Assembly (NCBI RefSeq): GCF_000219535.2 | Contig: NZ_CP007806.1 | Coordinates: 2,762,501 to 2,826,500 of the forward strand | Length of the DNA stretch: 64,000 nt | Origin: Brevibacillus laterosporus LMG 15441 | GTDB lineage: Bacteria; Bacillota; Bacilli; Brevibacillales; Brevibacillaceae | Reading direction: 5' to 3' | Shown here: positions 1 to 64,000 of the stretch, one piece after another | How positions within the stretch are numbered: the first letter of the stretch is position 1 | Layout: the number at the start of each line of letters is the position of its first letter | Notes under the pieces: generated by a model | The model's input: the letters and a program-made list of their open reading frames with translations, nothing else | Database searches by the model: none | Told to the model about the DNA's origin: nothing | Program-made: the position numbers and the translations under genes

Positions 1-722
1 ATACTTGTATCTCTACTATTTTCTGTTTTCGAAAAATAGGATAACATTTGATAAAAATAGGTGTTAAGTTTGGAGTCCAATTTTTTAAACCCGGTCAAGT
101 CCGAGCAAGTTAATAATGAAGATAACCTAATAAAAGTAAGTAACAAGTCATTTCTTATGATTTTAATTTCTAAATCACTTATTTTACTATTAAGGTAGTT
201 AATTTTTGTATTAATTTCACACTTACATTTTTCAATTATCATATTTCTAAAATCTACTTCTCTCCCACTAATAAAATTTAAAATATCATTGAAATTATTC
301 TCTCTATCATAAATTATTGTGCATTTCAACAGATCTTGTATTAACATTTCTGGAAGCCAATATCCTATCGCCCATTCTCTATGTTCCCCGATGGGGTTAT
401 TTTCTTTAAATAAACTATAAACCTTATTACTAAACTCTTTATTAGTATACAGAGCTAAATTAATATCTTTATTGTTATCTTCAAATGTAATCCTAATGCT
501 GTCATCAATAGTTGAAATATTGTATTCACTGAATATATTTTTTAGTTTCCCAAAAACCTCCTCATGTTCGTGAAGTATTAATAAATCATAATCATTAAAA
601 CTATCACTGATATTGATAGAACCAACTAATGCAATACCATTAATATATTCTTGTTGTTTTAATACATGCATTATATTTAAGGTAATCTGATTCAATCGAT
701 TCTTAATTTTATTACTTATCAT
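1..722 (-). CDS. Nucleotidyltransferase-fold protein, 3' end outside window
   Basis: The minus frame is open from an ATG at 722 to the window edge, about 240 residues without a stop. An AGGAGG-like site (GGGAGGATATT) precedes the ATG. The N-terminal part reads ALVGS, then DSFNDYDLLIL about 12 residues on, which is the GS...DxD signature of the polymerase-beta/MNT nucleotidyltransferase fold. Family members transfer AMP or another nucleotide to a small molecule, protein or RNA. A later WAIGYWLPEMLIQDLL segment suggests the helical domain common in antibiotic nucleotidyltransferases. It starts 23 bp after the MFS exporter gene on the same strand, so it is probably the distal gene of the natural-product operon, perhaps tailoring or self-protection. 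The substrate cannot be told from sequence. The gene is incomplete here. Confidence 0.7.
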   Translation of the reverse strand, partial: MISNKIKNRLNQITLNIMHVLKQQEYINGIALVGSINISDSFNDYDLLILHEHEEVFGKLKNIFSEYNISTIDDSIRITFEDNNKDINLALYTNKEFSNKVYSLFKENNPIGEHREWAIGYWLPEMLIQDLLKCTIIYDRENNFNDILNFISGREVDFRNMIIEKCKCEINTKINYLNSKISDLEIKIIRNDLLLTFIRLSSLLTCSDLTGFKKLDSKLNTYFYQMLSYFSKTENSRDTS

Positions 723-744
723 AATATCCTCCCTTATCAGTTTT

Positions 745-1998
745 TTATTTGTATTGAGATTCCTTTGATCTTATTGCAATATCTATAGATTTATAAACTA
801 ACATATAAAATATTAAACCTATTAAGACCATTGAAATTCCAAGACTTATATATATAACTCTTATATTTATTAAATCAGTTAGTAGGCCCGATACACCAAT
901 TGATAGTGGTAAAGATATTTGTGAAATAATAAAAAGTACAGAGTTAACTCTTCCCAAAAAATTTATGGGAGTCATTTGTTGAACAAGAGTGTTATAACTA
1001 ACGTTAAACAATATGATCATAGCAATATTTATAAAATTACTAATAGATGCCATGACAACATTAGTTGAGAACCCTAAAGAGATTATACCTATACCTAAAA
1101 AACTAATATTGATTAGGAAAATAACTGAAAAAGATTTAACATGATTTTTTATTTTGGGAACTAAAAACCCCATCATAAGTCCACCTATAGAACCGCATGC
1201 ATAAATAATACCAATTTCCATAGATGAGGCATTAAAACTATCTTGTAAAAAATATACTAATAAAGCTAATATTGGTCCTAGAGCGATATTAATAAAAAAA
1301 CTACCTAATGCTACCTTTATTAAAAAGTTATTTTCTTTAAGAAAAACAAAACCTAATTTTATTGAATGAAAAATTGAATCTTTTGAGGAAGCAACTGACT
1401 CATTTAATTTAGGGATTGACATAAAACCTGCCAATACTATTAATATGAAGAAAGATGCTACATCAATCAAAAGGACATCTTGGACACCAAAGATTCCAAT
1501 TAAACTGCCAGCTATTACAGGCCCTATCAAACGGCTAGCAGAATTAATCAACCCAAATTGAGCATTTAAGGCGGCATAATATTTCTTATTAAAAAGCATT
1601 GGAAGTATAACGCCTTCAGCACTCAAGTAAAAACTACTTAATAACGCAACAAAAGCTGCCAATATACAAATTGTTAAGGTATTTAATAAATTATGTATGC
1701 TTAATAAGTAAATTAATCCTACAATTCCTCCCTGTAGTAGTGCTGAAATTATTAATATTACTTTTCTATTTGTACGGTCAACTATTACCCCCGCCCAAAG
1801 TGAACTTAACAGTTTGGCTAAATACTCACACGCGACAACTAAAGATAAAGCAAAACCTGAGCCTGTTAATTTAAGAGTAAGGAGCGGTAAACCTAGCAAA
1901 TAAAGTTGATCTCCCACACTTGAGAAAAACTTGCCTAGAAATAAAAGTCTAAAATTCTTATCTTTCCAAATAACCTTTAAATAATTTTCATTTTCCAT
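745..1998 (-). CDS. MFS drug/metabolite exporter
   Basis: 417 residues with about 12 hydrophobic segments. The early GKFFSSVGDQLYLLGLPLL helix and the WAGVIVDRTNRKVILI loop after TM2 are the MFS motif-A region (DRxxRK) of the MFS_3/macrolide-efflux type of proton-driven exporter. It probably sits in the cytoplasmic membrane and exports the product of the operon. Its ATG overlaps the 3' end of the upstream condensation-type gene by 11 bp, so the two are translationally coupled. The ribosome site lies inside the upstream gene and is weak. Exporter function is secure from the fold; the cargo is inferred only from neighbours. Confidence 0.85.
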   Translation of the reverse strand: MENENYLKVIWKDKNFRLLFLGKFFSSVGDQLYLLGLPLLTLKLTGSGFALSLVVACEYLAKLLSSLWAGVIVDRTNRKVILIISALLQGGIVGLIYLLSIHNLLNTLTICILAAFVALLSSFYLSAEGVILPMLFNKKYYAALNAQFGLINSASRLIGPVIAGSLIGIFGVQDVLLIDVASFFILIVLAGFMSIPKLNESVASSKDSIFHSIKLGFVFLKENNFLIKVALGSFFINIALGPILALLVYFLQDSFNASSMEIGIIYACGSIGGLMMGFLVPKIKNHVKSFSVIFLINISFLGIGIISLGFSTNVVMASISNFINIAMIILFNVSYNTLVQQMTPINFLGRVNSVLFIISQISLPLSIGVSGLLTDLINIRVIYISLGISMVLIGLIFYMLVYKSIDIAIRSKESQYK

Positions 1999-3232
1999 AC
2001 TTTTTTACCATATACATATTTTTGTCGTTAGCATTTATTTCGTCTATTAGTTTTTCAGCTTCTTCACGTATAATCACTTCAAAGCTTTCTTTCCTATCTG
2101 TTAGTTTATCTGAAAACAAAAAAGATACATCAAAATTTGTAAATGAAGAGTGACATAACACTTTAATACTTAAAAAATGTTTTTTATCTCTTGGCAATAT
2201 TTTTTTATATTCTATTTGCTCATCACCATTTTTAGATTTACCATTAACAACAAGAACAATAGGTTCCATATTTTGAATAGAAGATGCTGAGACTTTTTCA
2301 TTCTCTAGAAAATTGGCATATTCTTTAGCATTCCTGTAAGGGTTATTCTTATAAAACCTAAATTCTTCTAACTTATCATCATTATTAGAAGATCTGTTTT
2401 TAACCAACATTATCTCGTCATGGTAATCACCAAAATCCCGAGCATAAATCACTCCGTCAAAAGTTCTTCCTCCCACTAATAAACAAAGTGGAATATTTAG
2501 GTACTCAGGGAAAAACCTAAATAAAGAATTATAAACAACTAGATACCAAAATTCTTCTATTGTTAAGTACCTTTGTTTTAATAACCTTTTGGTGGAATAC
2601 GTAAAGGAAAAACTTTTATTATTTATTACTTTATGTTCTTTATATATTTCGTCCTTTATATCGGAATACTTAGAGAACCTTTGATAATTACTAGCATCCA
2701 AACTATTAATATATGTAATATAGTGATTTATTGCTTTTTTAGTCCTAGTTGGACCATGTAATAAATTATCTTTAAAATTATATCCTCCATCAAAAATTAT
2801 GTGGTTAAATATCCCGACAAAGTAAATTTTTTCATCTTTTATTATAAATGCCATATTATATAAAAGATGATTAGTAATTTCTCGTGATTTTAAATCTAGA
2901 GATAGATTTAAAATCAGATCATCTAAAGAGTCCGATTTATCAAGTGTATACACTGGTATAGGTATGTTTTCGTTATATTCGTATATTTCCATCATTACTA
3001 AAGTAGGGTTTTCTTTGTTTAATGTGCATCGCAGCAATTCTTCCTGTTTGATTATCTCTTTCATGTTTTTAACTAATAGATTTACATCAACCTTTTCAAA
3101 ACTTACAATACAAGGCACTAACCATTCTTTTATATTTTTATATTCTAAATACTTGCGCTGTATAGGAAAAATTCGTCTTGTAAATTTTTTTTGATTAATT
3201 ATAAAGGTATCAAAGTTACTTTGTTGATTCAT
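1988..3232 (-). CDS. Stand-alone condensation-domain-like acyl/aminoacyl transferase
   Basis: 414 residues; ATG preceded by GGAGGGGG. Near residues 63-71 QEELLRCTL resembles the C1 region of NRPS condensation domains. Residues 143-149 read NHIIFDG, fitting the catalytic HxxxDG motif (His144, Asp148, Gly149) of the CoA-dependent acyltransferase/condensation superfamily. The family joins an acyl or aminoacyl group held on a carrier protein to an amine or alcohol acceptor. There is no adenylation or carrier domain in the same chain, so a partner must present the substrate; the free ACP and amino acid:carrier ligase three genes upstream are obvious partners. The first His of the canonical HHxxxDG is Asn, which is tolerated in some family members. 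Exact chemistry is inference. Confidence 0.7.
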   Translation of the reverse strand: MNQQSNFDTFIINQKKFTRRIFPIQRKYLEYKNIKEWLVPCIVSFEKVDVNLLVKNMKEIIKQEELLRCTLNKENPTLVMMEIYEYNENIPIPVYTLDKSDSLDDLILNLSLDLKSREITNHLLYNMAFIIKDEKIYFVGIFNHIIFDGGYNFKDNLLHGPTRTKKAINHYITYINSLDASNYQRFSKYSDIKDEIYKEHKVINNKSFSFTYSTKRLLKQRYLTIEEFWYLVVYNSLFRFFPEYLNIPLCLLVGGRTFDGVIYARDFGDYHDEIMLVKNRSSNNDDKLEEFRFYKNNPYRNAKEYANFLENEKVSASSIQNMEPIVLVVNGKSKNGDEQIEYKKILPRDKKHFLSIKVLCHSSFTNFDVSFLFSDKLTDRKESFEVIIREEAEKLIDEINANDKNMYMVKKYGK

Positions 3233-3255
3233 TTTCCCCCTCCTTTTACTATTTT

Positions 3256-4488
3256 TTATTTATCAACCTTTAGGTTTAAACCGAAATTGGTATCCACATA
3301 ATGTAACAATTGATCTAAATCATCATAATAACCAATTAGAAGACACAGTTTATTCCCTGAATTGAAAGTTTTAGGACCAATATATTCATTTTCTTTAGTA
3401 ATTTGAAGTATATCTACCCCAGAAATATTTTTTAGCGAATTAATTTTCTCTAACCCCTGGATCCCCTTAACTCGTCCATAATTCTCATAGCCTACATCAT
3501 AATAGAAAGTTAATTTCTGATTCTTTTGTTGGAGTAATTTTTTGTAATTCGAAATATAATTTTCCTCTCCTAATAGTATCGATAAATATAAATGAAAAAT
3601 GTCAACGTTAAATTGTTTTTTAAATAAGCTGTAATTAGTTGTATGTCCGCTAGGTCTGAAGGCAGCTTCTATTAAACTAAAATTCCCATTATTATGTTTA
3701 ATCTCTACATGCGTCGCACCATTCCTCATACCTATCGTATGAACTGACTTGTTAGCAATATCTATAAGCTTGTCATTTAAATCTTTATTTATATGAGGCG
3801 GTATATAGTACAAGGCATCATGAAAAAAAGGCGGATTAGTTCCGTATTTCCCCATCACAAATGAAGCAACCGGTTCACCCTTATACCAAAATGTATCTAC
3901 GCAAAACTCATCACCATTAAAATATTCTTCAATGATAGTACCTCTAAGTGTTTGTTCATGATTAGACGCTTTTTCCCACATTTTTATTTTTAGATATTGT
4001 TCTTTCATTTCTTGTGGATTATTAATCAGCTTAACCCCTGTACTACCATAACTTGATTTTGGTTTTATTATGCAAGGATATTGTAATTCTTCTATATCAG
4101 GTGAAGTTAGATATAAATAATTACTAGTGGGTAATCCTTCTTGAATCCATTTGTCTTTCATAAGAGATTTATCTCTAAGAACATTTAAGTCATCAAATTG
4201 ATTATCATAGTAACCAGTACATTTTTTCAGTTTTTCCGTTACAACTACATGTTTTTCACAAGCTGTAAATAATGCATCTAATCTAGTTTCCATAGATAGA
4301 ATGTAATCCACAAGTTTTTGAAAATCTGTTTCTATAAAAATATCTAAATTGATATAATTAATGTCGTCTGATGGGGAAGGAGTTAATTCTTTAGATACTA
4401 TATAAATCTGATAATTATATTGTTGTTTAAGTGAAATTAGCTCCTTAATAAAAAAGGGAATTGGTTCAATAACCATAAATTTTTTCAT
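3256..4488 (-). CDS. ATP-grasp ligase
   Basis: 410 residues; GAGGAG site 8 bases before ATG. An N-terminal pre-ATP-grasp domain (1-105) is followed by CIIKPKSSYGSTGV near 139-152, the glycine-rich ATP-binding loop with its lysine. Further on come EEYFNGDEFCVDTF and SLIEAAFRPSGHT, which match the metal- and ATP-binding E...E/N...R region of the carboxylate-amine ligase branch (D-Ala-D-Ala ligase/biotin carboxylase superfamily). Such enzymes activate a carboxylate as an acyl-phosphate and couple it to an amine or thiol. In butirosin biosynthesis an ATP-grasp enzyme (BtrJ) ligates glutamate onto a carrier protein, a possible precedent for this neighbourhood. It overlaps the upstream ligase gene by 23 bp. 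Its substrate is unknown. Confidence 0.88.
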   Translation of the reverse strand: MKKFMVIEPIPFFIKELISLKQQYNYQIYIVSKELTPSPSDDINYINLDIFIETDFQKLVDYILSMETRLDALFTACEKHVVVTEKLKKCTGYYDNQFDDLNVLRDKSLMKDKWIQEGLPTSNYLYLTSPDIEELQYPCIIKPKSSYGSTGVKLINNPQEMKEQYLKIKMWEKASNHEQTLRGTIIEEYFNGDEFCVDTFWYKGEPVASFVMGKYGTNPPFFHDALYYIPPHINKDLNDKLIDIANKSVHTIGMRNGATHVEIKHNNGNFSLIEAAFRPSGHTTNYSLFKKQFNVDIFHLYLSILLGEENYISNYKKLLQQKNQKLTFYYDVGYENYGRVKGIQGLEKINSLKNISGVDILQITKENEYIGPKTFNSGNKLCLLIGYYDDLDQLLHYVDTNFGLNLKVDK

Positions 4489-5464
4489 CTTTTATCTCCT
4501 CTAAAATTTCACTAATTCTGTTTATTCCAAAACCAACACACATTGTTTGTATAAAGGTTTTATTATTATTTTGCATTAAAAACTTACGAGAAAAATAAGA
4601 ACCATGAAAATTTATTGAAGTCACGGAAATATATTTGTCTTCACTTTTGGAATATACCTCCAACTCTAGTTTAGACTTATTTAATATTTGATATAGTACA
4701 ACTTCAGGGTTATCGCTCATAAAAGTATCATTAGCTATTTTTATTCTAAATTTCTTGTTTAAGTTTTGACCAATACACCAAAATAGATAAATTATTTTTT
4801 CCCTAACTTTAAATAGTTCTGCTTCATTTCCGTAGAATACTAATTCAGTCATTAAAAATTTCGATAATCTAAATTTATTATAGAATTCTTCCTTCCTATA
4901 GCATTCACCAGTTATTATCTGGGTTGAAAAGCCAGTAATAATTTGTTCTTTATAACAATGATGACAGAGCGCAAAAGTTTTATACTCTTCGCTAGTTCCA
5001 CTAGTTCCTCTTACTACACTTTTATTTTTATCTAATCCCAATTGTTTTGCTGATTGAATATTAATATTATTAGGTGCTTCCTTTACTCGTTCTAAATCAA
5101 TATCAAAGATATCAGATAGTAGTTCGATCAAATCTTGGTTAATATCATTAATGCTACATTTTTTTTCTATATACTTTTGGATCAAATTTCTTACAGGTTC
5201 TCTAATCTCTACTATATCTAATTCACTTATTTTTGATGAGTTTAATATTAATTTTTCTACATTAAAAGAATTGATCGAACTCTTCTTCCATATTTTTTCA
5301 AAAGCACTGATTTCTTTGAATATATTAACTAATGATTTATCTTCTGATGAATAAACTTTTTGATTTAATAGCTTAATCTTTATATTTGGATTCTTAATTT
5401 GAAAGTATTCATATAAAGTTTCTTGTAATTCTTTAGGAAATTGTGATATTTCTACATTATTCAT
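4466..5464 (-). CDS. aaRS-like amino acid:carrier-protein ligase
   Basis: About 332 residues from the ATG at 5464, chosen because GAGGAATG lies 8 bases upstream; an in-frame ATG five codons earlier is possible. Around 186-212 it reads GECYRKEE...MTELVFYGN, closely matching the G-x-C-F/Y-R-x-E and R-E-F-V-x-x-G blocks of the SerRS-like amino acid:[carrier protein] ligases. Near the C-terminus CVGFGINR matches their motif-3 analogue (CVGFGxxR). Cys167 or Cys170, Glu207 and the Cys of CVGFG are the likely Zn2+ ligands that select a small amino acid in this family. Known members charge Gly or Ala onto a phosphopantetheine arm instead of tRNA. The gene lies directly after the carrier-protein gene with 8 bp overlap, the arrangement expected for an enzyme/substrate pair. 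Amino-acid specificity is not predictable here. Confidence 0.85.
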   Translation of the reverse strand: MNNVEISQFPKELQETLYEYFQIKNPNIKIKLLNQKVYSSEDKSLVNIFKEISAFEKIWKKSSINSFNVEKLILNSSKISELDIVEIREPVRNLIQKYIEKKCSINDINQDLIELLSDIFDIDLERVKEAPNNINIQSAKQLGLDKNKSVVRGTSGTSEEYKTFALCHHCYKEQIITGFSTQIITGECYRKEEFYNKFRLSKFLMTELVFYGNEAELFKVREKIIYLFWCIGQNLNKKFRIKIANDTFMSDNPEVVLYQILNKSKLELEVYSKSEDKYISVTSINFHGSYFSRKFLMQNNNKTFIQTMCVGFGINRISEILEEIKDEKIYGY

Positions 5465-5702
5465 TTTTACATTCCTCAATTAAAAAAAGTTCTATATCAT
5501 GTAAGCTATTAATTTCATTTAATTTTTCTTCAGACAAATTGTATTTTGTTTCAAGCTCTACAAGAATTCCCATATAAGAAAGTGAATCTATTCCTGTAGA
5601 AAAAATACTCCAATCCTTCCAATTATCATAATTTTCTTTTATCTCCAAGAATAATTCTTCTGATACATGTTCCTTTAATACCATTTCAAATTCAAAAAAC
5701 AT
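5457..5702 (-). CDS. Stand-alone acyl/aminoacyl carrier protein
   Basis: 81 residues, strongly acidic and helical. The segment STGIDSLSYMGILVELE carries the D-S-L 4'-phosphopantetheine attachment motif with Ser40 as the modified residue. The rest fits a four-helix ACP/PCP fold. It would hold an amino acid as a thioester, loaded by the aaRS-like ligase whose start overlaps its 3' end. The PPTase at 7.0-7.7 kb is the natural candidate to install the arm. The upstream ribosome site is poor (GTGGGAT), so an internal ATG seven codons in is an alternative start. Confidence 0.9.
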   Translation of the reverse strand: MFFEFEMVLKEHVSEELFLEIKENYDNWKDWSIFSTGIDSLSYMGILVELETKYNLSEEKLNEINSLHDIELFLIEECKNE

Positions 5703-5736
5703 ATCTTATCCCACTTTCTCGCCATATTTAAAAAAG

Positions 5737-6054
5737 TTAACTTCCAAATCGTTTTAAAAGCTTATGCTTATGCTTGTTTATTAATTCATCTAAAGAAATA
5801 TTGTAATTATTAGCAATGATTATGACATTTGCTAATAAATCACCTAGTTCTTCATATAAATTTTCTTGTATTCTATGTCTATCATTAGGAATCGAATCTG
5901 GTAAATCTTTTCTGATCTCATAAAGTCTTATAGCCTGGGCCAATTCTCCAACTTCCTCAAATAAAAAACCTAATTTTTGAAAATTGGTAGTATCAGTCCA
6001 TCCTCTTCGGTTATAAAAATGAATAAGCCATTCCTCAAAATCCTTAATTTCCAT
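5737..6054 (-). CDS. MazG-like nucleotide pyrophosphohydrolase-family protein
   Basis: 105 residues; AGGAGGAG site upstream of ATG. It contains KLGFLFEEVGELAQAIR and later YEELGDLLANVIIIAN, giving the EExxE...ExxD metal-binding pattern of the all-alpha MazG/dUTPase-like NTP pyrophosphohydrolases. The fold and metal ligands look intact. Family members hydrolyse NTPs to NMP plus PPi, often non-canonical ones. Why it sits in a carrier-protein operon is unclear; it may remove an inhibitory nucleotide or pyrophosphate-releasing intermediate, or simply be co-transcribed. Spacing to its neighbours is 34-40 bp. Confidence 0.82.
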   Translation of the reverse strand: MEIKDFEEWLIHFYNRRGWTDTTNFQKLGFLFEEVGELAQAIRLYEIRKDLPDSIPNDRHRIQENLYEELGDLLANVIIIANNYNISLDELINKHKHKLLKRFGS

Positions 6055-6094
6055 TTTATTAATACTCCTCCTGAACCAATCATATAAAATATTT

Positions 6095-6757
6095 CTACCT
6101 TAAATATCTAAAAATATTATCGTTAGCTACTTTGTAAATTTTTTTACCTAGGAAATCGACAGAATTATTTGATACCCTAATTCCTGACGTGTCAGATAAA
6201 CAAAAAATAGTCTTAATCTGGTTCTCATTAAAGATTTGTATTAAATCTTTTATTTGTACATAACTATCTTTATCAAAATGTACATCAATACTAAAATCCA
6301 CTAAATTTAATCCTTCAAAAGTTATTATTCCCTTAGCTTCGTGAACTGATGTTAAGATTGCATTTTTACACATATTAATGGCTCCTGCACTTAGTCCTAT
6401 TACCACCCCCTTAAAATTTCTAATAGGTTCTATCAGGTTATTTTCTTTTAGAAATTTATATTGGCATAATGTATCCCCCCCCATCAAAAATATAACATCA
6501 GCATCATTGATAAAGTTCTCCATTAATGCAGTTTCCATATTTTTATGTAAAATAGTTACATATTTGAAATTTATTTCATTAATTTCAAATAACCTAATTA
6601 TTTCACTAGCATATTTTTTTGAAACTAAAATATTTTCAGGAGATGTAGGAATAAATACAATTCTCTCCCTGATAACTAAATCTTTTTTCAAATAGCTAAT
6701 TAGTTCTTTATCGAAATCTTCATTATAATTTAATCTACTTAAAAAATATCTAATCAT
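6095..6757 (-). CDS. Peptidase E-like (family S51) hydrolase
   Basis: About 220 residues. FLMGGDT and the nucleophile-elbow GVVIGLSAGAINM (Gly-x-Ser-Ala-Gly) are hallmarks of S51 peptidases (dipeptidase E, cyanophycinase); DVHFDKD near residue 165 is the probable catalytic His region. Classical members cleave N-terminal Asp dipeptides. In this operon it could trim an aspartyl/peptidyl intermediate or act in self-resistance; that is inference. The ATG at 6757 is preferred because GGTG lies upstream of it; a GTG at 6772 in frame is the alternative. Confidence 0.8.
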   Translation of the reverse strand: MIRYFLSRLNYNEDFDKELISYLKKDLVIRERIVFIPTSPENILVSKKYASEIIRLFEINEINFKYVTILHKNMETALMENFINDADVIFLMGGDTLCQYKFLKENNLIEPIRNFKGVVIGLSAGAINMCKNAILTSVHEAKGIITFEGLNLVDFSIDVHFDKDSYVQIKDLIQIFNENQIKTIFCLSDTSGIRVSNNSVDFLGKKIYKVANDNIFRYLR

Positions 6758-6994
6758 TACAATTATCTGCACCTTTTTGTCAAAATTAACTTTTCAATCA
6801 TAATGTTTTTTCGTTTAAAACTCTACCATAAATAGGAAAATATTGCAATGTTTTTTTCATTCCTCTTAAACATTTGTTTGCTAAGGCCAACCAATAAATT
6901 TGAATCATATTCTTTAACACTGGATTACCCTCTATCATTGTTAAAGTAGAACAAATTAACATTAGAAAATAAATTATTTTTTGAATAATCCCTT

Positions 6995-7671
6995 CTATAA
7001 GGAAGAGAATTCGACGATTTCCAACTTATCAGGAAAACTATCATCTCTTGCACATGCAGTTATTACGTAATCAGATTCAAAAGTATAATGTTTGAAGAAA
7101 ACTAAGGAATTGATATATGTTTGCCTTACACTAAATACTCCTTCACATTTACTGCAATTTGAGTTTAATGGTATAGCCAATCCCCTGCCAATCATCTTTA
7201 CAAAACCTTCCTTTTTAGTCCATAACTGATAGTACTCATATAACCGCTCTATTTTCTTTTTATTATTTATTGCACGGACTTCTTCAACCGTGAATAATCG
7301 TTCGAAAATTTGAATATCAACTGGCCGAATTTTTTCAATGTCTACTCCTACTTCTTGCTTGTGAGTAATACAAACAACCCATTTACCCGAGTGTGAAACA
7401 TTAAAAAAAGTCCTTTAGGTTTGAGTAAGTAAAGGCTTCCCAAATGAATTTTATACAAAAGAGATATCCTTATTTTCATATCAAATTTGTTACAGATTAT
7501 AAATCTTATTAGCAGGTCTCCAATTAAAGTGCTATATTGGTCATATATTCTTTTGTATTTTTCGATTTTATGCCGCTTTTCTTCTAAAACTATTCGTAAC
7601 AATTGCATAAAAAGTTGGGATTCAATATGTTGAGGAATTCGTACTGCATAGATATCAACCATTTTTTCCAC
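6995..7671 (-). pseudogene. Sfp-type 4'-phosphopantetheinyl transferase, frameshifted
   Basis: Two reading frames join into one PPTase. The first (7671 to about 7405) gives the N-terminal region, including the YSTLIGDLLIRF block. The second gives NVSHSGKWVVCITHK, VGVDIEKI and LWTKKEGFVKMIGRGL, the SHSG..., GVDIE Mg-binding and W-x-KEA/G-x-x-K motifs of the Sfp family. They are out of phase by one base at a run of seven As (plus strand 7403-7409); eight would restore G-L-F-F-N-V-S-H. All motifs are otherwise conserved, so the break is recent, a sequencing error, or slippage. Its role would be converting the apo carrier protein at 5.5 kb to the holo form. A TATAAT-like box lies near 7697 on the minus strand, about 25 bases before the ATG. 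Confidence 0.85.
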
Positions 7672-7762
7672 CTAAAATACAACTTTTTCAATTCAATTAT
7701 ACTAAGCTATAATTGTCATATTTTTTCGCTTTCTGCTAATTCAATAGATTTAAATATTCTTA

Positions 7763-7903
7763 TTATTCGATATTTTTTTGTGAGTAGGGGTGATACCAGC
7801 GTAGCTGACAGCACTCTTTAATGAATGCTCCCTTTACACCGTCAGCAGCTACCTTCTCCCAAACGATCGTTCCTTGATGGTACGACATGTCGATAATTTT
7901 CAT
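7763..7903 (-). pseudogene. N-terminal fragment of GH25 endolysin
   Basis: A minus-strand reading frame of 46 codons from an ATG at 7903 begins MKIIDMSYHQGTIVWEKV, continuing with ADGVKGAFIKE. This closely follows the GH25 lysozyme N-terminus (M-K-G-I-D-V-S-x-H-Q-G-x-I-D-W-x-x-V...GVxFAFIKA). The catalytic domain is lost after about 45 residues. It is a phage-endolysin remnant and the first of a series of mobile-element relics. The Asp of the catalytic DVS motif appears as D-M-S. Confidence 0.6.
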
Positions 7904-8300
7904 GTTGTTTTTATTGCCTGCTTGCAACACTGATCAGTCCACCGTTTATTTGTTGTCTGTTTGCAAAACAGGTATATAATCTTTGCGATTCACCTTTCCC
8001 TTTCAATACTTCAACGACCCGCTTGATCTACCACCTTAGTCGGTCGCTGTACTTCCATTTCCTTTTCCCCTTTAATGATAGTGGCCTACTTCATTATCAC
8101 CATACACAGGCACCCTTTCAAAATTTTACACACTTGATTCAACTCTAAAATAGTATAGTTCAAAGAAACAAATGTATATTATTAGCTTGATACAGATACA
8201 TCAGAACGATATAGATGCCGATCCGGTGTATCTGAATTCAATTAAAAACACGCTAACCTTGGCTGTTTTATACATTCAGAAAAGAAAGAAAGATGTAGGT
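7904..8300. other. Degraded non-coding stretch
   Basis: No intact gene. Short minus-strand pieces such as VNRKDYIPVLQTDN interrupted by stops suggest decayed phage-type coding sequence upstream of the GH25 fragment. I could not assign a family. Confidence 0.4.
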
Positions 8301-8989
8301 ATGCCAGCAAATGTTTATAGTATGTTTTATGTAAAACAATCTCCATAGCATGGTCTTGGGAAACAAGTAGAGCAAGCATTTTCTTCCTAAGAAGTCTTAA
8401 AGGAGGCTGGTTTAGATTTTGGACTATCGTTCAACGTTCCATTCAAACAAACAACCAGTTAGAGATTCCTGGCTACAAGGCAAACATTCATGGTTCCGAC
8501 AATCGGGGGCTTGTAGTTTGCCAAAATACCTTGAACCTTGCCCTTAGTACTGCAAAGAGAATATGGGGAACCATTCATACTGGAGATATCAAGTCCAAAC
8601 TGGAGAAAGCAAAGAGGACGTTACTTATGGCTGAATCTTATATGGACCATCTACGAGTCGAGTCAGACCGATTAAATCAAATTAAACTTCTAGATCGTAA
8701 GGTCATGGAATACATCGAGCTCCTTCTTCCCTTGCCTGACAACGCCTCCATAACTCAAGAAAAAAATAACCGGCTGTTGCGAGCAGATATGCAACATAGA
8801 TATTTCGATTCTCCAGATCTTATTGATGTCGGTAAAAATGCATTTCGCTTTATCAATGCCGTTTCTGATTTTGCCACTCATGCAAAACCGCTGCGAGAAA
8901 CAGCATCTTACAAAGAAAACCTGTTTCAAAAAATGGAAGGAAATCCACTCATTGATAAAGCTTATGAAATCATTGTAGCCTCGGCATAA
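8301..8989 (+). pseudogene. DUF932 phage/plasmid-like protein, internally deleted
   Basis: The N-terminal part begins MPANVYSMFYVKQSP and after a stop continues HGLGKQVEQA, then EVLKEAGLDF after another stop: the start of DUF932 proteins. A frame change leads to EIPGYKANIHGSDNR, followed at once by VVCQNTLNLALSTAKRIW and the C-terminal 150 residues, open from 8531. In the family about 100 residues separate those two blocks, so there is an internal deletion as well as two nonsense codons and a frameshift. DUF932 genes usually lie beside radC and yqaJ genes in phages and integrative elements, which fits the next genes. Its biochemical role is not well established. Confidence 0.7.
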
Positions 8990-9088
8990 TCCCATTTACA
9001 GGATTGCCAAGGCATTTTTATTTCCTTTTTGTAAAAATCAATTAGATGTATTGGAGGGTTTCCAGATTGATTCTTACAGCAAACGGAA

Positions 9089-9700
9089 TTGAAATCCTTA
9101 CTGACAGATTCTTTACGTGAAAAGCCAGGCTGCTACATTATTGAAGAGATATTTACTATATTCCCAACAACAACAGAACTACTCCAGGCAACAGTAGAAG
9201 AACTAGTGAGCATCAAGGGAATTGGTACAGCCAAAGCCCGTCAAATTATATCTGCCCTAAGATTAGCTCACACGCTCTCTATTCCTTCTCACTGTTCATA
9301 CACCATCCGCAAACCGGAAGATGTATACAAACCGTTATCATCTGAATTAAGTCATCTACAAAAAGAACATTTTGTTTGCATTTTGCTTAACACAAAAAAT
9401 TACGTAGTTGGCAAAGAAACGATCTCCATTGGATCACTGAATGCCAGCATTGTACATCCAAGAGAGGGGTTTCGCCCAGCTATTAAGCGCGGCTGCGCCT
9501 CTGTTCACAACCACCCTAGCGGCAATCCCAATCCCAATCCCAATCCCAATAAAGAGGATATCGACATCACAAAAAGATTAGTCCAGGCAGGAAACATCAT
9601 TGGAATTGATGTCCTCGATCATATTATCATTGGACACAGCCGTTACTTTAGTCTGAAAGAGCAAGGGCTGCTACTTCAGGATATGGAGGTAAACGTATGA
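9089..9700 (+). CDS. radC: RadC-family JAB/MPN protein with NP-repeat expansion
   Basis: About 203 residues. A helix-hairpin-helix (VSIKGIGTAKARQI, near 47-60) is followed by an MPN/JAB domain with ASVHNHPSG, the H-x-H metal site, and a downstream Asp. The usual HNHPSGxPxPSxxD is stretched to an Asn-Pro repeat because the hexamer aatccc is repeated about four times. Despite its name, RadC has no proven repair role; the mobile-element paralogues are common next to DUF932. The start is uncertain: the TTG at 9089 has a weak site, while a good GGAGGG precedes a TTG in another frame 24 bp upstream that reads ILTANGIEILT, hinting at a frameshift near the 5' end. Confidence 0.75.
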   Translation: MKSLLTDSLREKPGCYIIEEIFTIFPTTTELLQATVEELVSIKGIGTAKARQIISALRLAHTLSIPSHCSYTIRKPEDVYKPLSSELSHLQKEHFVCILLNTKNYVVGKETISIGSLNASIVHPREGFRPAIKRGCASVHNHPSGNPNPNPNPNKEDIDITKRLVQAGNIIGIDVLDHIIIGHSRYFSLKEQGLLLQDMEVNV

Positions 9701-10608
9701 CTGCTACTCTTCAAGCAAATGCACTGGTTGAAACTGATTCGTTATCGGCGCGATGGCATCGGAGGTTCTGACTTGGCAGCCATTTGCAATTTGTCTAAAT
9801 GGAAGCAGCCCATTCATGTATATCTCGAAAAAACAGGTGAATATCCGCCTGAAAAAACGAATGAAGCTGGCTGCCGAATGGGGAACCAGATTAGAACCTT
9901 TAATCGCTGAGAAGTTTGCGAATAATCATCCTGAATATGCCGTTCTTGAACAAAAAGTGATTTATGCTCATCCCCAACACAATTGGGCTTTAGGAAATCT
10001 TGACCACATGATCATCAGTCCGAATCGTGGGCCCGGTATTCTTGAAATCAAAACGGCAAGCGAATATTTGCGTAATGAATGGGATGACGGAAATATCCCT
10101 GACTATTATTACGTCCAGTTGCAATGGTACTTCTTTGTCACCGGGCTAGATTGGGGTTACTTTACTACTTTGATCGGAGGGAACAAGTATCGGGAATATG
10201 AAGTCATGCGTGATGAGGAAATGATTAACCAATTGCTTCGGCTTGCGAGTGATTGTTGGTATTATAATGTGCTTGCTCGTGAGTCTCCTCCTGTTGACGG
10301 TTCTGATGCTTCCACTACCCTATTAAGCCGTATGTATCCTAAAGCGACTAATAAGTTGAATATTCAGTTGAAGCAAACGGACATTTTTGAGAAGTATTTC
10401 GAGAAAAAACAGCAAATCAAACATCTTGAAGAAGTGGCTTCTGAAATAGAGAATCAGATGAAATCTCTGCTGGGGGAGCATGAAATCGGGGTAGCTGGAT
10501 CATACAAAGTAAAATGGGAAAACAGATGGTGAACTAGTGTTGACAGTAAAAAATTGAAGGAAGAGTATCCTTCCATTTATCAGGCGTGTGTCAAAAATAC
10601 TCAAAAAG
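9697..10608 (+). pseudogene. YqaJ-like viral recombinase/exonuclease, frameshifted
   Basis: The start ATG overlaps the radC stop (ATGA). The reading passes through three frames: an N-terminal MTATLQANALVETDSLSAR, then RRDGIGGSDLAAICNLSKW (typical YqaJ start), then KLAAEWGTRLEPLIAEKF, GNLDHMI and ILEIKTAS with VQLQWYFFVTG. The G-x-x-D...E-x-K nuclease core of the lambda-exonuclease fold is recognisable. A TGA after KVKWENRW interrupts a C-terminus that would continue TSVDSKKLKEEYPSIYQACVK. With two frameshifts and one nonsense codon it is inactive. Intact relatives are 5'-3' exonucleases of phage recombination systems. Confidence 0.78.
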
Positions 10609-10936
10609 CGGACTCTTCGTTCATTTCTCTTTTTACATTCTATTTCTATAGTACCATTTGGGGATAGTGTACCTTTTGAAACATGGCTGTCACTATAAAA
10701 ACTGACACATTCATGCTTGCACTTCCCCCATTTATGTCTGATGGTAACAACATTTATCAAACCTCACTCTTATTAGATATGGAATGTAGTATGAAGATAG
10801 TCACTACTACAACTACTGATGGGAATGAAAGGAATGTGTAATATCAAGTTGAGGTAGCTATAATGAAATAGGTTGTAAGTGAATTTAATATAATGAAATC
10901 CCTTTGTTAAAAATACTTTTTCCCAGTTGTAAGTAA
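10609..10936. other. Intergenic stretch without a recognisable gene
   Basis: No convincing ORF with a ribosome site on either strand. It separates the YqaJ relic from a convergent membrane-protein gene. Confidence 0.4.
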
Positions 10937-11380
10937 TTATGATATTAATTTATTTTTTAAATAATTATAGAGATCATCGAACCTTATTATTAAGGCATAA
11001 ATTAATGCTAATACTACAATTCCCATTGATGAAATAGAAATTCCAGAATACATATTTTCTAAAAAAGATACTGAGAAGTAGTAAAGTACGAATGATACTA
11101 CAGTTTCTAAAAGTCTTAATTTTATGCCATTTGAAACCAACTTTGTATTGATCATAGAAGTGATAAAGCTGGATAAAAAAGATGGTATTATCAAGAGATA
11201 CACAATTGTCGAAAAAGCAATCGCGGAAAAAAAGGATTCAATTCTAATTTCAAATATCAAAGACATGAAATATAAAAATAGAGTATGGATTAAGGTGCCA
11301 GCCATGACACCACATACGACTATTCCAAGAATGTAAAAGAAAACAGAAGCATTTAACCAAGGGTACCTCTTCATTTTCAT
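10937..11380 (-). CDS. Four-TM membrane protein, possible immunity partner
   Basis: About 147 residues from the M-K-M-K-R-Y start; AAAGGTGAG lies just upstream, which is why I prefer the 11380/11374 ATG pair to the ORF's first ATG at 11407. Four hydrophobic segments are visible (SVFFYILGIVVCGVMAG; AIAFSTIVYLLIIPSF; VVSFVLYYFSVSF; MGIVVLALIYALII), with a basic C-terminal tail. There is no enzyme motif. It sits directly downstream of a gene for a secreted protein, separated by a long perfect hairpin, the arrangement of many toxin/immunity or bacteriocin/immunity pairs. Function is inferred from context only. Confidence 0.55.
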   Translation of the reverse strand: MKMKRYPWLNASVFFYILGIVVCGVMAGTLIHTLFLYFMSLIFEIRIESFFSAIAFSTIVYLLIIPSFLSSFITSMINTKLVSNGIKLRLLETVVSFVLYYFSVSFLENMYSGISISSMGIVVLALIYALIIRFDDLYNYLKNKLIS

Positions 11381-11391
11381 CTCACCTTTCT

Positions 11392-11449
11392 TCATATAAT
11401 TAATCATAACCTAGACCAATTTTGATCTAGGTTATGATTAATTATATGA
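11392..11449. repeat. Perfect 24-bp inverted repeat with 10-base loop
   Basis: Left arm 11392-11415 and right arm 11426-11449 are exact reverse complements, each starting tcatataattaatcataac on its own strand. The loop is ccaattttga. The repeat overlaps the last codons of the secreted-protein gene and the leader of the membrane-protein gene. No T-run follows on either strand, so it is not a standard intrinsic terminator. An mRNA-stabilising or processing hairpin between the two genes is plausible. Confidence 0.85.
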
Positions 11450-11987
11450 ACCAGAAAATGATATCAGTAATATCCTTTGCTACATCCTCTGGCACGTTAA
11501 ATCTCTTTAACGCTTTTATCAAAGCCTTTTTGGTACCCGTTTCCAGCATTTCGCAAGCATCTGCGATTTCTCTTGAGTATTTCCGTATTAAATCTATAGT
11601 CTTCTCAAGTACCCATCCACCAGCTCTTACGATTTTACCGAAACCTTTAATGGCTTTAAGAGTAGCGCTTACAACTTTTTGCTCTTTGACGATACCTTTA
11701 GGAGTTCCCATAGGTATAATTTTTTTGTTCTTCAAGTCTAAATAAACATTTGCTTCAAGTAGGACGAGTCTAAAGTTTACTGGGTCATAAACTGTCTTAC
11801 CAGAGTCATCAACATACCATCCTGTTTCATGGTCAAAATGCATATTATATTAGCTCGGATCGAAATATTTTGTATCTTTCACAACATTTGTATTAGCAGA
11901 AGAAGCTGTGACAACAGAAGTAAATGTCAAGGATAAGCACGTAACTGAAAGTAGAGACAATATCCCCTTTTTTAGCTTTAAATTCAA
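11442..11987 (-). pseudogene. Secreted protein (bacteriocin/toxin candidate) with in-frame TAA
   Basis: From a TTG at 11987 (GGTGAT upstream) the frame encodes a signal peptide: MNLKLKKG, a hydrophobic core ILSLLSVTCLSLTFTSVV, and cleavage after TASSA. The mature part ANTNVVKDTKYFDPS ends at a TAA, but the same frame goes on with YNMHFDHETGWYVDDSG for 133 more residues. That C-terminal part contains VSATLKAIKGFGKIVRAGGW and a basic amphipathic region ending near DITDIIFWFI. Frame preservation on both sides argues for a single gene of about 180 codons interrupted by one nonsense mutation. The family is unknown to me; the adjacent four-TM protein suggests antimicrobial or toxin function. Confidence 0.6.
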
Positions 11988-11989
11988 AC

Positions 11990-12319
11990 CATATCACCAT
12001 CCAAATTTTTTGGTTTATTGTTTTGGTTTGTTATTCTTGTTGATCAAAACTTTTCTGGCTTCATTCTTAAGTTAAATTCTCCGTTCTTCCCATTCTTGCT
12101 TCTTATTTTCTTGTAAGAGCTTTTTCTTTTCTGATCCCCACAAATTCATAAATAACACTCCAGGCTTAGATGCTTCATAAATAGTTGAAAAACGGCTGTT
12201 TCAAAAGGATTTTATGGTTTTTCGACAAATATTCATGAAGCATTTTTATCTAACTTCTACATTAAATCCCCTGAGAAATTCTGTAAATCGTAATCGTTTT
12301 GTGCTAAGATAAATGTGTG
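11990..12319. other. Intergenic, AT-rich, no gene seen
   Basis: Contains the upstream region of the minus-strand secreted-protein gene. I see no complete ORF with a ribosome site. Confidence 0.35.
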
Positions 12320-12508
12320 TTAATGTTTCACAATTGGACGTTCCTCACTGAGCGGGTGAGAACGTCCTTTTAATGTTCCATCATTCATCACCTCCTCCAA
12401 GGCTATCTTATAGTCTCTTTCTTGTTGAGATGTTGCTTGGTCTCTATATGCTTTAAAAAGTGCCACACATCTTATGAATTCCTTACTACTATAATGTAAA
12501 CGTCAATA
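12320..12508 (-). pseudogene. C-terminal gene fragment of unknown family
   Basis: A minus frame reads LHYSSKEFIRCVALFKAYRD, then QATSQQERDYKIALEEVMND and GTLKGRSHPLSEERPIVKH with a normal stop. The composition looks like real protein, but no start codon or ribosome site exists and a TGA lies just upstream. I do not recognise the family. Confidence 0.35.
12336..12371 (+). terminator. Intrinsic terminator-like hairpin
   Basis: ggacgttcctcac pairs with gtgagaacgtcc (one bulged base) around a 7-base loop and is followed by TTTT. It overlaps the 3' end of the fragment on the opposite strand. It might serve a lost plus-strand gene. Confidence 0.5.
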
Positions 12509-12777
12509 AAAAATAATAGATTGGTTTACTTTTCTTTATTAAAAACCTAATTAATATATAAAAGACCGCCGGCGGTTTCAATTCCGTTGTCTTCATATGG
12601 TTTAATTGTTTATGGATTTACCTCTATAATATTTTTACTGTTTATTACCATTTAATAGTTTTTTTCTTTGATTTTGGTATTGTTAATTCTATAGATTTTG
12701 GTTTTGAATCCTAACCTTACCTCATCGTCTGATATTAACCCAATGTATCAAGAAAAGACTTGATATACTCTTTTTCA

Positions 12778-13633
12778 TTAGATATCATAATGGACGTCAA
12801 GAATCAGATCCACTCCTTTTTGTGCCTGTGTAGCAGCTTGAACAATTAATTTTGGATCTTGTTCAAGTTTTCTTAACCAGGAACTAATATAGGAGGCACT
12901 ATTCTCAATCGTGCTATTATCAATTCCACATACTCCACAAAGCATGGCTGCACCTAATTCAGAAATTAATTCTTCCCTAGAATATGTTTCTGAACCAAAG
13001 ATAATTTTTCCTATTACACCGCTACGATTCAGTCTTGTTCTGTGCCCTGTGCTGTGGAGTATTTCATGAAATAGCGTACAATAAAATTCTTCGACATTTT
13101 TAAAATTACACATCGATGGAATTCTAATCAAATCAAAGAGAGGACTATATGAAGATCTATTATAGCCAAACTTTATTGTAGGAGCATTTCTATATCCTTT
13201 TATAATGGCTTCCGCTTCTTCAATCGGGTTGTGATCGTATACTTTCTTATCTTTTCTTTTACTTAATAATCCCTCACACTCTGTATTAATTTCATAAACT
13301 TTATAGTATCGGATATACGGTATTTTTTTGTAGCTTCACTGTCAAGGTCGACACTACTTTCTTCATCGTCATTAACATCTAACCATGTCCAAAAAACAAT
13401 CATATGTCCTTTTTCCTTTTCTTTTCTTTTATTTTACCTCCAGCATTTTTGATTTGTTTTTTTGTGGCATATTCCCCAGGCTTAAGTAGCATGGTATTTA
13501 TTCCCCTATAAGGTTTTTGAGTAACCCAATTAACAGCCAATCCAATTGAGTTCCAAGGCTTTCTCCATGGGGCAACTCCTTCTTCTAATAATTTTATGAT
13601 TTTATTTGTTATAATCCCATATACCTTACTCAT
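12778..13633 (-). pseudogene. ArdC-like antirestriction protein, degraded
   Basis: The N-terminal part (13633-13400) starts MSKVYGIITNKIIKLLEEG, followed by PWRKPWN, AVNWVTQKPYRGIN and LLKPGEYATKKQIKNAGGKI, the ssDNA-binding domain of ArdC. The C-terminal part (13131-12778) has YCTLFHEILHSTGHRTRLNR, the zincin HExxH-like metallopeptidase site, then SETYSREELISELGAAMLCG and a conserved NSASYISSWL block. Between them the frame is broken by frameshifts and stops. Intact ArdC proteins protect incoming plasmids from restriction. It supports the view that 7.7-14 kb is the corpse of an integrative or conjugative element. Confidence 0.8.
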
Positions 13634-13648
13634 CTAATAGTCTTTCTC

Positions 13649-13969
13649 TTATCGTTTAATTAGTTGGTTTATCTCTTTTTCTATTTGATTCATTCTTGCC
13701 TTGCATTTATTCATCTTTTTTAAACAACTTAGATACCTCTTCATTAGCTTAGCTGTTTCTCTTATGACTGGATTATTCATGTAAAGAAAACATCCACCTT
13801 CATTCAGTATCTCTCGCATTTTATTTTTTTCAAAATAAAACTCTTTCTTTAGATTTTGATATTTTTTACTACGTATTTGAACCATTTTATTTTGAATAAG
13901 TTCATACGTCGTACATTGAATACTGGTATTATTATTGTCAATGTGACAATGCGCTAATTGATTTTTCAT
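13649..13969 (-). CDS. Hypothetical coiled-coil protein next to ardC relic
   Basis: 106 residues, basic, with heptad-like stretches such as LKKMNKCKARMNQIEKEINQ at the C-terminus. The N-terminus has a Cys/His-rich patch (AHCHIDNNN, QCTTYELIQNK). No family is recognisable. It ends 16 bp before the ardC relic on the same strand, so the two were probably co-transcribed in the mobile element. There is no good ribosome site before the ATG, so it may not be expressed. Confidence 0.4.
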   Translation of the reverse strand: MKNQLAHCHIDNNNTSIQCTTYELIQNKMVQIRSKKYQNLKKEFYFEKNKMREILNEGGCFLYMNNPVIRETAKLMKRYLSCLKKMNKCKARMNQIEKEINQLIKR

Positions 13970-14212
13970 GTAATGAACTCCTTTAGTTTTGAGAATTTTT
14001 TTGATATATATTGTTTTTTAGTATTTTTAATTCTTGAATTAGCTGATTAATAGCGTGGGAAGTTTACATGTAACCACCAATTAATTACTTGTAGTACCTC
14101 TAAGAACACCACATCCTCATATCTAGTATTAAGTTGCTGATCTATTTTGCTTCAACATTTCAGCTGACTAATCATTTACACTTCGAGTGCTCTTTTTTAA
14201 TGTATAAACAAC

Positions 14213-14271
14213 AAAAAAAGCTCTTTATGAACACATAAACCCATATTGGGTACATGTACTCACAAAGAGCT
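14213..14271 (-). terminator. Long-stem intrinsic terminator
   Basis: On the minus strand AGCTCTTTGTGA... folds back on ...TCATAAAGAGCT through a long imperfect stem (inner ACCC/GGGT), followed by seven Ts. Symmetry makes it potentially bidirectional. Confidence 0.7.
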
Positions 14272-14530
14272 GATTTATTTTGGTTAACTTCTCAGTACTT
14301 ACAAGTTTTTCAACTGGTAAGATGGCCAAAAAAACAAATAGAATTTGAATACATTATAGTATAGGGCCAACGACCTGTAAATATATTTGTTGATGTTAAA
14401 ACAATATTCTACTCTTCATGGAGTGAATTTTACACCTTTCTGGTCATAAAGATATCCTTTAAAATTTCGTTAGAAGAAGATCTAGACAATAATCTTGAAA
14501 ATGCTAGAATTACAACTTGGGACTTAAATT

Positions 14531-14942
14531 AACAAACATCCTAAGAATGTTAAAACACAAGCTCATCATAGCGTCCCAATAAAAGGTAACACAAAAAATA
14601 ATCCGTATGTCGCATACCAAAAATCAGAGATATCCTTAAGAAAGCTGGAATTGACATTAATAGTGCTGAAAATGGCTTTCTAAGACTTATCCTAACAATA
14701 AGTCTGTGATTCATAAAGGATCTCATCCACAAAAGTATTACCAAGAGGTCTATAATAGACTTTCTGCAAATGAGCATGATTCCAAATGTTTCAAGGAAGA
14801 AGTAGTCAGAACTCTTGACGAGATCAGAGAAGCTCTATTAAACGGTACCTTTATATGGAAAGGGCGATTTACCTATGAAAATATGGAGGCTTTATCACGA
14901 CCAAAACAAATATGCTCAAATTGCCCCGATATCTTCTTTTGA
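14531..14942 (+). pseudogene. AHH-nuclease toxin C-terminal domain, frameshifted
   Basis: Joining frames gives NKHPKNVKTQAHHSVPIKG (the AHH motif of the HNH/EndoVII-like nucleases), then RDILKKAGIDINSAENGF, then PNNKSVIHKGSHPQKYYQEV and YNRLSANEHD. This order and spacing is diagnostic of the AHH family of polymorphic-toxin nucleases (AHH...IL.K.GIDIN...N...L...HKGSHP..Y...V). At least two frameshifts break it, and the N-terminal toxin body is absent. Its 3' end overlaps the immunity gene that follows, the usual toxin-immunity order. Confidence 0.75.
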
Positions 14943-15258
14943 CGAAGATGTAGCAAACCCTTTGCACGATGCTAGAAAAAGCTGGACTTCCAATTGGAAA
15001 ACACCTGATGTAAAAGAAGTTCGCTTCAAAGGGACAAAATGGGTAGATGTAAACTCCTATTTAATCATGCCTCTTTGTAACACCAAAACAAAAAAAGCTT
15101 TGATTTGCTTAATTGAAAATAGTGTAGAATGGTTACCTGTTAATGTACAAAGAAAAAACAAAAAAATGGAAATCAATGAGCATTTTATACTTCATGTAAC
15201 AAATATGGTAGATGCTCTTGATTATGAAAATTCTGCTGTTAGATATTCGCCTTACGAC

Positions 15259-15283
15259 AATCAATCCATTATATGGATTGATA
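15259..15283 (+). repeat. Left copy of 25-bp palindromic target duplication
   Basis: Identical to 16816-16840. It contains 10-bp inverted arms atcaatccat / atggattgat around the centre tat, so the IS landed in, and duplicated, a near-perfect palindrome. Confidence 0.9.
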
Positions 15284-16815
15284 CAGACTGTGGACAAACT
15301 CTTCTTATGCTACTGATATAAGGAGAGTTTGTTTTATTTTTTGTTGGTAAAAAGTCAGTAATTGAAGAAGCTTACGCTTCTCCTTTTCAGGATTCCAGAG
15401 CCAAGTAGCGAGCTTTTTTAAATTCATAGAAGCAAAAACAAGCATCACCTGCATGGTCACTTTTTTAATCCCTCGTAAAGTGGTCCATCTCAAGCCATGC
15501 TTTTCCTTTAAATCTGCAAATACTCGTTCAATCGTTTCTTTTCTTCTTGAATAGATTTCTTTATTTTTTGGCGTATGTCTAAGATGATCAGCTTCTTCTA
15601 TGTATTCCGTCCATATATGACGACTGATTTTTTTCACTGAATCCTTGCTATTTGTACATTGGTTCCGAAAGGAACAATCTTTGCAGATTGATGGATTCGA
15701 TCTGTACATTCGATACCCCTCACGGGTTGTTGTCTCATAAGCTAATATTTCATTTGCAGGACAAATATAGCAATCATAATATTCATCATAAGTATATTCG
15801 TATCTCTTAAAAAATCCATCCTTTGTACGTGGTCGCGTATACGGCATTACAGGACGTATACCAGACGTAATGAGGGTTTTAGCAATATAAGGAGTTTTAT
15901 AGCCTGCATCTACTGCTACTGCATACGGTTTTCCTACTCGATGAATAGCTTGACTTAAAACATCTTGGAACATTTGGCTGTCGTGAACATTAGCAGCTGT
16001 TACTTTTGCACTTAAGATGAATCCGTTCTTATCGCTTGCGGCATGGAAAGAATATGCAAATAATCTTTCTTTTTCATCCTTAATAAACCAACCACTATCA
16101 GGATCGGTAGTGCTCAACTTCACTTCCTTTTTTATAGACTCAGACTTTTTTGGCAAGGGCTTCTTTCCGTGATCGATCCTATCCTGATTTAATTCGTCTG
16201 TTAAGTAAGATAGATATTTTTTAGGCTCTTGTTCAACTATAGTCTTTATGTATTTCTTCTTATTAGCATTAGCCTTTACATGAGTAGAATCAATAAACAT
16301 AACAGAAGGATCAACAAATCGATGCTTAAGAGCTTGTCCAAGAATATGTGCGAAAATGGTTTCAAAGAGGTCTGTATCTTGAAAACGACGAGCATAATTT
16401 TTACCGAAGGTAGAGAAATGAGGAATTGGTTGAGTGAAGTCATAACCGATAAACCACCGATAAGCTACATTCGTTTCCAGTTCTTTGATTGTCTGACGCA
16501 TAGATTTTATTCCAAATAAATATTGAATAAATACGATCTTGATTAAAACAACAGGGTCGACACTCGGTCTCCCATTATCTTGCGAGTATTTGTCTTTTAC
16601 AAGGTCGTATATAAAAGTAAAATCAATTGCTTTCTCAATTTTACGAACTAAATGATTAGAAGGGACAAGCTCATCTAATGAAACAACGGACAGTTGGTAA
16701 CGGGCTTCTGCATCTTGTCTTTTTAACAAGAAACTCACTCCTTTCCACTATATTCATACATTCAACAAAAAAGCGTGCAGACCTTCATACCTTTCGGTAT
16801 TTTGTCTACACGCTG
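15284..16815. mobile_element. IS1182-family insertion sequence, apparently complete
   Basis: The 1,532-bp element is bounded by imperfect terminal inverted repeats (cagactgtggacaaa at left; cagcgtgtagacaaa reading in from the right). It carries one transposase gene on the minus strand. It is flanked by a 25-bp direct repeat (15259-15283 and 16816-16840) produced on insertion into the Imm11-like gene. With an open transposase and intact ends it could still be mobile. Confidence 0.85.
15305..16738 (-). CDS. IS1182-family DDE transposase
   Basis: 477 residues, uninterrupted. It starts MSFLLKRQDAEARYQLSVVS with the DUF772-type N-terminal domain (QYLFGIKSMRQTIKELETNV; WFIGYDFTQPIPHFSTFGK). A DDE catalytic core follows: FIDSTHVKANANK for the first Asp, AVDAGYKTPYIAKTL for the second, and RRKETIERVFADLKEKHGL for the Glu. 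A Cys-rich motif (CYICPANE, CKDCSFRNQC) lies between. This is the usual architecture of IS1182 transposases. The length is normal for the family. Confidence 0.92.
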   Translation of the reverse strand: MSFLLKRQDAEARYQLSVVSLDELVPSNHLVRKIEKAIDFTFIYDLVKDKYSQDNGRPSVDPVVLIKIVFIQYLFGIKSMRQTIKELETNVAYRWFIGYDFTQPIPHFSTFGKNYARRFQDTDLFETIFAHILGQALKHRFVDPSVMFIDSTHVKANANKKKYIKTIVEQEPKKYLSYLTDELNQDRIDHGKKPLPKKSESIKKEVKLSTTDPDSGWFIKDEKERLFAYSFHAASDKNGFILSAKVTAANVHDSQMFQDVLSQAIHRVGKPYAVAVDAGYKTPYIAKTLITSGIRPVMPYTRPRTKDGFFKRYEYTYDEYYDCYICPANEILAYETTTREGYRMYRSNPSICKDCSFRNQCTNSKDSVKKISRHIWTEYIEEADHLRHTPKNKEIYSRRKETIERVFADLKEKHGLRWTTLRGIKKVTMQVMLVFASMNLKKLATWLWNPEKEKRKLLQLLTFYQQKIKQTLLISVA

Positions 16816-16840
16816 AATCAATCCATTATATGGATTGATA
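16816..16840 (+). repeat. Right copy of 25-bp palindromic target duplication
   Basis: Exact copy of 15259-15283 flanking the other end of the IS. The immunity-gene frame resumes in phase directly after it. Confidence 0.9.
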
Positions 16841-17049
16841 AGTTCTCATTCCTTGAAGAGAAGATTTCCGGGCAACACATTTTCAAGTTGCCTGAAATGC
16901 CCAAAAATCATGTGTTTGTTTCAGATAAATTTCGAAACCTCGTGATAGATAATGGGATAATTGGATGGGAATTCATTGAAGAATGGGATTCTGAAAAATA
17001 GTTAGTCTATAGCAGCAGAGATCCTTAGCATGATATAAGGGTCTCTGCA

Positions 17050-17386
17050 CTAGTTTTATTTTTAAGTAATTCCAAATTAAAATTTACTCCCTCATTATCA
17101 TTTTTTAACTTGATTTGTTTATACGTTGAATCAAACTTCTCCACCCATCCCCAAGCAGATTCAATTACTCCTCTACCCTCTTTTGTTTCTTTCCACCAGC
17201 TAATTGTAAGGGCATAGTCATATTGACGTAAGTCAGATATTCTATAACAAAACTCGACTGCCCATCCTCTTCAATGATTGGCTTCTCGATTAGTTCCTTA
17301 TCCTCATGAAATTGTTGTAGCATCTCGACATGCTCTGGCAAGATGAATTTCGTTACAAGTGGATCAAGAATTTTGCTAGATATCAA
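17050..17386 (-). pseudogene. Relic of a recurrent unknown gene (copy 1)
   Basis: In mixed frames the minus strand reads QFHEDKELIEKPIIEEDG, then FCYRISDLRQYDYALTISWW, KETKEGRGVIESAWGWVEK and a C-terminal DSTYKQIKLKNDNEGVNFN. A frameshift near 17265 breaks it. The same block (EKPII-ED...QYDYA...K-RV) recurs at about 19.7 kb and 63.9 kb. I do not recognise the family; repeated copies near toxin genes suggest an immunity-type or conflict gene that decays often. Confidence 0.5.
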
Positions 17387-17555
17387 AACATCTCCTTAAA
17401 CACAATTATATATTCCTATTTTATTAAATCATACGAAATGAAAACCGTACAATTAGAATGAAATGAAAAACTGGATTCCATTTCACAAGGAATTTCGGCC
17501 TCTCCATGTCAGCGTCTTATTAAAGCTCCTTCAGTTGAAAAACATCTTACTTTCG

Positions 17556-18368
17556 TTATCTTAGCCAATGATCAGGGGTATCTATATAATTAGGTAGTTT
17601 AGTATATTGATTCCCTTTAGCTGAATTAACTTGAGATTGTGTCAAGAATATGCAATCGGTCAGATTCGCATTTCTTAGATCTGCATCCCTTAAGTCTGCA
17701 CCAATAAAATCCACTTTTCTTAAATCAGAATTACTTAAGTTAGCTGCAATTAAAAGTGCTCCTCTTAAATTTGCACCTTTTAGATCAGCACCTTTTAAAT
17801 TGGCTCCTAAATAGTCTAGGCCTTTATTAAACTTTCTTTTTTTATTTGCTTGCTCAAAGTCTTTCCGAACTAAATCACTTGTCCTGACTAATAAATCGTT
17901 AACAGTATGTCGATGAGAAGGTATGTCTATGCTTAAAATTTCTTCAGGAGTCCTGTTTGTCATTTGTACAGTTTCATCATAAACCTTTTTTAATTCTGTT
18001 TGAAATGGCTTCGTTTCTGTTAGCCCTAAAGCTTGACTGAGATAACAGAGCATTTCATGTAACTGTTGAACAATAGGGAATACTATAAACATCTCACTTG
18101 ATTTTTGAATGTTATTTCGCCAATCATTCCCTTTGTATATTCTCTGCGAAACATGTTGTCCAGCTCCAAAACATTCATAGGAGACACATCCACGAAAGCC
18201 CTTATCTCTTAATTGGTTATGTATACAGCAGCGATTATCAGTACATAAATTCCGGCAAGGCTCCCCACCGTCTTTATTGAATGCAAAGTCGGCTGATTTT
18301 GCATAAGGTAAAGCGACACAACACAAGCCAAAACAATTTTCGCAATCAGACATTAAGTAATCATCCAT
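17556..18368 (-). CDS. Pentapeptide-repeat protein with Cys-rich N-terminus
   Basis: 270 residues. The N-terminal 70 residues are Cys-rich: CENCFGLCC, EPCRNLC, NRCCIH, FRGCVSYECFGAG, suggesting a metal or Fe-S cluster site. The middle is helical. Residues about 180-245 are pentapeptide repeats of the A(D/N)LxG/x type (YLGANLKGADLKGANLRGAL, IGADLRDADLRNANLTDC), forming a short right-handed beta-helix. Proteins of this layout are common in Bacilli; their function is not settled. The ATG is followed by MDDYLMSDCENC and preceded by AGGAAGTG. It appears intact among relics. Confidence 0.8.
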   Translation of the reverse strand: MDDYLMSDCENCFGLCCVALPYAKSADFAFNKDGGEPCRNLCTDNRCCIHNQLRDKGFRGCVSYECFGAGQHVSQRIYKGNDWRNNIQKSSEMFIVFPIVQQLHEMLCYLSQALGLTETKPFQTELKKVYDETVQMTNRTPEEILSIDIPSHRHTVNDLLVRTSDLVRKDFEQANKKRKFNKGLDYLGANLKGADLKGANLRGALLIAANLSNSDLRKVDFIGADLRDADLRNANLTDCIFLTQSQVNSAKGNQYTKLPNYIDTPDHWLR

Positions 18369-18379
18369 TTAAAGAACAC

Positions 18380-18962
18380 TTCCTCTTTATCTTAGTACCC
18401 TTCATTTAATACCATTCAATTATAGACGTTTTGATTTGTGATGGTTATCTGAAAATTTATTTCCGTTAAATTCCTATTGTTAATTCAAAGTAATACGTAG
18501 CCTGAGTAAGCCCTAAACTTTTGTTAAACTAATCTCCCGTTAGTGGCACAACGACAAACGAGAATAACAAGCCCCCTTCAACGATTGGTATTATCCCCTT
18601 TAGGTAGACAGTAAGAAGAAAGCCCTTTACTGTTTATGGGGGACTGCCCCCCGTTTGTAGAGTGTAGTGTAACAATATAACAGGCACATATACAAAAATA
18701 ATACTTTTTTTAAAATATTCACATATTCATTTTAAAATATTTCGCTATTTTTCGAGCTACATTTAATGTTCATCTTTACTATTTTAGTATCCATGTTCCT
18801 TCACTCTATATAATCTATGTAGTTGTAAAATGCACTGCCTAGGCTTCTACACTAATCACATCTTCTACAGGAATCCACCAATAATCCTCATCATTTTTTC
18901 CGCAATTGTCTTAACCGATGAATGAAGTGTACCAAATATGTCTATTATTATATGAATACAGC
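18380..18962. other. Degraded intergenic region
   Basis: No intact gene. Around 18845-18900 the minus strand reads DEDYWWIPVEDVISVEA, then a stop. A similar piece lies at 63.72-63.77 kb next to another relic copy, so both are ends of the same repeated gene family. The C-rich stretch at 18590-18650 has no recognisable coding capacity. Confidence 0.4.
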
Positions 18963-19349
18963 ATGAATAAAATTTACTAATTATTCAAATTTCATTAGTG
19001 CCTTAGCCTATACTCTAGCATTATCTTCAGTTACTCCAGTATTTGCTTAGTCACAAAGTAATGATTCTGGTACATTGGTTACCCCGATATTTCCTGAGTC
19101 ATAAAGTAATAACTTTAATTCAAAGATTTATGCAAAAGCATCTTGGGATTGCTCTTTCAAGCACAGTTATATAATCGAAAAAAACATATTTCAGGTCTAA
19201 TAGGTCTTTCAGTTGAGGCCTTAACTTCCTGGGTAGAGTCCAAATTTAAGATAAATAGTAAATATTCTGCTCCAGTTGCTACGACAATTTCGGCTTATTT
19301 AACAGAATCAGTTGTGGGTGATATTGAAGTATCCGGAACTACTTTATAA
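18963..19349 (+). pseudogene. Secreted small-protein gene, several disabling mutations
   Basis: ATG at 18963 followed (after a one-base slip in an A-run) by a signal peptide FTNYSNFISALAYTLALSSV ending TPVFA. The mature region is hit by TAG then TAA (SQSNDSGTLVTPIFPES before the second stop). A further frame carries the C-terminal half: SGLIGLSVEALTSWVESKF, KINSKYSAPVATTISAYL and VVGDIEVSGTTL. A strong terminator follows directly. It was probably a secreted peptide or bacteriocin-like toxin; the small membrane protein convergent to it could have been its immunity partner. Confidence 0.45.
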
Positions 19350-19360
19350 ACTAACAATTA

Positions 19361-19395
19361 AGACCCCTCGTTATAAATAATAACGAGGGGTCTTT
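19361..19395 (+). terminator. Strong bidirectional terminator
   Basis: AGACCCCTCGTTA and TAACGAGGGGTCT form a perfect 13-bp stem around a 7-base loop, followed by TTT. It lies between the convergent secreted-protein relic and the small membrane-protein relic. Confidence 0.85.
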
Positions 19396-19400
19396 GGTAA

Positions 19401-19595
19401 TCATTTTTTAAAATACTGGTAGACTATATTCACCAACAAATAGCCCAATAAAAGATAGATAGTTTGTTCGTTAAAAATATTTATGATATTAAATTGTCCA
19501 TAGTTCTTATATTGCTAAAACAATCCAACGATGATTAATATTACTGTAAATATTAATATGTTTTGCACCAATTGTTTGCGTTTTGTTTTATTCAT
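19401..19595 (-). pseudogene. Small two-TM membrane protein with amber codon
   Basis: From an ATG at 19595 (AGAGGTG upstream) the frame reads MNKTKRKQLVQNILIFTVIL, then IIVGLF, then a TAG, and continues in phase QYKNYGQFNIINIFNEQ and TIYLLLGYLLVNIVYQYFKK to a TGA. Both halves contain one hydrophobic helix, so the intact protein would be about 64 residues with two TM segments. It is convergent with the secreted-protein relic at 18.96-19.35 kb. Confidence 0.5.
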
Positions 19596-19689
19596 TTATA
19601 TAGCACCTCTTATAACCATTATAATCTTTATTTACAAATTTTTATTTAAATATTTTATCAAATTCTAGAGGTATTTATTTGACCTTCAT

Positions 19690-19900
19690 CCCCAAGCGGA
19701 TTCTATCACGCCTCTACCCTCTTTTGTTTATTTCCACCAACTAATGGTTAAAGAATAGTCATACTGACGTGAGTCAGATATCCTGTAGCAAAACTCGGCC
19801 AGCTCATAATGATCGGCTTCTCGATCAGTTTCTTATCTTCGTGATACTGACGTAACATCTCTGCGTATTACGGTAAAAGTGAATCCAAGGACTTAGTAAT
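19690..19900 (-). pseudogene. Relic of the recurrent unknown gene (copy 2)
   Basis: Nucleotide-level similarity to 17.14-17.39 kb: the ccccaagc.gattc, cctctaccctcttttgttt, atagtcata.tgacgt.agtcagatat and cggcttctcgat motifs are in the same order. The coding frame is broken several times. Confidence 0.6.
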
Positions 19901-20036
19901 CTATCATCTTTTTATATATACATTTTTTTACTAAAGGATATATTTTTTTGTTTAATGCTAAATATTCCCACATAATCTTCCGATATATCATTTGGGTATA
20001 TTTGTATATCCACTATTATTTATTAGGAGGATGACC

Positions 20037-20834
20037 ATGGTATCAGTTTCTAGTGCTTCAAATTCTTACAGGCAAAATATGAACAGTTCAAGAGAAGTAA
20101 TGGCTTTGAGAAATCAACAAGAGCAACGTAACAATGATCACCTGCAGGGTAATATTCAAAACGATAGGATACAAATATCTAAAGAAGGTAAACAATTATA
20201 TCTAGCTAGCGCTTCAGCTAGTTCTAATTCATGGTGGGATGATTTAAAAGATACAGCCTCTGATTGGATTGATTCTAGTAAGAGATGGCTAGTTGATGCT
20301 GGTAATTTTTTATTAGACGCTGCCAAAGCAGGACTGGACTTCTTAATTTTAGATGATGTAAAAACAATTTTTGATCCAAAAGCTAGTGATGCAGAGAAAG
20401 GATTCGCAATTCTCTCTCTATTCCCTGCAGGTAAGGGAGCAAAGGTCGGTAAAAAAACGTATGACCTACTGAAAAAATACGGTGATGATGTAATCGATCT
20501 TGCAAATGATGTCCTCAAAGGACGACAGAAGATTGGTAAATATTTTGTGAAATCTAGGATCGATGAAGATAAAGTTATCTTAAAAGAGACTGAAAAAGCT
20601 ATGAAAAGCCCTATTATTCAAAGGGAAGCTAATAACTTGGTCGAAAAATACCTAAGAGGCCTAAACCCAAATAAAGGTTCAAGACCTTTATTTGGAAATG
20701 TACATGAACTTAGAGGAGAGGAAGGAGCAAGAGTATATTATAGAATGAAAGGGGATACTTTTGAGATTTTAGGGAAATCAGATAAACATAATCAGCAAAC
20801 AGTAATTGATCGATTGAGAAAGCTTTATAATTAA
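20037..20834 (+). CDS. Polymorphic toxin with RelE/ParE-like C-terminal domain
   Basis: 265 residues from the ATG at 20037, which has TAGGAGGATG upstream; an earlier ATG at 19992 lacks a site. The N-terminal 60 residues are polar, with NRDQ-rich runs (LRNQQEQRNNDHLQGNIQND, RIQISKEGKQLY) and no signal peptide. A middle amphipathic region (WWDDLKDTASDWIDSSKRWL) leads to PAGKGAKVGKK, resembling the pre-toxin linker. The C-terminal 60 residues (FGNVHELRGEEGARVYYRM, GDTFEILGKSDKHNQQTVID, RLRKLYN) look like the RelE/ParE mRNA-interferase/gyrase-toxin fold. The gene 24 bp downstream fits an immunity protein. Export route and target are unknown. Confidence 0.6.
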   Translation: MVSVSSASNSYRQNMNSSREVMALRNQQEQRNNDHLQGNIQNDRIQISKEGKQLYLASASASSNSWWDDLKDTASDWIDSSKRWLVDAGNFLLDAAKAGLDFLILDDVKTIFDPKASDAEKGFAILSLFPAGKGAKVGKKTYDLLKKYGDDVIDLANDVLKGRQKIGKYFVKSRIDEDKVILKETEKAMKSPIIQREANNLVEKYLRGLNPNKGSRPLFGNVHELRGEEGARVYYRMKGDTFEILGKSDKHNQQTVIDRLRKLYN

Positions 20835-20858
20835 ATATTTGTAAAAGGGGTTCTATAG

Positions 20859-21242
20859 ATGAAGATGAATCAATTAAAGAAACATCAGAAAAAAAACATT
20901 TGGATTAGATCAGAAATTGGTGAAGGAGAGTTTGATCCTTACGACGAAAATACAGATGTCATCGTAACCTTCCCGAATCGAACAAGATATGTTGCCTCAT
21001 TCTTTACTTATAAAAACATTGAAAGTATAAGACAACATAATAAAGAATGCGGTGAAAATATGAGTGGACTATATTTCTGGTCAAGCGATATGGTGATAGT
21101 CGACAATATCAAAGCCGAGACGATTACATCCATTATCGATCAGTTAATCACAGAGGATAAATTCGAAAGTTTATTTACTAAAATTGAAGATGTATCCCCT
21201 GAATCTGACCATTTGTATGATGAAGGATTTTTTGATTTTTAA
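20859..21242 (+). CDS. Putative immunity protein for the adjacent toxin
   Basis: 127 residues, acidic; AAAGGGG site upstream of ATG. Sequence features: VIVTFPNRTRYVASFFTYKN, IESIRQHNKECGENMSGLYF, WSSDMVIVDNIKAETITSII. It is compact, soluble, without TM segments. It lies directly behind a toxin gene on the same strand, as expected for a cognate antidote. No named Pfam immunity family comes to mind, so the role is inferred from position and from the acidity complementing a basic toxin domain. Confidence 0.6.
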   Translation: MKMNQLKKHQKKNIWIRSEIGEGEFDPYDENTDVIVTFPNRTRYVASFFTYKNIESIRQHNKECGENMSGLYFWSSDMVIVDNIKAETITSIIDQLITEDKFESLFTKIEDVSPESDHLYDEGFFDF

Positions 21243-21251
21243 ATTGATATT

Positions 21252-21392
21252 ATGAAATGCACCCCTTTAAGTAACAGTGGAAAATCCCCAATCGTTAATA
21301 AGAAATACAACATCGGACCTTTCAATTCTAGAAAAGACTTCATTAGCTACAGTCATATTGAAAGCTTTGAAGTTCAAGAATACAGTAGATAA
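21252..21392 (+). CDS. 46-codon ORF, possible fragment
   Basis: Reads MKCTPLSNSGKSPIVNKKYN, then IGPFNSRKDFISYSHIESFE and VQEYSR. It lacks a ribosome site and may be the remnant of a longer gene in the toxin cassette. It is followed by a terminator. Confidence 0.2.
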   Translation: MKCTPLSNSGKSPIVNKKYNIGPFNSRKDFISYSHIESFEVQEYSR

Positions 21393-21398
21393 TAAGAT

Positions 21399-21436
21399 AC
21401 CCCCTCCTACACTCGGAGGGGGTTCTCATGTTTTTT
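21399..21436 (+). terminator. Terminator of toxin/immunity cassette
   Basis: ACCCCCTCC pairs with GGAGGGGGT around a 7-base loop; TTTTTT follows at 21431. Confidence 0.75.
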
Positions 21437-21469
21437 AAGGTGATTATTAAGTTGTTTTAATAAAATTAT

Positions 21470-21492
21470 CCCTCTAGGAAGCCCCTAGAGGG
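21470..21492. terminator. CCCTCTAGG hairpin, repeated at 59.04 kb
   Basis: CCCTCTAGG and CCTAGAGGG form a 9-bp stem. The hairpin and about 45 bases downstream (..cataaataa..aaagg..c..tctca) resemble 59041-59095, so this is a dispersed repeat. Confidence 0.6.
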
Positions 21493-21707
21493 ATTCCGTG
21501 CTTATAAATAATTAAAGGTTCATCTCACCAACGTTGAAACGTATGCCTTCGGATCGGGATATAAACTACAAAATATATCAGTCCTCAAAAATGCATAACT
21601 CGATTTTAGAAGACAAAAAAGAGGACAAAAAAAGTTTCGTCCCCAATCCGTCCCCAAGTTAGTATTTTAGAGCCTGTACCAGTAAATTAAACAGCCCTGT
21701 AACATCA

Positions 21708-21734
21708 AAAAAAGCCTTGATAATCAAGGCTTTT
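21708..21734. terminator. Bidirectional hairpin terminator
   Basis: AAAAGCCTTGAT and ATCAAGGCTTTT form a 12-bp stem with A- and T-runs on either side. It lies just after the 3' end of the tRNA-like remnant (minus strand). Confidence 0.65.
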
Positions 21735-21747
21735 AATGTTTCTATTA

Positions 21748-21815
21748 TGGTGATCCGGACTGGGTTCAAACAAGCGACCCCCACTCTGTCAAGATGGTAC
21801 TCTCCCAGCTGAGCT
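21748..21815 (-). pseudogene. Truncated tRNA-Val(GAC)-like sequence
   Basis: On the minus strand: CTCAGCTGGGAGAG (D-arm), CATCTTGACAGAGTG (anticodon arm with GAC), GGGGGTCGC, TTGAACCCAGT (degenerate T-arm), CCGGATCACCA (3' acceptor and CCA). The 5' acceptor strand and bases 1-9 are missing, and the T-arm carries substitutions. It is therefore a 3' tRNA remnant, of the kind left at the edge of an integrated element. It lies between the toxin cassette and the reverse transcriptase. Confidence 0.6.
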
Positions 21816-21935
21816 TGAAAATCGTTGATATATCAAGGTTCATTTAGTGTTGACCACTTTCTTGTTGTTGTTTCATTCACAATTATATGGTGGTTTATAT
21901 CTGATGTCAACTTCATTTAAACATACCTATCTATC

Positions 21936-23624
21936 CTATTGATTTTTCAAGAAACAAACTTTCTTTTCAATTAAATAATTATAGAAATCCCTTATTTCCT
22001 GATTCTGTGTATTATCATGTTGAAACATCAAATTGATAGGGCTCTCTACCTTTCTAAATTTATCTTGATTAAAAAACAAGGACTTTTCCTTGCCTTCACC
22101 ATACGTTCGATACATATATTCCTTATACTTTTTTCTTATATCAGAGTCTTTTTTTTCATTAATTCTCAACAATACATGGTACTTGAAGAACCAAAACTCT
22201 TCAATCCATGATAATGAGTTACTAAGTTTTTGTTCAATAGTATTGAATAATGTATCGTCAAATCCATCTTCCTGATTAACATAAAACTCAAAGGACAATA
22301 CCGAACTTAAATCATCCATTATTTCTATAATATTCAAAAGTTGATTCCTATTGCACAATCCATCAATTTCGAGGTGGTAAAAAATACTAAGCAATGAAAA
22401 AAGTTCTTGATGATAATTAAACTCAATATATCTATTTATATTTTTTTCAATTTGTAATTTAATACTATCTATTGAAGGTATTATCGTCTCTTCAATAAAA
22501 ACTTCACTCAAAGTATCAACAAATTCGAGATAGTAAACTGATAAATCTGGTTTCATTAGAACCAAATTAAAAATTTTTTGTTGTAAAGGTTTAGACAATA
22601 AATCACTTTCTGATATTTTTCCTTCTTCAACACTGGATTTTAAAGCTTTAAACATTAATTTTAATGAACCTTTAAATCCTTCTCTTTCTTTATAAATACT
22701 AGTGTCAATAAAGTTATAAATTCGCTTTTTCTGATGATGATTTGTGCTGTTAAAGTAGTCGAAAAAGAACCATGAGTTGTTATCACCTCTAAATGGAAAT
22801 GTATCAATTAGATTTTTCTCTACTTTAATATTTAAATTAATATCATTTAATTCCTTCGTTAAATCTTTATAGAACTCTCCTTTTTCTTTTTCATCATTGT
22901 AAGAGAGTTCATAATCATCGACATATCTTACATAAGAATGTTTTTCCAACTTTTCATCTAGCTTACATAAATATACTTCCGCAATTAGACGAGATGCGAA
23001 AGTTCCAGTAGGAATTCCATGCGTTTCTCCTCTTTGACACCTTTGAATAAGACTATCTAATTGGTTATAGTACTTTCCTTGATTGGTTCTCGTTCGTTTA
23101 GCTTCTACTTTTCCGACAAGTAACCATGGAATTGAATGAGTATAAATGCTTGGATAAAAATTTTGAATATCTGTTTTAAAAATATGCTTTTTACCAAATC
23201 TATTATTTTCTCTCTTGTTCTTTCCAATATAAAAAGGATTATTATAAAATTCATTTGATAATGATTTATCACTAGAATGAAGTATTTCTTTATAAGTTTT
23301 CCGATTATCTGATAGATGCTTACACAGACATATATATGAATACATGTTTGGCAACTTATATTTTCTTCTCTCATCCTCATTCTTGTAAACAGATAATTCT
23401 ACAGGTATCGTATCTACTGTAGAAAAAAATTTATAGCTTTCCTTCAAGTCTTCATAACATGCTACTAATTGCTCAGTAGTAAAAACGTTTTTATATAACA
23501 GATTTGATAACAAATAATCTTCATTTACTTGTCTGTGTGCATATTTAAAATCAAAATAACCATATTCAATTAAATAACCCATACTAAAATAACTATTATA
23601 TGTAAAAAAATCCATGATGTTCAA
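21936..23624 (-). CDS. Stand-alone Abi/DRT-like defence reverse transcriptase
   Basis: 562 residues. RT motifs are present in order: FKTDIQNFYPSIYTHSIPW (149-167), GIPTGTFASRLIAEVYL (203-219) and YVRYVDDYELSY (231-242) with the catalytic YVDD. The last 300 residues are helical (HHQKKRIYNFIDTSIYKE, SLLSIFYHLEIDGL, SLSWIEEFWFFKYHVLL) with no maturase or integrase domain, so this is not a group II intron RT. The TDxxxFYPSIYTHSIPW pattern is that of abortive-infection (AbiA/AbiK/Abi-P2) and UG/DRT enzymes, which confer phage defence. The TTG at 23624 is taken as start because AGAGG lies 9 bases upstream. It sits beside a tRNA remnant and IS elements. Subgroup assignment needs a tree. Confidence 0.78.
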   Translation of the reverse strand: MNIMDFFTYNSYFSMGYLIEYGYFDFKYAHRQVNEDYLLSNLLYKNVFTTEQLVACYEDLKESYKFFSTVDTIPVELSVYKNEDERRKYKLPNMYSYICLCKHLSDNRKTYKEILHSSDKSLSNEFYNNPFYIGKNKRENNRFGKKHIFKTDIQNFYPSIYTHSIPWLLVGKVEAKRTRTNQGKYYNQLDSLIQRCQRGETHGIPTGTFASRLIAEVYLCKLDEKLEKHSYVRYVDDYELSYNDEKEKGEFYKDLTKELNDINLNIKVEKNLIDTFPFRGDNNSWFFFDYFNSTNHHQKKRIYNFIDTSIYKEREGFKGSLKLMFKALKSSVEEGKISESDLLSKPLQQKIFNLVLMKPDLSVYYLEFVDTLSEVFIEETIIPSIDSIKLQIEKNINRYIEFNYHQELFSLLSIFYHLEIDGLCNRNQLLNIIEIMDDLSSVLSFEFYVNQEDGFDDTLFNTIEQKLSNSLSWIEEFWFFKYHVLLRINEKKDSDIRKKYKEYMYRTYGEGKEKSLFFNQDKFRKVESPINLMFQHDNTQNQEIRDFYNYLIEKKVCFLKNQ

Positions 23625-23639
23625 TTTAAATTACCTCTC

Positions 23640-24092
23640 AATCAATCAATTAATAATTTTTAGCAGCGTATTTATCTTGTTTGACACTATTTATCAAGTC
23701 AGCTTCACACAAACCAAGAAAAGCATTCTTTGGACAACCTAATCTTTGTGCTCAAGTTCCCTTCATCAAAAACTTCTGATAGCAACTGTATTCCATGCAG
23801 GAAGTATATCTAACTTCTGAATATCATGGATTAATTGAACAGTCTTGATAGTAACATCTCGTATTTGTTAATAATCAAACACCTTCTCATAGAATAGATT
23901 TATACTCTTATTATCAATGTTTCGAAAATGATCTTTTAAACAACCATATAATCTAGTTATATTTACCTATGTATACAAACATTTCTACTTTTCTTCAATT
24001 TTACTTTCACAAATATGAAGTATCATTCGATGGAGAGTCGATTCCTCTTCTAATGGCTTTCTTGGTATAAGTATGGATTTGAGTCAATATCT
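23640..24092. other. RT upstream region, no intact gene
   Basis: Only scraps of degraded minus-strand coding sequence are visible (for example IHDIQKLDILPAWNT and LVEVFDEGNLS-like pieces in broken frames). A non-coding RNA partner of the RT could lie here, but I cannot show one. Confidence 0.3.
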
Positions 24093-24128
24093 TGGACACA
24101 ATTAAGTTAAGTACTAGGATACTTTTCT

Positions 24129-24392
24129 TTGAAAGATACAAGCAAGGATTTCACGCAATATGTTAAGCAACTTCACATTGTTCACTCATGTAACAGAAAG
24201 GGCTGTCCCTATGACAATGCCTGTATCGAATCGTTCCATGCCATTCTGAAGAAAGAAGAAGTAAACCATGTGACTTACATTGATTATAAATCCGCAAAGC
24301 TTGCGCTTTTTACATATATAGAAGGTTGGTATAACCGAACCCGAATACATGGTAGTCTAGGATACAAAACACCTCAAGAAGTGGGCACCTAA
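24129..24392 (+). pseudogene. IS3 orfB C-terminal segment, inverted
   Basis: Reads TSKDFTQYVKQLHIVHSCNR, then KGCPYDNACIESFHAILKKE and WYNRTRIHGSLGYKTPQEVG: the third part of the rve integrase core with its catalytic Glu (ACIESFHAILKKE) and the conserved C-terminal motif. It belongs directly after the ...LVLHTDLG of the minus-strand orfB but faces the other way. Confidence 0.8.
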
Positions 24393-24920
24393 ATCAGTAT
24401 GAAGTACCAAATCCCTTGCGGGTTTTTGAGTATCATAGGCGTTTTTTAATGCATGCAAAACTACATCCACTGTCATATGACGTGAAAAAGAGTATCCTAT
24501 GATTTTTTTAGAATGTAGATCAAGAACGGATGCCAAATAACACCAACCATCCTGAAGAGTATGAATATACGTAATATCTGCTACCCATTTCTCGTTACTA
24601 GATGTTGTTTTAAAATCTTACTGAAGTAGATTAGGTCTCTCCATAACCCTGTCTTTGCTTCCTTGTGGGCGGAATTTCTTACGCGTAATGGATCGAATAT
24701 CGGCCTTAATCATTAATCGTTGCACTTTTTTCTGGCTAATAGAAAAGCCTTCTCTATTCAAAAGATAGTGAATCTTGAGAGCACCATAACGTCCCTTGCT
24801 ATCCTGATAAATTTCAATCATTCTCTTTGTAATCAGTTGGTTCTCTTTATGACGTGGAGAGTGCTCTTTCTTTTGGAATTGATAGTATGTACTTCTAGAA
24901 AGATTGAGTACCTCATACAT
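24393..24920 (-). pseudogene. IS3 orfB transposase, 5' part
   Basis: Starts MYEVLNLSRSTYYQFQKKEH, then the HTH_21 region (IYQDSKGRYGALKIHYLLNR, GFSISQKKVQRLMIKADIRS). A TAA after MERPNLLQ interrupts the frame, which continues DFKTTSSNEKWVADITYIHT and SVLDLHSKKIIGYSFS with two catalytic Asp residues (ADITYI; LHTDLG). It ends abruptly at the inversion breakpoint. Confidence 0.8.
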
Positions 24921-24979
24921 AGTCTGTACAGAGTACTTTTCTCTGTTTGCTGCAATAAATTGATTCAGTTCTGCAATTT

Positions 24980-25255
24980 CTACTTTTTCGCGAATATGGC
25001 CATAGCCTTTTTTAGAATTTCATTTTCCTGTTTCAATCGAAGCATTTCCTTCTGCATAGTAGCAATCTCTTTAGGTGCAATAGATTGTCCTGCTTCTCCG
25101 AGAAGAGTAAATTCTTTGATCCATTTGTAAATAGTGACTTCTGAAATACCATATTCGCTAGATAATTCCTTTACAGAGTAACCAGAGTGATAAAGATCTA
25201 CCACTGTTCTTTTAAAATTTTCATTGTATCTCTCGTTCGTTTTTTTGTGTTCCAT
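24980..25255 (-). CDS. IS3 orfA helix-turn-helix protein
   Basis: 91 residues starting MEHKKTNERYNENFKRTVVD. HTH_Tnp_1 domain: LYHSGYSVKELSSEYGISEV then TIYKWIKEFT, followed by a leucine-zipper segment (EMLRLKQENEILKKAMAIFA). Its end carries the AxxFAKK sequence where IS3 elements shift frame into orfB. Intact by itself, but its partner is broken. Confidence 0.85.
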   Translation of the reverse strand: MEHKKTNERYNENFKRTVVDLYHSGYSVKELSSEYGISEVTIYKWIKEFTLLGEAGQSIAPKEIATMQKEMLRLKQENEILKKAMAIFAKK

Positions 25256-25548
25256 CCGGACTCATCTCCTCTTGTTTTCATTGTAAGGACTTAACTAAGA
25301 GGTGTCCATGAAACTATACTAACTCCACAAGTTTTCGATAACTTTTTACTGAAGTTGATATAAAAAGACGTATATTTATTATGGAATCTTCCTATTATCT
25401 TTTTAATACCAATAATTACCGATAATTATGTTGTTTTGAAAGCAGTTTCCTAAATGCTTACGAAAGAATTCAAAAAGAAGTCGATAAAGGAAAGCTTGGA
25501 TTTAAACGCAAGTATGTAAGATGTTAAAATCAGCCTCGAATTGCGGAC

Positions 25549-25641
25549 GATCTTCAATTATCCAGGGGCATTGATACAACAAGGATTTATCGCTATTTTT
25601 GTTGAATTTCTTAAATTAACGGTGCAGGATAGTTGAAGATC
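25549..25641. repeat. 15-bp inverted repeat pair in a relic region
   Basis: gatcttcaattatcc (25549-25563) and ggatagttgaagatc (25627-25641) pair with one G-T wobble across 63 bases. A short motif taacggtgcagga before the right arm is echoed at about 25705 (taacggagcagtt). Possibly ends of a small transposon relic. The surrounding 25310-25730 stretch holds no intact gene. Confidence 0.45.
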
Positions 25642-25765
25642 AATTACGGTGAACCCTATCATAAGTAGGTTATATTATTTAGTAGAAATTGAATTTTTTA
25701 TTGAACTAACGGAGCAGTTTAGTCCTTAAACCATTATGAGTAAAAACAATAAGGGGGAAACTAAT

Positions 25766-26332
25766 ATGACAAAGAAAAATAAGGAGTTGTCACTAGAACA
25801 ACGTGAGGAACTACTCGGGACTTTGAAAGCCCGTTTTGAGAAAAACATGAACCGCCATAAGGGTCTTGAATGGGCTAAAGTACAAGCTAAGCTTGAAGCT
25901 AATACTGAAAAACTGTGGTCGCTCAATGAAATGGAGGGAACTGGCGGTGAACCGGATGTTGTTGGCCATGATAAAAAGACGGGCGAATACATTTTTTATG
26001 ATTGTTCAGCGGAAAGTCCTAAAGGTCGCAGAAGCGTTTGTTACGACCGTGAAGCACTGGAGTCAAGGAAAAAAAACAAACCAGAAAATAACGCTATTGA
26101 TATGGTAACTACCATGGGCATTGAACTTTTAACGGAAGAACAATACCGGGAGCTGCAGAAACTTGAAAATTTCGATATGAAAACGTCGAGCTGGGTGCAA
26201 ACACCTGCTAATATTAGAAAACTCGGTGGGGCGATCTTTTGTGATCGTCGCTACGACACTGTCTTTGTGTACCACAATGGAGCAGAATCCTACTATGCTG
26301 CAAGGGGCTTCCGTGGCTCGCTAAGGGTCTAA
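25766..26332 (+). CDS. DUF4256 family protein
   Basis: 188 residues from the ATG at 25766, chosen for the AAGGGGGAAACTAAT site; an ATG ten codons upstream is also open. Sequence blocks LLGTLKARFEKNMNRHKGLE, WSLNEMEGTGGEPDVVG, YIFYDCSAESPKGRRSVCYD, GIELLTEEQYRELQ and SSWVQTPANIRKLGGAIFCD follow the DUF4256 family closely. The family is cytoplasmic, widespread in bacteria and of unknown function. It stands alone between IS remnants and a pair of terminators. Confidence 0.85.
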   Translation: MTKKNKELSLEQREELLGTLKARFEKNMNRHKGLEWAKVQAKLEANTEKLWSLNEMEGTGGEPDVVGHDKKTGEYIFYDCSAESPKGRRSVCYDREALESRKKNKPENNAIDMVTTMGIELLTEEQYRELQKLENFDMKTSSWVQTPANIRKLGGAIFCDRRYDTVFVYHNGAESYYAARGFRGSLRV

Positions 26333-26483
26333 ATTTTGTATAGACAGCTAAATTTGAATTTGAGAACGGATCACTTGGGGAAAGGCTTTAATTTCATTCT
26401 TCAACTATCGGGTGCTTTAGTGGAATAAGGAGGATCAAAATAATCAATCTTTTTTATAAAAAAACAGGTCTTGAAATTAAAGG

Positions 26484-26530
26484 AAAGCCAACGTTTTGAT
26501 CAAACTTTATTCAAAACGTTGGCTTTTTAT
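26484..26530 (+). terminator. 16-bp stem terminator
   Basis: AAAGCCAACGTTTTGA (26484-26499) and TCAAAACGTTGGCTTT (26511-26526) pair perfectly and are followed by TT. It is followed at 26607-26640 by a second hairpin with the same AAAGCCAAC/GTTGGCTTT base. Confidence 0.85.
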
Positions 26531-26606
26531 ATGCAGTGAAATCAAGAGTTTAGAGTTATTTCCAATCAAACTTTATTATAAATCAACATCTATCTAAAAT
26601 AAAGAC

Positions 26607-26645
26607 AAAGCCAACCGTTAGAAAATATTTGGTTGGCTTTATTTT
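26607..26645 (+). terminator. Second AAAGCCAACC/GGTTGGCTTT terminator
   Basis: 10-bp stem around a 14-base loop, followed by ATTTT. Shares its stem sequence with the hairpin 110 bp upstream, suggesting local duplication. Confidence 0.7.
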
Positions 26646-26827
26646 GATTAATAGTTAATAGTACGGTTTCCAGGTGTAGGATTTTATATCTACTATTAGG
26701 ATATTTCTAATTTAGAACGTTGATAAATTAAAGGTTTAATCGAAAGATCTGTTCCGATCTTTACAAGATATTATTTGACCCTATTATCTCCTACCCCAAA
26801 AATATTGAAAAGAATACTGCACTGCTT

Positions 26828-27073
26828 TTAACTTTCAAGAGTTTCCTCCGAATAAAAGCCTTCTTCCAACAAGACCTTTTGAATTGCAATAGGAATATTA
26901 TCAATCTCTACCTCATTGCAAGTGTTTTGACCCAATATTTGTAGTGATACTCGTTGATTACTAAACGTTTTATAATATAAAGATGTGTATTCATGTGCTT
27001 TTGTATCATTTATGAGTCTATAATATCTGCCTCTATATAAATGTTTCACTTTTTCCTCTTTGTATTTTTCCAT
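26828..27073 (-). CDS. Small hypothetical protein
   Basis: 81 residues; AGGAGG lies 5 bases before the ATG, which supports translation. It begins MEKYKEEKVKHLYRGRYYRL; the YRGRYYRLINDTKAHEYTSL and YYKTFSNQRVSLQIL segments suggest a small beta-rich fold like DUF1653-type domains, but the match is not strong. No TM or signal. It stands alone, followed by no obvious partner. Confidence 0.55.
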   Translation of the reverse strand: MEKYKEEKVKHLYRGRYYRLINDTKAHEYTSLYYKTFSNQRVSLQILGQNTCNEVEIDNIPIAIQKVLLEEGFYSEETLES

Positions 27074-27740
27074 TAGGACCTCCTAATAAAAAGTAAGACG
27101 TTTTTTATTAGAACTATTATTTGAACACATTATACCACAGTCAACTTAAAGTATTATATAGATCAATCGAAAGGAAGCTAAATTTTTTAAATAAAGAACG
27201 TCTGAACATTCCGTCAGGGTAAGCTGGAATCTGGCATACTAGAAACACGTATATAGAGGTGCCCGACATACTGCTAGACTTTTTTCTAAAGTATAAATAC
27301 ACTTCATTACCACCAATCAGACTGATAAATTCACATGGTGTCGAAGGGCCTATACACTTGATGTGCCTACTAGTGCCAATCATCTCAATCACACGTATTA
27401 CGGTTTAATATAGGAAGGATCAAAGGGCCATCTTTTAGAGTTAGCCCTTTTCCTAATTCATTACCATAAATCAAGATTGTCATACTCTCTTAAAATGTTC
27501 ATAATTACTCAATTAACTAAATAGGAGTCATAGACAGTACAAATCGTTTGATGAAAATATTCCTTTTACTCAACCGTTACTGAATCAATCCCTATGTATT
27601 GGGTTTCCGTATGCTCTACGGAAGCGATATTTAAGTAAACATAGCAACAACTATTGTAATGGATACCTTGGATATTGATTAGAAAGGCATAATTTTTCTT
27701 TCTAAAATTTAAAACAAAAAGTTAATCTTTCTCATTATTT
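27074..27740. other. Long intergenic stretch
   Basis: Apart from the promoter region of the small protein at 26.8 kb, I see no gene with a ribosome site. A minus-strand ORF at 27141-27392 is open but has atypical composition and no start signal, so I do not call it. Confidence 0.35.
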
Positions 27741-28004
27741 TTAAGCTTGCTCGTCTTGGCTTGGATATCTCTTTTCGTTAAATTTATAAACAGTAATACC
27801 CAAAAATACAATCATAGCAGCAAAGAAGAAAATGATCCTAGAATCATCACTAAAATTTTCAAAAAATGCTGATTGAATTATTACAATATCGGACAAGCAA
27901 ACAATTAAAAAAGTTTTTATGGCTTCCCAAACATTATGTTTTACTTTGTTCTTAAAAAAGAAAAGACCTGCAACTAAAACGATAGCTTCAAATATAAGAA
28001 TCAT
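27741..28004 (-). CDS. Small membrane protein
   Basis: 87 residues, AGGAGGGCTACT before the ATG. Three hydrophobic segments: ILIFEAIVLVAGLFFF, FLIVCLSDIVIIQSAFF and IIFFFAAMIVFLGITVY, with a charged tail KFNEKRYPSQDEQA. No family recognised. The strong ribosome site and good membrane topology make it a likely real gene. Confidence 0.6.
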   Translation of the reverse strand: MILIFEAIVLVAGLFFFKNKVKHNVWEAIKTFLIVCLSDIVIIQSAFFENFSDDSRIIFFFAAMIVFLGITVYKFNEKRYPSQDEQA

Positions 28005-28174
28005 AGTAGCCCTCCTAAATATATAGATAGGAATATTATGATCCAGAATAATTATTTATTCAAATTATATTATTCTGGCACTTGCATTATTCTTCTACTT
28101 ATTGATAGACGATTAGGAGAGAATTATCCTACTAATTATGCTTAACCCCCGGTAAGCGTAGGAGATGATCTTAG

Positions 28175-28870
28175 CTAATTCAATGGTTGATTCCAATCTA
28201 AACGATTCCACACGCTGTTTGGATGTATGATCAAATTCCGTACAAAACGTGCCATTGTCACAGCACTCTCACTAGTTGTCTGTCCCCACCAGAATTGTCT
28301 TCCTATTAGAAAGCTTGTTCCAAACTCTTGCCAGCTTGAGTATTGTTGTTGAGCAATCCTGGCAACATGTTTTACGAGTTCTAGGACCTCATCATCTGAA
28401 AGGTAGCCAACAAAAGCTCCTATCCGACATAAGTGAGCATATCTACCCCAATCCCACGCAGCAATTCCTGCTAACGGAAGTCTGTCCATATATGCCCTTA
28501 CAATGTAATATTCTCTATATGTCTCACTTGTCTTAGGGATCGACTCAATATAATGTAATTGATCACTCTCAGATAACGTGGAGAGAAAAAACTTCATTTC
28601 ATCAAATGAGTGCCGATGTCCTTCATTTAATAACCATTGGAGCGATTGAAGTAAATCTTCCTTGTTCTCAATTCCCCAATCTCGCGCCAAGGAATGTTTA
28701 TGTATTCGTATATTTTCCTTACTCTTGTTCAGCTTATAATTATCTTTGAGTTTAAGACCATTCATTTCATTCATCACAGCCGCTAGCCCATAGCACCATA
28801 ATGTAATCTTACTCGCGGGATTTGTTAGAGTAGTATTCGTTGTCATGATTTGGTTCATCCCTTCACTCAT
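28175..28870 (-). CDS. DUF1266 domain protein
   Basis: 231 residues. The C-terminal half contains GIAAWDWGRYAHLCRIGAFV, GYLSDDEVLELVKHVARIAQ and SWQEFGTSFLIGRQFWWG, characteristic of DUF1266 (A-W-D-x-x-R...G...W...G...Y/F..GR..W). Function unknown. Its start overlaps the end of the J-domain/TPR gene by 8 bp; this gene pair recurs in Firmicutes. No signal peptide, so presumably cytoplasmic. The overlap suggests translational coupling, as the ATG has no clear ribosome site. Confidence 0.75.
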   Translation of the reverse strand: MSEGMNQIMTTNTTLTNPASKITLWCYGLAAVMNEMNGLKLKDNYKLNKSKENIRIHKHSLARDWGIENKEDLLQSLQWLLNEGHRHSFDEMKFFLSTLSESDQLHYIESIPKTSETYREYYIVRAYMDRLPLAGIAAWDWGRYAHLCRIGAFVGYLSDDEVLELVKHVARIAQQQYSSWQEFGTSFLIGRQFWWGQTTSESAVTMARFVRNLIIHPNSVWNRLDWNQPLN

Positions 28871-31433
28871 TGTCGTCTTGTATGTAGTGGAAATCTTCTA
28901 TTTCGTCTACATCTTGATGCTCTAGATAGATGTTTTCAGGTATTTTTACAGACTTCAATTTAATTTTGAACAGACCCCAAAGAACCCTCTTACCATTAAC
29001 ATGATGTTGAATTTGCTCATACCACAATTGATAATCCTTATCTTCTGGATCGTCCAGACATGCTTGCTCAGCATAAACTAGGGCCTTTTCCATATTCTTT
29101 GTTTGATAATATGCCAAGCTTAAGTAAATGTTAATGTAGTTCCGATGACCTGATTTGTAGGCTTGTTCCAAATGAGTAAGACTTTCCTTACATAATCCCT
29201 CGTGAAAATAAGCAACGCCTGAATAAAACTGAACTAATGGTACAAAATTGCCTTTCTTACTATGCAGTTTGATATATTTTTCCGTCAAAATCAGTGCATT
29301 CCTCCAAGATTTGGCGTTCAATAGAAATCGGATACCTTCAAGCAGTACCCATTGCATATCTGATTCTTCACATTTTATTAATCGAACTAGTAATTTATCA
29401 ATTCTCTTAAATTCGCTTTTGTTCCATTCCTTTAATAAAACATATAGCGCTCTTTGAGAAGGGTAATAATCATCTGGAAATAGTTCTGACCCTTTACAGT
29501 AGACTTCCTTGGCAGCGTTATAATCTCCTATTGCTCGATAAATATCACCTTCTATTACATATCCGTTAGAATCTTCAGGGTGATGCTCTTTACATTTTTG
29601 AATAGCTTCTAAAGCAGACTCAAAATCATTATTCTTATAGTGAGCTGTCGCTAGATAATAGTAGGTATACTTGTCATGTCCCCATGCTAGTGCCCTAGAC
29701 AGACACTCTGATGCTTCTTCATACTGTTGAAGTTGAAAATGACACATGCCTTTTCGATACCAAGCATCTTCCGATTGATATTCATGTTCTAACATGACGG
29801 CATGGTCTTGTATTGCTTCTCTATAATTTTTTAATCTATAATGGCAAATCCCTCTGTATACATAAGGTTTCCAATTCAAAGGATTAACTTCAATAGCCCG
29901 ATCGGCAAAATATATTCCTATAGCCCAATCCTTAATCATTTGATGAGCATTAGATAAAAGACTTAGAACTCGAGTATCATCCGGTTTGATTTTTAGTGCC
30001 TCAGACAACTTGCTGATCGCGCCTTTACCATTTTTCAATTTTAAATGAGCGATCCCGTGTTCAACGAGAATATCAAAGCCATTAAGACCTTCTCCTTGAG
30101 CAAGATCGAATGCTTTATTAAATATCTTCAAGCATTCCTTCAGTTGGCCTTGTTTGGACAAAGCTTTCCCCCACAGCAAAAACATATCAGAATGAAGCGT
30201 GCTAAGCGATTGGATCTCTCTGATCGTCTGACAGCATTCTTGATACAATTCTAAGTCATAATAAAGTTGTGCCAATGTGAGCTTTAATTCGATATTGCTC
30301 GGGGAACATGCTACTTCATTTAGGGTGTTTTCCAAGAGTAGCTTGTTTACTTTATACAACCAAATTCTTGAGTCTAAATCGTACGGATGTTTCTCAATTG
30401 TAATCTCAAACAGTATTTTCGCCTCAAATAATCTATTATACGATAAATAACAACGGGCTAACCCGTTCATTGCTTGTAGGTGATCAGGCATTTGCTCCAA
30501 TATATATTGGTAATCCGAGAACGCTTGATTCATGTCACCAGTCTCAAAAGTCAGTTTGGCACGATTAATAAATCCGTCTATGTCAGCGGGGTAAATATCA
30601 ATAAGCTTGTTAAAAGTGTCGATTGCTTGTTCATTTTCGCCGACGCGAACAAAATATGTCCCTAGCAATCTCAATAAATCAGGGTCATTTGTGTATAACT
30701 TCTGTGCAGCTAACAAACACTCGTAGGAATAATCTAAATTATTGCTAGTTAGTGCAACATGAGCGTCGTCTCGGTACTCGATAAAGTTATCCATATCGGC
30801 GTCTTTCGGAAAAAATTCATAGCGTAATCCCCAAGTTTTGGTCACTTTCTCCAATAAGTGATCGATGAAATTTTCTGGATAGGATTCATATAATTGTATT
30901 TCTTGTTCCTTCCACATGAAAACCTCGTTGAACAACACCCATACCGGCTGAGGTAAAAAATAATTGTCTTGTAAGAAAGTCAGCACACGCCCGCTTAGTA
31001 ATTTTTTTAAGCTAGGCTGCCAGTCTTGTTTAGTATTCAGTAAATCTTTCCACAGAGATATATTAATTCGATTGGATGGACTATTATATAAAGCTTCCAT
31101 TTGCTTCATAAAAAGGTTGCTAGCAGCATCAACACTAAGATTTCTCATTTCAGTAGATAGATAAGAGAAAGCGGATTCATGAATGGGTGTGGCATTCTTT
31201 ATTGTTACGAGTTCTGATTCACAATCCTTTACTGTCTGATTAGCTAGGAAAGGTTGCTTTTCTTCTCTATAATAATTTACTTTATGTAGTGCTTGTTCAT
31301 ATGCTTTTCGTAAGTTTTGAAATCCTTCTTGATTGCGTTCAGGATGATAAGATTTTAATTTATTAGCGTAGGCCTGTTTAATTACTTTTCTTTCAAGTGT
31401 AGGTGAGATTCCTAATAGTTCCCATATGTTCAT
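28863..31433 (-). CDS. J-domain/TPR protein with HPE in place of HPD
   Basis: 856 residues; AAGGAG site 8 bases before ATG. Residues 1-50 form a short J-like domain (MNIWELLGISPTLERKVIKQ, AYANKLKSYHPERNQEGF): the HPD tripeptide is HPE, seen in a subgroup of atypical J-proteins. The rest (about 210-820) is at least a dozen TPR repeats, for example YFVRVGENEQAIDTFNKLID, SLYNRLFEAKILFEI and GICHYRLKNYREAIQDHAVM. Such proteins are scaffolds; HPE may prevent classical Hsp70 activation. It is the first gene of a two-gene operon with DUF1266. Confidence 0.8.
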   Translation of the reverse strand: MNIWELLGISPTLERKVIKQAYANKLKSYHPERNQEGFQNLRKAYEQALHKVNYYREEKQPFLANQTVKDCESELVTIKNATPIHESAFSYLSTEMRNLSVDAASNLFMKQMEALYNSPSNRINISLWKDLLNTKQDWQPSLKKLLSGRVLTFLQDNYFLPQPVWVLFNEVFMWKEQEIQLYESYPENFIDHLLEKVTKTWGLRYEFFPKDADMDNFIEYRDDAHVALTSNNLDYSYECLLAAQKLYTNDPDLLRLLGTYFVRVGENEQAIDTFNKLIDIYPADIDGFINRAKLTFETGDMNQAFSDYQYILEQMPDHLQAMNGLARCYLSYNRLFEAKILFEITIEKHPYDLDSRIWLYKVNKLLLENTLNEVACSPSNIELKLTLAQLYYDLELYQECCQTIREIQSLSTLHSDMFLLWGKALSKQGQLKECLKIFNKAFDLAQGEGLNGFDILVEHGIAHLKLKNGKGAISKLSEALKIKPDDTRVLSLLSNAHQMIKDWAIGIYFADRAIEVNPLNWKPYVYRGICHYRLKNYREAIQDHAVMLEHEYQSEDAWYRKGMCHFQLQQYEEASECLSRALAWGHDKYTYYYLATAHYKNNDFESALEAIQKCKEHHPEDSNGYVIEGDIYRAIGDYNAAKEVYCKGSELFPDDYYPSQRALYVLLKEWNKSEFKRIDKLLVRLIKCEESDMQWVLLEGIRFLLNAKSWRNALILTEKYIKLHSKKGNFVPLVQFYSGVAYFHEGLCKESLTHLEQAYKSGHRNYINIYLSLAYYQTKNMEKALVYAEQACLDDPEDKDYQLWYEQIQHHVNGKRVLWGLFKIKLKSVKIPENIYLEHQDVDEIEDFHYIQDDNE

Positions 31434-31560
31434 GTAACGATCTCCTTGGAATTTAGATATTAAATAGGTAAAACGATCAGTAATGAGTACCTTATATAAA
31501 TCGGAATATTATCTGATCGATTACATTTCTTTATGTACTCTGTCATGTAGGTTTAGTTAG

Positions 31561-31841
31561 ATGATAGTAAGGATGCAGGTACGTGGTATTTTTGGATCAC
31601 TTATCCAATTCAATACAGAAGGATTGGAATTTGCTATGACGGCTCTATTTGCTGTTATTTTCATTGAAAAGTGGTTGAAAGAGGAAAAACATTATAGTTC
31701 TCTAATAGGGATTGGGATGTCAATTGTCTGCCTTATTATTTTTGGTGAAAACAATTTCATTATCCCTGCAATGATTGCAATTTTAGGGCTACTTACTTAA
31801 CTAGAAAGTTATTAGAGAAAGAAGAGGTTCAAACGATATGA
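31561..31841 (+). pseudogene. azlC: AzlC C-terminal remnant
   Basis: Reads GSLIQFNTEGLEFAMTALFA then VIFIEKWLKEEKHYSSLIGI, the last third of AzlC, the large subunit of the branched-chain amino acid exporter. The N-terminal TM segments are missing. Near 31795 the frame stops early, and the expected C-terminus [12 protein letters not shown] appears in another frame, ending in a TGA that overlaps the azlD ATG. So it is both 5' truncated and frameshifted. Confidence 0.7.
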
Positions 31842-32182
31842 CAATGCATTTAACCGAGGAAATTATTACGATTACGATGGTTGTTTTAGGTACTATGCTG
31901 ACAAGGTTTTTTCCATTTATTGTTTTTGCATCAGGTAAAGCTACACCGAAGTATGTACAGTATTTAGGTAAAGCTCTACCTTCAGCAATAATTGGACTTC
32001 TGGTCATTTATTGTTTTAAAAATGTGAGTTTACTTTCTGGAAGTCATGGAATCCCTGAATTTATTGCAGTGGCTGTAGTTGCAATGCTTCACATTTGGAG
32101 GAGAAACATGCTCCTCTCTATAGCGGGGGGAACAATTATCTATATGATTTTGGTTCAAATGTTTTTTAATCAATTTTATTGA
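31838..32182 (+). CDS. azlD: AzlD branched-chain amino acid exporter subunit
   Basis: 114 residues; GAAGAGG site upstream. Four hydrophobic segments with the AzlD signature [18 protein letters not shown] and [20 protein letters not shown]. AzlD pairs with AzlC to export branched-chain amino acids and analogues such as 4-azaleucine. It is intact, but its partner azlC is decayed, so it is probably non-functional unless an AzlC is encoded elsewhere. The ATGA overlap with azlC shows the former operon. Confidence 0.85.
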
Positions 32183-32265
32183 ACCTTATGACCAAGATTA
32201 AGTGGTGCAAGGGCTATAATGCGATGATCCCCGTCAGCATAATTGCAAAAGTTTTATTTCTCATG

Positions 32266-32935
32266 TCAGTCTTCCTCTCTTGTGTTTGATAGATAATCTT
32301 GAATTACCTCGATAATCGAAGTGGCAATGCGATATTGAAAATCTTCTTTCAACAGTTTTTGCTCCTCCATCGGATTCGTTACATACCCTACTTCAAGCAG
32401 TACTGCCGGCATTTCCGTGTCTTTGACAACGAAAAAATCCTCCTTTTTCACCCCTCTATCGTGAAATCCGGTCGCTTCTATCACGTGCCTTTTGTATGCT
32501 CTCAGCAAACGGAAAAGATTCGGGACGATAAAAGTACGTTTCTGTACCCGAAACAGTGGAATCTGTATACGTATTCCCATGGATGGAAAGAAACAAATCT
32601 GCGCCCATCTGATTGGCAAATTCCGGTCTCTTTCGATCAATCGAGGATAAAAAGCTGTCATCGCTTCTGGTCAAGTACACCTTCATGCGCGAATCTTGCT
32701 CCGATAACTCCTTTACCTTTCGTGCCAGTTGCAGAGTAAAGTCCTTTTCAGCTTGACCACTGACGCTCTTTGCGCCATGATCTTTTCCACCGTGCCCCGG
32801 GTCAATGACAATCTTGTAGACTGGTGTATTGGCATAGCTTTTGTTTACATAACTGTCGCTTGCATCGCTGTTGTTTAGGTTGCTGTATAATAACCCAACG
32901 CTATGCCCCTTCCGTATAAAAAGTCCTACCGCGTT
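32266..32935 (-). pseudogene. N-acetylmuramoyl-L-alanine amidase, frameshifted
   Basis: The Amidase_3 fold is recognisable: PVYKIVIDPGHGGKDHGAKS (Zn His), YLTRSDDSF, FANQMGADLFLSIHGN (Zn His), GTETYFYRPES, then a frameshift near 32540 and the C-terminal GVKKEDFFVVKDTEMPAVLL, EVGYVTNPMEEQKLL (catalytic Glu). No start codon is found upstream: a TAA precedes VNAVGLFIRKG. Intact relatives cleave the peptide cross-link from glycan in the cell wall, often during sporulation or germination. Confidence 0.75.
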
Positions 32936-32954
32936 TACTTATGTTCTTGCATAG

Positions 32955-33017
32955 AAAAAAGCCCATTTGTTGCGGAAAAGCCACCTCATGTAAGGAGCTA
33001 ATGTCAAACAAATGAGC
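32955..33017 (-). terminator. Terminator of the Cys-rich peptide operon
   Basis: On the minus strand GCTCATTTGTTTG pairs with CAACAAATGGGC across a 30-base loop and is followed by TTTTTT. It closes the operon after the ABC transporter gene. Confidence 0.6.
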
Positions 33018-33098
33018 TAATCAGGAATTTAGGTTACATTTTTACTTTGAGAAAATAACATCTCTTTTGGGTTATTTCAAATCATATACTAAGCGTAC

Positions 33099-34922
33099 TT
33101 ACACTGTCGCATGCTCAACTTCCGCATACCATTGTGCTTGCGACCGGAACATCTCTGCATACTCCCCATTTCTTTGCATCAGCTCCTCATGATTGCCTTC
33201 TTCAACGAGTTTGCCGTCCTTAAGAACCAAAATCCGATCAACATTTTTACAGCTTCCAAGCCTGTGAGTGATGAAAATAGCGGTTTTATTATCTGTAATC
33301 TCAATAAATTTTTCTAGAAGCTGTGCTTCAGCAATCGGATCTAATGCAGCTGTTGGCTCATCGAGAATAATAACCTCGGCTGGCTTAAACAATGCTCTGC
33401 TCAAAGCAATTTTTTGCCACTGGCCTCCTGAAATATCTTGTCCTCCAGCAAAGGATGTACCCAATTCAGTCTCGTAGCCTTTTGACAGTTGATTAATGAC
33501 TTCATCGGCGCCTGTTTGATTGGTTGCACTCTTTAACCGCTCTTGATTATTAATATGTTGCACATCAGCTATCCCAATATTTTCTTTAACTGTTAGGTTA
33601 TAGGTTACGAAATCTTGGAAAATAGCACTAATAATGTGTCTCATAGATACATGCTTAATATTGTGCTGATCATAATAAACATTGCCTCCAGATACTTTGT
33701 AGAGTCCGACTAAACATTTGATTAACGTACTCTTACCCGCACCATTTTTACCTACAATAGCAATCTTTTCGCCTTTATTAATCTGAAACGAAATATTATG
33801 TAACGCTGGTTTTGTACGATTAGGAAAAGTAAAAGTCAGATTCTCGACCCGGATCCTTTCCTTTAGAGAAAATGTATGATCAATCGCCAGCTCCTGCTCT
33901 TCCTCTTCTAGTTCCATAAAATCAAAGAAATCCTTAATATAAAGAGTTTCGTTATATAGCTGCCCTAAATTATAGGCAATGAATTGAATAAGTGATATGG
34001 CTGAGCTAATGGCCTGTGATATTGATACATAGTCACCAATGGTTAGTTTCCCTTGACTTCCGAACCAAAGGAGCACAGCTATAAAAGCTGTTTCTGCTAA
34101 GCTATTTATCCCGCCTTTCCCAAGTTCAGCCGAAACACTTTTTTTACGAAGCCGGTAAACTGAATCCTCATATTTCCAATAGGTATTTCCCCATTTTTCT
34201 TGTAAGTATTTTGTATGACCAAAAATACGTAATTCCTTAGCCGTATCACGTTCAATTAACAGGCGATACAAATAGAAAATTAAACGATTGGTGCTTGTGA
34301 ACTCCCGAGCTTGCGTATATTGCTTTTTACCAAGCCAGGTAGTGATGATAATCGGCGGAAGTACCAGCAATAAAATACAGGCAAATAGAATCCAATGTAG
34401 CTGAACTAGAATATACAAATAGCCTATTAAGGTTATTACATTTTTTACGACATCTAATACAGAGAAGCTCATTTTAAGACCTCGAGCTCCTATACCAGCC
34501 GAGGCTCTATGTAGGTAATTATAATTTTCTGGATTTTCAAAGAAAAGTAGTGGCAGCTTAGAGGATTTTTCAATGATCAGCTTGTCAAAATAATAGCTTA
34601 CCCTTTGAGACATGCGTAATCGTATCAAATCATCAAGATTATTTATTAAAAGCCCAACAACAACTAGCCCCATCTGTAAAACTAGAAGAAACACTCCTTC
34701 TGTAAGGTCGGCGTTCTTATTAATGATATCCATCGTCGTATTGACCAATGTTTTGGTTAGATAGATTTGTAGAAGAGGGATGACTGCTTTAATGATAGCC
34801 ATTGAAATCGTTGCGATCATTAAAAGGGAGGTACACTTCCATATTAAAGGAAAGACCTTTTTCGTACACTGCAATGAAAATAAAATGCCCCAATCCTTTT
34901 TCTCAGAACGCGATGAAGACAT
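33099..34922 (-). CDS. ABC transporter with fused permease and ATPase
   Basis: 607 residues. The N-terminal 320 residues carry six TM helices (TSLLMIATISMAIIKAVIPL, WILFACILLLVLPPIIITTW and others). The ATPase has Walker A VGKNGAGKSTLIKCL, Q-loop AIFQDF, signature DISGGQWQKIALSRAL, Walker B AEVIILDEPTAALDP and the H-loop FITHRL. It is an export-type half-transporter that dimerises. There is no N-terminal C39 peptidase domain, agreeing with the leaderless look of the neighbouring peptides. It is the last gene of the operon and would export the peptides and/or give immunity. Confidence 0.88.
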   Translation of the reverse strand: MSSSRSEKKDWGILFSLQCTKKVFPLIWKCTSLLMIATISMAIIKAVIPLLQIYLTKTLVNTTMDIINKNADLTEGVFLLVLQMGLVVVGLLINNLDDLIRLRMSQRVSYYFDKLIIEKSSKLPLLFFENPENYNYLHRASAGIGARGLKMSFSVLDVVKNVITLIGYLYILVQLHWILFACILLLVLPPIIITTWLGKKQYTQAREFTSTNRLIFYLYRLLIERDTAKELRIFGHTKYLQEKWGNTYWKYEDSVYRLRKKSVSAELGKGGINSLAETAFIAVLLWFGSQGKLTIGDYVSISQAISSAISLIQFIAYNLGQLYNETLYIKDFFDFMELEEEEQELAIDHTFSLKERIRVENLTFTFPNRTKPALHNISFQINKGEKIAIVGKNGAGKSTLIKCLVGLYKVSGGNVYYDQHNIKHVSMRHIISAIFQDFVTYNLTVKENIGIADVQHINNQERLKSATNQTGADEVINQLSKGYETELGTSFAGGQDISGGQWQKIALSRALFKPAEVIILDEPTAALDPIAEAQLLEKFIEITDNKTAIFITHRLGSCKNVDRILVLKDGKLVEEGNHEELMQRNGEYAEMFRSQAQWYAEVEHATV

Positions 34923-34960
34923 ACAGTCACCTCTTTCCTATTACATTATGGAAATGAAAG

Positions 34961-34984
34961 CTCCCTATCAAGAATGATAGGGAG
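34961..34984 (-). terminator. Hairpin between peptide genes and ABC gene
   Basis: CTCCCTATCA and TGATAGGGAG form a perfect 10-bp stem with a 4-base loop. Only CTTTCATTT follows, so it probably attenuates transcription into the ABC gene or protects the 3' end of the peptide mRNA. Confidence 0.6.
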
Positions 34985-35004
34985 TCTCCACTATAGGTTA
35001 TTAT

Positions 35005-35178
35005 CTAGCAACAACCTGCGTAATAACTTTGATCCCAATAGCAATCTGTTGTACTACCGCTTTTGCAACGTACGTAAACATGTCTCCATTTATTTGTTTT
35101 GTTACCGCATTTTACTGAATCGCATGTGTAATTATCATTGCAGCTTCCAATTGCACTCCATCCTGAAGGGCATCCCAT
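35005..35178 (-). CDS. 8-Cys bacteriocin-like peptide 1
   Basis: 57 residues, starting MGCPSGWSAIGSCNDNYTC and ending DQSYYAGCC. Eight cysteines (positions 3, 13, 19, 24, 38, 46, 56, 57). AAGGAGG lies 8 bases before the ATG. No signal peptide or GG leader is present. The core KWRHVYVRC...G...DC resembles, from memory, the defensin-like bacteriocin laterosporulin of Brevibacillus (M-Y-R-H-V-Y-x-x-C-x-x-G), which has six cysteines. It is nearly identical to peptide 2. Probably an antimicrobial peptide with up to four disulfides. Confidence 0.8.
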   Translation of the reverse strand: MGCPSGWSAIGSCNDNYTCDSVKCGNKTNKWRHVYVRCKSGSTTDCYWDQSYYAGCC

Positions 35179-35189
35179 ATCTAATACCT

Positions 35190-35300
35190 CCTTTAAATTT
35201 ACACCTCATAGAATTCCATCATCGTTTCGTTCCGTGTAAAGCTGGTATGTACATCCCTTTTTTATTACAGGAAATCGAATATTAGGAAAACATATCTATC
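35190..35300 (-). pseudogene. Duplicated 3' end of the DUF6941-like gene
   Basis: The stretch between peptides 1 and 2 contains, in the same order, motifs of the 3' end of the gene at 35.80-36.20 kb: cctca.agaat, taaagc.ggtatgta.a.ccctt and tacaggaaatcgaatatt. The coding frame is broken. It shows that a unit (end of that gene plus a peptide gene) was tandemly duplicated. Confidence 0.65.
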
Positions 35301-35374
35301 GGTGAAAGCATTCATTTTTCCTAAAATTCTAAAATAGAGGGATTACTTCCTATCAACCAGCTTTACTTTGCTAC

Positions 35375-35551
35375 TTAGCAGCAACCTGCGTAGTAACTTT
35401 GATCCCAATAACAATCTGTTGTGCTCCCTTTTTGGCAACGTACGTAAACATGTCTCCATTTATTTGTTTTGTTACCGCATTTTACTGAGTCGCACGTGTA
35501 ATTATCATTGCAACTTCCAATTGCAGTCCAATCATTTGAAGGGCATCCCAT
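35375..35551 (-). CDS. 8-Cys bacteriocin-like peptide 2
   Basis: 58 residues: MGCPSNDWTAIGSCNDNY... with one residue inserted near position 6 relative to peptide 1, then the same NKTNKWRHVYVRC and CYWDQSYYAGCC. The ATG at 35551 is the start: an in-frame GTG three codons upstream is part of the AAGGAGGTG ribosome site, and peptide 1 lacks it. All eight cysteines are conserved. Confidence 0.8.
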   Translation of the reverse strand: MGCPSNDWTAIGSCNDNYTCDSVKCGNKTNKWRHVYVRCQKGSTTDCYWDQSYYAGCC

Positions 35552-35598
35552 ATCTTTCACCTCCTTTCAAATTTTCTATGCCTCAATCTCGTTACTAC

Positions 35599-35775
35599 TT
35601 AGCAGCAGCCTGATTTGTATCTAGTATCATAGTGGCATTCTGTTGTACTACCTTTTTGGCAACGTACGTATATTTCTCTATAGTTAGTTTCTGGTTTAGT
35701 ACCACATTTTACTGATTCGCATTTGTAATCATCATTGCAACTTCCAATTGCAATCCATCCTGCAGGGCATCCCAT
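35599..35775 (-). CDS. 8-Cys bacteriocin-like peptide 3, divergent
   Basis: 58 residues: MGCPAGWIAIGSCNDDYKC, then ESVKCGTKPETNYREIYVRC and QKGSTTECHYDTRYKSGCC. The cysteine frame is the same as in peptides 1 and 2, but about one third of other positions differ, and the basic/acidic balance changes. Same AAGGAGGTGAAAGAT ribosome site. It is the first of the three peptide genes in transcription order and probably the oldest copy. Confidence 0.8.
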   Translation of the reverse strand: MGCPAGWIAIGSCNDDYKCESVKCGTKPETNYREIYVRCQKGSTTECHYDTRYKSGCC

Positions 35776-35799
35776 ATCTTTCACCTCCTTCCTATATAT

Positions 35800-36204
35800 C
35801 TATTCCTCACAGAATACGCTTACATAGCTTTCAGCCATTAATTCATTATCAATATAAAGCCGGTATGTATACACCCCTTCTTCCACTACAGGAAATCGAA
35901 TATTTACACGTATGTCGATCCCTGGAACCATCCCTTCTTTTCTAAAATTTTTGAGTGGGGGAAGTTCTTCATGACAAACCAATCGATTCTCTTGATCCAA
36001 AACTTGAATAGATGGTTGCAGTGGCGGTGTATCCTCCTCAAAAAACACTTTCACAAGTACATCTGTGATAACGGCCGCTGGGAGTATTGGAACTGTAATA
36101 GCGTTTAGTACTTTTTCAACAGAGTGCATTTTTTCATACTCATGAAAATGGACCTTCTCAGCAATAATCATTTGTATTTTGAATGTGTCAAGCATAGTTT
36201 GCAT
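35800..36204 (-). CDS. DUF6941-like beta-sandwich protein
   Basis: 134 residues, no signal or TM. Pattern: FKIQMIIAEKVHFHEYEKMH, VLVKVFFEEDTPPLQPSIQV, DQENRLVCHEELPPL, PGIDIRVNIRFPVVEEGVYT, YRLYIDNELMAESYVSVF. This alternation, ending in G-x-Y-x-Y-x-L-x-I-D, resembles DUF6941 and similar small beta-sandwich proteins. Role in the operon is unknown; a chaperone or binding protein for the peptides is possible. It overlaps the upstream gene by one base, and a relic of its 3' end lies between peptide genes. Confidence 0.55.
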   Translation of the reverse strand: MQTMLDTFKIQMIIAEKVHFHEYEKMHSVEKVLNAITVPILPAAVITDVLVKVFFEEDTPPLQPSIQVLDQENRLVCHEELPPLKNFRKEGMVPGIDIRVNIRFPVVEEGVYTYRLYIDNELMAESYVSVFCEE

Positions 36205-36641
36205 CAGCTTATTAATTCCTCCTTTTCTGTCATAACAAACCGTACGTACTCGTACGAATCCGAAAAATGAAATATCTTATGATGTCTTTGCACAAGTACA
36301 GGATTATTGTGTAGCAGAGGTGTAAACCAAGAAAACGAACTACTGTTTACAACAAGATGATTTTTCCATAATTTCGCTTTGATAGTAATAAGCCAATCCG
36401 GAGCAGAAAAAAATACGATAATTTTTTTATTTTCACCTTGAGCCAGCAAATGATCTATGCTCTTAAAATTAGGAGAAGCATAGTCCACAAGGATTATAGT
36501 AGAAAAGCTTGTCCCTAGCTGCTTTTGTAATGTGTGGATCAATCTCACTTCATGAACGAGGCGTTTCTTTGCTAACCAGAACCTAATGGCGATCATGAGT
36601 AGCACAATAATCCCGCTAAAAATGATAAGGACGTTTATCAT
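36204..36641 (-). CDS. Membrane-anchored, cysteine-less thioredoxin-like protein
   Basis: 145 residues with an N-terminal TM helix (INVLIIFSGIIVLLMIAIRF) followed by a soluble domain. SPNFKSIDHLLAQGENKKII then VFFSAPDW falls where redoxin-fold MauD-type proteins have G..APxF...(L)VFxSPxCPxC, but this protein contains no cysteine at all. If the fold assignment is right, it is a catalytically dead redoxin, perhaps a scaffold for the MauE-type neighbour that its gene overlaps by 26 bp. Confidence in the fold is moderate. Confidence 0.5.
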   Translation of the reverse strand: MINVLIIFSGIIVLLMIAIRFWLAKKRLVHEVRLIHTLQKQLGTSFSTIILVDYASPNFKSIDHLLAQGENKKIIVFFSAPDWLITIKAKLWKNHLVVNSSSFSWFTPLLHNNPVLVQRHHKIFHFSDSYEYVRFVMTEKEELIS

Positions 36642-37143
36642 CGGTCATAAGCTCCCTTACTTGTTTAGCTTCGCTCCAAATATCATAGGCGATTACAAAA
36701 CAGACGATCATAGCTCCAGAGACTATCGATTCATCTAATGAAAAGATACGGGTGGGGAGAAACAATTTCCCTATCAACAAGGCAATCAGAATAAGATTTC
36801 GAATAATCGGATATTTATTCAAGGAATCCACCTTACCAAAGCACCCACAATCAGCCGCTTCACTAATCTTACGTTTTCTTTTAATAAACAGGATAAAGGA
36901 AGACAGCATAAGAATAACCAAAATTTCTTTCCATATGTATGCGATACCAATTACGAAAAGTAAGAAAATAGAAATTTCGGATATCAGCAAAAGACAGGCT
37001 GAAATAGCTGTAAGCTGATAAGGGATTATTTGATAAGAGTGTATTTGTAACCTTAGATCATGAAAATGATAAACCTTCATGTAAAAGGATAGAAAAAAGA
37101 CTACAGCTATTATCATGTCTATAACATAGGACAACACGGTCAT
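36616..37143 (-). CDS. MauE/DoxX-like membrane redox protein
   Basis: 175 residues with four to five TM helices (VIDMIIAVVFFLSFYMKVYH; ISACLLLISEISIFLLFVIG; ILVILMLSSFILFI; NLILIALLIGKLFLP). Between TM3 and TM4 is DCGCFGK, the signature CGCFG of the MauE family, which takes part in disulfide formation in methylamine dehydrogenase and in several peptide-maturation loci. It probably passes electrons between the membrane and the thioredoxin-like proteins encoded just upstream, to oxidise the Cys-rich peptides. Confidence 0.75.
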   Translation of the reverse strand: MTVLSYVIDMIIAVVFFLSFYMKVYHFHDLRLQIHSYQIIPYQLTAISACLLLISEISIFLLFVIGIAYIWKEILVILMLSSFILFIKRKRKISEAADCGCFGKVDSLNKYPIIRNLILIALLIGKLFLPTRIFSLDESIVSGAMIVCFVIAYDIWSEAKQVRELMTDDKRPYHF

Positions 37144-37158
37144 ACTCCAACCTTCCTA

Positions 37159-37602
37159 TCATGTAATAAGTTGAAATAAACTATCTGTATCAGTTGAATG
37201 TACTCCTTTGATAACCTTTCCGTTTTTATCAATAAAGTACGAAAAAGGTGTAAACGGTATCCGTAAATCATCATAGCTGCCAGCATACGATAGAATTGGA
37301 AAATGAAATTCATGATATTTTGCTATCTCATCATTGTCTTCTGGTGTACCATCGCTTACAAGTATAAAATGATCTGTATATCCTTTGAGAAACGCTGGAA
37401 TTTGAGGTAATAAATCGATACAAAGAATGCAGCTCAAAGAGATAAAACAAAATACACAGTTCGCCGAAGAATCATACTCCATTCCCAGCTTCTCAATAGG
37501 AAAATCTTCTCCTACACGGAAAGGTACAATCTCTCCACTACTGCTTTCATTGCCACTGCTTTTCTTCTTAGTAAATAAATCTTTAAAATTTATACGACTC
37601 AC
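37159..37602 (-). CDS. Thioredoxin-like protein with CxxC
   Basis: 147 residues; GTG start with AGGAGGGG upstream. The central stretch NCVFCFISLSCILCIDLLPQ carries the C-x-x-C of the redoxin fold (CILC) plus extra cysteines. Later RIPFTPFSYFIDKNGKVIKG matches the cis-Pro loop and G-K-V-I-x-G strand of TlpA/AhpC-TSA-type proteins. The N-terminus is basic and polar, without a signal. It belongs to the peptide operon and probably exchanges disulfides with MauE or the peptides. Confidence 0.75.
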   Translation of the reverse strand: MSRINFKDLFTKKKSSGNESSSGEIVPFRVGEDFPIEKLGMEYDSSANCVFCFISLSCILCIDLLPQIPAFLKGYTDHFILVSDGTPEDNDEIAKYHEFHFPILSYAGSYDDLRIPFTPFSYFIDKNGKVIKGVHSTDTDSLFQLIT

Positions 37603-37615
37603 AAAAGTTCCCCTC

Positions 37616-38095
37616 CTATGACAATATCCGACGTAATGGTTCCATTAATTTGTTAAACCAATATAAGTCGGAGCACCCATTTGTAGAAAGAACTTGTCCA
37701 AGCTTGTTGATCGCATAACCCCTTGGCATGAAATAAACATTTAGCTTTCGCGTAATCAATTCTTTTGGAACCAAGTAAATGTGTTCAATGCGATCCGTGA
37801 AGGCCGCCTTCATTAATTCAAAATTTTCCGGACTGGTATGAAGTAACACAGCAATATTGATTCCAGGATTCTCCTGAGTAAATTCATCCAAGGCTTCCAT
37901 CGAAGCTAAGCAGGATTCACAATCCGTGCTATAACACATCAACAGCAGGTAATCTGAAACAAGATCATACAGTTTTAGCTCTTTCGCTTGGTCTTCATAA
38001 ATCTTAACATTCGGGATATAATCCCCGACTTTTAGCATTTCAAGTTTTTTATCCTTATAAAATTTTCTGTGGGCTGGTGTTTCTACGACACTCAC
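37616..38095 (-). CDS. TlpA-like thioredoxin-family protein
   Basis: 159 residues; GTG start with AAAGGAGG upstream. LKVGDYIPNVKIYED opens the redoxin domain; LLLMCYSTDCESCLASMEAL carries the CxxC motif; VYFMPRGYAINKLGQVLST holds the cis-Pro region and the G-Q-V strand. First gene of the operon after a good sigma-A promoter. Together with the next two genes it forms a disulfide-handling set, unusual for a bacteriocin locus. Confidence 0.75.
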   Translation of the reverse strand: MSVVETPAHRKFYKDKKLEMLKVGDYIPNVKIYEDQAKELKLYDLVSDYLLLMCYSTDCESCLASMEALDEFTQENPGINIAVLLHTSPENFELMKAAFTDRIEHIYLVPKELITRKLNVYFMPRGYAINKLGQVLSTNGCSDLYWFNKLMEPLRRILS

Positions 38096-38175
38096 AATAT
38101 TCCTCCTTTTATTATGTATGGATCAGATTCGTATATAGGAAAATTAAATTGGATATATTTTCCTCTTATGTATTT

Positions 38176-38204
38176 ATATTACATTGAATATAAATAAATG
38201 TAAA
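38176..38204 (-). promoter_or_regulatory. Sigma-A-type promoter of the Cys-rich peptide operon
   Basis: On the minus strand TTTACA (38204-38199), 17-base spacer, TAATAT (38181-38176), about 80 bases before the first gene. The surrounding DNA is AT-rich. No regulator gene is adjacent. Confidence 0.55.
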
Positions 38205-38299
38205 CTATTTTTCTCATTTTACTACTTTATTTTTCTTTATGTATATACATTCCTTAATTTAGATAAGGGAAACTCTGCTTTTTTCAAAACAAAAATAAA

Positions 38300-38362
38300 A
38301 AAAGAGAAGCCTCTTTTCACTCCGTTCTATCAAACAGAATGCCTACAAAGCCTCTCTTTTTA
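38300..38362. terminator. Terminator region between M20 gene and peptide operon
   Basis: On the minus strand AAAGAGAGGCTTT... pairs imperfectly with ...AGAGGCTTCTCTTT and is followed by T7. It serves the M20 gene. Confidence 0.55.
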
Positions 38363-38380
38363 TGATTTTTATTCAAGACC

Positions 38381-39604
38381 CTATATCTCTAATCCCACCT
38401 TCGCATCCTGTGACTTCGGTAGTACCTTCCCCTCAGTCAGATAATTCATAACCGCAGAAATAAAGAGCTTGCCAGCCACAAGCATAGAGCGTTCATCTAC
38501 GTCAAACATTGGGTGGTGATGTGGATAAGTCGCCTGAATTTCTGGGTTTCGTCCTCCTACATAAAAGAATGTACCAGGTATTTTTTGGAGATAATAAGCA
38601 AAATCCTCCGCACCCATTCGAGCCTCTAGTATCTCTGTATGATCATCACCTACTAAAAGCTTGGCAAGCTGATGAATACGCTCTGTCTCTGTCTCATCGT
38701 TACATAAGGCTGGATAGCCCCGTTCATAGTCGATTGTGAACATTGCCCCCGACCCTTCACAGGTCGTTTTGGTAATTTGTTCAAGTGAAGTTTCAATCTT
38801 TTGGCGAACATTTTCATCAAAGGTACGTACCGTTCCTGATAAAGTAACACTTTGCGGGATGACATTAAACGCTTTCCCCGCGTGAAAGCTACCCACTGTT
38901 AACACGGCCGCTTGAAGAGGATCAATCCGTCTACTAACAATTTGCTGTAGGTTTAATACCAGTTGGCTTCCAATCACTAGCGGATCAATCGCTTTATGTG
39001 GATACGCGCCATGCCCTCCCTTACCCGTTATCTCCATATAAAATGAATCTGCCGCTGCTAATATATAACCCGATTTTACTCCAACAACTCCTACAGGCTG
39101 ATCTGATGAGACGTGGGCACCGTAAATAACATCTACACCATCAAGGCATCCCGCTTCAATCATGGAAACCGCACCACCCGGCAATAATTCTTCTGCAAAC
39201 TGGTGAATAAAAATTACCGTCCCGGGTAACTCGTCACGATACTCACTCAAAACCTTCGCAACACCAAGTAAACCCGCTGTGTGAATATCATGACCGCATG
39301 CATGCATCACCCCATGTACTCGTGATTTATATATCACTTCCTTTTCATCCTGAATGGGTAGAGCGTCAAAATCAGCACGCAAAGCAACTGTTTTTCCTGG
39401 CTTTCCACCTTTTAGAACTCCAAGTACCCCATTGCCACCTACTCCCGTTTTTACCTCAAGTCCAATTTGGCGTAAATAATCGGCTATTTTTATAGGCGTA
39501 TTCACTTCTTGGAAGGAAAGCTCCGGATACATGTGTAAATCTCGGCGAAATTTAACTAATTCAGGATAAAGCTGTTCCAAGCGTTCTAGCATTGGCTGTA
39601 TCAT
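38381..39604 (-). CDS. M20-family amidohydrolase/peptidase
   Basis: 407 residues from the ATG at 39604, preceded by AAAGGAGG; an ORF extension upstream lacks a site. Features: HMYPELSFQEVNTP, VALRADFDALPIQDE, MHACGHDIHTAGLLG (Zn ligands), FAEELLPGGAVSM and GAEDFAYYLQKIPG, all typical of the IAA-amino-acid hydrolase/N-acyl-amino-acid hydrolase branch (M20D). It removes acyl groups from amino acids or peptides in the cytoplasm. It lies downstream of the eut operon on the same strand, separated by a terminator-like hairpin, so it is probably independent. Confidence 0.9.
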   Translation of the reverse strand: MIQPMLERLEQLYPELVKFRRDLHMYPELSFQEVNTPIKIADYLRQIGLEVKTGVGGNGVLGVLKGGKPGKTVALRADFDALPIQDEKEVIYKSRVHGVMHACGHDIHTAGLLGVAKVLSEYRDELPGTVIFIHQFAEELLPGGAVSMIEAGCLDGVDVIYGAHVSSDQPVGVVGVKSGYILAAADSFYMEITGKGGHGAYPHKAIDPLVIGSQLVLNLQQIVSRRIDPLQAAVLTVGSFHAGKAFNVIPQSVTLSGTVRTFDENVRQKIETSLEQITKTTCEGSGAMFTIDYERGYPALCNDETETERIHQLAKLLVGDDHTEILEARMGAEDFAYYLQKIPGTFFYVGGRNPEIQATYPHHHPMFDVDERSMLVAGKLFISAVMNYLTEGKVLPKSQDAKVGLEI

Positions 39605-39759
39605 AAAAACTGACCTCCTTTGGAAATTGAGAAAACTAATGCTCACAGAAGTATTTTAGCCAACGGATTCCCGCTTCGGCACATTATGTCTATTCCTGCT
39701 TTTGTATAACTATACGTTTTGTATCATGAACAATCAACCGAAAATTCAGTCTTTTAAAA

Positions 39760-39800
39760 CCAAAGAAAGATCGATGCCTTGACTAAAGGGCTACCGATCC
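39760..39800 (-). terminator. Terminator-like hairpin at end of eut operon
   Basis: Minus strand: GATCGGTAGCCCTT...AAGGCATCGATC with internal mismatches, followed by TTTCTTT. Only moderately convincing. Confidence 0.45.
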
Positions 39801-39811
39801 TCTTCTTTACA

Positions 39812-40270
39812 TCATTCAAGCTGCTGCCAATTTGCTGGATACGTAACATATAAAAACTTTGCATAGGCTGGTACGGAGAATTGAATGCTCGTATTCCGTG
39901 GAATGAGAATAATATCACCTGCATGTCCGATAATACGACGACCATTTATTACAATTTCTAGGGTTCCTTCTATGATATAATCAATTTCATCATATTTTAA
40001 AGTCCAATCAAATGTCGTTTCTTTCATTTCCATCAATCCACAGCCAAGCCGAGGGCTCTCCTGTAAATCTAACGCATCTTTTAAATATACGCGATCGCCT
40101 GCTTTTCCCGTATCAAAAGGCTCTAATTTCAACGAGTTCAATTTAACAGACATTACACCGCTTGGATCAATCTTCTTATCTATCTTATCAGGTGATTGGT
40201 TAAGCTGCGTAAGCTTTTCCAAAACAATTTTACGAATTAACGCTTCAAGAGATGCTGGATCAAGTTGCAT
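39812..40270 (-). CDS. eutQ: EutQ-like cupin, ethanolamine operon
   Basis: 152 residues. An N-terminal helix LEALIRKIVLEKL resembles the encapsulation peptides that target proteins into microcompartments. The cupin part includes GCGLMEMKETTFDWTLKYDE, IDYIIEGTLEIVINGRR and AGDIILIPRNTSIQF. EutQ is reported to act as an acetate kinase-like enzyme and to help shell assembly in Salmonella; the Firmicute version is shorter. The ATG abuts the eutH stop, so translation is coupled. Last gene of the operon. Confidence 0.85.
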   Translation of the reverse strand: MQLDPASLEALIRKIVLEKLTQLNQSPDKIDKKIDPSGVMSVKLNSLKLEPFDTGKAGDRVYLKDALDLQESPRLGCGLMEMKETTFDWTLKYDEIDYIIEGTLEIVINGRRIIGHAGDIILIPRNTSIQFSVPAYAKFLYVTYPANWQQLE

Positions 40271-41371
40271 TTATTTTACCTCACTTTCCGCAGTTAGCTT
40301 TGATTTGGAAGCAATCAGAATAGCTACTAGCACTGCGGTGATTCCACCCACTAGTTTCCCTACGATCATTGGAAAAATAAGATCTTTTTCTATACCAGCC
40401 GTAAATCCTAAATGATCTCCAAAGGTAAAAGAAGCACTAACTGCAAAGGCGATATTTATGATCTTTCCCCTTGAATCCATTTCTTTTAGCATGCCAAACA
40501 TCGGTATGTTGTTGGCTAAAGATGCTACTAGTCCTGCGGCCGCTTTATCATTCATACCAAGTAATGAGCCTAGCTTAAGTAATGGTTTTTGGAAAACTTT
40601 CGTAATGACATATACCATGGGAAATGCACCCGCAAGTACGATAGCAATAGAACCTACGATTTCAATGCCATCCCAAATACGAGTCATCCCAGGAATAATA
40701 ACCACTCCTGTTAAGGTCTCAATAATGATAGCCGCTAGTGCCAGCGTAATAATAATAACGACTCCTTTGCCAAAAACACTAAAGCCCTTTATCATCCCAT
40801 TCGGGACCAGCCATAGCCCAACTCCAATAATTAATGCTACTAGTATGATAGGAACTAAATTACGCAAAATCATTCCAATATCATAGCCAGCAACCAATCC
40901 ACCTACTAAGCAACCAATCGGAATGGTCATGATTCCAGCTAGCACCCCGGTAGCGAGGTATTTACGATCCTCTCTTTCAATAATGCCAAGTGCAACAGGA
41001 ATGGTAAATACAATAGTTGGGCCAAGCATGGAGCCAAGAATAATACCGGCAAAGCGTCCTGCTTCTGGGTTGCTAGCCATCTGCATTGCTAGCGGATATC
41101 CTCCCATGTCATTAGCGAGCAAGGTGGTGGCAAACATGGCTGGATCAGCACCTAATGCCGTATAGAGTGGCACAACGATCGGCTTTAACAACGTCGCTAA
41201 TACAGGTGCCAGCGAAATAACACCCACCATGGCAAGTGTGAGCGATCCCATCGCCATAATTCCTTCCTCGAATTTATCTCCTAAATTAAATTTATTATCC
41301 AAGCATTTATCAATTGCCCCCAAGACCATGAAGATTACCATTATGTAAATGATAATTTCATTAATACTCAT
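40271..41371 (-). CDS. eutH: EutH ethanolamine permease
   Basis: 366 residues with about ten TM helices. Conserved EutH segments are present: NEIIIYIMVIFMVLGAIDKC, FNLGDKFEEGIMAMGSLTLA, LLANDMGGYPLAMQMA and FGDHLGFTAGIEKDLIFPMI. It brings ethanolamine across the cytoplasmic membrane, useful at low pH when it is protonated. ATGA overlap with the eutN end. Confidence 0.95.
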   Translation of the reverse strand: MSINEIIIYIMVIFMVLGAIDKCLDNKFNLGDKFEEGIMAMGSLTLAMVGVISLAPVLATLLKPIVVPLYTALGADPAMFATTLLANDMGGYPLAMQMASNPEAGRFAGIILGSMLGPTIVFTIPVALGIIEREDRKYLATGVLAGIMTIPIGCLVGGLVAGYDIGMILRNLVPIILVALIIGVGLWLVPNGMIKGFSVFGKGVVIIITLALAAIIIETLTGVVIIPGMTRIWDGIEIVGSIAIVLAGAFPMVYVITKVFQKPLLKLGSLLGMNDKAAAGLVASLANNIPMFGMLKEMDSRGKIINIAFAVSASFTFGDHLGFTAGIEKDLIFPMIVGKLVGGITAVLVAILIASKSKLTAESEVK

Positions 41372-41658
41372 ACACTGTCCTCCTTACCCGAGTCTCTTAG
41401 CTCATAGCTATCAATAATACCAACGATCGTCGCATCAATTGGTGCTTTAACTTGATCAAAAGCCGCTCTTGCCGAACCGCCCTTCGTTACCAATACCAAA
41501 TCACCAATACCAGAGCCTGCACCATCTGCAGCTACAAAGGTCTTAGCTGGTTCACCACCAAAAATTTCGGTGGGAGAGACAATCATCAGTTTCAGACTAT
41601 CTAATTTTGCATCTTTTCTTGTGGCCCAAACGTTACCAATGACTTTTCCGATAATCAT
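41368..41658 (-). CDS. eutN: EutN/CcmL pentameric shell vertex protein
   Basis: 96 residues with the EutN/CcmL OB-fold pattern: MIIGKVIGNVWATRKD, LDSLKLMIVSPT, VAADGAGSGIGDLVLVTKGG, SARAAFDQVKAPIDATIVGI. It forms pentamers that cap the vertices of the microcompartment. It overlaps neighbours by ATGA on both sides. Confidence 0.95.
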   Translation of the reverse strand: MIIGKVIGNVWATRKDAKLDSLKLMIVSPTEIFGGEPAKTFVAADGAGSGIGDLVLVTKGGSARAAFDQVKAPIDATIVGIIDSYELRDSGKEDSV

Positions 41659-42467
41659 ACAGGTTTGCCCTCCTGCTTTGTTTTCTTGACAGTAAGCTGA
41701 TTCATACGTACAAAATCCTTAGCCAGTGGAGTTAAGATGGCATTGGGTAAAATGGTAAACGATTGAGCCCCTAATAAGCACAGCTTTTTTAATATGGATT
41801 CAGATATGACCCTCTGTTCGATATGCCATACTTTTTCTGCGGCATCTGCTAAATTACTTGCCTCATTCACATGTAAATCATGCTTTCGCTCACAATTTGA
41901 ATCCAAGTGTTCAGAGGACCTTTGGCATATGGACTGCGTTAGGGGTCTTTCCAGATGGCGCTGTTCCTGACCTAGCAGATGAATGTCTGCTTTTTTGATC
42001 AAAGTCACTCCATAGGAAACAAGCTTCTGCTCGTACGATTGATACAGATCATATAAATGAGCTGGAGCTGTACGGTGGAATTGCCGATGCTCAAGACCTT
42101 CTTGTAACAGGTACACCTTTTTCCCTTGAAGTAATGCTTGGGTAATAAGATTCTTTGAAGATATGAGCCCCAATGCTAGTGAAGCTAACGCGCAGCAATG
42201 TAATCCAGTTATCAAAATGAAGGCAAAGGATTGAACGTTACATTCCAAGAGGTCATCAGGCCACTTTTGTGAGCAGGTTACATCATTGATTACAATAGAA
42301 TGAACGTCAAATTTCTTATTGAGGACCGACTTTATGGCAAGCCATTCGCTTTCATGTGTAGAGATAACGATTATTTTTTGCTTGTTCTCTAAAGAAAGCG
42401 TGTCCAATCGAGATATAACCTCATTAGTAACGGCTTCTATTAGCTGCTGTATCTCCAAACCGGTCAC
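41655..42467 (-). CDS. Flavoprotein-like eut protein of unclear role
   Basis: 270 residues; GTG start overlapping the PduL stop (GTGA). The N-terminal LEIQQLIEAVTNEVISRL resembles an encapsulation peptide. Next KIIVISTHESEWLAIKSVLN and FILITGLHCCALASLALGLI fit a Rossmann-like flavoprotein domain seen in eut/pdu hypothetical proteins (TIGR02536-like, from memory). The C-terminus ends AILTPLAKDFVRMNQLTVKK, which resembles the LTPxAxD motif of flavoprotein (PPC decarboxylase-like) EutX/PduX-type proteins. Its activity is not known; the position between pduL and eutN is typical. Confidence 0.65.
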   Translation of the reverse strand: MTGLEIQQLIEAVTNEVISRLDTLSLENKQKIIVISTHESEWLAIKSVLNKKFDVHSIVINDVTCSQKWPDDLLECNVQSFAFILITGLHCCALASLALGLISSKNLITQALLQGKKVYLLQEGLEHRQFHRTAPAHLYDLYQSYEQKLVSYGVTLIKKADIHLLGQEQRHLERPLTQSICQRSSEHLDSNCERKHDLHVNEASNLADAAEKVWHIEQRVISESILKKLCLLGAQSFTILPNAILTPLAKDFVRMNQLTVKKTKQEGKPV

Positions 42468-43096
42468 TTCCTAACAAGTCTAGCAACTGTCCCTTTTTGA
42501 TACCCGCAAGCGTTCGCTTCATCATAATCGAGATGCATAAACGTACGAAAATGTGGACTTACTCGAATGGTTACTTCTTGAAAGATAACCGGTCTCGTTC
42601 CAAGGACTTCCACACACACATTTTGCTTATCCGAAAGACCAAACCATTGAGCATCCTCAGCTGACATATGAATATGGCGTTTCGCAATGATTGCCGCTTT
42701 GACCGGAACTGATGCAAGCTGGGTAGCCAACGTAACTTCTGCACTTTCTGCTAAATTCCCAGATTCACGAAGAGGCGGTCTAATTCCCAGGGCAACTGCA
42801 TCCGTTAAGGAAACCTCCACCTGTGTGTTTTGCCTTTCCGGCCCCAGAACAGCCACATTCTTAATCGTTCCTTTTGGGCCAATCAAATCAACCCGTTCCA
42901 CGCAGCTAAATTGCCCTGGTTGGGATAATTCCTTAGCTTTCGTAAGTTGGTATCCCTCTCCAAATAAGATATCAATGATCTTGCGAGATAAATGCACATG
43001 CCTTCCTGAAGCTTCAACGGGAATAAACAGTTTTTGCTTAATTCCAGCCACTACTTTTTCCGCAATTTGATCAACCTGATCTTGTATCAACTCCAC
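42464..43096 (-). CDS. pduL: PduL-type phosphotransacylase
   Basis: 210 residues. N-terminal QDQVDQIAEKVVAGIKQKL is a probable encapsulation peptide. VEASGRHVHLSRKIIDILFG and IIAKRHIHMSAEDAQWFGL carry the paired HxHxS/M zinc sites that define PduL, plus FRTFMHLDYDEANACG. PduL converts acetyl-CoA to acetyl-phosphate inside the shell, recycling CoA. It replaces the unrelated EutD/Pta phosphotransacylase found in enterobacterial eut operons. Confidence 0.92.
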   Translation of the reverse strand: MELIQDQVDQIAEKVVAGIKQKLFIPVEASGRHVHLSRKIIDILFGEGYQLTKAKELSQPGQFSCVERVDLIGPKGTIKNVAVLGPERQNTQVEVSLTDAVALGIRPPLRESGNLAESAEVTLATQLASVPVKAAIIAKRHIHMSAEDAQWFGLSDKQNVCVEVLGTRPVIFQEVTIRVSPHFRTFMHLDYDEANACGYQKGTVARLVRK

Positions 43097-43211
43097 ACCT
43101 CTTTTCAGTCATATGCTTGTTTATGTAAAGAGGGCATACTATCCGCTATTTCGCCTTCAGAAAACCATTTTTATCAAAAGAAAGCTTGTAAGGGATAGTA
43201 TGTTCCTGTAT
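43097..43211. repeat. Intergenic inverted repeat in eut operon
   Basis: catactatcc and ggatagtatg (both strands) form a perfect 10-bp inverted repeat around about 40 bases, between eutM and pduL. It could be an mRNA-processing or attenuating hairpin; it is the largest gap within the operon. Confidence 0.5.
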
Positions 43212-43505
43212 TTAGACTGGTTGTTGCTTGGACTTAGGAAGAATGCTATCCACCTCAGTGTGAGGGCGTGGAATAACGTGTACAGAAATCAGTTCGCCAA
43301 TTCGTTCTGCCGCCGCTGCACCAGCATCGGTTGCCGCTTTTACTGCCCCGACATCCCCACGTACCATTACGGTTACCAAGCCGCCGCCTACCTGCTCTTT
43401 ACCAACCAGCTCAACATTAGCTGCTTTCACCATGGCATCTGCTGCTTCAATCGCGCTCACAAGTCCTTTTGTCTCAATCATACCTAACGCATTTGTACTT
43501 GCCAT
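43212..43505 (-). CDS. eutM: EutM hexameric shell protein
   Basis: 97 residues from the ATG at 43505 (GGAGG 7 bases upstream). Classic BMC domain: [58 protein letters not shown] and [11 protein letters not shown]. It forms the hexagonal tiles of the shell facets; the pore GxG-like region is GGGLV. Upstream is eutE. Confidence 0.95.
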
Positions 43506-43548
43506 TTCAATTCCTCCGTTTTTCATGTCATCTATTTACAACAAAATC

Positions 43549-45030
43549 CTAAGAGATGCAGTTGCTCTGCTTCAATTCGAGTAGGACTTTTTGGATAATG
43601 GAATTCACTAAATCATCATGAACTCCAAACCCTCCCCGCGTGTTACAAGCCACTTGGTGTGGACGTAGTGCCTCTAGTTCCCTCACCCCATAAGCAATGC
43701 GTCGAATATTAATTAAGTTCATAGGTCCTACGTTATCTGAAGTAGAATTGTTACCCACTGCTCCACAGCCCAATGTTAAAGCAGGTACTAAATTGGTTGT
43801 TCCCCCGATTCCACCTAATGCTGCTGGTGTATTTACTAAAAAGCGAGATACAGGCTGACGTAGACCAAAGTAACGAATAACCTTCTCATCCTGTGCATGA
43901 ATAATACAAGTATGGCCTGCTCCCTCATGTAGCAAAATTTCTTCACATAAATCACATGCTTTCTCCATACTTTCGGCTGTGTAGAATCCTAAAATAGGAG
44001 CCAGTTTTTCCCGTGAGAAAGCTACTTTATAGCCCACCTCTGTTTCCTCTGCAATTAAAAGTCTTGCGTTAGCGGGAACTGTGATCTTAGCTAAATTGGC
44101 AATATGTTGTACACTCTTCCCTACGATTTGCGGATTCATTGAACCATTTTCTCGCATAATCAATCGTCCAACTTTTTCCTTTTCATCTGGGGTTAGAAAA
44201 TAAGCTCCCTGCTTTTTAAATTCTGCTATTACCTTCTCTTTCATGCATCTTTCCACGACGACTGACTGTTCGGAAGCACAAATTGTTCCATTATCAAAGG
44301 TTGAGCTATCAAAAATACGCTTGACTGCATTCTGCAAATCAGCAGATTTATCAATGAAAGCAGGCCCATTCCCCGATCCGACACCGATTGCCGGCGTTCC
44401 CGAACTGTAGGCTGCTTTTACCATTGCTGAGCCGCCTGTTGCTAAAATCAGCTGAACATCTTTGTGTTTCATCAATTCGTTGGTTCCTTGAATGGTAGGC
44501 ATCTCCATACAAGTCACAATATCTTCAGGACCACTTGCTGAGGCAATTGCTTCCCTTATGATCTTTATCGTTTCCAAAATACATTTTTTCGCATTTGGAT
44601 GAGGGGAAAAAATAATGGAATTACCGGCTTTCATGGAAATAAGGGATTTATATAAGACAGTAGAGGTTGGATTCGTCGATGGGATTAATCCAGCGATTAC
44701 TCCTACTGGCACTCCTACCTCGATGACTTTTTTCACTGTATCCTCGTTTAAAATCCCAATCGTTTTTAGTTCCTTAATATGCTCATAAACGACCTGACTG
44801 CCAAACAGGTTTTTGATTACCTTATCCTCCCAGATGCCAAAGCCAGTCTCTTCTACCGCTAGCTTTGCCAATCGTTCGGCATGTGCGACACCAGCATTTG
44901 CCACTGCTTTAACAATGGTATCAATCTGCTCCTGGGACATTTTACTTAAAGTCCTTTGAGCCGTATTCGATCTCTTTATCAGATTTCTTACTTCTTGTAC
45001 GGAAAGTAAGTCTTTATCAGAAAGCATCAT
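43549..45030 (-). CDS. eutE: EutE acetaldehyde dehydrogenase (CoA-acylating)
   Basis: 493 residues. Contains GVPVGVIAGLIPSTNPTSTV, LILATGGSAMVKAAYSSGTP, GNGPAFIDKSADLQNAVKR and the catalytic-Cys loop FDNGTICASEQSVVVE. It oxidises acetaldehyde to acetyl-CoA with NAD+ inside the microcompartment. The N-terminal LLSVQEVRNLIKRSNTAQ is a probable encapsulation peptide. Start overlaps the upstream stop by ATGA. Confidence 0.95.
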   Translation of the reverse strand: MMLSDKDLLSVQEVRNLIKRSNTAQRTLSKMSQEQIDTIVKAVANAGVAHAERLAKLAVEETGFGIWEDKVIKNLFGSQVVYEHIKELKTIGILNEDTVKKVIEVGVPVGVIAGLIPSTNPTSTVLYKSLISMKAGNSIIFSPHPNAKKCILETIKIIREAIASASGPEDIVTCMEMPTIQGTNELMKHKDVQLILATGGSAMVKAAYSSGTPAIGVGSGNGPAFIDKSADLQNAVKRIFDSSTFDNGTICASEQSVVVERCMKEKVIAEFKKQGAYFLTPDEKEKVGRLIMRENGSMNPQIVGKSVQHIANLAKITVPANARLLIAEETEVGYKVAFSREKLAPILGFYTAESMEKACDLCEEILLHEGAGHTCIIHAQDEKVIRYFGLRQPVSRFLVNTPAALGGIGGTTNLVPALTLGCGAVGNNSTSDNVGPMNLINIRRIAYGVRELEALRPHQVACNTRGGFGVHDDLVNSIIQKVLLELKQSNCIS

Positions 45031-45680
45031 GTAGTTACCCCTTCTTTATGCATTTTGGTAATCTCCTGAACAAGCTGAGCTTTTTTGGCTTGTCTCACTT
45101 GCCTATTGTTAATCGTCACGATTCCTAATCGTTTCGCTTCCTCTCTTAGCTCACCAACTGTCATTTTCTCTAGCTGCTCTGCCTGACTTTCAGGTAGTGG
45201 AATGGTGGCGTTATCCGAGTTAGTCAACGGTGGCGATGCTGTATCCGCAAGAGCCTCCCCTTGATCGGGTAGCAATTCAATATCAAGGTCTTGTAGCTCT
45301 TCGGTTGTTTTTGATTTGCCCGATTCTCCAAGCTCCTTCGTCTGTGAAGGTGTTTGGAGAATTTGTGTAGGTAGCTTGCGGTCTCTTGGTTGGAATGGTA
45401 AGCTATTCGGCTGTTCCACCATTCGATATAAGTTATCATCTGGATTTGAGATCACATGCTTAGAAATTAGTGTGCCAACTCTATTCACTGCTTCTGCCCC
45501 TGCTTCCACAGCAGCAGTAATCGCTGACACATCTCCTGTAATTTTTACGGTAACAAAGCCATTTTTTATTTTCTCCAACCCAATCAAGGTAACATTAGCT
45601 GCCTTCATGGCCGCATCCGCTGCTTCTATAGACGCCAACAGCCCTTTTACCTCAATGAGTCCTAAAGCATTTTTTCTCAT
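45027..45680 (-). CDS. BMC shell protein with C-terminal Rho_N/SAP-like tail
   Basis: 217 residues. Residues 1-90 form a BMC domain (NALGLIEVKGLLASIEAADA, VTLIGLEKIKNGFVTVKITG). An acidic, Pro/Ser/Gln-rich linker (about 95-165) follows. The last 45 residues, starting LEKMTVGELREEAKRLGI and ending KAQLVQEITKMHKEG, look like the Rho N-terminal/SAP helical motif (M-T-V-x-E-L-R-x-x-A-K-x-L-G-I...K-x-x-L-x-x-x-I). In E. coli EutK a BMC domain is fused to a nucleic-acid-binding-type HTH, so this is an EutK analogue with a different tail. Confidence 0.8.
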   Translation of the reverse strand: MRKNALGLIEVKGLLASIEAADAAMKAANVTLIGLEKIKNGFVTVKITGDVSAITAAVEAGAEAVNRVGTLISKHVISNPDDNLYRMVEQPNSLPFQPRDRKLPTQILQTPSQTKELGESGKSKTTEELQDLDIELLPDQGEALADTASPPLTNSDNATIPLPESQAEQLEKMTVGELREEAKRLGIVTINNRQVRQAKKAQLVQEITKMHKEGVTT

Positions 45681-45696
45681 AGGATCACCTTATTAC

Positions 45697-46350
45697 TTAA
45701 TAACTTTGTGGATTTTCTGCAACGTATTGGACGGCATCGGCAAATGCATCACATGCTGCCTTACAAGCGGATTGACTTCCTGTTAGCAATGCACCACCGA
45801 AGTTGGTCTCCGAGGGTGGACCGTAGAATGTCGCCAGCTTAACATCGGCTGCTTTCAAGGCAGCATCAAGGGCATACATTGCTTCTAAAGGAGGTGCAAT
45901 CAGGTAGGCAATAGCTTCTGCATCCTCTAAATTTGCCATCTTGGACAAATATGTTCCTGGTCGAGAAACACAATGAGCAAAGTAAGCGATAGAATCATCA
46001 TCATTAGCACTGACAAAATGAGCTCCATTATGAATGAAGTCGACCGCTGTATGTAAGCCACTTCGAATTTCTGCTGGATTTGGACCAGCCAATATTCCTA
46101 TTACTTCTCCCGCCAGCTTCGAATTGGCATTGGCAGCTCCTGCATACATTGATTTGGCATATACGACATCAACGGCTGCCTCCTTTGTCGCTTCATCCAA
46201 AGCAGTATAGGTTACATCGTCGCTGTCAGCCGTTATAATCCCTAAGCTTTTTTGGTTGGGTTGTAGCTGAAATGCTTTTACCATATCGGGAGCTACATTT
46301 GGGATGATTTTTACACTCAACACATTCGCCCGAAGTGCATCATTCTTCAT
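45697..46350 (-). CDS. eutL: EutL trimeric shell protein
   Basis: 217 residues made of two circularly permuted BMC modules: LSVKIIPNVAPDMVKAFQLQ and AIAYLIAPPLEAMYALDAAL. The SRPGTYLSKMANLEDAEAIA region and GAHFVSANDDDSIAYFAHCV are typical of EutL, whose trimers can open a large central pore for ethanolamine or cofactor passage. Confidence 0.95.
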   Translation of the reverse strand: MKNDALRANVLSVKIIPNVAPDMVKAFQLQPNQKSLGIITADSDDVTYTALDEATKEAAVDVVYAKSMYAGAANANSKLAGEVIGILAGPNPAEIRSGLHTAVDFIHNGAHFVSANDDDSIAYFAHCVSRPGTYLSKMANLEDAEAIAYLIAPPLEAMYALDAALKAADVKLATFYGPPSETNFGGALLTGSQSACKAACDAFADAVQYVAENPQSY

Positions 46351-46382
46351 TTAAAAATTCCCTCCTAAGGACAATGGGGAGT

Positions 46383-47315
46383 TTATAGTTTTAAATCGAT
46401 TCCGCTCGCTTTTTTCTCCAGCATAGTCTTAATCAGCTCTGCAATATGGGCACCCGCTTCTACAGGGGGTGTTCCGCCCTTATGGATATTGGAGATAACT
46501 GTGCGGCGTGCTTCTGGCATATTAATCGTTGCCTTGTAAGCGATATAAGCACTCATCGACTCTGCTGTGACCAGACCTGGACGCTCACCGATTAATACAC
46601 AGGTTACGTCTGCTCCAAGTATCTCGGAGATTTGATCCATAGCGCCAACACGGCCTAATTTCACAAAAAATGGTGTTCCCACCTGAATTTTATACCCCTC
46701 TAATCCTTGTATGATCGCTGGCAAAATATCCTTTGCATTCGCTTCTACCGCAGCAGAGCTTAGCCCATCAGACACATAGATTTGAACTTGGGGCTGCTTC
46801 TGACAGTTTTCCTTAATCTTTTGCAAGCCCTCTTCAGATATTTTTCGTCCCAAATCCGGTCTGGTTAAATATTCATCCTTATCCTTACAAAGAGTCTGTA
46901 CGCTAAAGAGATTCATCTCTTGTAAGAACTGTTCATCTACATGTGAAAACACAGCGTCCTGTGCCGCAGCATGGTCCGCCCGAAAGCGAAGCGTGGTTTC
47001 TGTCTTATACCGAGGACCTGCACGCCAAATTCCCAGACGGGCGGGGGTGCGTTCTTTCATTTTTAAATAACCTTTTGCATCTACTGGATCAGGCACTAAC
47101 AATTGGCTTTTTAGATCAATTTTCGTAATATCATCAATAGCTCCATCGGAAGGCATCTGCGGTTGGACAACCCATCCACCACCGACATTAGATTCAGGTC
47201 GAGGCTTGGCGGATTTAATTTCAATTTTTCCCTCCGTTCTCACTGCCCCTTCATTGGAGGTTAATTCCAATAAAACCTGTTCTACTACTTTTCTGATGTC
47301 ATTTTCTTGAAGCAT
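46383..47315 (-). CDS. eutC: EutC ethanolamine ammonia-lyase small subunit
   Basis: 310 residues. The N-terminal [20 protein letters not shown] is a probable encapsulation helix, followed by a flexible linker. The catalytic part has [49 protein letters not shown]-like [15 protein letters not shown], and [20 protein letters not shown]. With EutB it splits ethanolamine to acetaldehyde and ammonia, using adenosylcobalamin. Confidence 0.95.
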
Positions 47316-47332
47316 GCTCTAGCCTCCATTCC

Positions 47333-48706
47333 TTACGCTAGGAAAACAGATGCATCCCCAGCACGTTTTGTTAGCTTACCATTCTCGATGAATCCCATTT
47401 TTTCCATCCATTTTTCAAATTCAGATATCGGCCTTAAATGAAGTAGTTCACGAAGAGTTGCTGTTTCATGATAACCAGTTGTTTGATAGTTCAGCATCAC
47501 ATCGTCTCCATGGGGAATACCCATGAAATAGTTACAGCCAGCCGTGGATAAAAGAACCGCCAAATTCTCGATATCGTTTTGATCCGCTTTCATATGGTTC
47601 GTATAGCAAGCATCACAGCCCATGGAAATACCGGTTAATTTCCCCATGAAATGATCTTCCAAACCTGCGCGAATGACCTGCTTACTGTTGTACAGATACT
47701 CAGGTCCAATGAATCCCACTACGGTATTTACCAGAAACGGGTCGTACTTCTTAGCAAAACCATAGCAACGTGCTTCCAGCGTTACCTGATCCACACCATG
47801 ATGAGCCTCAGAAGATAGCTCAGAGCCTTGTCCTGTCTCAAAATACATGACATTTGGGCCGGTTGCCGTTCCGTCTCTGTGTGCCAATTGACGTGCCTCT
47901 TCAATCATGTCCCCTGAAATTCCGAAGGCTTCATTTCCTTTTTGAGTACCAGCAATACTTTGGAAAATAAGATCGGCTGGAGCTCCCTTGCGGATTGCCT
48001 CCATCTGGGTAGTCACATGGGCTAACACACAGTTTTGCGTAGGAATTGACCATTTTTGCTTGAAATCTTCAAATCTCTTCAATACCCGACTTACGCTTTC
48101 CACGGAATCATCTACGGGATTTAATCCAATAACAGCATCACCAATGCCAAAGGTAAGCCCCTCCATTAAGGAAGCTGTAATTCCGTCTGGATCATCTGTG
48201 GGATGGTTGGGCTGCAATCGAGCTGACAGTGTGCCCTCATAGCCAATTGTGGTATTACAGTGGGCTTGAATACGGATTTTTTTTGCTCCATAAATAAGGT
48301 CCAAATTCGACATAAGCTTCGTGACCGCGGCAACCATTTCACTGGTTAGCCCCCTGCTAATTCTTTTGATATTTTCCTCTGTTGTATTTTCATCAAGAAT
48401 CCATTCACGTAGCTCAGAGACTGTCCAGTTCTTTATTTCGTTATAAATTTTTTCGTTGACCCCATCTTGAATGATCCGTGTCACTTCATCTTCTTCATAA
48501 GGAATAGCTGGATTATTCCGCAGGTCAGCCATTGTAAATTCACTCAGCACAATTTTAGCTGCTACCCTCTCTTCTGAGTTTTCCGCCGCGAGGACAGCCA
48601 ATTTATCTCCTGATTTTTCTTCGTTTGCTTTTGCCATGACGTCCATCACATTTTTAAATTGATATGCATTGCCAAAAAGGGTTGTTTTAAGTTTCAACGC
48701 CGTCAC
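47333..48706 (-). CDS. eutB: EutB ethanolamine ammonia-lyase large subunit
   Basis: 457 residues, the usual length. It includes MTALKLKTTLFGNAYQFKNV, RIQAHCNTTIGYEGTLSARL, GLTFGIGDAVIGLNPVDDSV, GSELSSEAHHGVDQVTLEAR and SMGCDACYTNHMKADQND. It holds the substrate and the adenosylcobalamin radical chemistry. No cobalamin adenosyltransferase (EutT/PduO) is encoded next to it, so the cofactor must be supplied from elsewhere. Confidence 0.97.
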   Translation of the reverse strand: MTALKLKTTLFGNAYQFKNVMDVMAKANEEKSGDKLAVLAAENSEERVAAKIVLSEFTMADLRNNPAIPYEEDEVTRIIQDGVNEKIYNEIKNWTVSELREWILDENTTEENIKRISRGLTSEMVAAVTKLMSNLDLIYGAKKIRIQAHCNTTIGYEGTLSARLQPNHPTDDPDGITASLMEGLTFGIGDAVIGLNPVDDSVESVSRVLKRFEDFKQKWSIPTQNCVLAHVTTQMEAIRKGAPADLIFQSIAGTQKGNEAFGISGDMIEEARQLAHRDGTATGPNVMYFETGQGSELSSEAHHGVDQVTLEARCYGFAKKYDPFLVNTVVGFIGPEYLYNSKQVIRAGLEDHFMGKLTGISMGCDACYTNHMKADQNDIENLAVLLSTAGCNYFMGIPHGDDVMLNYQTTGYHETATLRELLHLRPISEFEKWMEKMGFIENGKLTKRAGDASVFLA

Positions 48707-48716
48707 CTCATAACTG

Positions 48717-50150
48717 TTAGGAATGAAATACTAGAGTTTTAATGATTACAGGTAGCACACGGCCGTTTGCCAGTGGTTTTCCTATATCGATGTAATCGCC
48801 GTTTTCTAAGCGGATGCTATCAATGCATACAACCTCTTTCGAAAATTGCAGTTGCCTATGCATCGTCTGACCTAACACTTTGGCAAAATCCATTTCAACA
48901 ATGACCACCAAGGGCAAATCTGCTTTTATTAACGCCTCCATACCACCGATTAAAGCTTTGGCAAGCTCCTGAATTTCTGTAAAGCTTGGGCTTTTTTTCC
49001 CATGAATAGCAATGGCGACAGGCTGCCATTCGTTTTCTAATATGAACCAACGTAATTTTTCCTGTAGGACATTTTGTAAATGAGCAAAGCCTTGTGATTC
49101 ATCCTCTTCTGTTAGCTTTAAAATAGGCAGATTTTTCATAGGAAAGTTTTCCTCTGTGTATGTAATCGTGCTCCCACTTATCTCGGTTGTATGCGTCCCT
49201 GCTCCAACGACAGTTGCCCGGATCGTCTCTGCAGCTTGCACCAATTTCAATTTTTCGCAAAGAGATGACTGGCGAATCGCTTGTCCTAGCAAAATTCCTA
49301 TATCCCCGTAAGCTAGTACATCATCAGCTTGTGGATGATAGACATAATCTGCCACTCCGCCAGAGAAAGAAATGTATTGCGGGTGAATCCGATCATCAAT
49401 TCCATGATGGGTTACAATGGTTGAATAAAATGGGGTACGCTGTGTCAGATTGACGGACTGCTCCAGCAGGCTCACCATTTCCATTACTACTTTTCGCAAC
49501 TGTTCGATATCAGCTATATCCCCCTCTTTTACCTGTAAATTCCTCTCGTTGATAAGCTGCTTGATTTTATCAGCAATGTAGGTAATTTTACGTGTAGAGG
49601 GTTCGATTTTTATGAGCCTGCCTCCAATATCCAAACATCCTGTATTCACCAATTCCCCGTCGTTAAATACAGCTAAATTGGTTGTGCCACCACCAATATC
49701 TAAATTGACAACACTAGCCCCCTTCTCTTCTGATACCTTGTCTATTCCAGCTCCCTTTGCCGAAATAATGGATTCAAGATCAGGACCGGCCGTTGCCACA
49801 ACAAAATCTCCGGCAAAACCACTCAAACTCTGCAATACATCCCTTGCATTTTGCTTTCGAGCAGTCTCGCCAGTGATAATGACAGCACCTGTTTGCACGT
49901 CACTAGGCCGAACATGTGCCTGTTGATACTCTTTTTCTACAATCCTGCGAACCGCGTCACTATCAATCTCGGTCTGGGAAAGTAACGGAGTAAAATGAAT
50001 GTCGCTTCGATAGATAATCTCTTTATCCACGATCGTAATGCGCGGAACTCCAAAAGCAGATGCTGTATTTTCGATGCCAATCTTGCTAAATACGAGTTGT
50101 GTGGTTGATGTACCAATGTCTATTCCGACACTAAGCACTTCCTCTTTCAT
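48717..50150 (-). CDS. eutA: EutA reactivating factor
   Basis: 477 residues. VLSVGIDIGTSTTQLVFSKI opens the Hsp70/actin-like ASKHA fold; VVNLDIGGGTTNLAVFNDGE carries the second phosphate loop; YISFSGGVADYVYHP follows. EutA exchanges damaged cobalamin out of ethanolamine ammonia-lyase, driven by ATP. Ends 10 bp before eutB. Confidence 0.95.
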   Translation of the reverse strand: MKEEVLSVGIDIGTSTTQLVFSKIGIENTASAFGVPRITIVDKEIIYRSDIHFTPLLSQTEIDSDAVRRIVEKEYQQAHVRPSDVQTGAVIITGETARKQNARDVLQSLSGFAGDFVVATAGPDLESIISAKGAGIDKVSEEKGASVVNLDIGGGTTNLAVFNDGELVNTGCLDIGGRLIKIEPSTRKITYIADKIKQLINERNLQVKEGDIADIEQLRKVVMEMVSLLEQSVNLTQRTPFYSTIVTHHGIDDRIHPQYISFSGGVADYVYHPQADDVLAYGDIGILLGQAIRQSSLCEKLKLVQAAETIRATVVGAGTHTTEISGSTITYTEENFPMKNLPILKLTEEDESQGFAHLQNVLQEKLRWFILENEWQPVAIAIHGKKSPSFTEIQELAKALIGGMEALIKADLPLVVIVEMDFAKVLGQTMHRQLQFSKEVVCIDSIRLENGDYIDIGKPLANGRVLPVIIKTLVFHS

Positions 50151-50162
50151 TCTGTTACCACC

Positions 50163-50603
50163 TCAAGTGTTTCCTGCGAGCAATTCCTTGATTTTCTCAA
50201 GACCTTTTTTTTCATAGCTACTCACATGAAAAATTTGTTGTGCTCCTGCTTCACGTAAAAACTGTTCGGCACGCTCCAGCTCTTCCTGTTGATTACACCG
50301 ATCTACTTTAGTAACAATCCCAATCACTGGTTTAGCAAAGGCGCTAGCAAATTGAACGGGGAACAAACTAGCTTGATCCGTGCAAGCTTGTACGAATCCA
50401 ATCAAATCACACTCTGCTGAGGTTACGATAAGGGCACGGTAATAATTACGGTTCTCAATATACTCACCAGGCGTATCAATAATATTTTCTACAGTTTCAA
50501 TCATCTGTGTTTTATGGTAGCTGAGTTTTGTATTCATAAGAGCTTGTGTCAGAGTTGTTTTTCCACAGCCCGTTCTACCCACTAGCATTATGATTTTTCC
50601 CAT
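50163..50603 (-). CDS. eutP: EutP small GTPase-like protein
   Basis: 146 residues: MGKIIMLVGRTGCGKTTLTQ (P-loop), NIIDTPGEYIENRNYY (switch II DTPGE) and IGIVTKVDRCNQQEELERAE (TKxD). EutP/PduV proteins are shell-associated P-loop proteins; an acetate kinase activity has been reported for EutP, and PduV affects compartment positioning. Adjacent to eutS. Confidence 0.93.
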   Translation of the reverse strand: MGKIIMLVGRTGCGKTTLTQALMNTKLSYHKTQMIETVENIIDTPGEYIENRNYYRALIVTSAECDLIGFVQACTDQASLFPVQFASAFAKPVIGIVTKVDRCNQQEELERAEQFLREAGAQQIFHVSSYEKKGLEKIKELLAGNT

Positions 50604-50605
50604 AG

Positions 50606-50950
50606 CTATGACCTCGTTATCGATGTAGCTGAAAAATGTAAGACTTCAGAGAGCATTTTCAGAACTTCTCGTAGCGCAGATTCCACACTTGAGATATCAC
50701 CGGTAATGACAAGTGAACCACTGAATCTATCTACGAAACCAATGGAAACATCCGCAGATTTGGTGGCAACATCTGCTGCAATGATGGAAGCCTCGCTTGG
50801 CGTGATCGTTAGGATTCCAATCGCTTTGATATTTTCAGAGAGAAGACCCAGCTTTTTATATAGATCGGGATTGGGATTTGCAATCAAGTGGGCTAGAGTC
50901 ACCTGCTTTCCTGGAACATATTCTTGAATGACACGTTGTTTCTCTTCCAT
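50606..50950 (-). CDS. eutS: EutS shell protein, first gene of operon
   Basis: 114 residues from the ATG at 50950; other ATGs 9 and 15 bases upstream are open, but the protein from [20 protein letters not shown] aligns best with known EutS. Bent circularly permuted BMC fold: [56 protein letters not shown]. It forms hexamers that may shape shell edges. No regulator (EutV/EutW or EutR) is found upstream. Confidence 0.93.
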
Positions 50951-51101
50951 ATGCTTCATCACCACACTTCATAGTTATTATGATTGTTAGCTAGACAAAG
51001 TATGCTTTAAGTCAAACATGTGTTTATGAAAAAATGGTTAAAATAAATCAAGCTGATAAAAGACAAAATAACACTATGTCTGCTTATTAAAGGAGAAAGC
51101 T

Positions 51102-51140
51102 ATGAAATCGGAACCCTACCTTGTGATAGATATAGGATGA
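51102..51140 (+). CDS. 12-codon leader ORF upstream of eutG
   Basis: AAAGGAGAAAGCT is followed by ATG and the codons for MKSEPYLVIDIG, then TGA. The ribosome site is excellent. The peptide looks like the first residues of an ASKHA-type kinase or chaperone (YLVxDIGT), so this may be the stump of a deleted gene, or a leader peptide. It ends 17 bases before the eutG start. Confidence 0.4.
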   Translation: MKSEPYLVIDIG

Positions 51141-51157
51141 GTTGAAAGGAGACAGAT

Positions 51158-52315
51158 ATGAATCATTTTCAAATAAAAACGAGCATTCATTTCGGGACAG
51201 ATGCTTTATCTAGTCTTCAGCGTATAGAGAATAAACGTATTTTCGTGGTAACCGATCCCTTCATGATTAAGTCCGGGATGATTGATAAGGTTAAGCTTCA
51301 GCTAGAGGAAAAAAACGAACATATCACCATTTTTCATAATATCGTGCCAGATCCTCCCCTCGAAAACATCGTGAATGGTATACAGGTCATGAGTGCAGCC
51401 GATCCTGATGTCGTGATCGCTTTAGGTGGCGGATCAGCAATTGATGCAGCAAAAGCAATTTGTCTGTTTAACAATCGCCTGAATCAAAAAGAAGCGATTA
51501 CAAAAGAGGTAACATTCATCGCCATTCCAACTACGAGTGGGACTGGTTCTGAGGTAACGAGTTTTTCGGTTGTTACAGATCGGACTAAAAATGTAAAATA
51601 CCCGCTCGTTTCTGATGAAATGCTCCCAACTGAGGCAATCCTTGACCCGGAGCTCGTAAAAACTGTCCCTCCATTTATAACAGCTGATACCGGAATCGAT
51701 GTGCTAACGCATGCTCTGGAAGCCTACGTATCTACGCTTTCCTCAGACTTTACGGACGCCTTCTCGGAGAAAGCCATACGACTTGTGTTTGCCTATTTAG
51801 AAAAATCATTTCGAAATGGGGAAGATCATCTTTCACGTGAGAAAATGCATAATGCCTCCTGTATAGCCGGACTTGCCTTTAATACAGCCTCATTGGGTAT
51901 TAGCCACAGTATGGCGCATATTATTGGAGCCAAGTTTCATATTCCTCATGGGAGAAGCAATGGCATCGTGTTGCCGTACGTCATTGAATACAATGCTCAC
52001 ATTAAAGGGTATACAGATCGAAGTTTCAGCATAGCGGCCAGTAAATATGCGGAAATCGCTAAGCTTTTGAATTTGCCCTCCTCCGATACACGAAACGGAG
52101 TAAAAAATCTGATTATCGCAGTGAAAAAGCTTCGAAAGGATTTAGGAATGCCCGCGTCTCTAAAAGAAGCAGGAGTAAAAAAAGAGGAGTTTTATCAGGA
52201 GCTGGATAGTTTAGCCGAGATAGCTATGAAGGATAAATGTACAATTACAAATCCGCGTTCCCCTAGCATTGGGGATCTAAAGAATCTTTTTGAACAGGCT
52301 TTTTTAGGAAATTAG
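51158..52315 (+). CDS. eutG: EutG iron-containing alcohol dehydrogenase
   Basis: 385 residues; AAAGGAG site. Family III ADH motifs: ALGGGSAIDAAKAICLF (NAD binding), FIAIPTTSGTGSEVTSFSVV, TGIDVLTHALEAYVSTLSSD, and metal His residues in GISHSMAHIIGAKFHIPHGR. It reduces acetaldehyde to ethanol, regenerating NAD+ for EutE. It is transcribed away from the eut operon, with a shared 190-bp control region. Confidence 0.93.
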   Translation: MNHFQIKTSIHFGTDALSSLQRIENKRIFVVTDPFMIKSGMIDKVKLQLEEKNEHITIFHNIVPDPPLENIVNGIQVMSAADPDVVIALGGGSAIDAAKAICLFNNRLNQKEAITKEVTFIAIPTTSGTGSEVTSFSVVTDRTKNVKYPLVSDEMLPTEAILDPELVKTVPPFITADTGIDVLTHALEAYVSTLSSDFTDAFSEKAIRLVFAYLEKSFRNGEDHLSREKMHNASCIAGLAFNTASLGISHSMAHIIGAKFHIPHGRSNGIVLPYVIEYNAHIKGYTDRSFSIAASKYAEIAKLLNLPSSDTRNGVKNLIIAVKKLRKDLGMPASLKEAGVKKEEFYQELDSLAEIAMKDKCTITNPRSPSIGDLKNLFEQAFLGN

Positions 52316-52336
52316 GTATCAATATTAATTTTGCTA

Positions 52337-52365
52337 TTGACAATTTCGAATTGTACCAGTATCAT
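52337..52365 (+). promoter_or_regulatory. Sigma-A promoter of the M-box/mgtA transcript
   Basis: TTGACA (52337-52342), 17-base spacer, TATCAT (52360-52365). The riboswitch starts about 17 bases later. A near-consensus promoter in the right place. Confidence 0.8.
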
Positions 52366-52381
52366 TCACTATAACAATTAA

Positions 52382-52556
52382 GTCCTCGTTAGGTGAGGCT
52401 CCTATACAAACATAGGCCACTGCCCAGAAATATCGAAAGATGCCCATGGGTAGAACAGGAACTGTCGGATTAAGGCTTTTCTTAAGGTGGCTAAGAGATT
52501 GTGTTACTCTCTTTACGTTGTATAGTGCCAAAACTCGACTAGGGGGAGCGAAAATG
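52382..52556 (+). promoter_or_regulatory. M-box (ykoK) Mg2+ riboswitch
   Basis: Conserved M-box blocks in order: cgttaggtgaggctcctata, cataggccactgccc, gatgcccatgggta, aacaggaactgtcgg, aaggcttttcttaaggtggc, gttgtatagtgccaaa and the closing gactaggggg. This is the ykoK leader class, which binds several Mg2+ ions; high Mg2+ favours the downstream terminator. The P-type Mg2+ ATPase gene downstream is a classical target. Confidence 0.92.
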
Positions 52557-52580
52557 CTTTTTTTGGCTATGCATATTTCC

Positions 52581-52611
52581 AACCCTCTAGTTATTTCTAG
52601 AGGGTTTTTCA
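52581..52611 (+). terminator. Riboswitch expression-platform terminator
   Basis: AACCCTCTAG and CTAGAGGGTT form a 10-bp stem with a 6-base loop, then TTTTC. It lies 25 bases after the M-box. Confidence 0.85.
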
Positions 52612-52818
52612 TTTTGTAAAGGGGGGATTCCACATGGAAGGCAGTCCTAGTAATCAATGTAAACAGCTATATCAATCATCTGTAACAAGAGAGAAGCATA
52701 TTTTCTATGCCCTTACATGTTTGCTATGCTCTTTTTTTCGCCCTCCTTTACCAACTACGTGGGTGTATTTAAGTATGTGTACATGACATGCGAGTGCATA
52801 GAAAAATAGTGCAGCTAG

Positions 52819-52847
52819 CTCTCTCTTTTACAGGGAGAGTTTTTTTG
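52819..52847 (+). terminator. Second hairpin with T-run just before mgtA
   Basis: CTCTCT and GGAGAG around a loop, followed by seven Ts, 12 bases upstream of the GGGAGG site of the ATPase gene. Leader from 52612 to 52818 has no gene. A second control point is possible. Confidence 0.55.
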
Positions 52848-52878
52848 TGTCTATTTTTCACACTCGGGAGGTACTACC

Positions 52879-55482
52879 ATGAAACAACGTAAACACATTA
52901 CAAAAGCATCGTTGAACAACGACATTTCTTCTCGTCTCCTTGACGCATCTACCTCGAATATCGATAACCTGATGGAAGCCTTGGCTACATCTATGACAGG
53001 ATTATCAGAATCTGAGGTCAATAAGAGATTAAATCAATACGGTCAAAATCAAATTGCCCAAGAAAAACAGGCAGCCTGGTACATTCAGCTCCTGTTATGC
53101 TTCAAGAATCCATTTATTCTAATATTACTCGGGCTAGATATATTCTCTTATTTTTCAAATGATCTAGAAGCGTCCATCATCATTAGTACGATGGTTTCCA
53201 TTAGCGTACTTATCACTTTTACCCAGGAGTTCCGTTCCAGACGGACAGCAGAAAAACTAAAAGCGATGGTCAAAACCACTGCAACTGTAACTCGCCAATC
53301 CATAAAACAAGAGATCGACATGGAGAAGCTAGTACCAGGAGACATCATTCATCTATCAGCTGGTGATCTTGTTCCAGCAGACGTCCGAATCCTTCATTCT
53401 AAAAATCTGATTGTAAGTGAATCGGCTCTCACTGGAGAAGCTTTCCCCGTTGAAAAACAAGCTACTGTTGAACCATCTCTTCACGCATTAGAGTGTTCCA
53501 ATCTTTGTTATATGGGAACAAATGTGATAAGCGGAGCCGCCACTGCCCTAGTGATATCAACCGGTTCTTCTACTTACTTCGGCTCCATGGCAAAGACATT
53601 GGTCGATAAGCGTCCAATGACAAGCTTTGATAAAGGAGTCAACAGTATCACCTTTGTCCTGATTCGCTTTATGCTGATTATGGTCCCTATTATTTTCTTC
53701 ATTAACGGCTTTACAAAAGGGGATTGGTTGGAAGCCTTTTTCTTTGGATTATCCATCGCTGTTGGCTTAACACCAGAAATGCTTCCGGTTATTGTAACGG
53801 CTAATCTATCCAAAGGTGCAATTAGCATGGCACGCAAAAAGGTAGTCGTAAAGAAACTCAATGCGATTCAGAATTTAGGAGCTATGGATATTCTGTGCAC
53901 CGATAAAACTGGAACACTTACACAAGATAAAATCGTTGTAGAAAAACACGTAGATATCCACGGTAATGATGATGAGAATGTATTGAAATATGCTTATTTG
54001 AACAGTTACCATCAAACTGGGTTAAAAAGCTTACTCGATGCTGCCGTCGTAGAGCATGCAATCCATAGTGATGTTACGGGGATCGAGGAAAAGTATCAAA
54101 AAATAGATGAAATCCCCTTCGACTTTCATCGTCGTCGGATGTCAGTGGTATTAAAAAATAATGAAGAACGTATTCTCATCTGCAAAGGAGCTGTAGAAGA
54201 AATCCTGGATCATTGCTCTCAAGTATCTAGTAACGGACAGCTCATGCCCCTCACATCACAAGTAGCGGATAACATTAAAAAAACGGTGCATGATTTAAAC
54301 ACAGATGGTCTACGTGTCATCGCCGTAACCATCAAGTCTTGTGATTCTCAAGATCATGTGTATAGCATGGAGGACGAAAGTGAATTAATTCTGGTTGGAT
54401 TCCTCGGATTTTTAGATCCACCAAAGGAAAGTGCCGCAAGCGCCATGCAAAAGCTACATGCTAGCGGGGTCAATGTTAAGGTCCTTACAGGAGATAATGC
54501 AGTGGTTGCTCGTAAGGTTTGCACAGACTTAGGCCTGCAGGTTGATCAGGTAATTGTGGGGAGCCAAATTGATGATGTAACGGATGAAATGTTAGCTGAT
54601 TTAGCCGAAAAGACAACCGTGTTTGCCAAGCTGAATCCGTTACAGAAGGCAAGAATTGTTCGTGTGCTACAATCCAAAGGGCATACGGTAGGGTTTATGG
54701 GGGATGGAATCAATGATGCTGCATCCTTGCGCGAAGCAGATGTTGGAATTTCCGTAGATTCAGCAGTCGATATTGCAAAGGAATCAGCAGACATCATATT
54801 GTTAGAAAAGAGCTTGTTGGTATTAGAAGATGGAATACTGGAAGGACGTAGAACGTTCGGAAACATTATTAAATATATCAAAATGACAGCTAGCTCCAAT
54901 TTTGGTAATGTATTTAGCGTATTAGGCTCAAGTGCATTTCTCCCCTTCCTTCCGATGTTACCCATTCATTTATTAATTCAGAATTTATTTTACGATATTT
55001 CCCAGCTATCCATTCCTTGGGACAATATGGACAAAAAGTTTTTGCAGACTCCAAGAAAATGGGATGCGAAATCGGTAGGGCGTTTCATGCTTTTCATTGG
55101 CCCTATTAGCTCAATCTTCGACTATGCTACTTATTTCGTCATGTATTATGTATTTGCAGCCAATACCATTGCCGACCAATCCTTATTCCAATCCGGCTGG
55201 TTTATCGAAGGCTTATTGTCGCAGACGCTTATTGTGCATATGATTCGTACAGAAAAAATCCCATTTATTCAAAGCCGAGCTAGTTTACCCGTTTTACTTT
55301 TAACTAGTATCGTGATGATAGCAGGTATCTATATTCCATTCTCTACTTTTGGGGCAAGTGTTGGATTACAGCCGTTACCACTTGAATATTTCCCTTGGCT
55401 GGTAGGCATCTTACTTTGCTATGCACTTCTCACCCATCTCATAAAAAAATGGTACATTCGTACTTTTAATGAATGGCTATAA
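52879..55482 (+). CDS. mgtA: MgtA-type Mg2+-importing P-type ATPase
   Basis: 867 residues, P3B ATPase. Actuator loop ESALTGEAFPVEKQ, phosphorylation site DILCTDKTGTLTQDKIVV, hinge VGFMGDGINDAASLREADVG. Ten TM helices, with TM4 IAVGLTPEMLPVIVTANL, the PEMLP being characteristic of MgtA. It imports Mg2+ across the membrane using ATP at low Mg2+. The ATG follows CGGGAGGTACTACC. Control by the upstream M-box is expected: made only when Mg2+ is scarce. Confidence 0.93.
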   Translation: MKQRKHITKASLNNDISSRLLDASTSNIDNLMEALATSMTGLSESEVNKRLNQYGQNQIAQEKQAAWYIQLLLCFKNPFILILLGLDIFSYFSNDLEASIIISTMVSISVLITFTQEFRSRRTAEKLKAMVKTTATVTRQSIKQEIDMEKLVPGDIIHLSAGDLVPADVRILHSKNLIVSESALTGEAFPVEKQATVEPSLHALECSNLCYMGTNVISGAATALVISTGSSTYFGSMAKTLVDKRPMTSFDKGVNSITFVLIRFMLIMVPIIFFINGFTKGDWLEAFFFGLSIAVGLTPEMLPVIVTANLSKGAISMARKKVVVKKLNAIQNLGAMDILCTDKTGTLTQDKIVVEKHVDIHGNDDENVLKYAYLNSYHQTGLKSLLDAAVVEHAIHSDVTGIEEKYQKIDEIPFDFHRRRMSVVLKNNEERILICKGAVEEILDHCSQVSSNGQLMPLTSQVADNIKKTVHDLNTDGLRVIAVTIKSCDSQDHVYSMEDESELILVGFLGFLDPPKESAASAMQKLHASGVNVKVLTGDNAVVARKVCTDLGLQVDQVIVGSQIDDVTDEMLADLAEKTTVFAKLNPLQKARIVRVLQSKGHTVGFMGDGINDAASLREADVGISVDSAVDIAKESADIILLEKSLLVLEDGILEGRRTFGNIIKYIKMTASSNFGNVFSVLGSSAFLPFLPMLPIHLLIQNLFYDISQLSIPWDNMDKKFLQTPRKWDAKSVGRFMLFIGPISSIFDYATYFVMYYVFAANTIADQSLFQSGWFIEGLLSQTLIVHMIRTEKIPFIQSRASLPVLLLTSIVMIAGIYIPFSTFGASVGLQPLPLEYFPWLVGILLCYALLTHLIKKWYIRTFNEWL

Positions 55483-55517
55483 GGTAAGTAAATCATTCTG
55501 GCAAAGCTACTTACTTC

Positions 55518-55556
55518 GCTTTGGGTCCACAGCTACCTGTCATCTGGACCCAAAGC
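55518..55556 (+). terminator. Hairpin after mgtA
   Basis: GCTTTGGGTCCA and TGGACCCAAAGC pair perfectly (12 bp, 15-base loop). No T-run follows, so it may be a 3'-end stabiliser or a weak terminator. Confidence 0.5.
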
Positions 55557-55681
55557 AGATAACCTACCTAGTACGTAAATTATTTACGAATATCATTCAT
55601 TTGAGGAGCTTCTGGTCATTCATCTATTATGTTAGCAGTAAACGAACGTTTGATGAAAGACAAGCTACACCGGTGCTCCTC

Positions 55682-56056
55682 TTATGATTTCTTTCTCACT
55701 GCCAGAACCACAAACAACCAACCTAACAAGAAACAGACACCACCGATTGGAGTGATAGCACCTAGCATTTTGACTCCTGTTACACATAAGAGATACAAGG
55801 AGCCTGAGAAAATGAGAATCCCAGCCAATAAAAAAGTACCAGCCCATTTCAGCATAGCAGTTTCCCCTACTTGCTTCCCTAACAGCCCAACAAATAACAA
55901 GCCTAGGGCATGATACATTTGATAACGTACTCCTGTTTCAAAAGTAGCTAAGCTTTTGGCATCTAGCATCTTTTCAAGTACATGAGCACCAAAAGCTCCC
56001 AAGGCTACACCTAACAATGCTAGTATAGCGCCTGCTGTTACGTAACGTTTTAGCAT
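55682..56056 (-). CDS. DUF423 family membrane protein
   Basis: 124 residues from the ATG at 56056, which has AAGGGGG upstream. Four TM helices: YVTAGAILALLGVALGAFGA, YQMYHALGLLFVGLLGK, TFLLAGILIFSGSLYLLCVT, PIGGVCFLLGWLFVVLAV. The GAFGAHVLEKML and FETGVRYQMYHALGL blocks define DUF423 (YgdD-like). Function unknown. Confidence 0.88.
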   Translation of the reverse strand: MLKRYVTAGAILALLGVALGAFGAHVLEKMLDAKSLATFETGVRYQMYHALGLLFVGLLGKQVGETAMLKWAGTFLLAGILIFSGSLYLLCVTGVKMLGAITPIGGVCFLLGWLFVVLAVRKKS

Positions 56057-56328
56057 AATGTCCCCCTTACTTTTCTCTAACACTTCTCATTTTTTGTCAG
56101 AAAGCATGCATGATCCTATCATAGCATCTCTTCTTGTATGGAAAAAACAGAAGGGACCCATAATCCATGGAGAAAGCGTGACGAAAAAAGAAACTGATTT
56201 TGGTCAGCTCTCTTGTTTTATGCCTCATAATGTAGTGCATCTCGACATTCGTAAAAGCACCAGTACATCCATTTTACATAGAAAGCGTTTTTTCTGTATA
56301 CGTAAGGATTAAAAAGTTGATTGTACAC

Positions 56329-56367
56329 AAAAAAGCTGATCAGCAAGTGACACCGATCAGCTTTTTT
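56329..56367. terminator. Bidirectional terminator before EamA gene end
   Basis: AAAAAGCTGATC and GATCAGCTTTTTT form a 12-bp stem with a 13-base loop. It terminates the minus-strand transporter gene. Confidence 0.8.
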
Positions 56368-56375
56368 CCTGATGT

Positions 56376-57245
56376 CTATTCTTCGCGAATGACTAATAGT
56401 ACACCAATAAAAATTAATATCGTACCTACCCAAAAAGAGAAACCAATCTGTTCACCTAGTAATAACCACCCTAAAAAAGAACCGACGATTGGCTGGAAAA
56501 AGAAAAATAAACCGCCACTTGAAGCATTAAGCAGCTGCAGTCCACGATTCCACAGCAAAAAGGCACATGCAGTCGAGATAAGCCCCAAGTATAAAAGCCC
56601 GCCCCAAATAGTTGGATGCGTCATGGTTTGAAAATCAAGCTTAGCTAATCGACCAATCGTAAAAGGGGTTAGAACAACAATCGCAACAAGAATGGCATAG
56701 CTCGTTACGACAATTTGTGAATATTGCTCCGGTACACGTTTAATTAGAACAGACATAAGTGACCACGTCAGTGCAGCAATAAGCAGCGATAAGCCCCCAA
56801 GCTGGTGAGACGAATCAATATGTCCATTTCCAACAATAATACAAACTCCAATCGTTGCTAAAAAAATAGAGATTGCCTTTTTATACGTAATTTTTTCTTT
56901 TAAAAAAATACGTGCAAATAGCACCATAAATGCAGGTGTGGTTGAAGTGATAATGGCCCCTGTTTGTGCAGTAGAAAGCATCGTACCAACTTCCTGAGTC
57001 ACGATTGAGAGGGTATTTCCAATAAGGCCAATGATGATAATTAATGGCCAGTCTCGTTTTTCAATCCGCCATGATTGTTTTGTTATAACGCCGATCATTA
57101 GCAATGCACACATGGCAATTACATAGCGAAACCATACTAATTCAAGTGGTGGCACGAGGTCTACCACTGCTTTTACAACAACATACATCCCGCCCCAAAT
57201 GCTAGCAGCGAGTGATAAATATAAAGAACCTAATAATTTTTTCAT
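56376..57245 (-). CDS. EamA/DMT-family transporter
   Basis: 289 residues with ten TM helices in two EamA repeats: SLAASIWGGMYVVVKAVVDL, PPLELVWFRYVIAMCALLMI, and SLLIAALTWSLMSVLIKRVP, FFFQPIVGSFLGWLLLGEQI. This drug/metabolite transporter superfamily exports amino acids and small metabolites. Substrate unknown. The C-terminus is followed by a strong terminator. Confidence 0.9.
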   Translation of the reverse strand: MKKLLGSLYLSLAASIWGGMYVVVKAVVDLVPPLELVWFRYVIAMCALLMIGVITKQSWRIEKRDWPLIIIIGLIGNTLSIVTQEVGTMLSTAQTGAIITSTTPAFMVLFARIFLKEKITYKKAISIFLATIGVCIIVGNGHIDSSHQLGGLSLLIAALTWSLMSVLIKRVPEQYSQIVVTSYAILVAIVVLTPFTIGRLAKLDFQTMTHPTIWGGLLYLGLISTACAFLLWNRGLQLLNASSGGLFFFFQPIVGSFLGWLLLGEQIGFSFWVGTILIFIGVLLVIREE

Positions 57246-57432
57246 GTTGTACCCTCCGTTTTAGATGGACAATTCTGTCCTTAACGGAGATGGAATTATT
57301 CTACCGTTAAGGAAGAATAACTACAGGTACATCATTTTCAAATAATGGTGACCACATCATCAGCTAACAACTCCCTTTCAAAACGTTTAGCTTATCGTAC
57401 AATACTTTTGTTGCGGATGGAACCCGGAATTA

Positions 57433-58038
57433 TCAGTAATCCTCTTCATTTGAGGTGTTCCTTATGTTACGATTGATGTAGTCCTCCTTTAGTAACCCAT
57501 ATATCTCCAAATCAACTACACCTTTACCAGACCATAAAAAAGCTTGTCTTACTAACCCTTCTTTTATAAATCCATTTTTTACGATAACTTTCTTTGAAGT
57601 CTGATTTGCAGGCATGATCTCTGCTTGGATTCTATTAACATCAACCTCTTCAAATAAAAATCTTACTAATTCCGCAACAGATTCAGTTGCAATACCTTTT
57701 CCCCAGTATTCCTCTGCCAAAAAATAACCAATCGAAACCATATTCACTTTTTGATTAAAATCCATACATTCCATAATTCCAACCAGCTTACTCGCTTCAC
57801 TTTTTTGAAAAATCCCCCATTTAATTCTGCTTTTCTTATGATAATCTCTATCAAAATGGTCAATCATTTTCCTTACAGTTTGTAAATTATGCTTAGGAAT
57901 AATCCCACAATATGTAAACACTTTATCATTGTCGTAGATTGTAAAGACCTCTTGTAAATGCTCCTGTTCTATTTTTTTCAATATGAAATGATCAGACTCC
58001 AATACTGGAAAATCCCCAAAAATCTTTCCAAAATTCAT
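57433..58038 (-). CDS. GNAT acetyltransferase, RimJ/RimL type
   Basis: 201 residues. Motifs: LKKIEQEHLQEVFTIYDNDK, KLVGIMECMDFNQKVNMVSI, GYFLAEEYWGKGIATESVAE (acetyl-CoA-binding Q/RxxGxG/A as WGKGIA) and IQAEIMPANQTSKKVIVKNG. It acetylates an amine, often a protein N-terminus or small molecule. Located downstream of the AraC/GyrI genes on the same strand, so perhaps under their control. Confidence 0.88.
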   Translation of the reverse strand: MNFGKIFGDFPVLESDHFILKKIEQEHLQEVFTIYDNDKVFTYCGIIPKHNLQTVRKMIDHFDRDYHKKSRIKWGIFQKSEASKLVGIMECMDFNQKVNMVSIGYFLAEEYWGKGIATESVAELVRFLFEEVDVNRIQAEIMPANQTSKKVIVKNGFIKEGLVRQAFLWSGKGVVDLEIYGLLKEDYINRNIRNTSNEEDY

Positions 58039-58061
58039 TTTATTCTTCTCTACATAGATTT

Positions 58062-58541
58062 TTATTTGATTGGTATATATATTTTCATTTTCATTTCATT
58101 TGGATATATGGAGTTCAAGACATCTGTAATCTCAAAATCCGGCCCATCTCCTCTCTCATATTTGGAGTTAAGTAACCATGTACCATAAATGTATCTTCTC
58201 GTATTTTGGACTAATTCAGCGGGTCCATTGACCTTGAATTTAGCATATTTACCCTCCGGAATTTCAAGATTCACAAAACCCTTTTCTAATGTTGTATTCA
58301 TCTCCTTCACTTCTTCACCAATAATAAAAGAAAAATGACCTTCATCATGAAAATTTGTCGATATACCAAATGACATAATAGGTGAACTTCTTCTAGGTAT
58401 CTTATGATAATATCTGTTTTTCCCAAAATCTATATAGAATGTAGGAATTTCCTTAAAATATTGTTCATGATTTAAACTCGTTTTGTACTCATAACCAATA
58501 ATATGTTTCTTATTTAAAACAACAATTTCAGGTTTATTCAT
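58062..58541 (-). CDS. GyrI-like effector-binding domain (separated from AraC part)
   Basis: About 159 residues from MNKPEIVVLNKKHIIGYEYK; GGTGAT lies upstream. Contains PTFYIDFGKNRYYHKIPRRS and FVNLEIPEGKYAKFKVNGPA, the AraC_E_bind/GyrI-like fold that binds drugs or small molecules. In relatives this is fused to an AraC DNA-binding domain. Here the open frame continues upstream to overlap the AraC-like ORF, and a one-base change in an A8 run (near 58590) would fuse them. Confidence 0.78.
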   Translation of the reverse strand: MNKPEIVVLNKKHIIGYEYKTSLNHEQYFKEIPTFYIDFGKNRYYHKIPRRSSPIMSFGISTNFHDEGHFSFIIGEEVKEMNTTLEKGFVNLEIPEGKYAKFKVNGPAELVQNTRRYIYGTWLLNSKYERGDGPDFEITDVLNSIYPNEMKMKIYIPIK

Positions 58542-58555
58542 AATTAGATCACCTA

Positions 58556-58930
58556 TCATCTTATTTTTGTAATCCAAAAAGTTAATTTTTTTTGTTGTTT
58601 TATAATAGTTCCCCCTCTTCGATAGTTAGCTGGGGTCAATCCAAAATGATTTACAAATGCCCGGGTAAATGCTTCCTGGGAACCATATTGAAAAAATAAC
58701 GCTATTTCCAATATGTTCTTTCGTGTTTCCTTCAGTAATACAGCCGCTTCTGAAAGTCTTCTGCTTCTTATATACTCCTGTACAGAAAAACCTGTAATGG
58801 CTTGAAAAATTCGTTGGAAATGAAACGCTGAAAAACAAGATTTCGAGGAAATTTCAGTAATTTTTACTTCCCCTTGTAGATTTTTTTCGATAAATTCAAT
58901 TGAATCTTGTATTCTTTCGAAATAATCCAT
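58556..58930 (-). CDS. AraC-family DNA-binding domain, truncated by a frameshift
   Basis: 124 residues: MDYFERIQDSIEFIEKNLQG, EVKITEISSKSCFSAFHFQR (first HTH), IFQAITGFSVQEYIRSRRLS, ILEIALFFQYGSQEAFTRAF (second HTH), VNHFGLTPANYRRGG. The last residues (KQQKKLTFWITKIR) are out of family; the alternative frame gives KKINFLDYKNK joined to the GyrI-like domain. So the two ORFs probably derive from one regulator gene of about 290 codons. As it stands it could still bind DNA without effector control. Confidence 0.8.
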   Translation of the reverse strand: MDYFERIQDSIEFIEKNLQGEVKITEISSKSCFSAFHFQRIFQAITGFSVQEYIRSRRLSEAAVLLKETRKNILEIALFFQYGSQEAFTRAFVNHFGLTPANYRRGGTIIKQQKKLTFWITKIR

Positions 58931-59040
58931 TCGTCAACACCTCTTGGATATTAATCATACACTTCCTGTAAAAAATATTTTTGATAACTTGTGCTATCTT
59001 TCAAGGTAAGGGGATTCTTTTTTTATGTAAAATAAAATGG

Positions 59041-59064
59041 ACCCTCTAGGGCTTCCTAGAGGGT
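59041..59064. terminator. ACCCTCTAGG hairpin, repeat of 21.47 kb
   Basis: ACCCTCTAGG and CCTAGAGGGT form a 10-bp stem with 4-base loop. The hairpin and about 45 bases after it match 21470-21525. Confidence 0.65.
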
Positions 59065-59165
59065 ATTGTGTGCATAAATAAAGGCTCTATCTCATTGTAA
59101 AAGTATCGACTTAGCAAATAAACTGTCATCCATAGACCCTTGGGTCCATATCAAGAATACTCTTT

Positions 59166-60200
59166 TTAGTCTTGATTTAAGTATGGAGCCTTTATCTTAA
59201 TGAAATCAATTTCCCCTTTTTTCGTAATATCTATAACAGCTACGGTTCCATCCTTTTTCTCCATAATGTAAGAACTATACTTATGTTTATTTTCTCTGTA
59301 TGCTGACTTGAAGTCATTGCCATCCATTCCAAAAACCTTCTCCAAAATTATTTTAGCTTTTGTCGTTACTTCAGAACTCGATATTTCTTTATCTGGTAAA
59401 TGAAAATCTCTGGAGGTTAAGTGCAAACTATAAACCCGACCTGTCTTTACTCCCATAGTGATACTATCACCATCTACAGTCTCAAATCTCCAAACATCTG
59501 TTTTGTAACTACTTCCATCCCCTCGCAACGTTTCGTTTGAACGTACAGCTTCTCGTAACTGAGAAATTATCCCGACGGAATCTAATGCTTTCTTAGCAAT
59601 ATTAGCATGCTTCTGATCTGCATACTTCGCATTCATGCGAATATGGTACTCCTTCATTTTTCCTGTAGATAAATCGATCTCTATGAAGTTGGGGTTACCG
59701 TTGTAGTTAAGTGTAAAGAAACTTGCTGTATGCTCTTTAGTTTCTTCTCTATTATCATTGGTAATGTTCACTCTATTAAATTTCATTGCGTTCTCATTAA
59801 TTTGTTTTACATAGGATTGAACAATTTGGATCTGGTCGCTACGTAAATCATTGAATGGAAGAAATATTTTCGCATTGAATATTCGACCTGTTTTTTCTTC
59901 TAGTTCGACAGTAGCACTTCCACCTTCAATTGACCAATCAAAAGATAAAATTACTCTCCTATCCAATCCTTTTACTAATTCAAATTTTTTTATCTTCTCT
60001 AGTTTAAATTGTTTTCCATTTTTCAACAATCGATTCACTTCATTTTTTGCAGTTGATAAAAAAGTAGGATTAATCTGCTTTTCATCTACTACTCTCTGGT
60101 TTTCATATGTAACATGCATCTTATGTTTATCTTCAGAAGCCCATACGGGTGATGAGAAAAGTAAACTTGTTACAAATAGCGGGAAAACGATTTTCTTCAT
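59166..60200 (-). CDS. Secreted PepSY/YcdB-like protein
   Basis: 344 residues. Signal peptide MKKIVFPLFVTSLLFSSPVWA with Ala-x-Ala-like cleavage after VWA. The body repeats alpha-beta units with VELEEKTGRIFNAKIFLPFN, IDLSTGKMKEYHIRMNAKYA and SITMGVKTGRVYSLHLTSRD, typical of PepSY/YcdB-type domains, often protease-inhibitory or sporulation related. Secreted or cell-wall associated. The ribosome site GAAAGGAAG precedes ATG. No partner gene is visible. Confidence 0.65.
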   Translation of the reverse strand: MKKIVFPLFVTSLLFSSPVWASEDKHKMHVTYENQRVVDEKQINPTFLSTAKNEVNRLLKNGKQFKLEKIKKFELVKGLDRRVILSFDWSIEGGSATVELEEKTGRIFNAKIFLPFNDLRSDQIQIVQSYVKQINENAMKFNRVNITNDNREETKEHTASFFTLNYNGNPNFIEIDLSTGKMKEYHIRMNAKYADQKHANIAKKALDSVGIISQLREAVRSNETLRGDGSSYKTDVWRFETVDGDSITMGVKTGRVYSLHLTSRDFHLPDKEISSSEVTTKAKIILEKVFGMDGNDFKSAYRENKHKYSSYIMEKKDGTVAVIDITKKGEIDFIKIKAPYLNQD

Positions 60201-60524
60201 TTTTTCATTTCTTCCTTTCTACACTGTTACTTTTTATATGGCAAAATTGTAATCCGACCACCGCCATGTAGCGCCGCAACGTAAGCCGGGAGAGGCAGTA
60301 CTTGATTTTCCATAGCCTTAAACTCATAGCGTTAAAAACCATTTCCTTCAAAACGTCCTAAGAAGCTGATGCCTAGATTATGAAGCATTAAGTTTTTATT
60401 TCCTCATCCTACCTAACCCTAACAATTAATATAATACCAAATTTTACGAAAATACAGGATAAAGTCTAATCATTGTTTCTCCTTGATTTAACCTTCCTGC
60501 AAAATTATTTGATAGATAAACTCA
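60201..60524. other. Upstream region of the PepSY-like gene
   Basis: Presumed promoter region. I see no gene or clear structure in it. Confidence 0.3.
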
Positions 60525-60775
60525 TCAGGATTTGCTTACCAACTGGACCAGTTTTTCAAAGAACCTAACTGCTTGTCCATTGTTAGTTATGACAATGCCA
60601 TACTCCCCATCTGTTGTATTTAAAATTTCTTTTGGAAGTTCAGAAAATTGAAGTTGCTCCTCAGGGAGATCAGACGCCTCTAGTTCATTTGCATATTTTT
60701 AAGCTCTAATGTAACAGTAATTATATTTTCCAAAGCAATCCCCGCCTTTAATTTCTGAATTTTATCTAATTTTAT
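60525..60775 (-). pseudogene. Small gene with a poly-A frameshift
   Basis: Minus frames give KIQKLKAGIALENIITVTLE then ELK; after one-base slippage in an A5 run the other frame continues KYANELEASDLPEEQLQFSE, LPKEILNTTDGEYGIVITNN and GQAVRFFEKLVQLVSKS with a normal stop. The two parts fit one small protein of about 80 residues. No start codon is clear. Family unknown. Confidence 0.4.
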
Positions 60776-60925
60776 TGTACCACAAGACAAGAACGTATGT
60801 ACTGTTTTTTATTCTTATCACCTGCTTTTAAAAGTCGGTTTCTTTCATGCATGGATGCCCTTGTCGAATCCTTTGACGAGTATTTAAATGAAAATGACAT
60901 TCGATATAAAGATTGCAAAAGAAAA

Positions 60926-60953
60926 ATCGTTTCCTTATTTCTTAGGAAACGAC
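60926..60953 (-). terminator. Terminator of collagen-like gene 1
   Basis: GTCGTTTCCT and AGGAAACGAT form a 10-bp stem, followed on the minus strand by TTTTTC. The same hairpin, slightly changed, lies at 62468-62495 after the second collagen-like gene. Confidence 0.75.
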
Positions 60954-61113
60954 TTTCCTCATTTTATCTCACCTGTATTTTTCTTTATGAATTTGTAAAA
61001 AGATAGGTACATGTTTCGTTTCCCTGACAAGCTTATAACGGGTATGTTCATAGCTAGGCATTAGCGGTTTTTTAGTGATCCGAAAAGTTGATTTATTTTT
61101 TGTAGTTTTCTTA

Positions 61114-62467
<1,354 letters not shown>

Positions 62468-62500
62468 ATCGTTTCCACATGTCTTAGGAGACGATTTTTC
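62468..62500 (-). terminator. Terminator of collagen-like gene 2
   Basis: ATCGTCTCC and GGAAACGAT on the minus strand, then TTTTTC; duplicate of the 60.93-kb terminator. Confidence 0.7.
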
Positions 62501-62655
62501 TTCATTTCACCCTTGTTTTAGCTCATGTTGCCAATCGTGTCATTTATCAAGCTCGTAATTGATAGATTTTTGAGATTTCCAATATCTCAAGCTCTTTAGC
62601 ATGTTCACTCGAAGCATATAACGTGATCTGCTAAACTAGCATCTAAAATTTTTGA

Positions 62656-63643
<988 letters not shown>

Positions 63644-63719
63644 TAAAAATTGGCACTTTTCTAAAAAACACTTCTTTATCAGGTTTTCTCTAACGTAAGA
63701 CGTACTGTTTAAGACTTTC

Positions 63720-64000
63720 TACATTAACAACATCTTCTACAGTCATCCATCAAAAATCCTCATCGTTTCTATCTTGACTCATTTAATTTATGTAACAGTG
63801 CTTTCAAACTTATCTACCCATCTTATCTTCTAGCGGATCCTATCATGCCTTTACTCTCTTTTGTCTCTTTCTATCGGACAATTGAAAGGCATAGTCATAC
63901 TGTAGAGGGTCAAATAATCTTTGACAAAATTCAGCTAGCTCATCCTCATCAATAATAGGTTTCTCGATCGTTTCTAATCTTCATGAAGCTACTGGAACAT
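63720..64000 (-). pseudogene. Relic of the recurrent unknown gene (copy 3)
   Basis: The minus strand reads EKPIIDEDELAEFCQRLFDP then LQYDYAFQLSDRKRQKRVKA before a stop, the clearest version of the block seen at 17.2 and 19.7 kb. A piece equal to DEDYW...VEDVV-like text sits at 63.73-63.77 kb, as it does at 18.85 kb. Frames are broken and the window ends before the 5' part. Confidence 0.5.

Follow-up and report, generated by a model that had tools for sequence, protein, structure and literature searches.

The window (the whole 64,000-nucleotide stretch analysed, from Brevibacillus laterosporus LMG 15441) began with a compact minus-strand gene run at 1–7671. This run contained a split Sfp-type 4'-phosphopantetheinyl transferase (PPTase), an S51 peptidase, a MazG-like protein, a free carrier protein (ACP), a SerRS-like ligase, an ATP-grasp ligase, a lone condensation-like protein, an MFS exporter, and an NTase-like protein (Table 1). 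The first-pass annotation had named these adjoining, overlapping genes, and all of them were found, but its list needed two corrections: the window edge cut the cluster, which continued leftward with aldo/keto reductase (AKR) and divergent radical SAM (rSAM) genes instead of ending at base 1, and the PPTase was not intact. The cluster thus comprised eleven genes, one of them split, and the reading frames were open in the other ten. The ligase and ATP-grasp genes overlapped by 23 bases, as did the ACP and ligase genes with the listed TTG start of the ligase; an ATG five codons on would be a possible start too.

Table 1. Features of the cluster and its surroundings (window coordinates unless L002 is given)
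Feature	Position	Strand	Evidence or remark
NTase-like protein, cut by window edge	3..722	-	GS...DYD read by eye; window holds 240/258 residues
NTase-like complete gene	L002:17446-18222	-	
AKR	L002:16725-17456	-	left of window
rSAM	L002:15468-16724	-	left of window
MFS exporter	745..1998	-	MFS_1 92.4 bits, cut-off 33.4
Stand-alone condensation-like acyltransferase, H144xxxD148G149	1988..3232	-	PF00668 16 bits, cut-off 30.6
ATP-grasp ligase, L-amino acid ligase type	3256..4488	-	PF13535 95.9 bits, cut-off 27
SerRS-like amino acid:carrier-protein ligase	4466..5479	-	PDB 3mey E 2.6e-10, 4h2w E 4e-10; conserved residues
Free-standing carrier protein (ACP), motif GIDSL, Ser40	5457..5702	-	PF00550 18.5 bits, below cut-off 20.8
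MazG-like pyrophosphohydrolase	5737..6054	-	PF03819 40.2 bits, cut-off 22
S51 peptidase, PepE/cyanophycinase type	6095..6772	-	PF03575 79.3 bits, cut-off 23.9; 39% identity to L024 copy
PPTase C-terminal piece, other frame	about 7003..7402	-	ACPS PF01648 52.9 bits, cut-off 25
Sfp-type PPTase, N-terminal piece	7348..7671	-	AASDHPPT_N PF22624 E 1.5e-4, 22.4 bits, below cut-off 27
Degraded prophage-like segment, right copy	8513..10447	.	direct-orientation repeat on the cluster's other side

The cluster proteins were scanned against the Pfam and NCBIfam libraries with curated cut-offs as thresholds: the S51 peptidase, ATP-grasp ligase, MFS exporter (MFS_1), MazG-like protein, and C-terminal PPTase piece (PF01648) scored above them, and the ligase, ACP, condensation-like protein, and rSAM scored below. 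Neither an NRPS nor the AMP-binding adenylation family was matched among ten of these proteins, the PPTase pieces aside. A crude scan gave no intrinsic terminator in window 1–8200 (shuffles: mean 2.0, sd 1.4), 44 promoter-like sites against 53.3 in shuffles were uninformative, and window 1–12000 had no Rfam match at the gathering threshold.

The sequence comparison was applied to the ligase together with six others. In a single-sequence PDB search, ligase residues 189–323 matched 3mey, corresponding to the class II SerRS-like catalytic core, and the first 188 residues were without match. Its library scores were 24.6 bits for PF00587 (cut-off 29.3) and 63.5 bits for NF005479 (cut-off 357), and it was therefore filed as a divergent relative and not as that equivalog. 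Residues C172, E212, C314, R195, and R321 were identical in 7/7 aligned ligases; the first three are the family's zinc-ligand positions, and the two arginines are the motif 2 and motif 3 ATP-site residues. A profile of the seven ligases matched a solved amino acid:ACP ligase (E 2.1e-74), with the conserved positions aligning with the solved chain. The loss of active-site residues, which had been named as one point on which the first-pass proposal could fail, was thus not seen at the level of sequence alignment; single-sequence structure predictions had mean pLDDT of 34.0 and 33.5, too low for use. Compared to amino acid:[carrier protein] ligases of the Bll0957 type (3mey/4h2w), the cluster ligase shared the SerRS-like class II core, the Cys/Glu/Cys positions, the motif 2/3 arginines, and an adjoining ACP gene, but it diverged in the N-terminal part, fell below the NF005479 cut-off, showed 20–24% identity to five aligned ligases from outside the two clusters described here, and had ATP-grasp, condensation-like, rSAM, and AKR genes as neighbours. 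It is likely that the ligase loads an amino acid onto the ACP. The PPTase of the cluster, split over two frames, may be dead, and the ACP would then need another PPTase; two further PPTase genes were open elsewhere in the genome.

Eight of the cluster genes were kept together in one other genome, G395 (locus L024), which belonged to a different family of the same class; the set was found in these two genomes only. The identities between the two copies were 74% for rSAM, 52% for AKR, 46% for the NTase-like protein, 42% for the condensation-like protein (42–43%) and for the ATP-grasp ligase, 40% for ACP, 39% for S51, and 37% for the ligase. MazG and PPTase were not at the L024 locus; a MazG counterpart was found neither among the ten L024 proteins compared nor in the L024 ORF list, and MazG probably has an accessory role. 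The window and L024 MFS proteins gave no blastp match at E 1e-3, a different MFS protein being present at the relative locus. Conserved synteny, whose absence from every other genome would have spoken against a pathway, was thus found once, and this eight-gene recurrence argues that the cluster is not a chance assembly. The best conserved pair was rSAM and AKR, two genes whose presence points to a product other than a plain peptide.

The copies from the two genomes also shared motif positions. The GIDSL motif was common to both ACPs, and Ser128 in the nucleophile motif GxSAGA and His165 (presumably functional) were common to both S51 peptidases. HxxxDG was present in both condensation-like proteins, in which the first His of HHxxxDG was Asn; a C domain of bacitracin synthase (E 0.0091) had the H and DG at the same aligned positions, and the two members scored 16 and 19.5 bits for PF00668 against a cut-off of 30.6. 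Four of six matches to the condensation-like protein were dropped, being partial and located in 1375–1578-aa frames taken as NRPS-like. AKR residues D41, Y46, K68, and H113, presumably functional, were present in both copies, as was the rSAM CX3CX2C motif (C75, C79, C82). The rSAM scored 16.7 bits for PF04055 (cut-off 29.5), with both members at E 0.0087 or weaker, so its membership rests on the motif plus weak matches to several rSAM families. The NTase-like protein matched nothing significantly (sole listed match: Polbeta PF18765, both members, best E 0.38), and its gene overlapped that of AKR in both genomes.

The ATP-grasp gene overlapped the ligase gene in both clusters, and it directly followed the ligase gene in two further loci, L010 and L045. 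ATP-grasp relatives were present in 5/13 other ligase loci against 1/20 control stretches as raw counts, the 13 loci being three plasmid loci picked from 22 records plus ten chromosomal loci, with G301 left out. The 5/13 figure is soft: all three picked plasmid loci were positive, one of them had already been listed with a neighbouring ddl gene, and the 20 control stretches came from three genomes with lengths unmatched to the plasmid loci; among the chromosomal loci, the count was 2/10 (L043 and L045). The plasmid loci from Apilactobacillus kunkeei (L010) and Priestia (L011 and L012) resembled the cluster in that genes for a SerRS-like ligase, an ACP, and an ATP-grasp enzyme were near one another, and L010 had the cluster's gene order with overlaps, but relatives of the condensation-like, S51, rSAM, AKR, and NTase-like proteins were not found there. 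The condensation-like and NTase-like proteins had no plasmid match. Two single-protein scans of the genome contig collection, which reach close relatives only, gave no relative. No description of the gene set came up in limited searches of the literature. The cluster is a rare new arrangement of familiar enzyme kinds.

The best overall explanation, to which we give a probability of about one half, is a small biosynthetic pathway without an NRPS. The reactions, their order, and the product are proposed from the gene families as qualified above, the motif positions, and the eight-gene block in two genomes. The free ACP would be armed by a PPTase encoded elsewhere in the genome; the ligase would adenylate a small amino acid, which family precedent suggests is Gly, Ala, or Ser, and load it onto the ACP thiol; the ATP-grasp ligase would add a second amino acid, most likely at the free amino group of the residue already on the carrier; the condensation-like protein would take this acyl group off the ACP and pass it to an acceptor through an amine or hydroxyl, a step for which the chances stand about even; this acceptor would be made or remodelled by the NTase-like protein, AKR, and rSAM; the S51 peptidase would remove a terminal residue as deprotection or maturation; and the MFS protein would export the product. 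That the ATP-grasp ligase and S51 together serve to protect and then deprotect is a tentative idea, less likely than not. With the divergent ligase that overlaps a free ACP and keeps its conserved positions, the ATP-grasp ligase, the lone condensation-like protein, the lack of any NRPS match in the ten proteins, and the synteny, the earlier proposal of an assembly line that makes a small peptide-like metabolite with no NRPS is reasonable and supported in part; rSAM and AKR lay outside what the first-pass annotation could see, the PPTase is split, and MazG and PPTase are missing from the L024 locus. A bolder version, which we consider improbable, is a complete, dedicated ligase pathway that loads, protects, transfers, and deprotects to give an aminoacylated nucleotide- or sugar-like antimicrobial, with a new rSAM subfamily building the acceptor, and that dispenses with an NRPS, an AMP-type adenylation enzyme, and a BtrH-type transferase.

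BtrI, BtrJ, BtrH, and BtrG act in the side-chain pathway of butirosin. Like that pathway, the cluster has a free ACP and an ATP-grasp ligase, and it may have a protect-then-deprotect step; unlike there, loading would fall to a SerRS-like ligase, transfer to a condensation-like protein in place of BtrH, and any deprotection to S51 in place of BtrG. The comparison with butirosin made in the first-pass annotation concerns the logic only. The BtrH-type family was unmatched in Pfam and NCBIfam among the ten cluster proteins. A second parallel is the vicenistatin starter-unit pathway (PMC11284099), in which VinM attaches a further amino acid to one already bound to a free ACP and VinJ later takes it off. 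That pathway has AMP-type adenylation enzymes and a PKS, and scans of ten cluster proteins gave no match to either family. Spergualin, a known product of Brevibacillus laterosporus, was dropped as a candidate since no ketosynthase was matched in the cluster, and a defence system was rejected as the main reading because the ten cluster proteins had no PADLOC match at E 0.01.

Two other biosynthetic schemes were weighed against this pathway. The better one, still rather unlikely, is that the carrier-bound amino acid is itself tailored: aminoacyl- or dipeptidyl-ACP would be what rSAM and the reductase work on, and the condensation-like protein would do no more than release the finished unit, with no separate nucleotide- or sugar-like acceptor. 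Tailoring on a free ACP has a precedent in the vicenistatin pathway, where an amino acid is decarboxylated while bound to the carrier VinL (PMC11284099), and in G395 the rSAM gene directly preceded the ACP gene. However, the retention of the NTase-like gene, overlapping AKR, in both genomes fits a nucleotidylylated small molecule better. The neighbours of distant plasmid rSAM relatives lean the same way: in the four loci read (of 26 records), an AAA ATPase gene followed the rSAM gene directly or one gene on in 3/4, a 3'-5' exonuclease gene was present in 2/4, and thymidylate synthase plus nucleoside-diphosphate kinase genes were present in 1/4, a pattern that is only a hint at about 25% identity or less.

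The second scheme, less probable again, follows the logic of bacilysin: the ATP-grasp ligase would make a free dipeptide, and the ACP, ligase, and condensation-like protein would form a separate acyl-supplying branch. BL00235 and BacD join free amino acids, and the ATP-grasp profile built with the L024 copy matched BL00235 (3vot; E 2.5e-23) and BacD (E 1.6e-12 to 3.7e-12), with a Glu pair and an Arg, presumably functional, aligned with the cluster enzyme. Unlike those enzymes, the cluster ATP-grasp ligase is encoded by a gene overlapping that of a carrier-protein ligase, and this overlap, together with the adjacency in L010 and L045, argues for action on a carrier-bound product.

What most SerRS-like carrier-protein ligases are for becomes directly testable with this cluster. 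Its eleven genes, few enough to reconstitute, place such a ligase beside its ACP and an ATP-grasp enzyme, together with a single enzyme for transfer and others for tailoring; a function for an unassigned rSAM group would follow from the same cluster.

The cluster was probably acquired horizontally. Its GC content was 27.6% in window 1–7700 compared to 37.4% in 12000–64000, and that of the L024 block was 33% compared to 40 and 45% in the flanks; local GC around the cluster ranged from 0.295 to 0.414, so the contrast is smaller than these averages suggest. A degraded prophage-like segment with presumed RadC-like and YqaJ-like genes stood on both sides of the cluster as a direct repeat: window 8513–9465 and 9909–10447 matched L002 11747–12701 and 12698–13235 with 93.9 and 91.3% identity, respectively. 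With these repeats, the split PPTase, IS3-like transposase ORFs, and low GC, the cluster in this genome might have lost its function and be decaying as cargo of a degraded prophage-like region, but this is very unlikely given ten open genes, the motifs kept in the ligase, condensation-like protein, S51, ACP, AKR, and rSAM, the two open PPTase genes elsewhere in the genome, and the conservation of eight genes in another genome. Viral spread was rejected as well, viral contig scans giving no relative and rSAM having no match in 50,697 phage records, and window 1–12000 had no near DNA match among plasmids. Phage-like DNA was also seen at window 33000–57000, which five phage records matched over about 1% only. 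The IS3-like transposase ORFs beside the cluster were named by reading the sequence, and ORFs judged by eye to be type I restriction genes lay near both clusters.

The gene run reported in the first-pass annotation was present on the minus strand in the window's first 7.7 kb, and family scans placed its members in two groups: (i) S51 peptidase, MazG, ATP-grasp, MFS exporter, and a C-terminal piece of the phosphopantetheinyl transferase (PPTase), which exceeded curated cut-offs, and (ii) SerRS-like amino acid:carrier-protein ligase, ACP, and condensation-like protein, which fell short of them. The cluster was cut by the window edge, and aldo/keto reductase (AKR) and radical SAM (rSAM) genes came next on the chromosome; the nucleotidyltransferase-like (NTase-like) and AKR genes overlapped by 11 bases, and the AKR gene abutted the rSAM gene. 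The PPTase coding sequence was spread over two frames, and two further PPTase genes, both open, lay elsewhere in the source genome (5,153,859 bases, three contigs); that the cluster is decaying in this genome was judged improbable.

Genes next to the cluster on L002, the stretch of the source genome that overlaps the window's left edge and extends beyond it
Feature	Coordinates	Strand	Position
Aldo/keto reductase	L002:16725-17456	same strand as cluster	next gene beyond window
Radical SAM protein	L002:15468-16724	same strand as cluster	beyond AKR gene

The condensation-like protein as query gave six matches among 398 genomes of the class, and only those in the source genome and in G395 (a genome of another family; 43% identity, E 2.3e-112) covered most of its length. 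At the related G395 locus, L024, eight genes ran in a common direction (NTase-like, AKR, rSAM, ACP, ligase, ATP-grasp, condensation-like, and S51), together with a second ATP-grasp gene in the opposite direction and an MFS gene showing no similarity to that of the window; neither MazG nor PPTase was seen at L024. The cluster was rare among the genomes searched: a match was found in 1 of 23 genomes of G395's own family (G395 itself), and the source genome alone was matched by the rSAM profile among 398 genomes sampled from the phylum and by the NTase-like profile among 348 genomes, these samples overlapping and being small parts of larger groups; G395, absent from both sets of matches, was presumably not drawn into them. 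A description of this gene set was not found in the accessible portion of the literature searched, its coverage being poor for subscription journals.

Ligase relatives occurred in 5 of 39 genomes of the window's own family (partial matches of 27-31% identity, the cluster's own ligase excepted) and, at E 1e-8, in 12 of the 398 class genomes, where full-length matches were confined to the source and G395 cluster copies. The ligase profile matched the structure of Bll0957, a solved ligase of this family, at E 2.1e-74, and seven aligned ligases had C172, E212, C314, R195, and R321 in common, corresponding to the zinc- and ATP-binding positions of Bll0957. A review (excerpt, PMC9437257) gives Ala, Gly, or Ser as the residue that ligases of this kind attach to carrier-bound phosphopantetheine. 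Each step of the pathway is predicted from families and motifs. Gene order suggests that it would run from loading through extension and transfer to trimming, as does a precedent in which VinM adds L-Ala onto a carrier-bound amino acid, VinJ later removing it (excerpt of PMC11284099); the enzyme roles of butirosin biosynthesis offer a further comparison. The acknowledgements of a 2010 paper (PMC2922099) link the SerRS-like ligases known at that point to a glycosidase and liposaccharide genes besides ACP and begin an argument against a straightforward part in making peptides, a caution against taking the product for a peptide.

Profiles of the cluster proteins were also applied to 13 other ligase loci, namely 10 of the 11 chromosomal loci from the ligase search of the class (G301 left out) and 3 of 22 plasmid records. 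An ATP-grasp relative was found at 5 of the 13 and in 1 of 20 control stretches drawn from three genomes: (i) at two of the 10 chromosomal loci (L043 and L045) and (ii) at all three plasmid loci (L010, L011, and L012), whose choice was not blind because a ddl gene was already named in the L010 listing. Relatives of the condensation-like, S51, rSAM, AKR, and NTase-like proteins were found at none of the 13 at E 1e-3. L010, from an Apilactobacillus kunkeei plasmid, shared the cluster's order of overlapping ACP, ligase, and ATP-grasp genes; given the PLPX in its locus tags, it probably comes from pLPX of this bee symbiont, a plasmid named for an LPxTG surface protein, and no mention of a ligase cluster on it was found in the accessible text of the A. 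kunkeei plasmid paper (PMC9648514). The Priestia megaterium plasmid region L012:2587-16410 combined its SerRS-like ligase gene with genes for ACP and holo-ACP synthase, an acyl-CoA dehydrogenase, the ATP-grasp enzyme, and an alanine permease and racemase, a D-Ala-D-Ala ligase gene lying further up. A second SerRS-like ligase of the source genome (L013:2372-16555, C1 about 579372-593555) was accompanied by a small carrier-like ORF, by genes for a ketosynthase, a luciferase-like monooxygenase, and a ThDP enzyme, and by ORFs assigned by eye to an ABC transporter, an aldehyde dehydrogenase, and an AMP ligase; this looks like a separate biosynthetic cluster. Ligases of 373 aa were also present in genomes G029 and G030.

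The rSAM protein was the best conserved of the cluster, with 72-74% identity to the G395 copy, and both copies kept CX3CX2C and C-terminal C322, C344, C349, and C357. It matched known families only weakly, at E 7e-4 for the Rv2578c family, E 0.002-0.005 for NrdG2, and E 0.01-0.1 for spore photoproduct lyase, and distant relatives on 26 plasmid records had <60% identity (22-25% among the matches listed). Among four of these records whose neighborhoods were examined, an AAA ATPase gene lay directly after the rSAM relative or one gene on in three, a 3'-5' exonuclease gene nearby in two, and thymidylate synthase plus nucleoside-diphosphate kinase genes in one; the fourth locus had murA and aldolase genes. 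These plasmid neighborhoods offer a lead, hinting at nucleotide-like substrates. At L028:7911-10215 and L029:6465-10440 (Rhizobium and Streptomyces plasmids), where the rSAM relatives adjoined 3'-5' exonuclease and AAA ATPase genes and thymidylate synthase plus nucleoside-diphosphate kinase were once also present, the gene sets resemble a nucleotide- or DNA-modification set.

The GC content of the cluster was 27.6%, that of window 12000-64000 being 37.4%; in G395 the block had 33% versus 40 and 45% in its flanks. In 1.5-kb stretches of the source chromosome near the cluster, the GC fraction lay between 0.295 and 0.414. A degraded prophage-like segment stood on both sides of the cluster in the source genome as direct repeats of 91-94% identity, and, together with the low GC, these repeats point to acquisition by horizontal transfer, which is thereby indicated, not proven. 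Type I restriction specificity/modification-like ORFs, recognized by eye, lay near both clusters (L002:10806-11663 and L024:14584-17299) and may only mark genomic islands. An IS3-like transposase stretch, also named by eye, was present as two mutually inverted copies at window 24474-25328 and L002 13406-14260 (855 bases, 97.8% identity), with shorter pieces at window 24072-24382.
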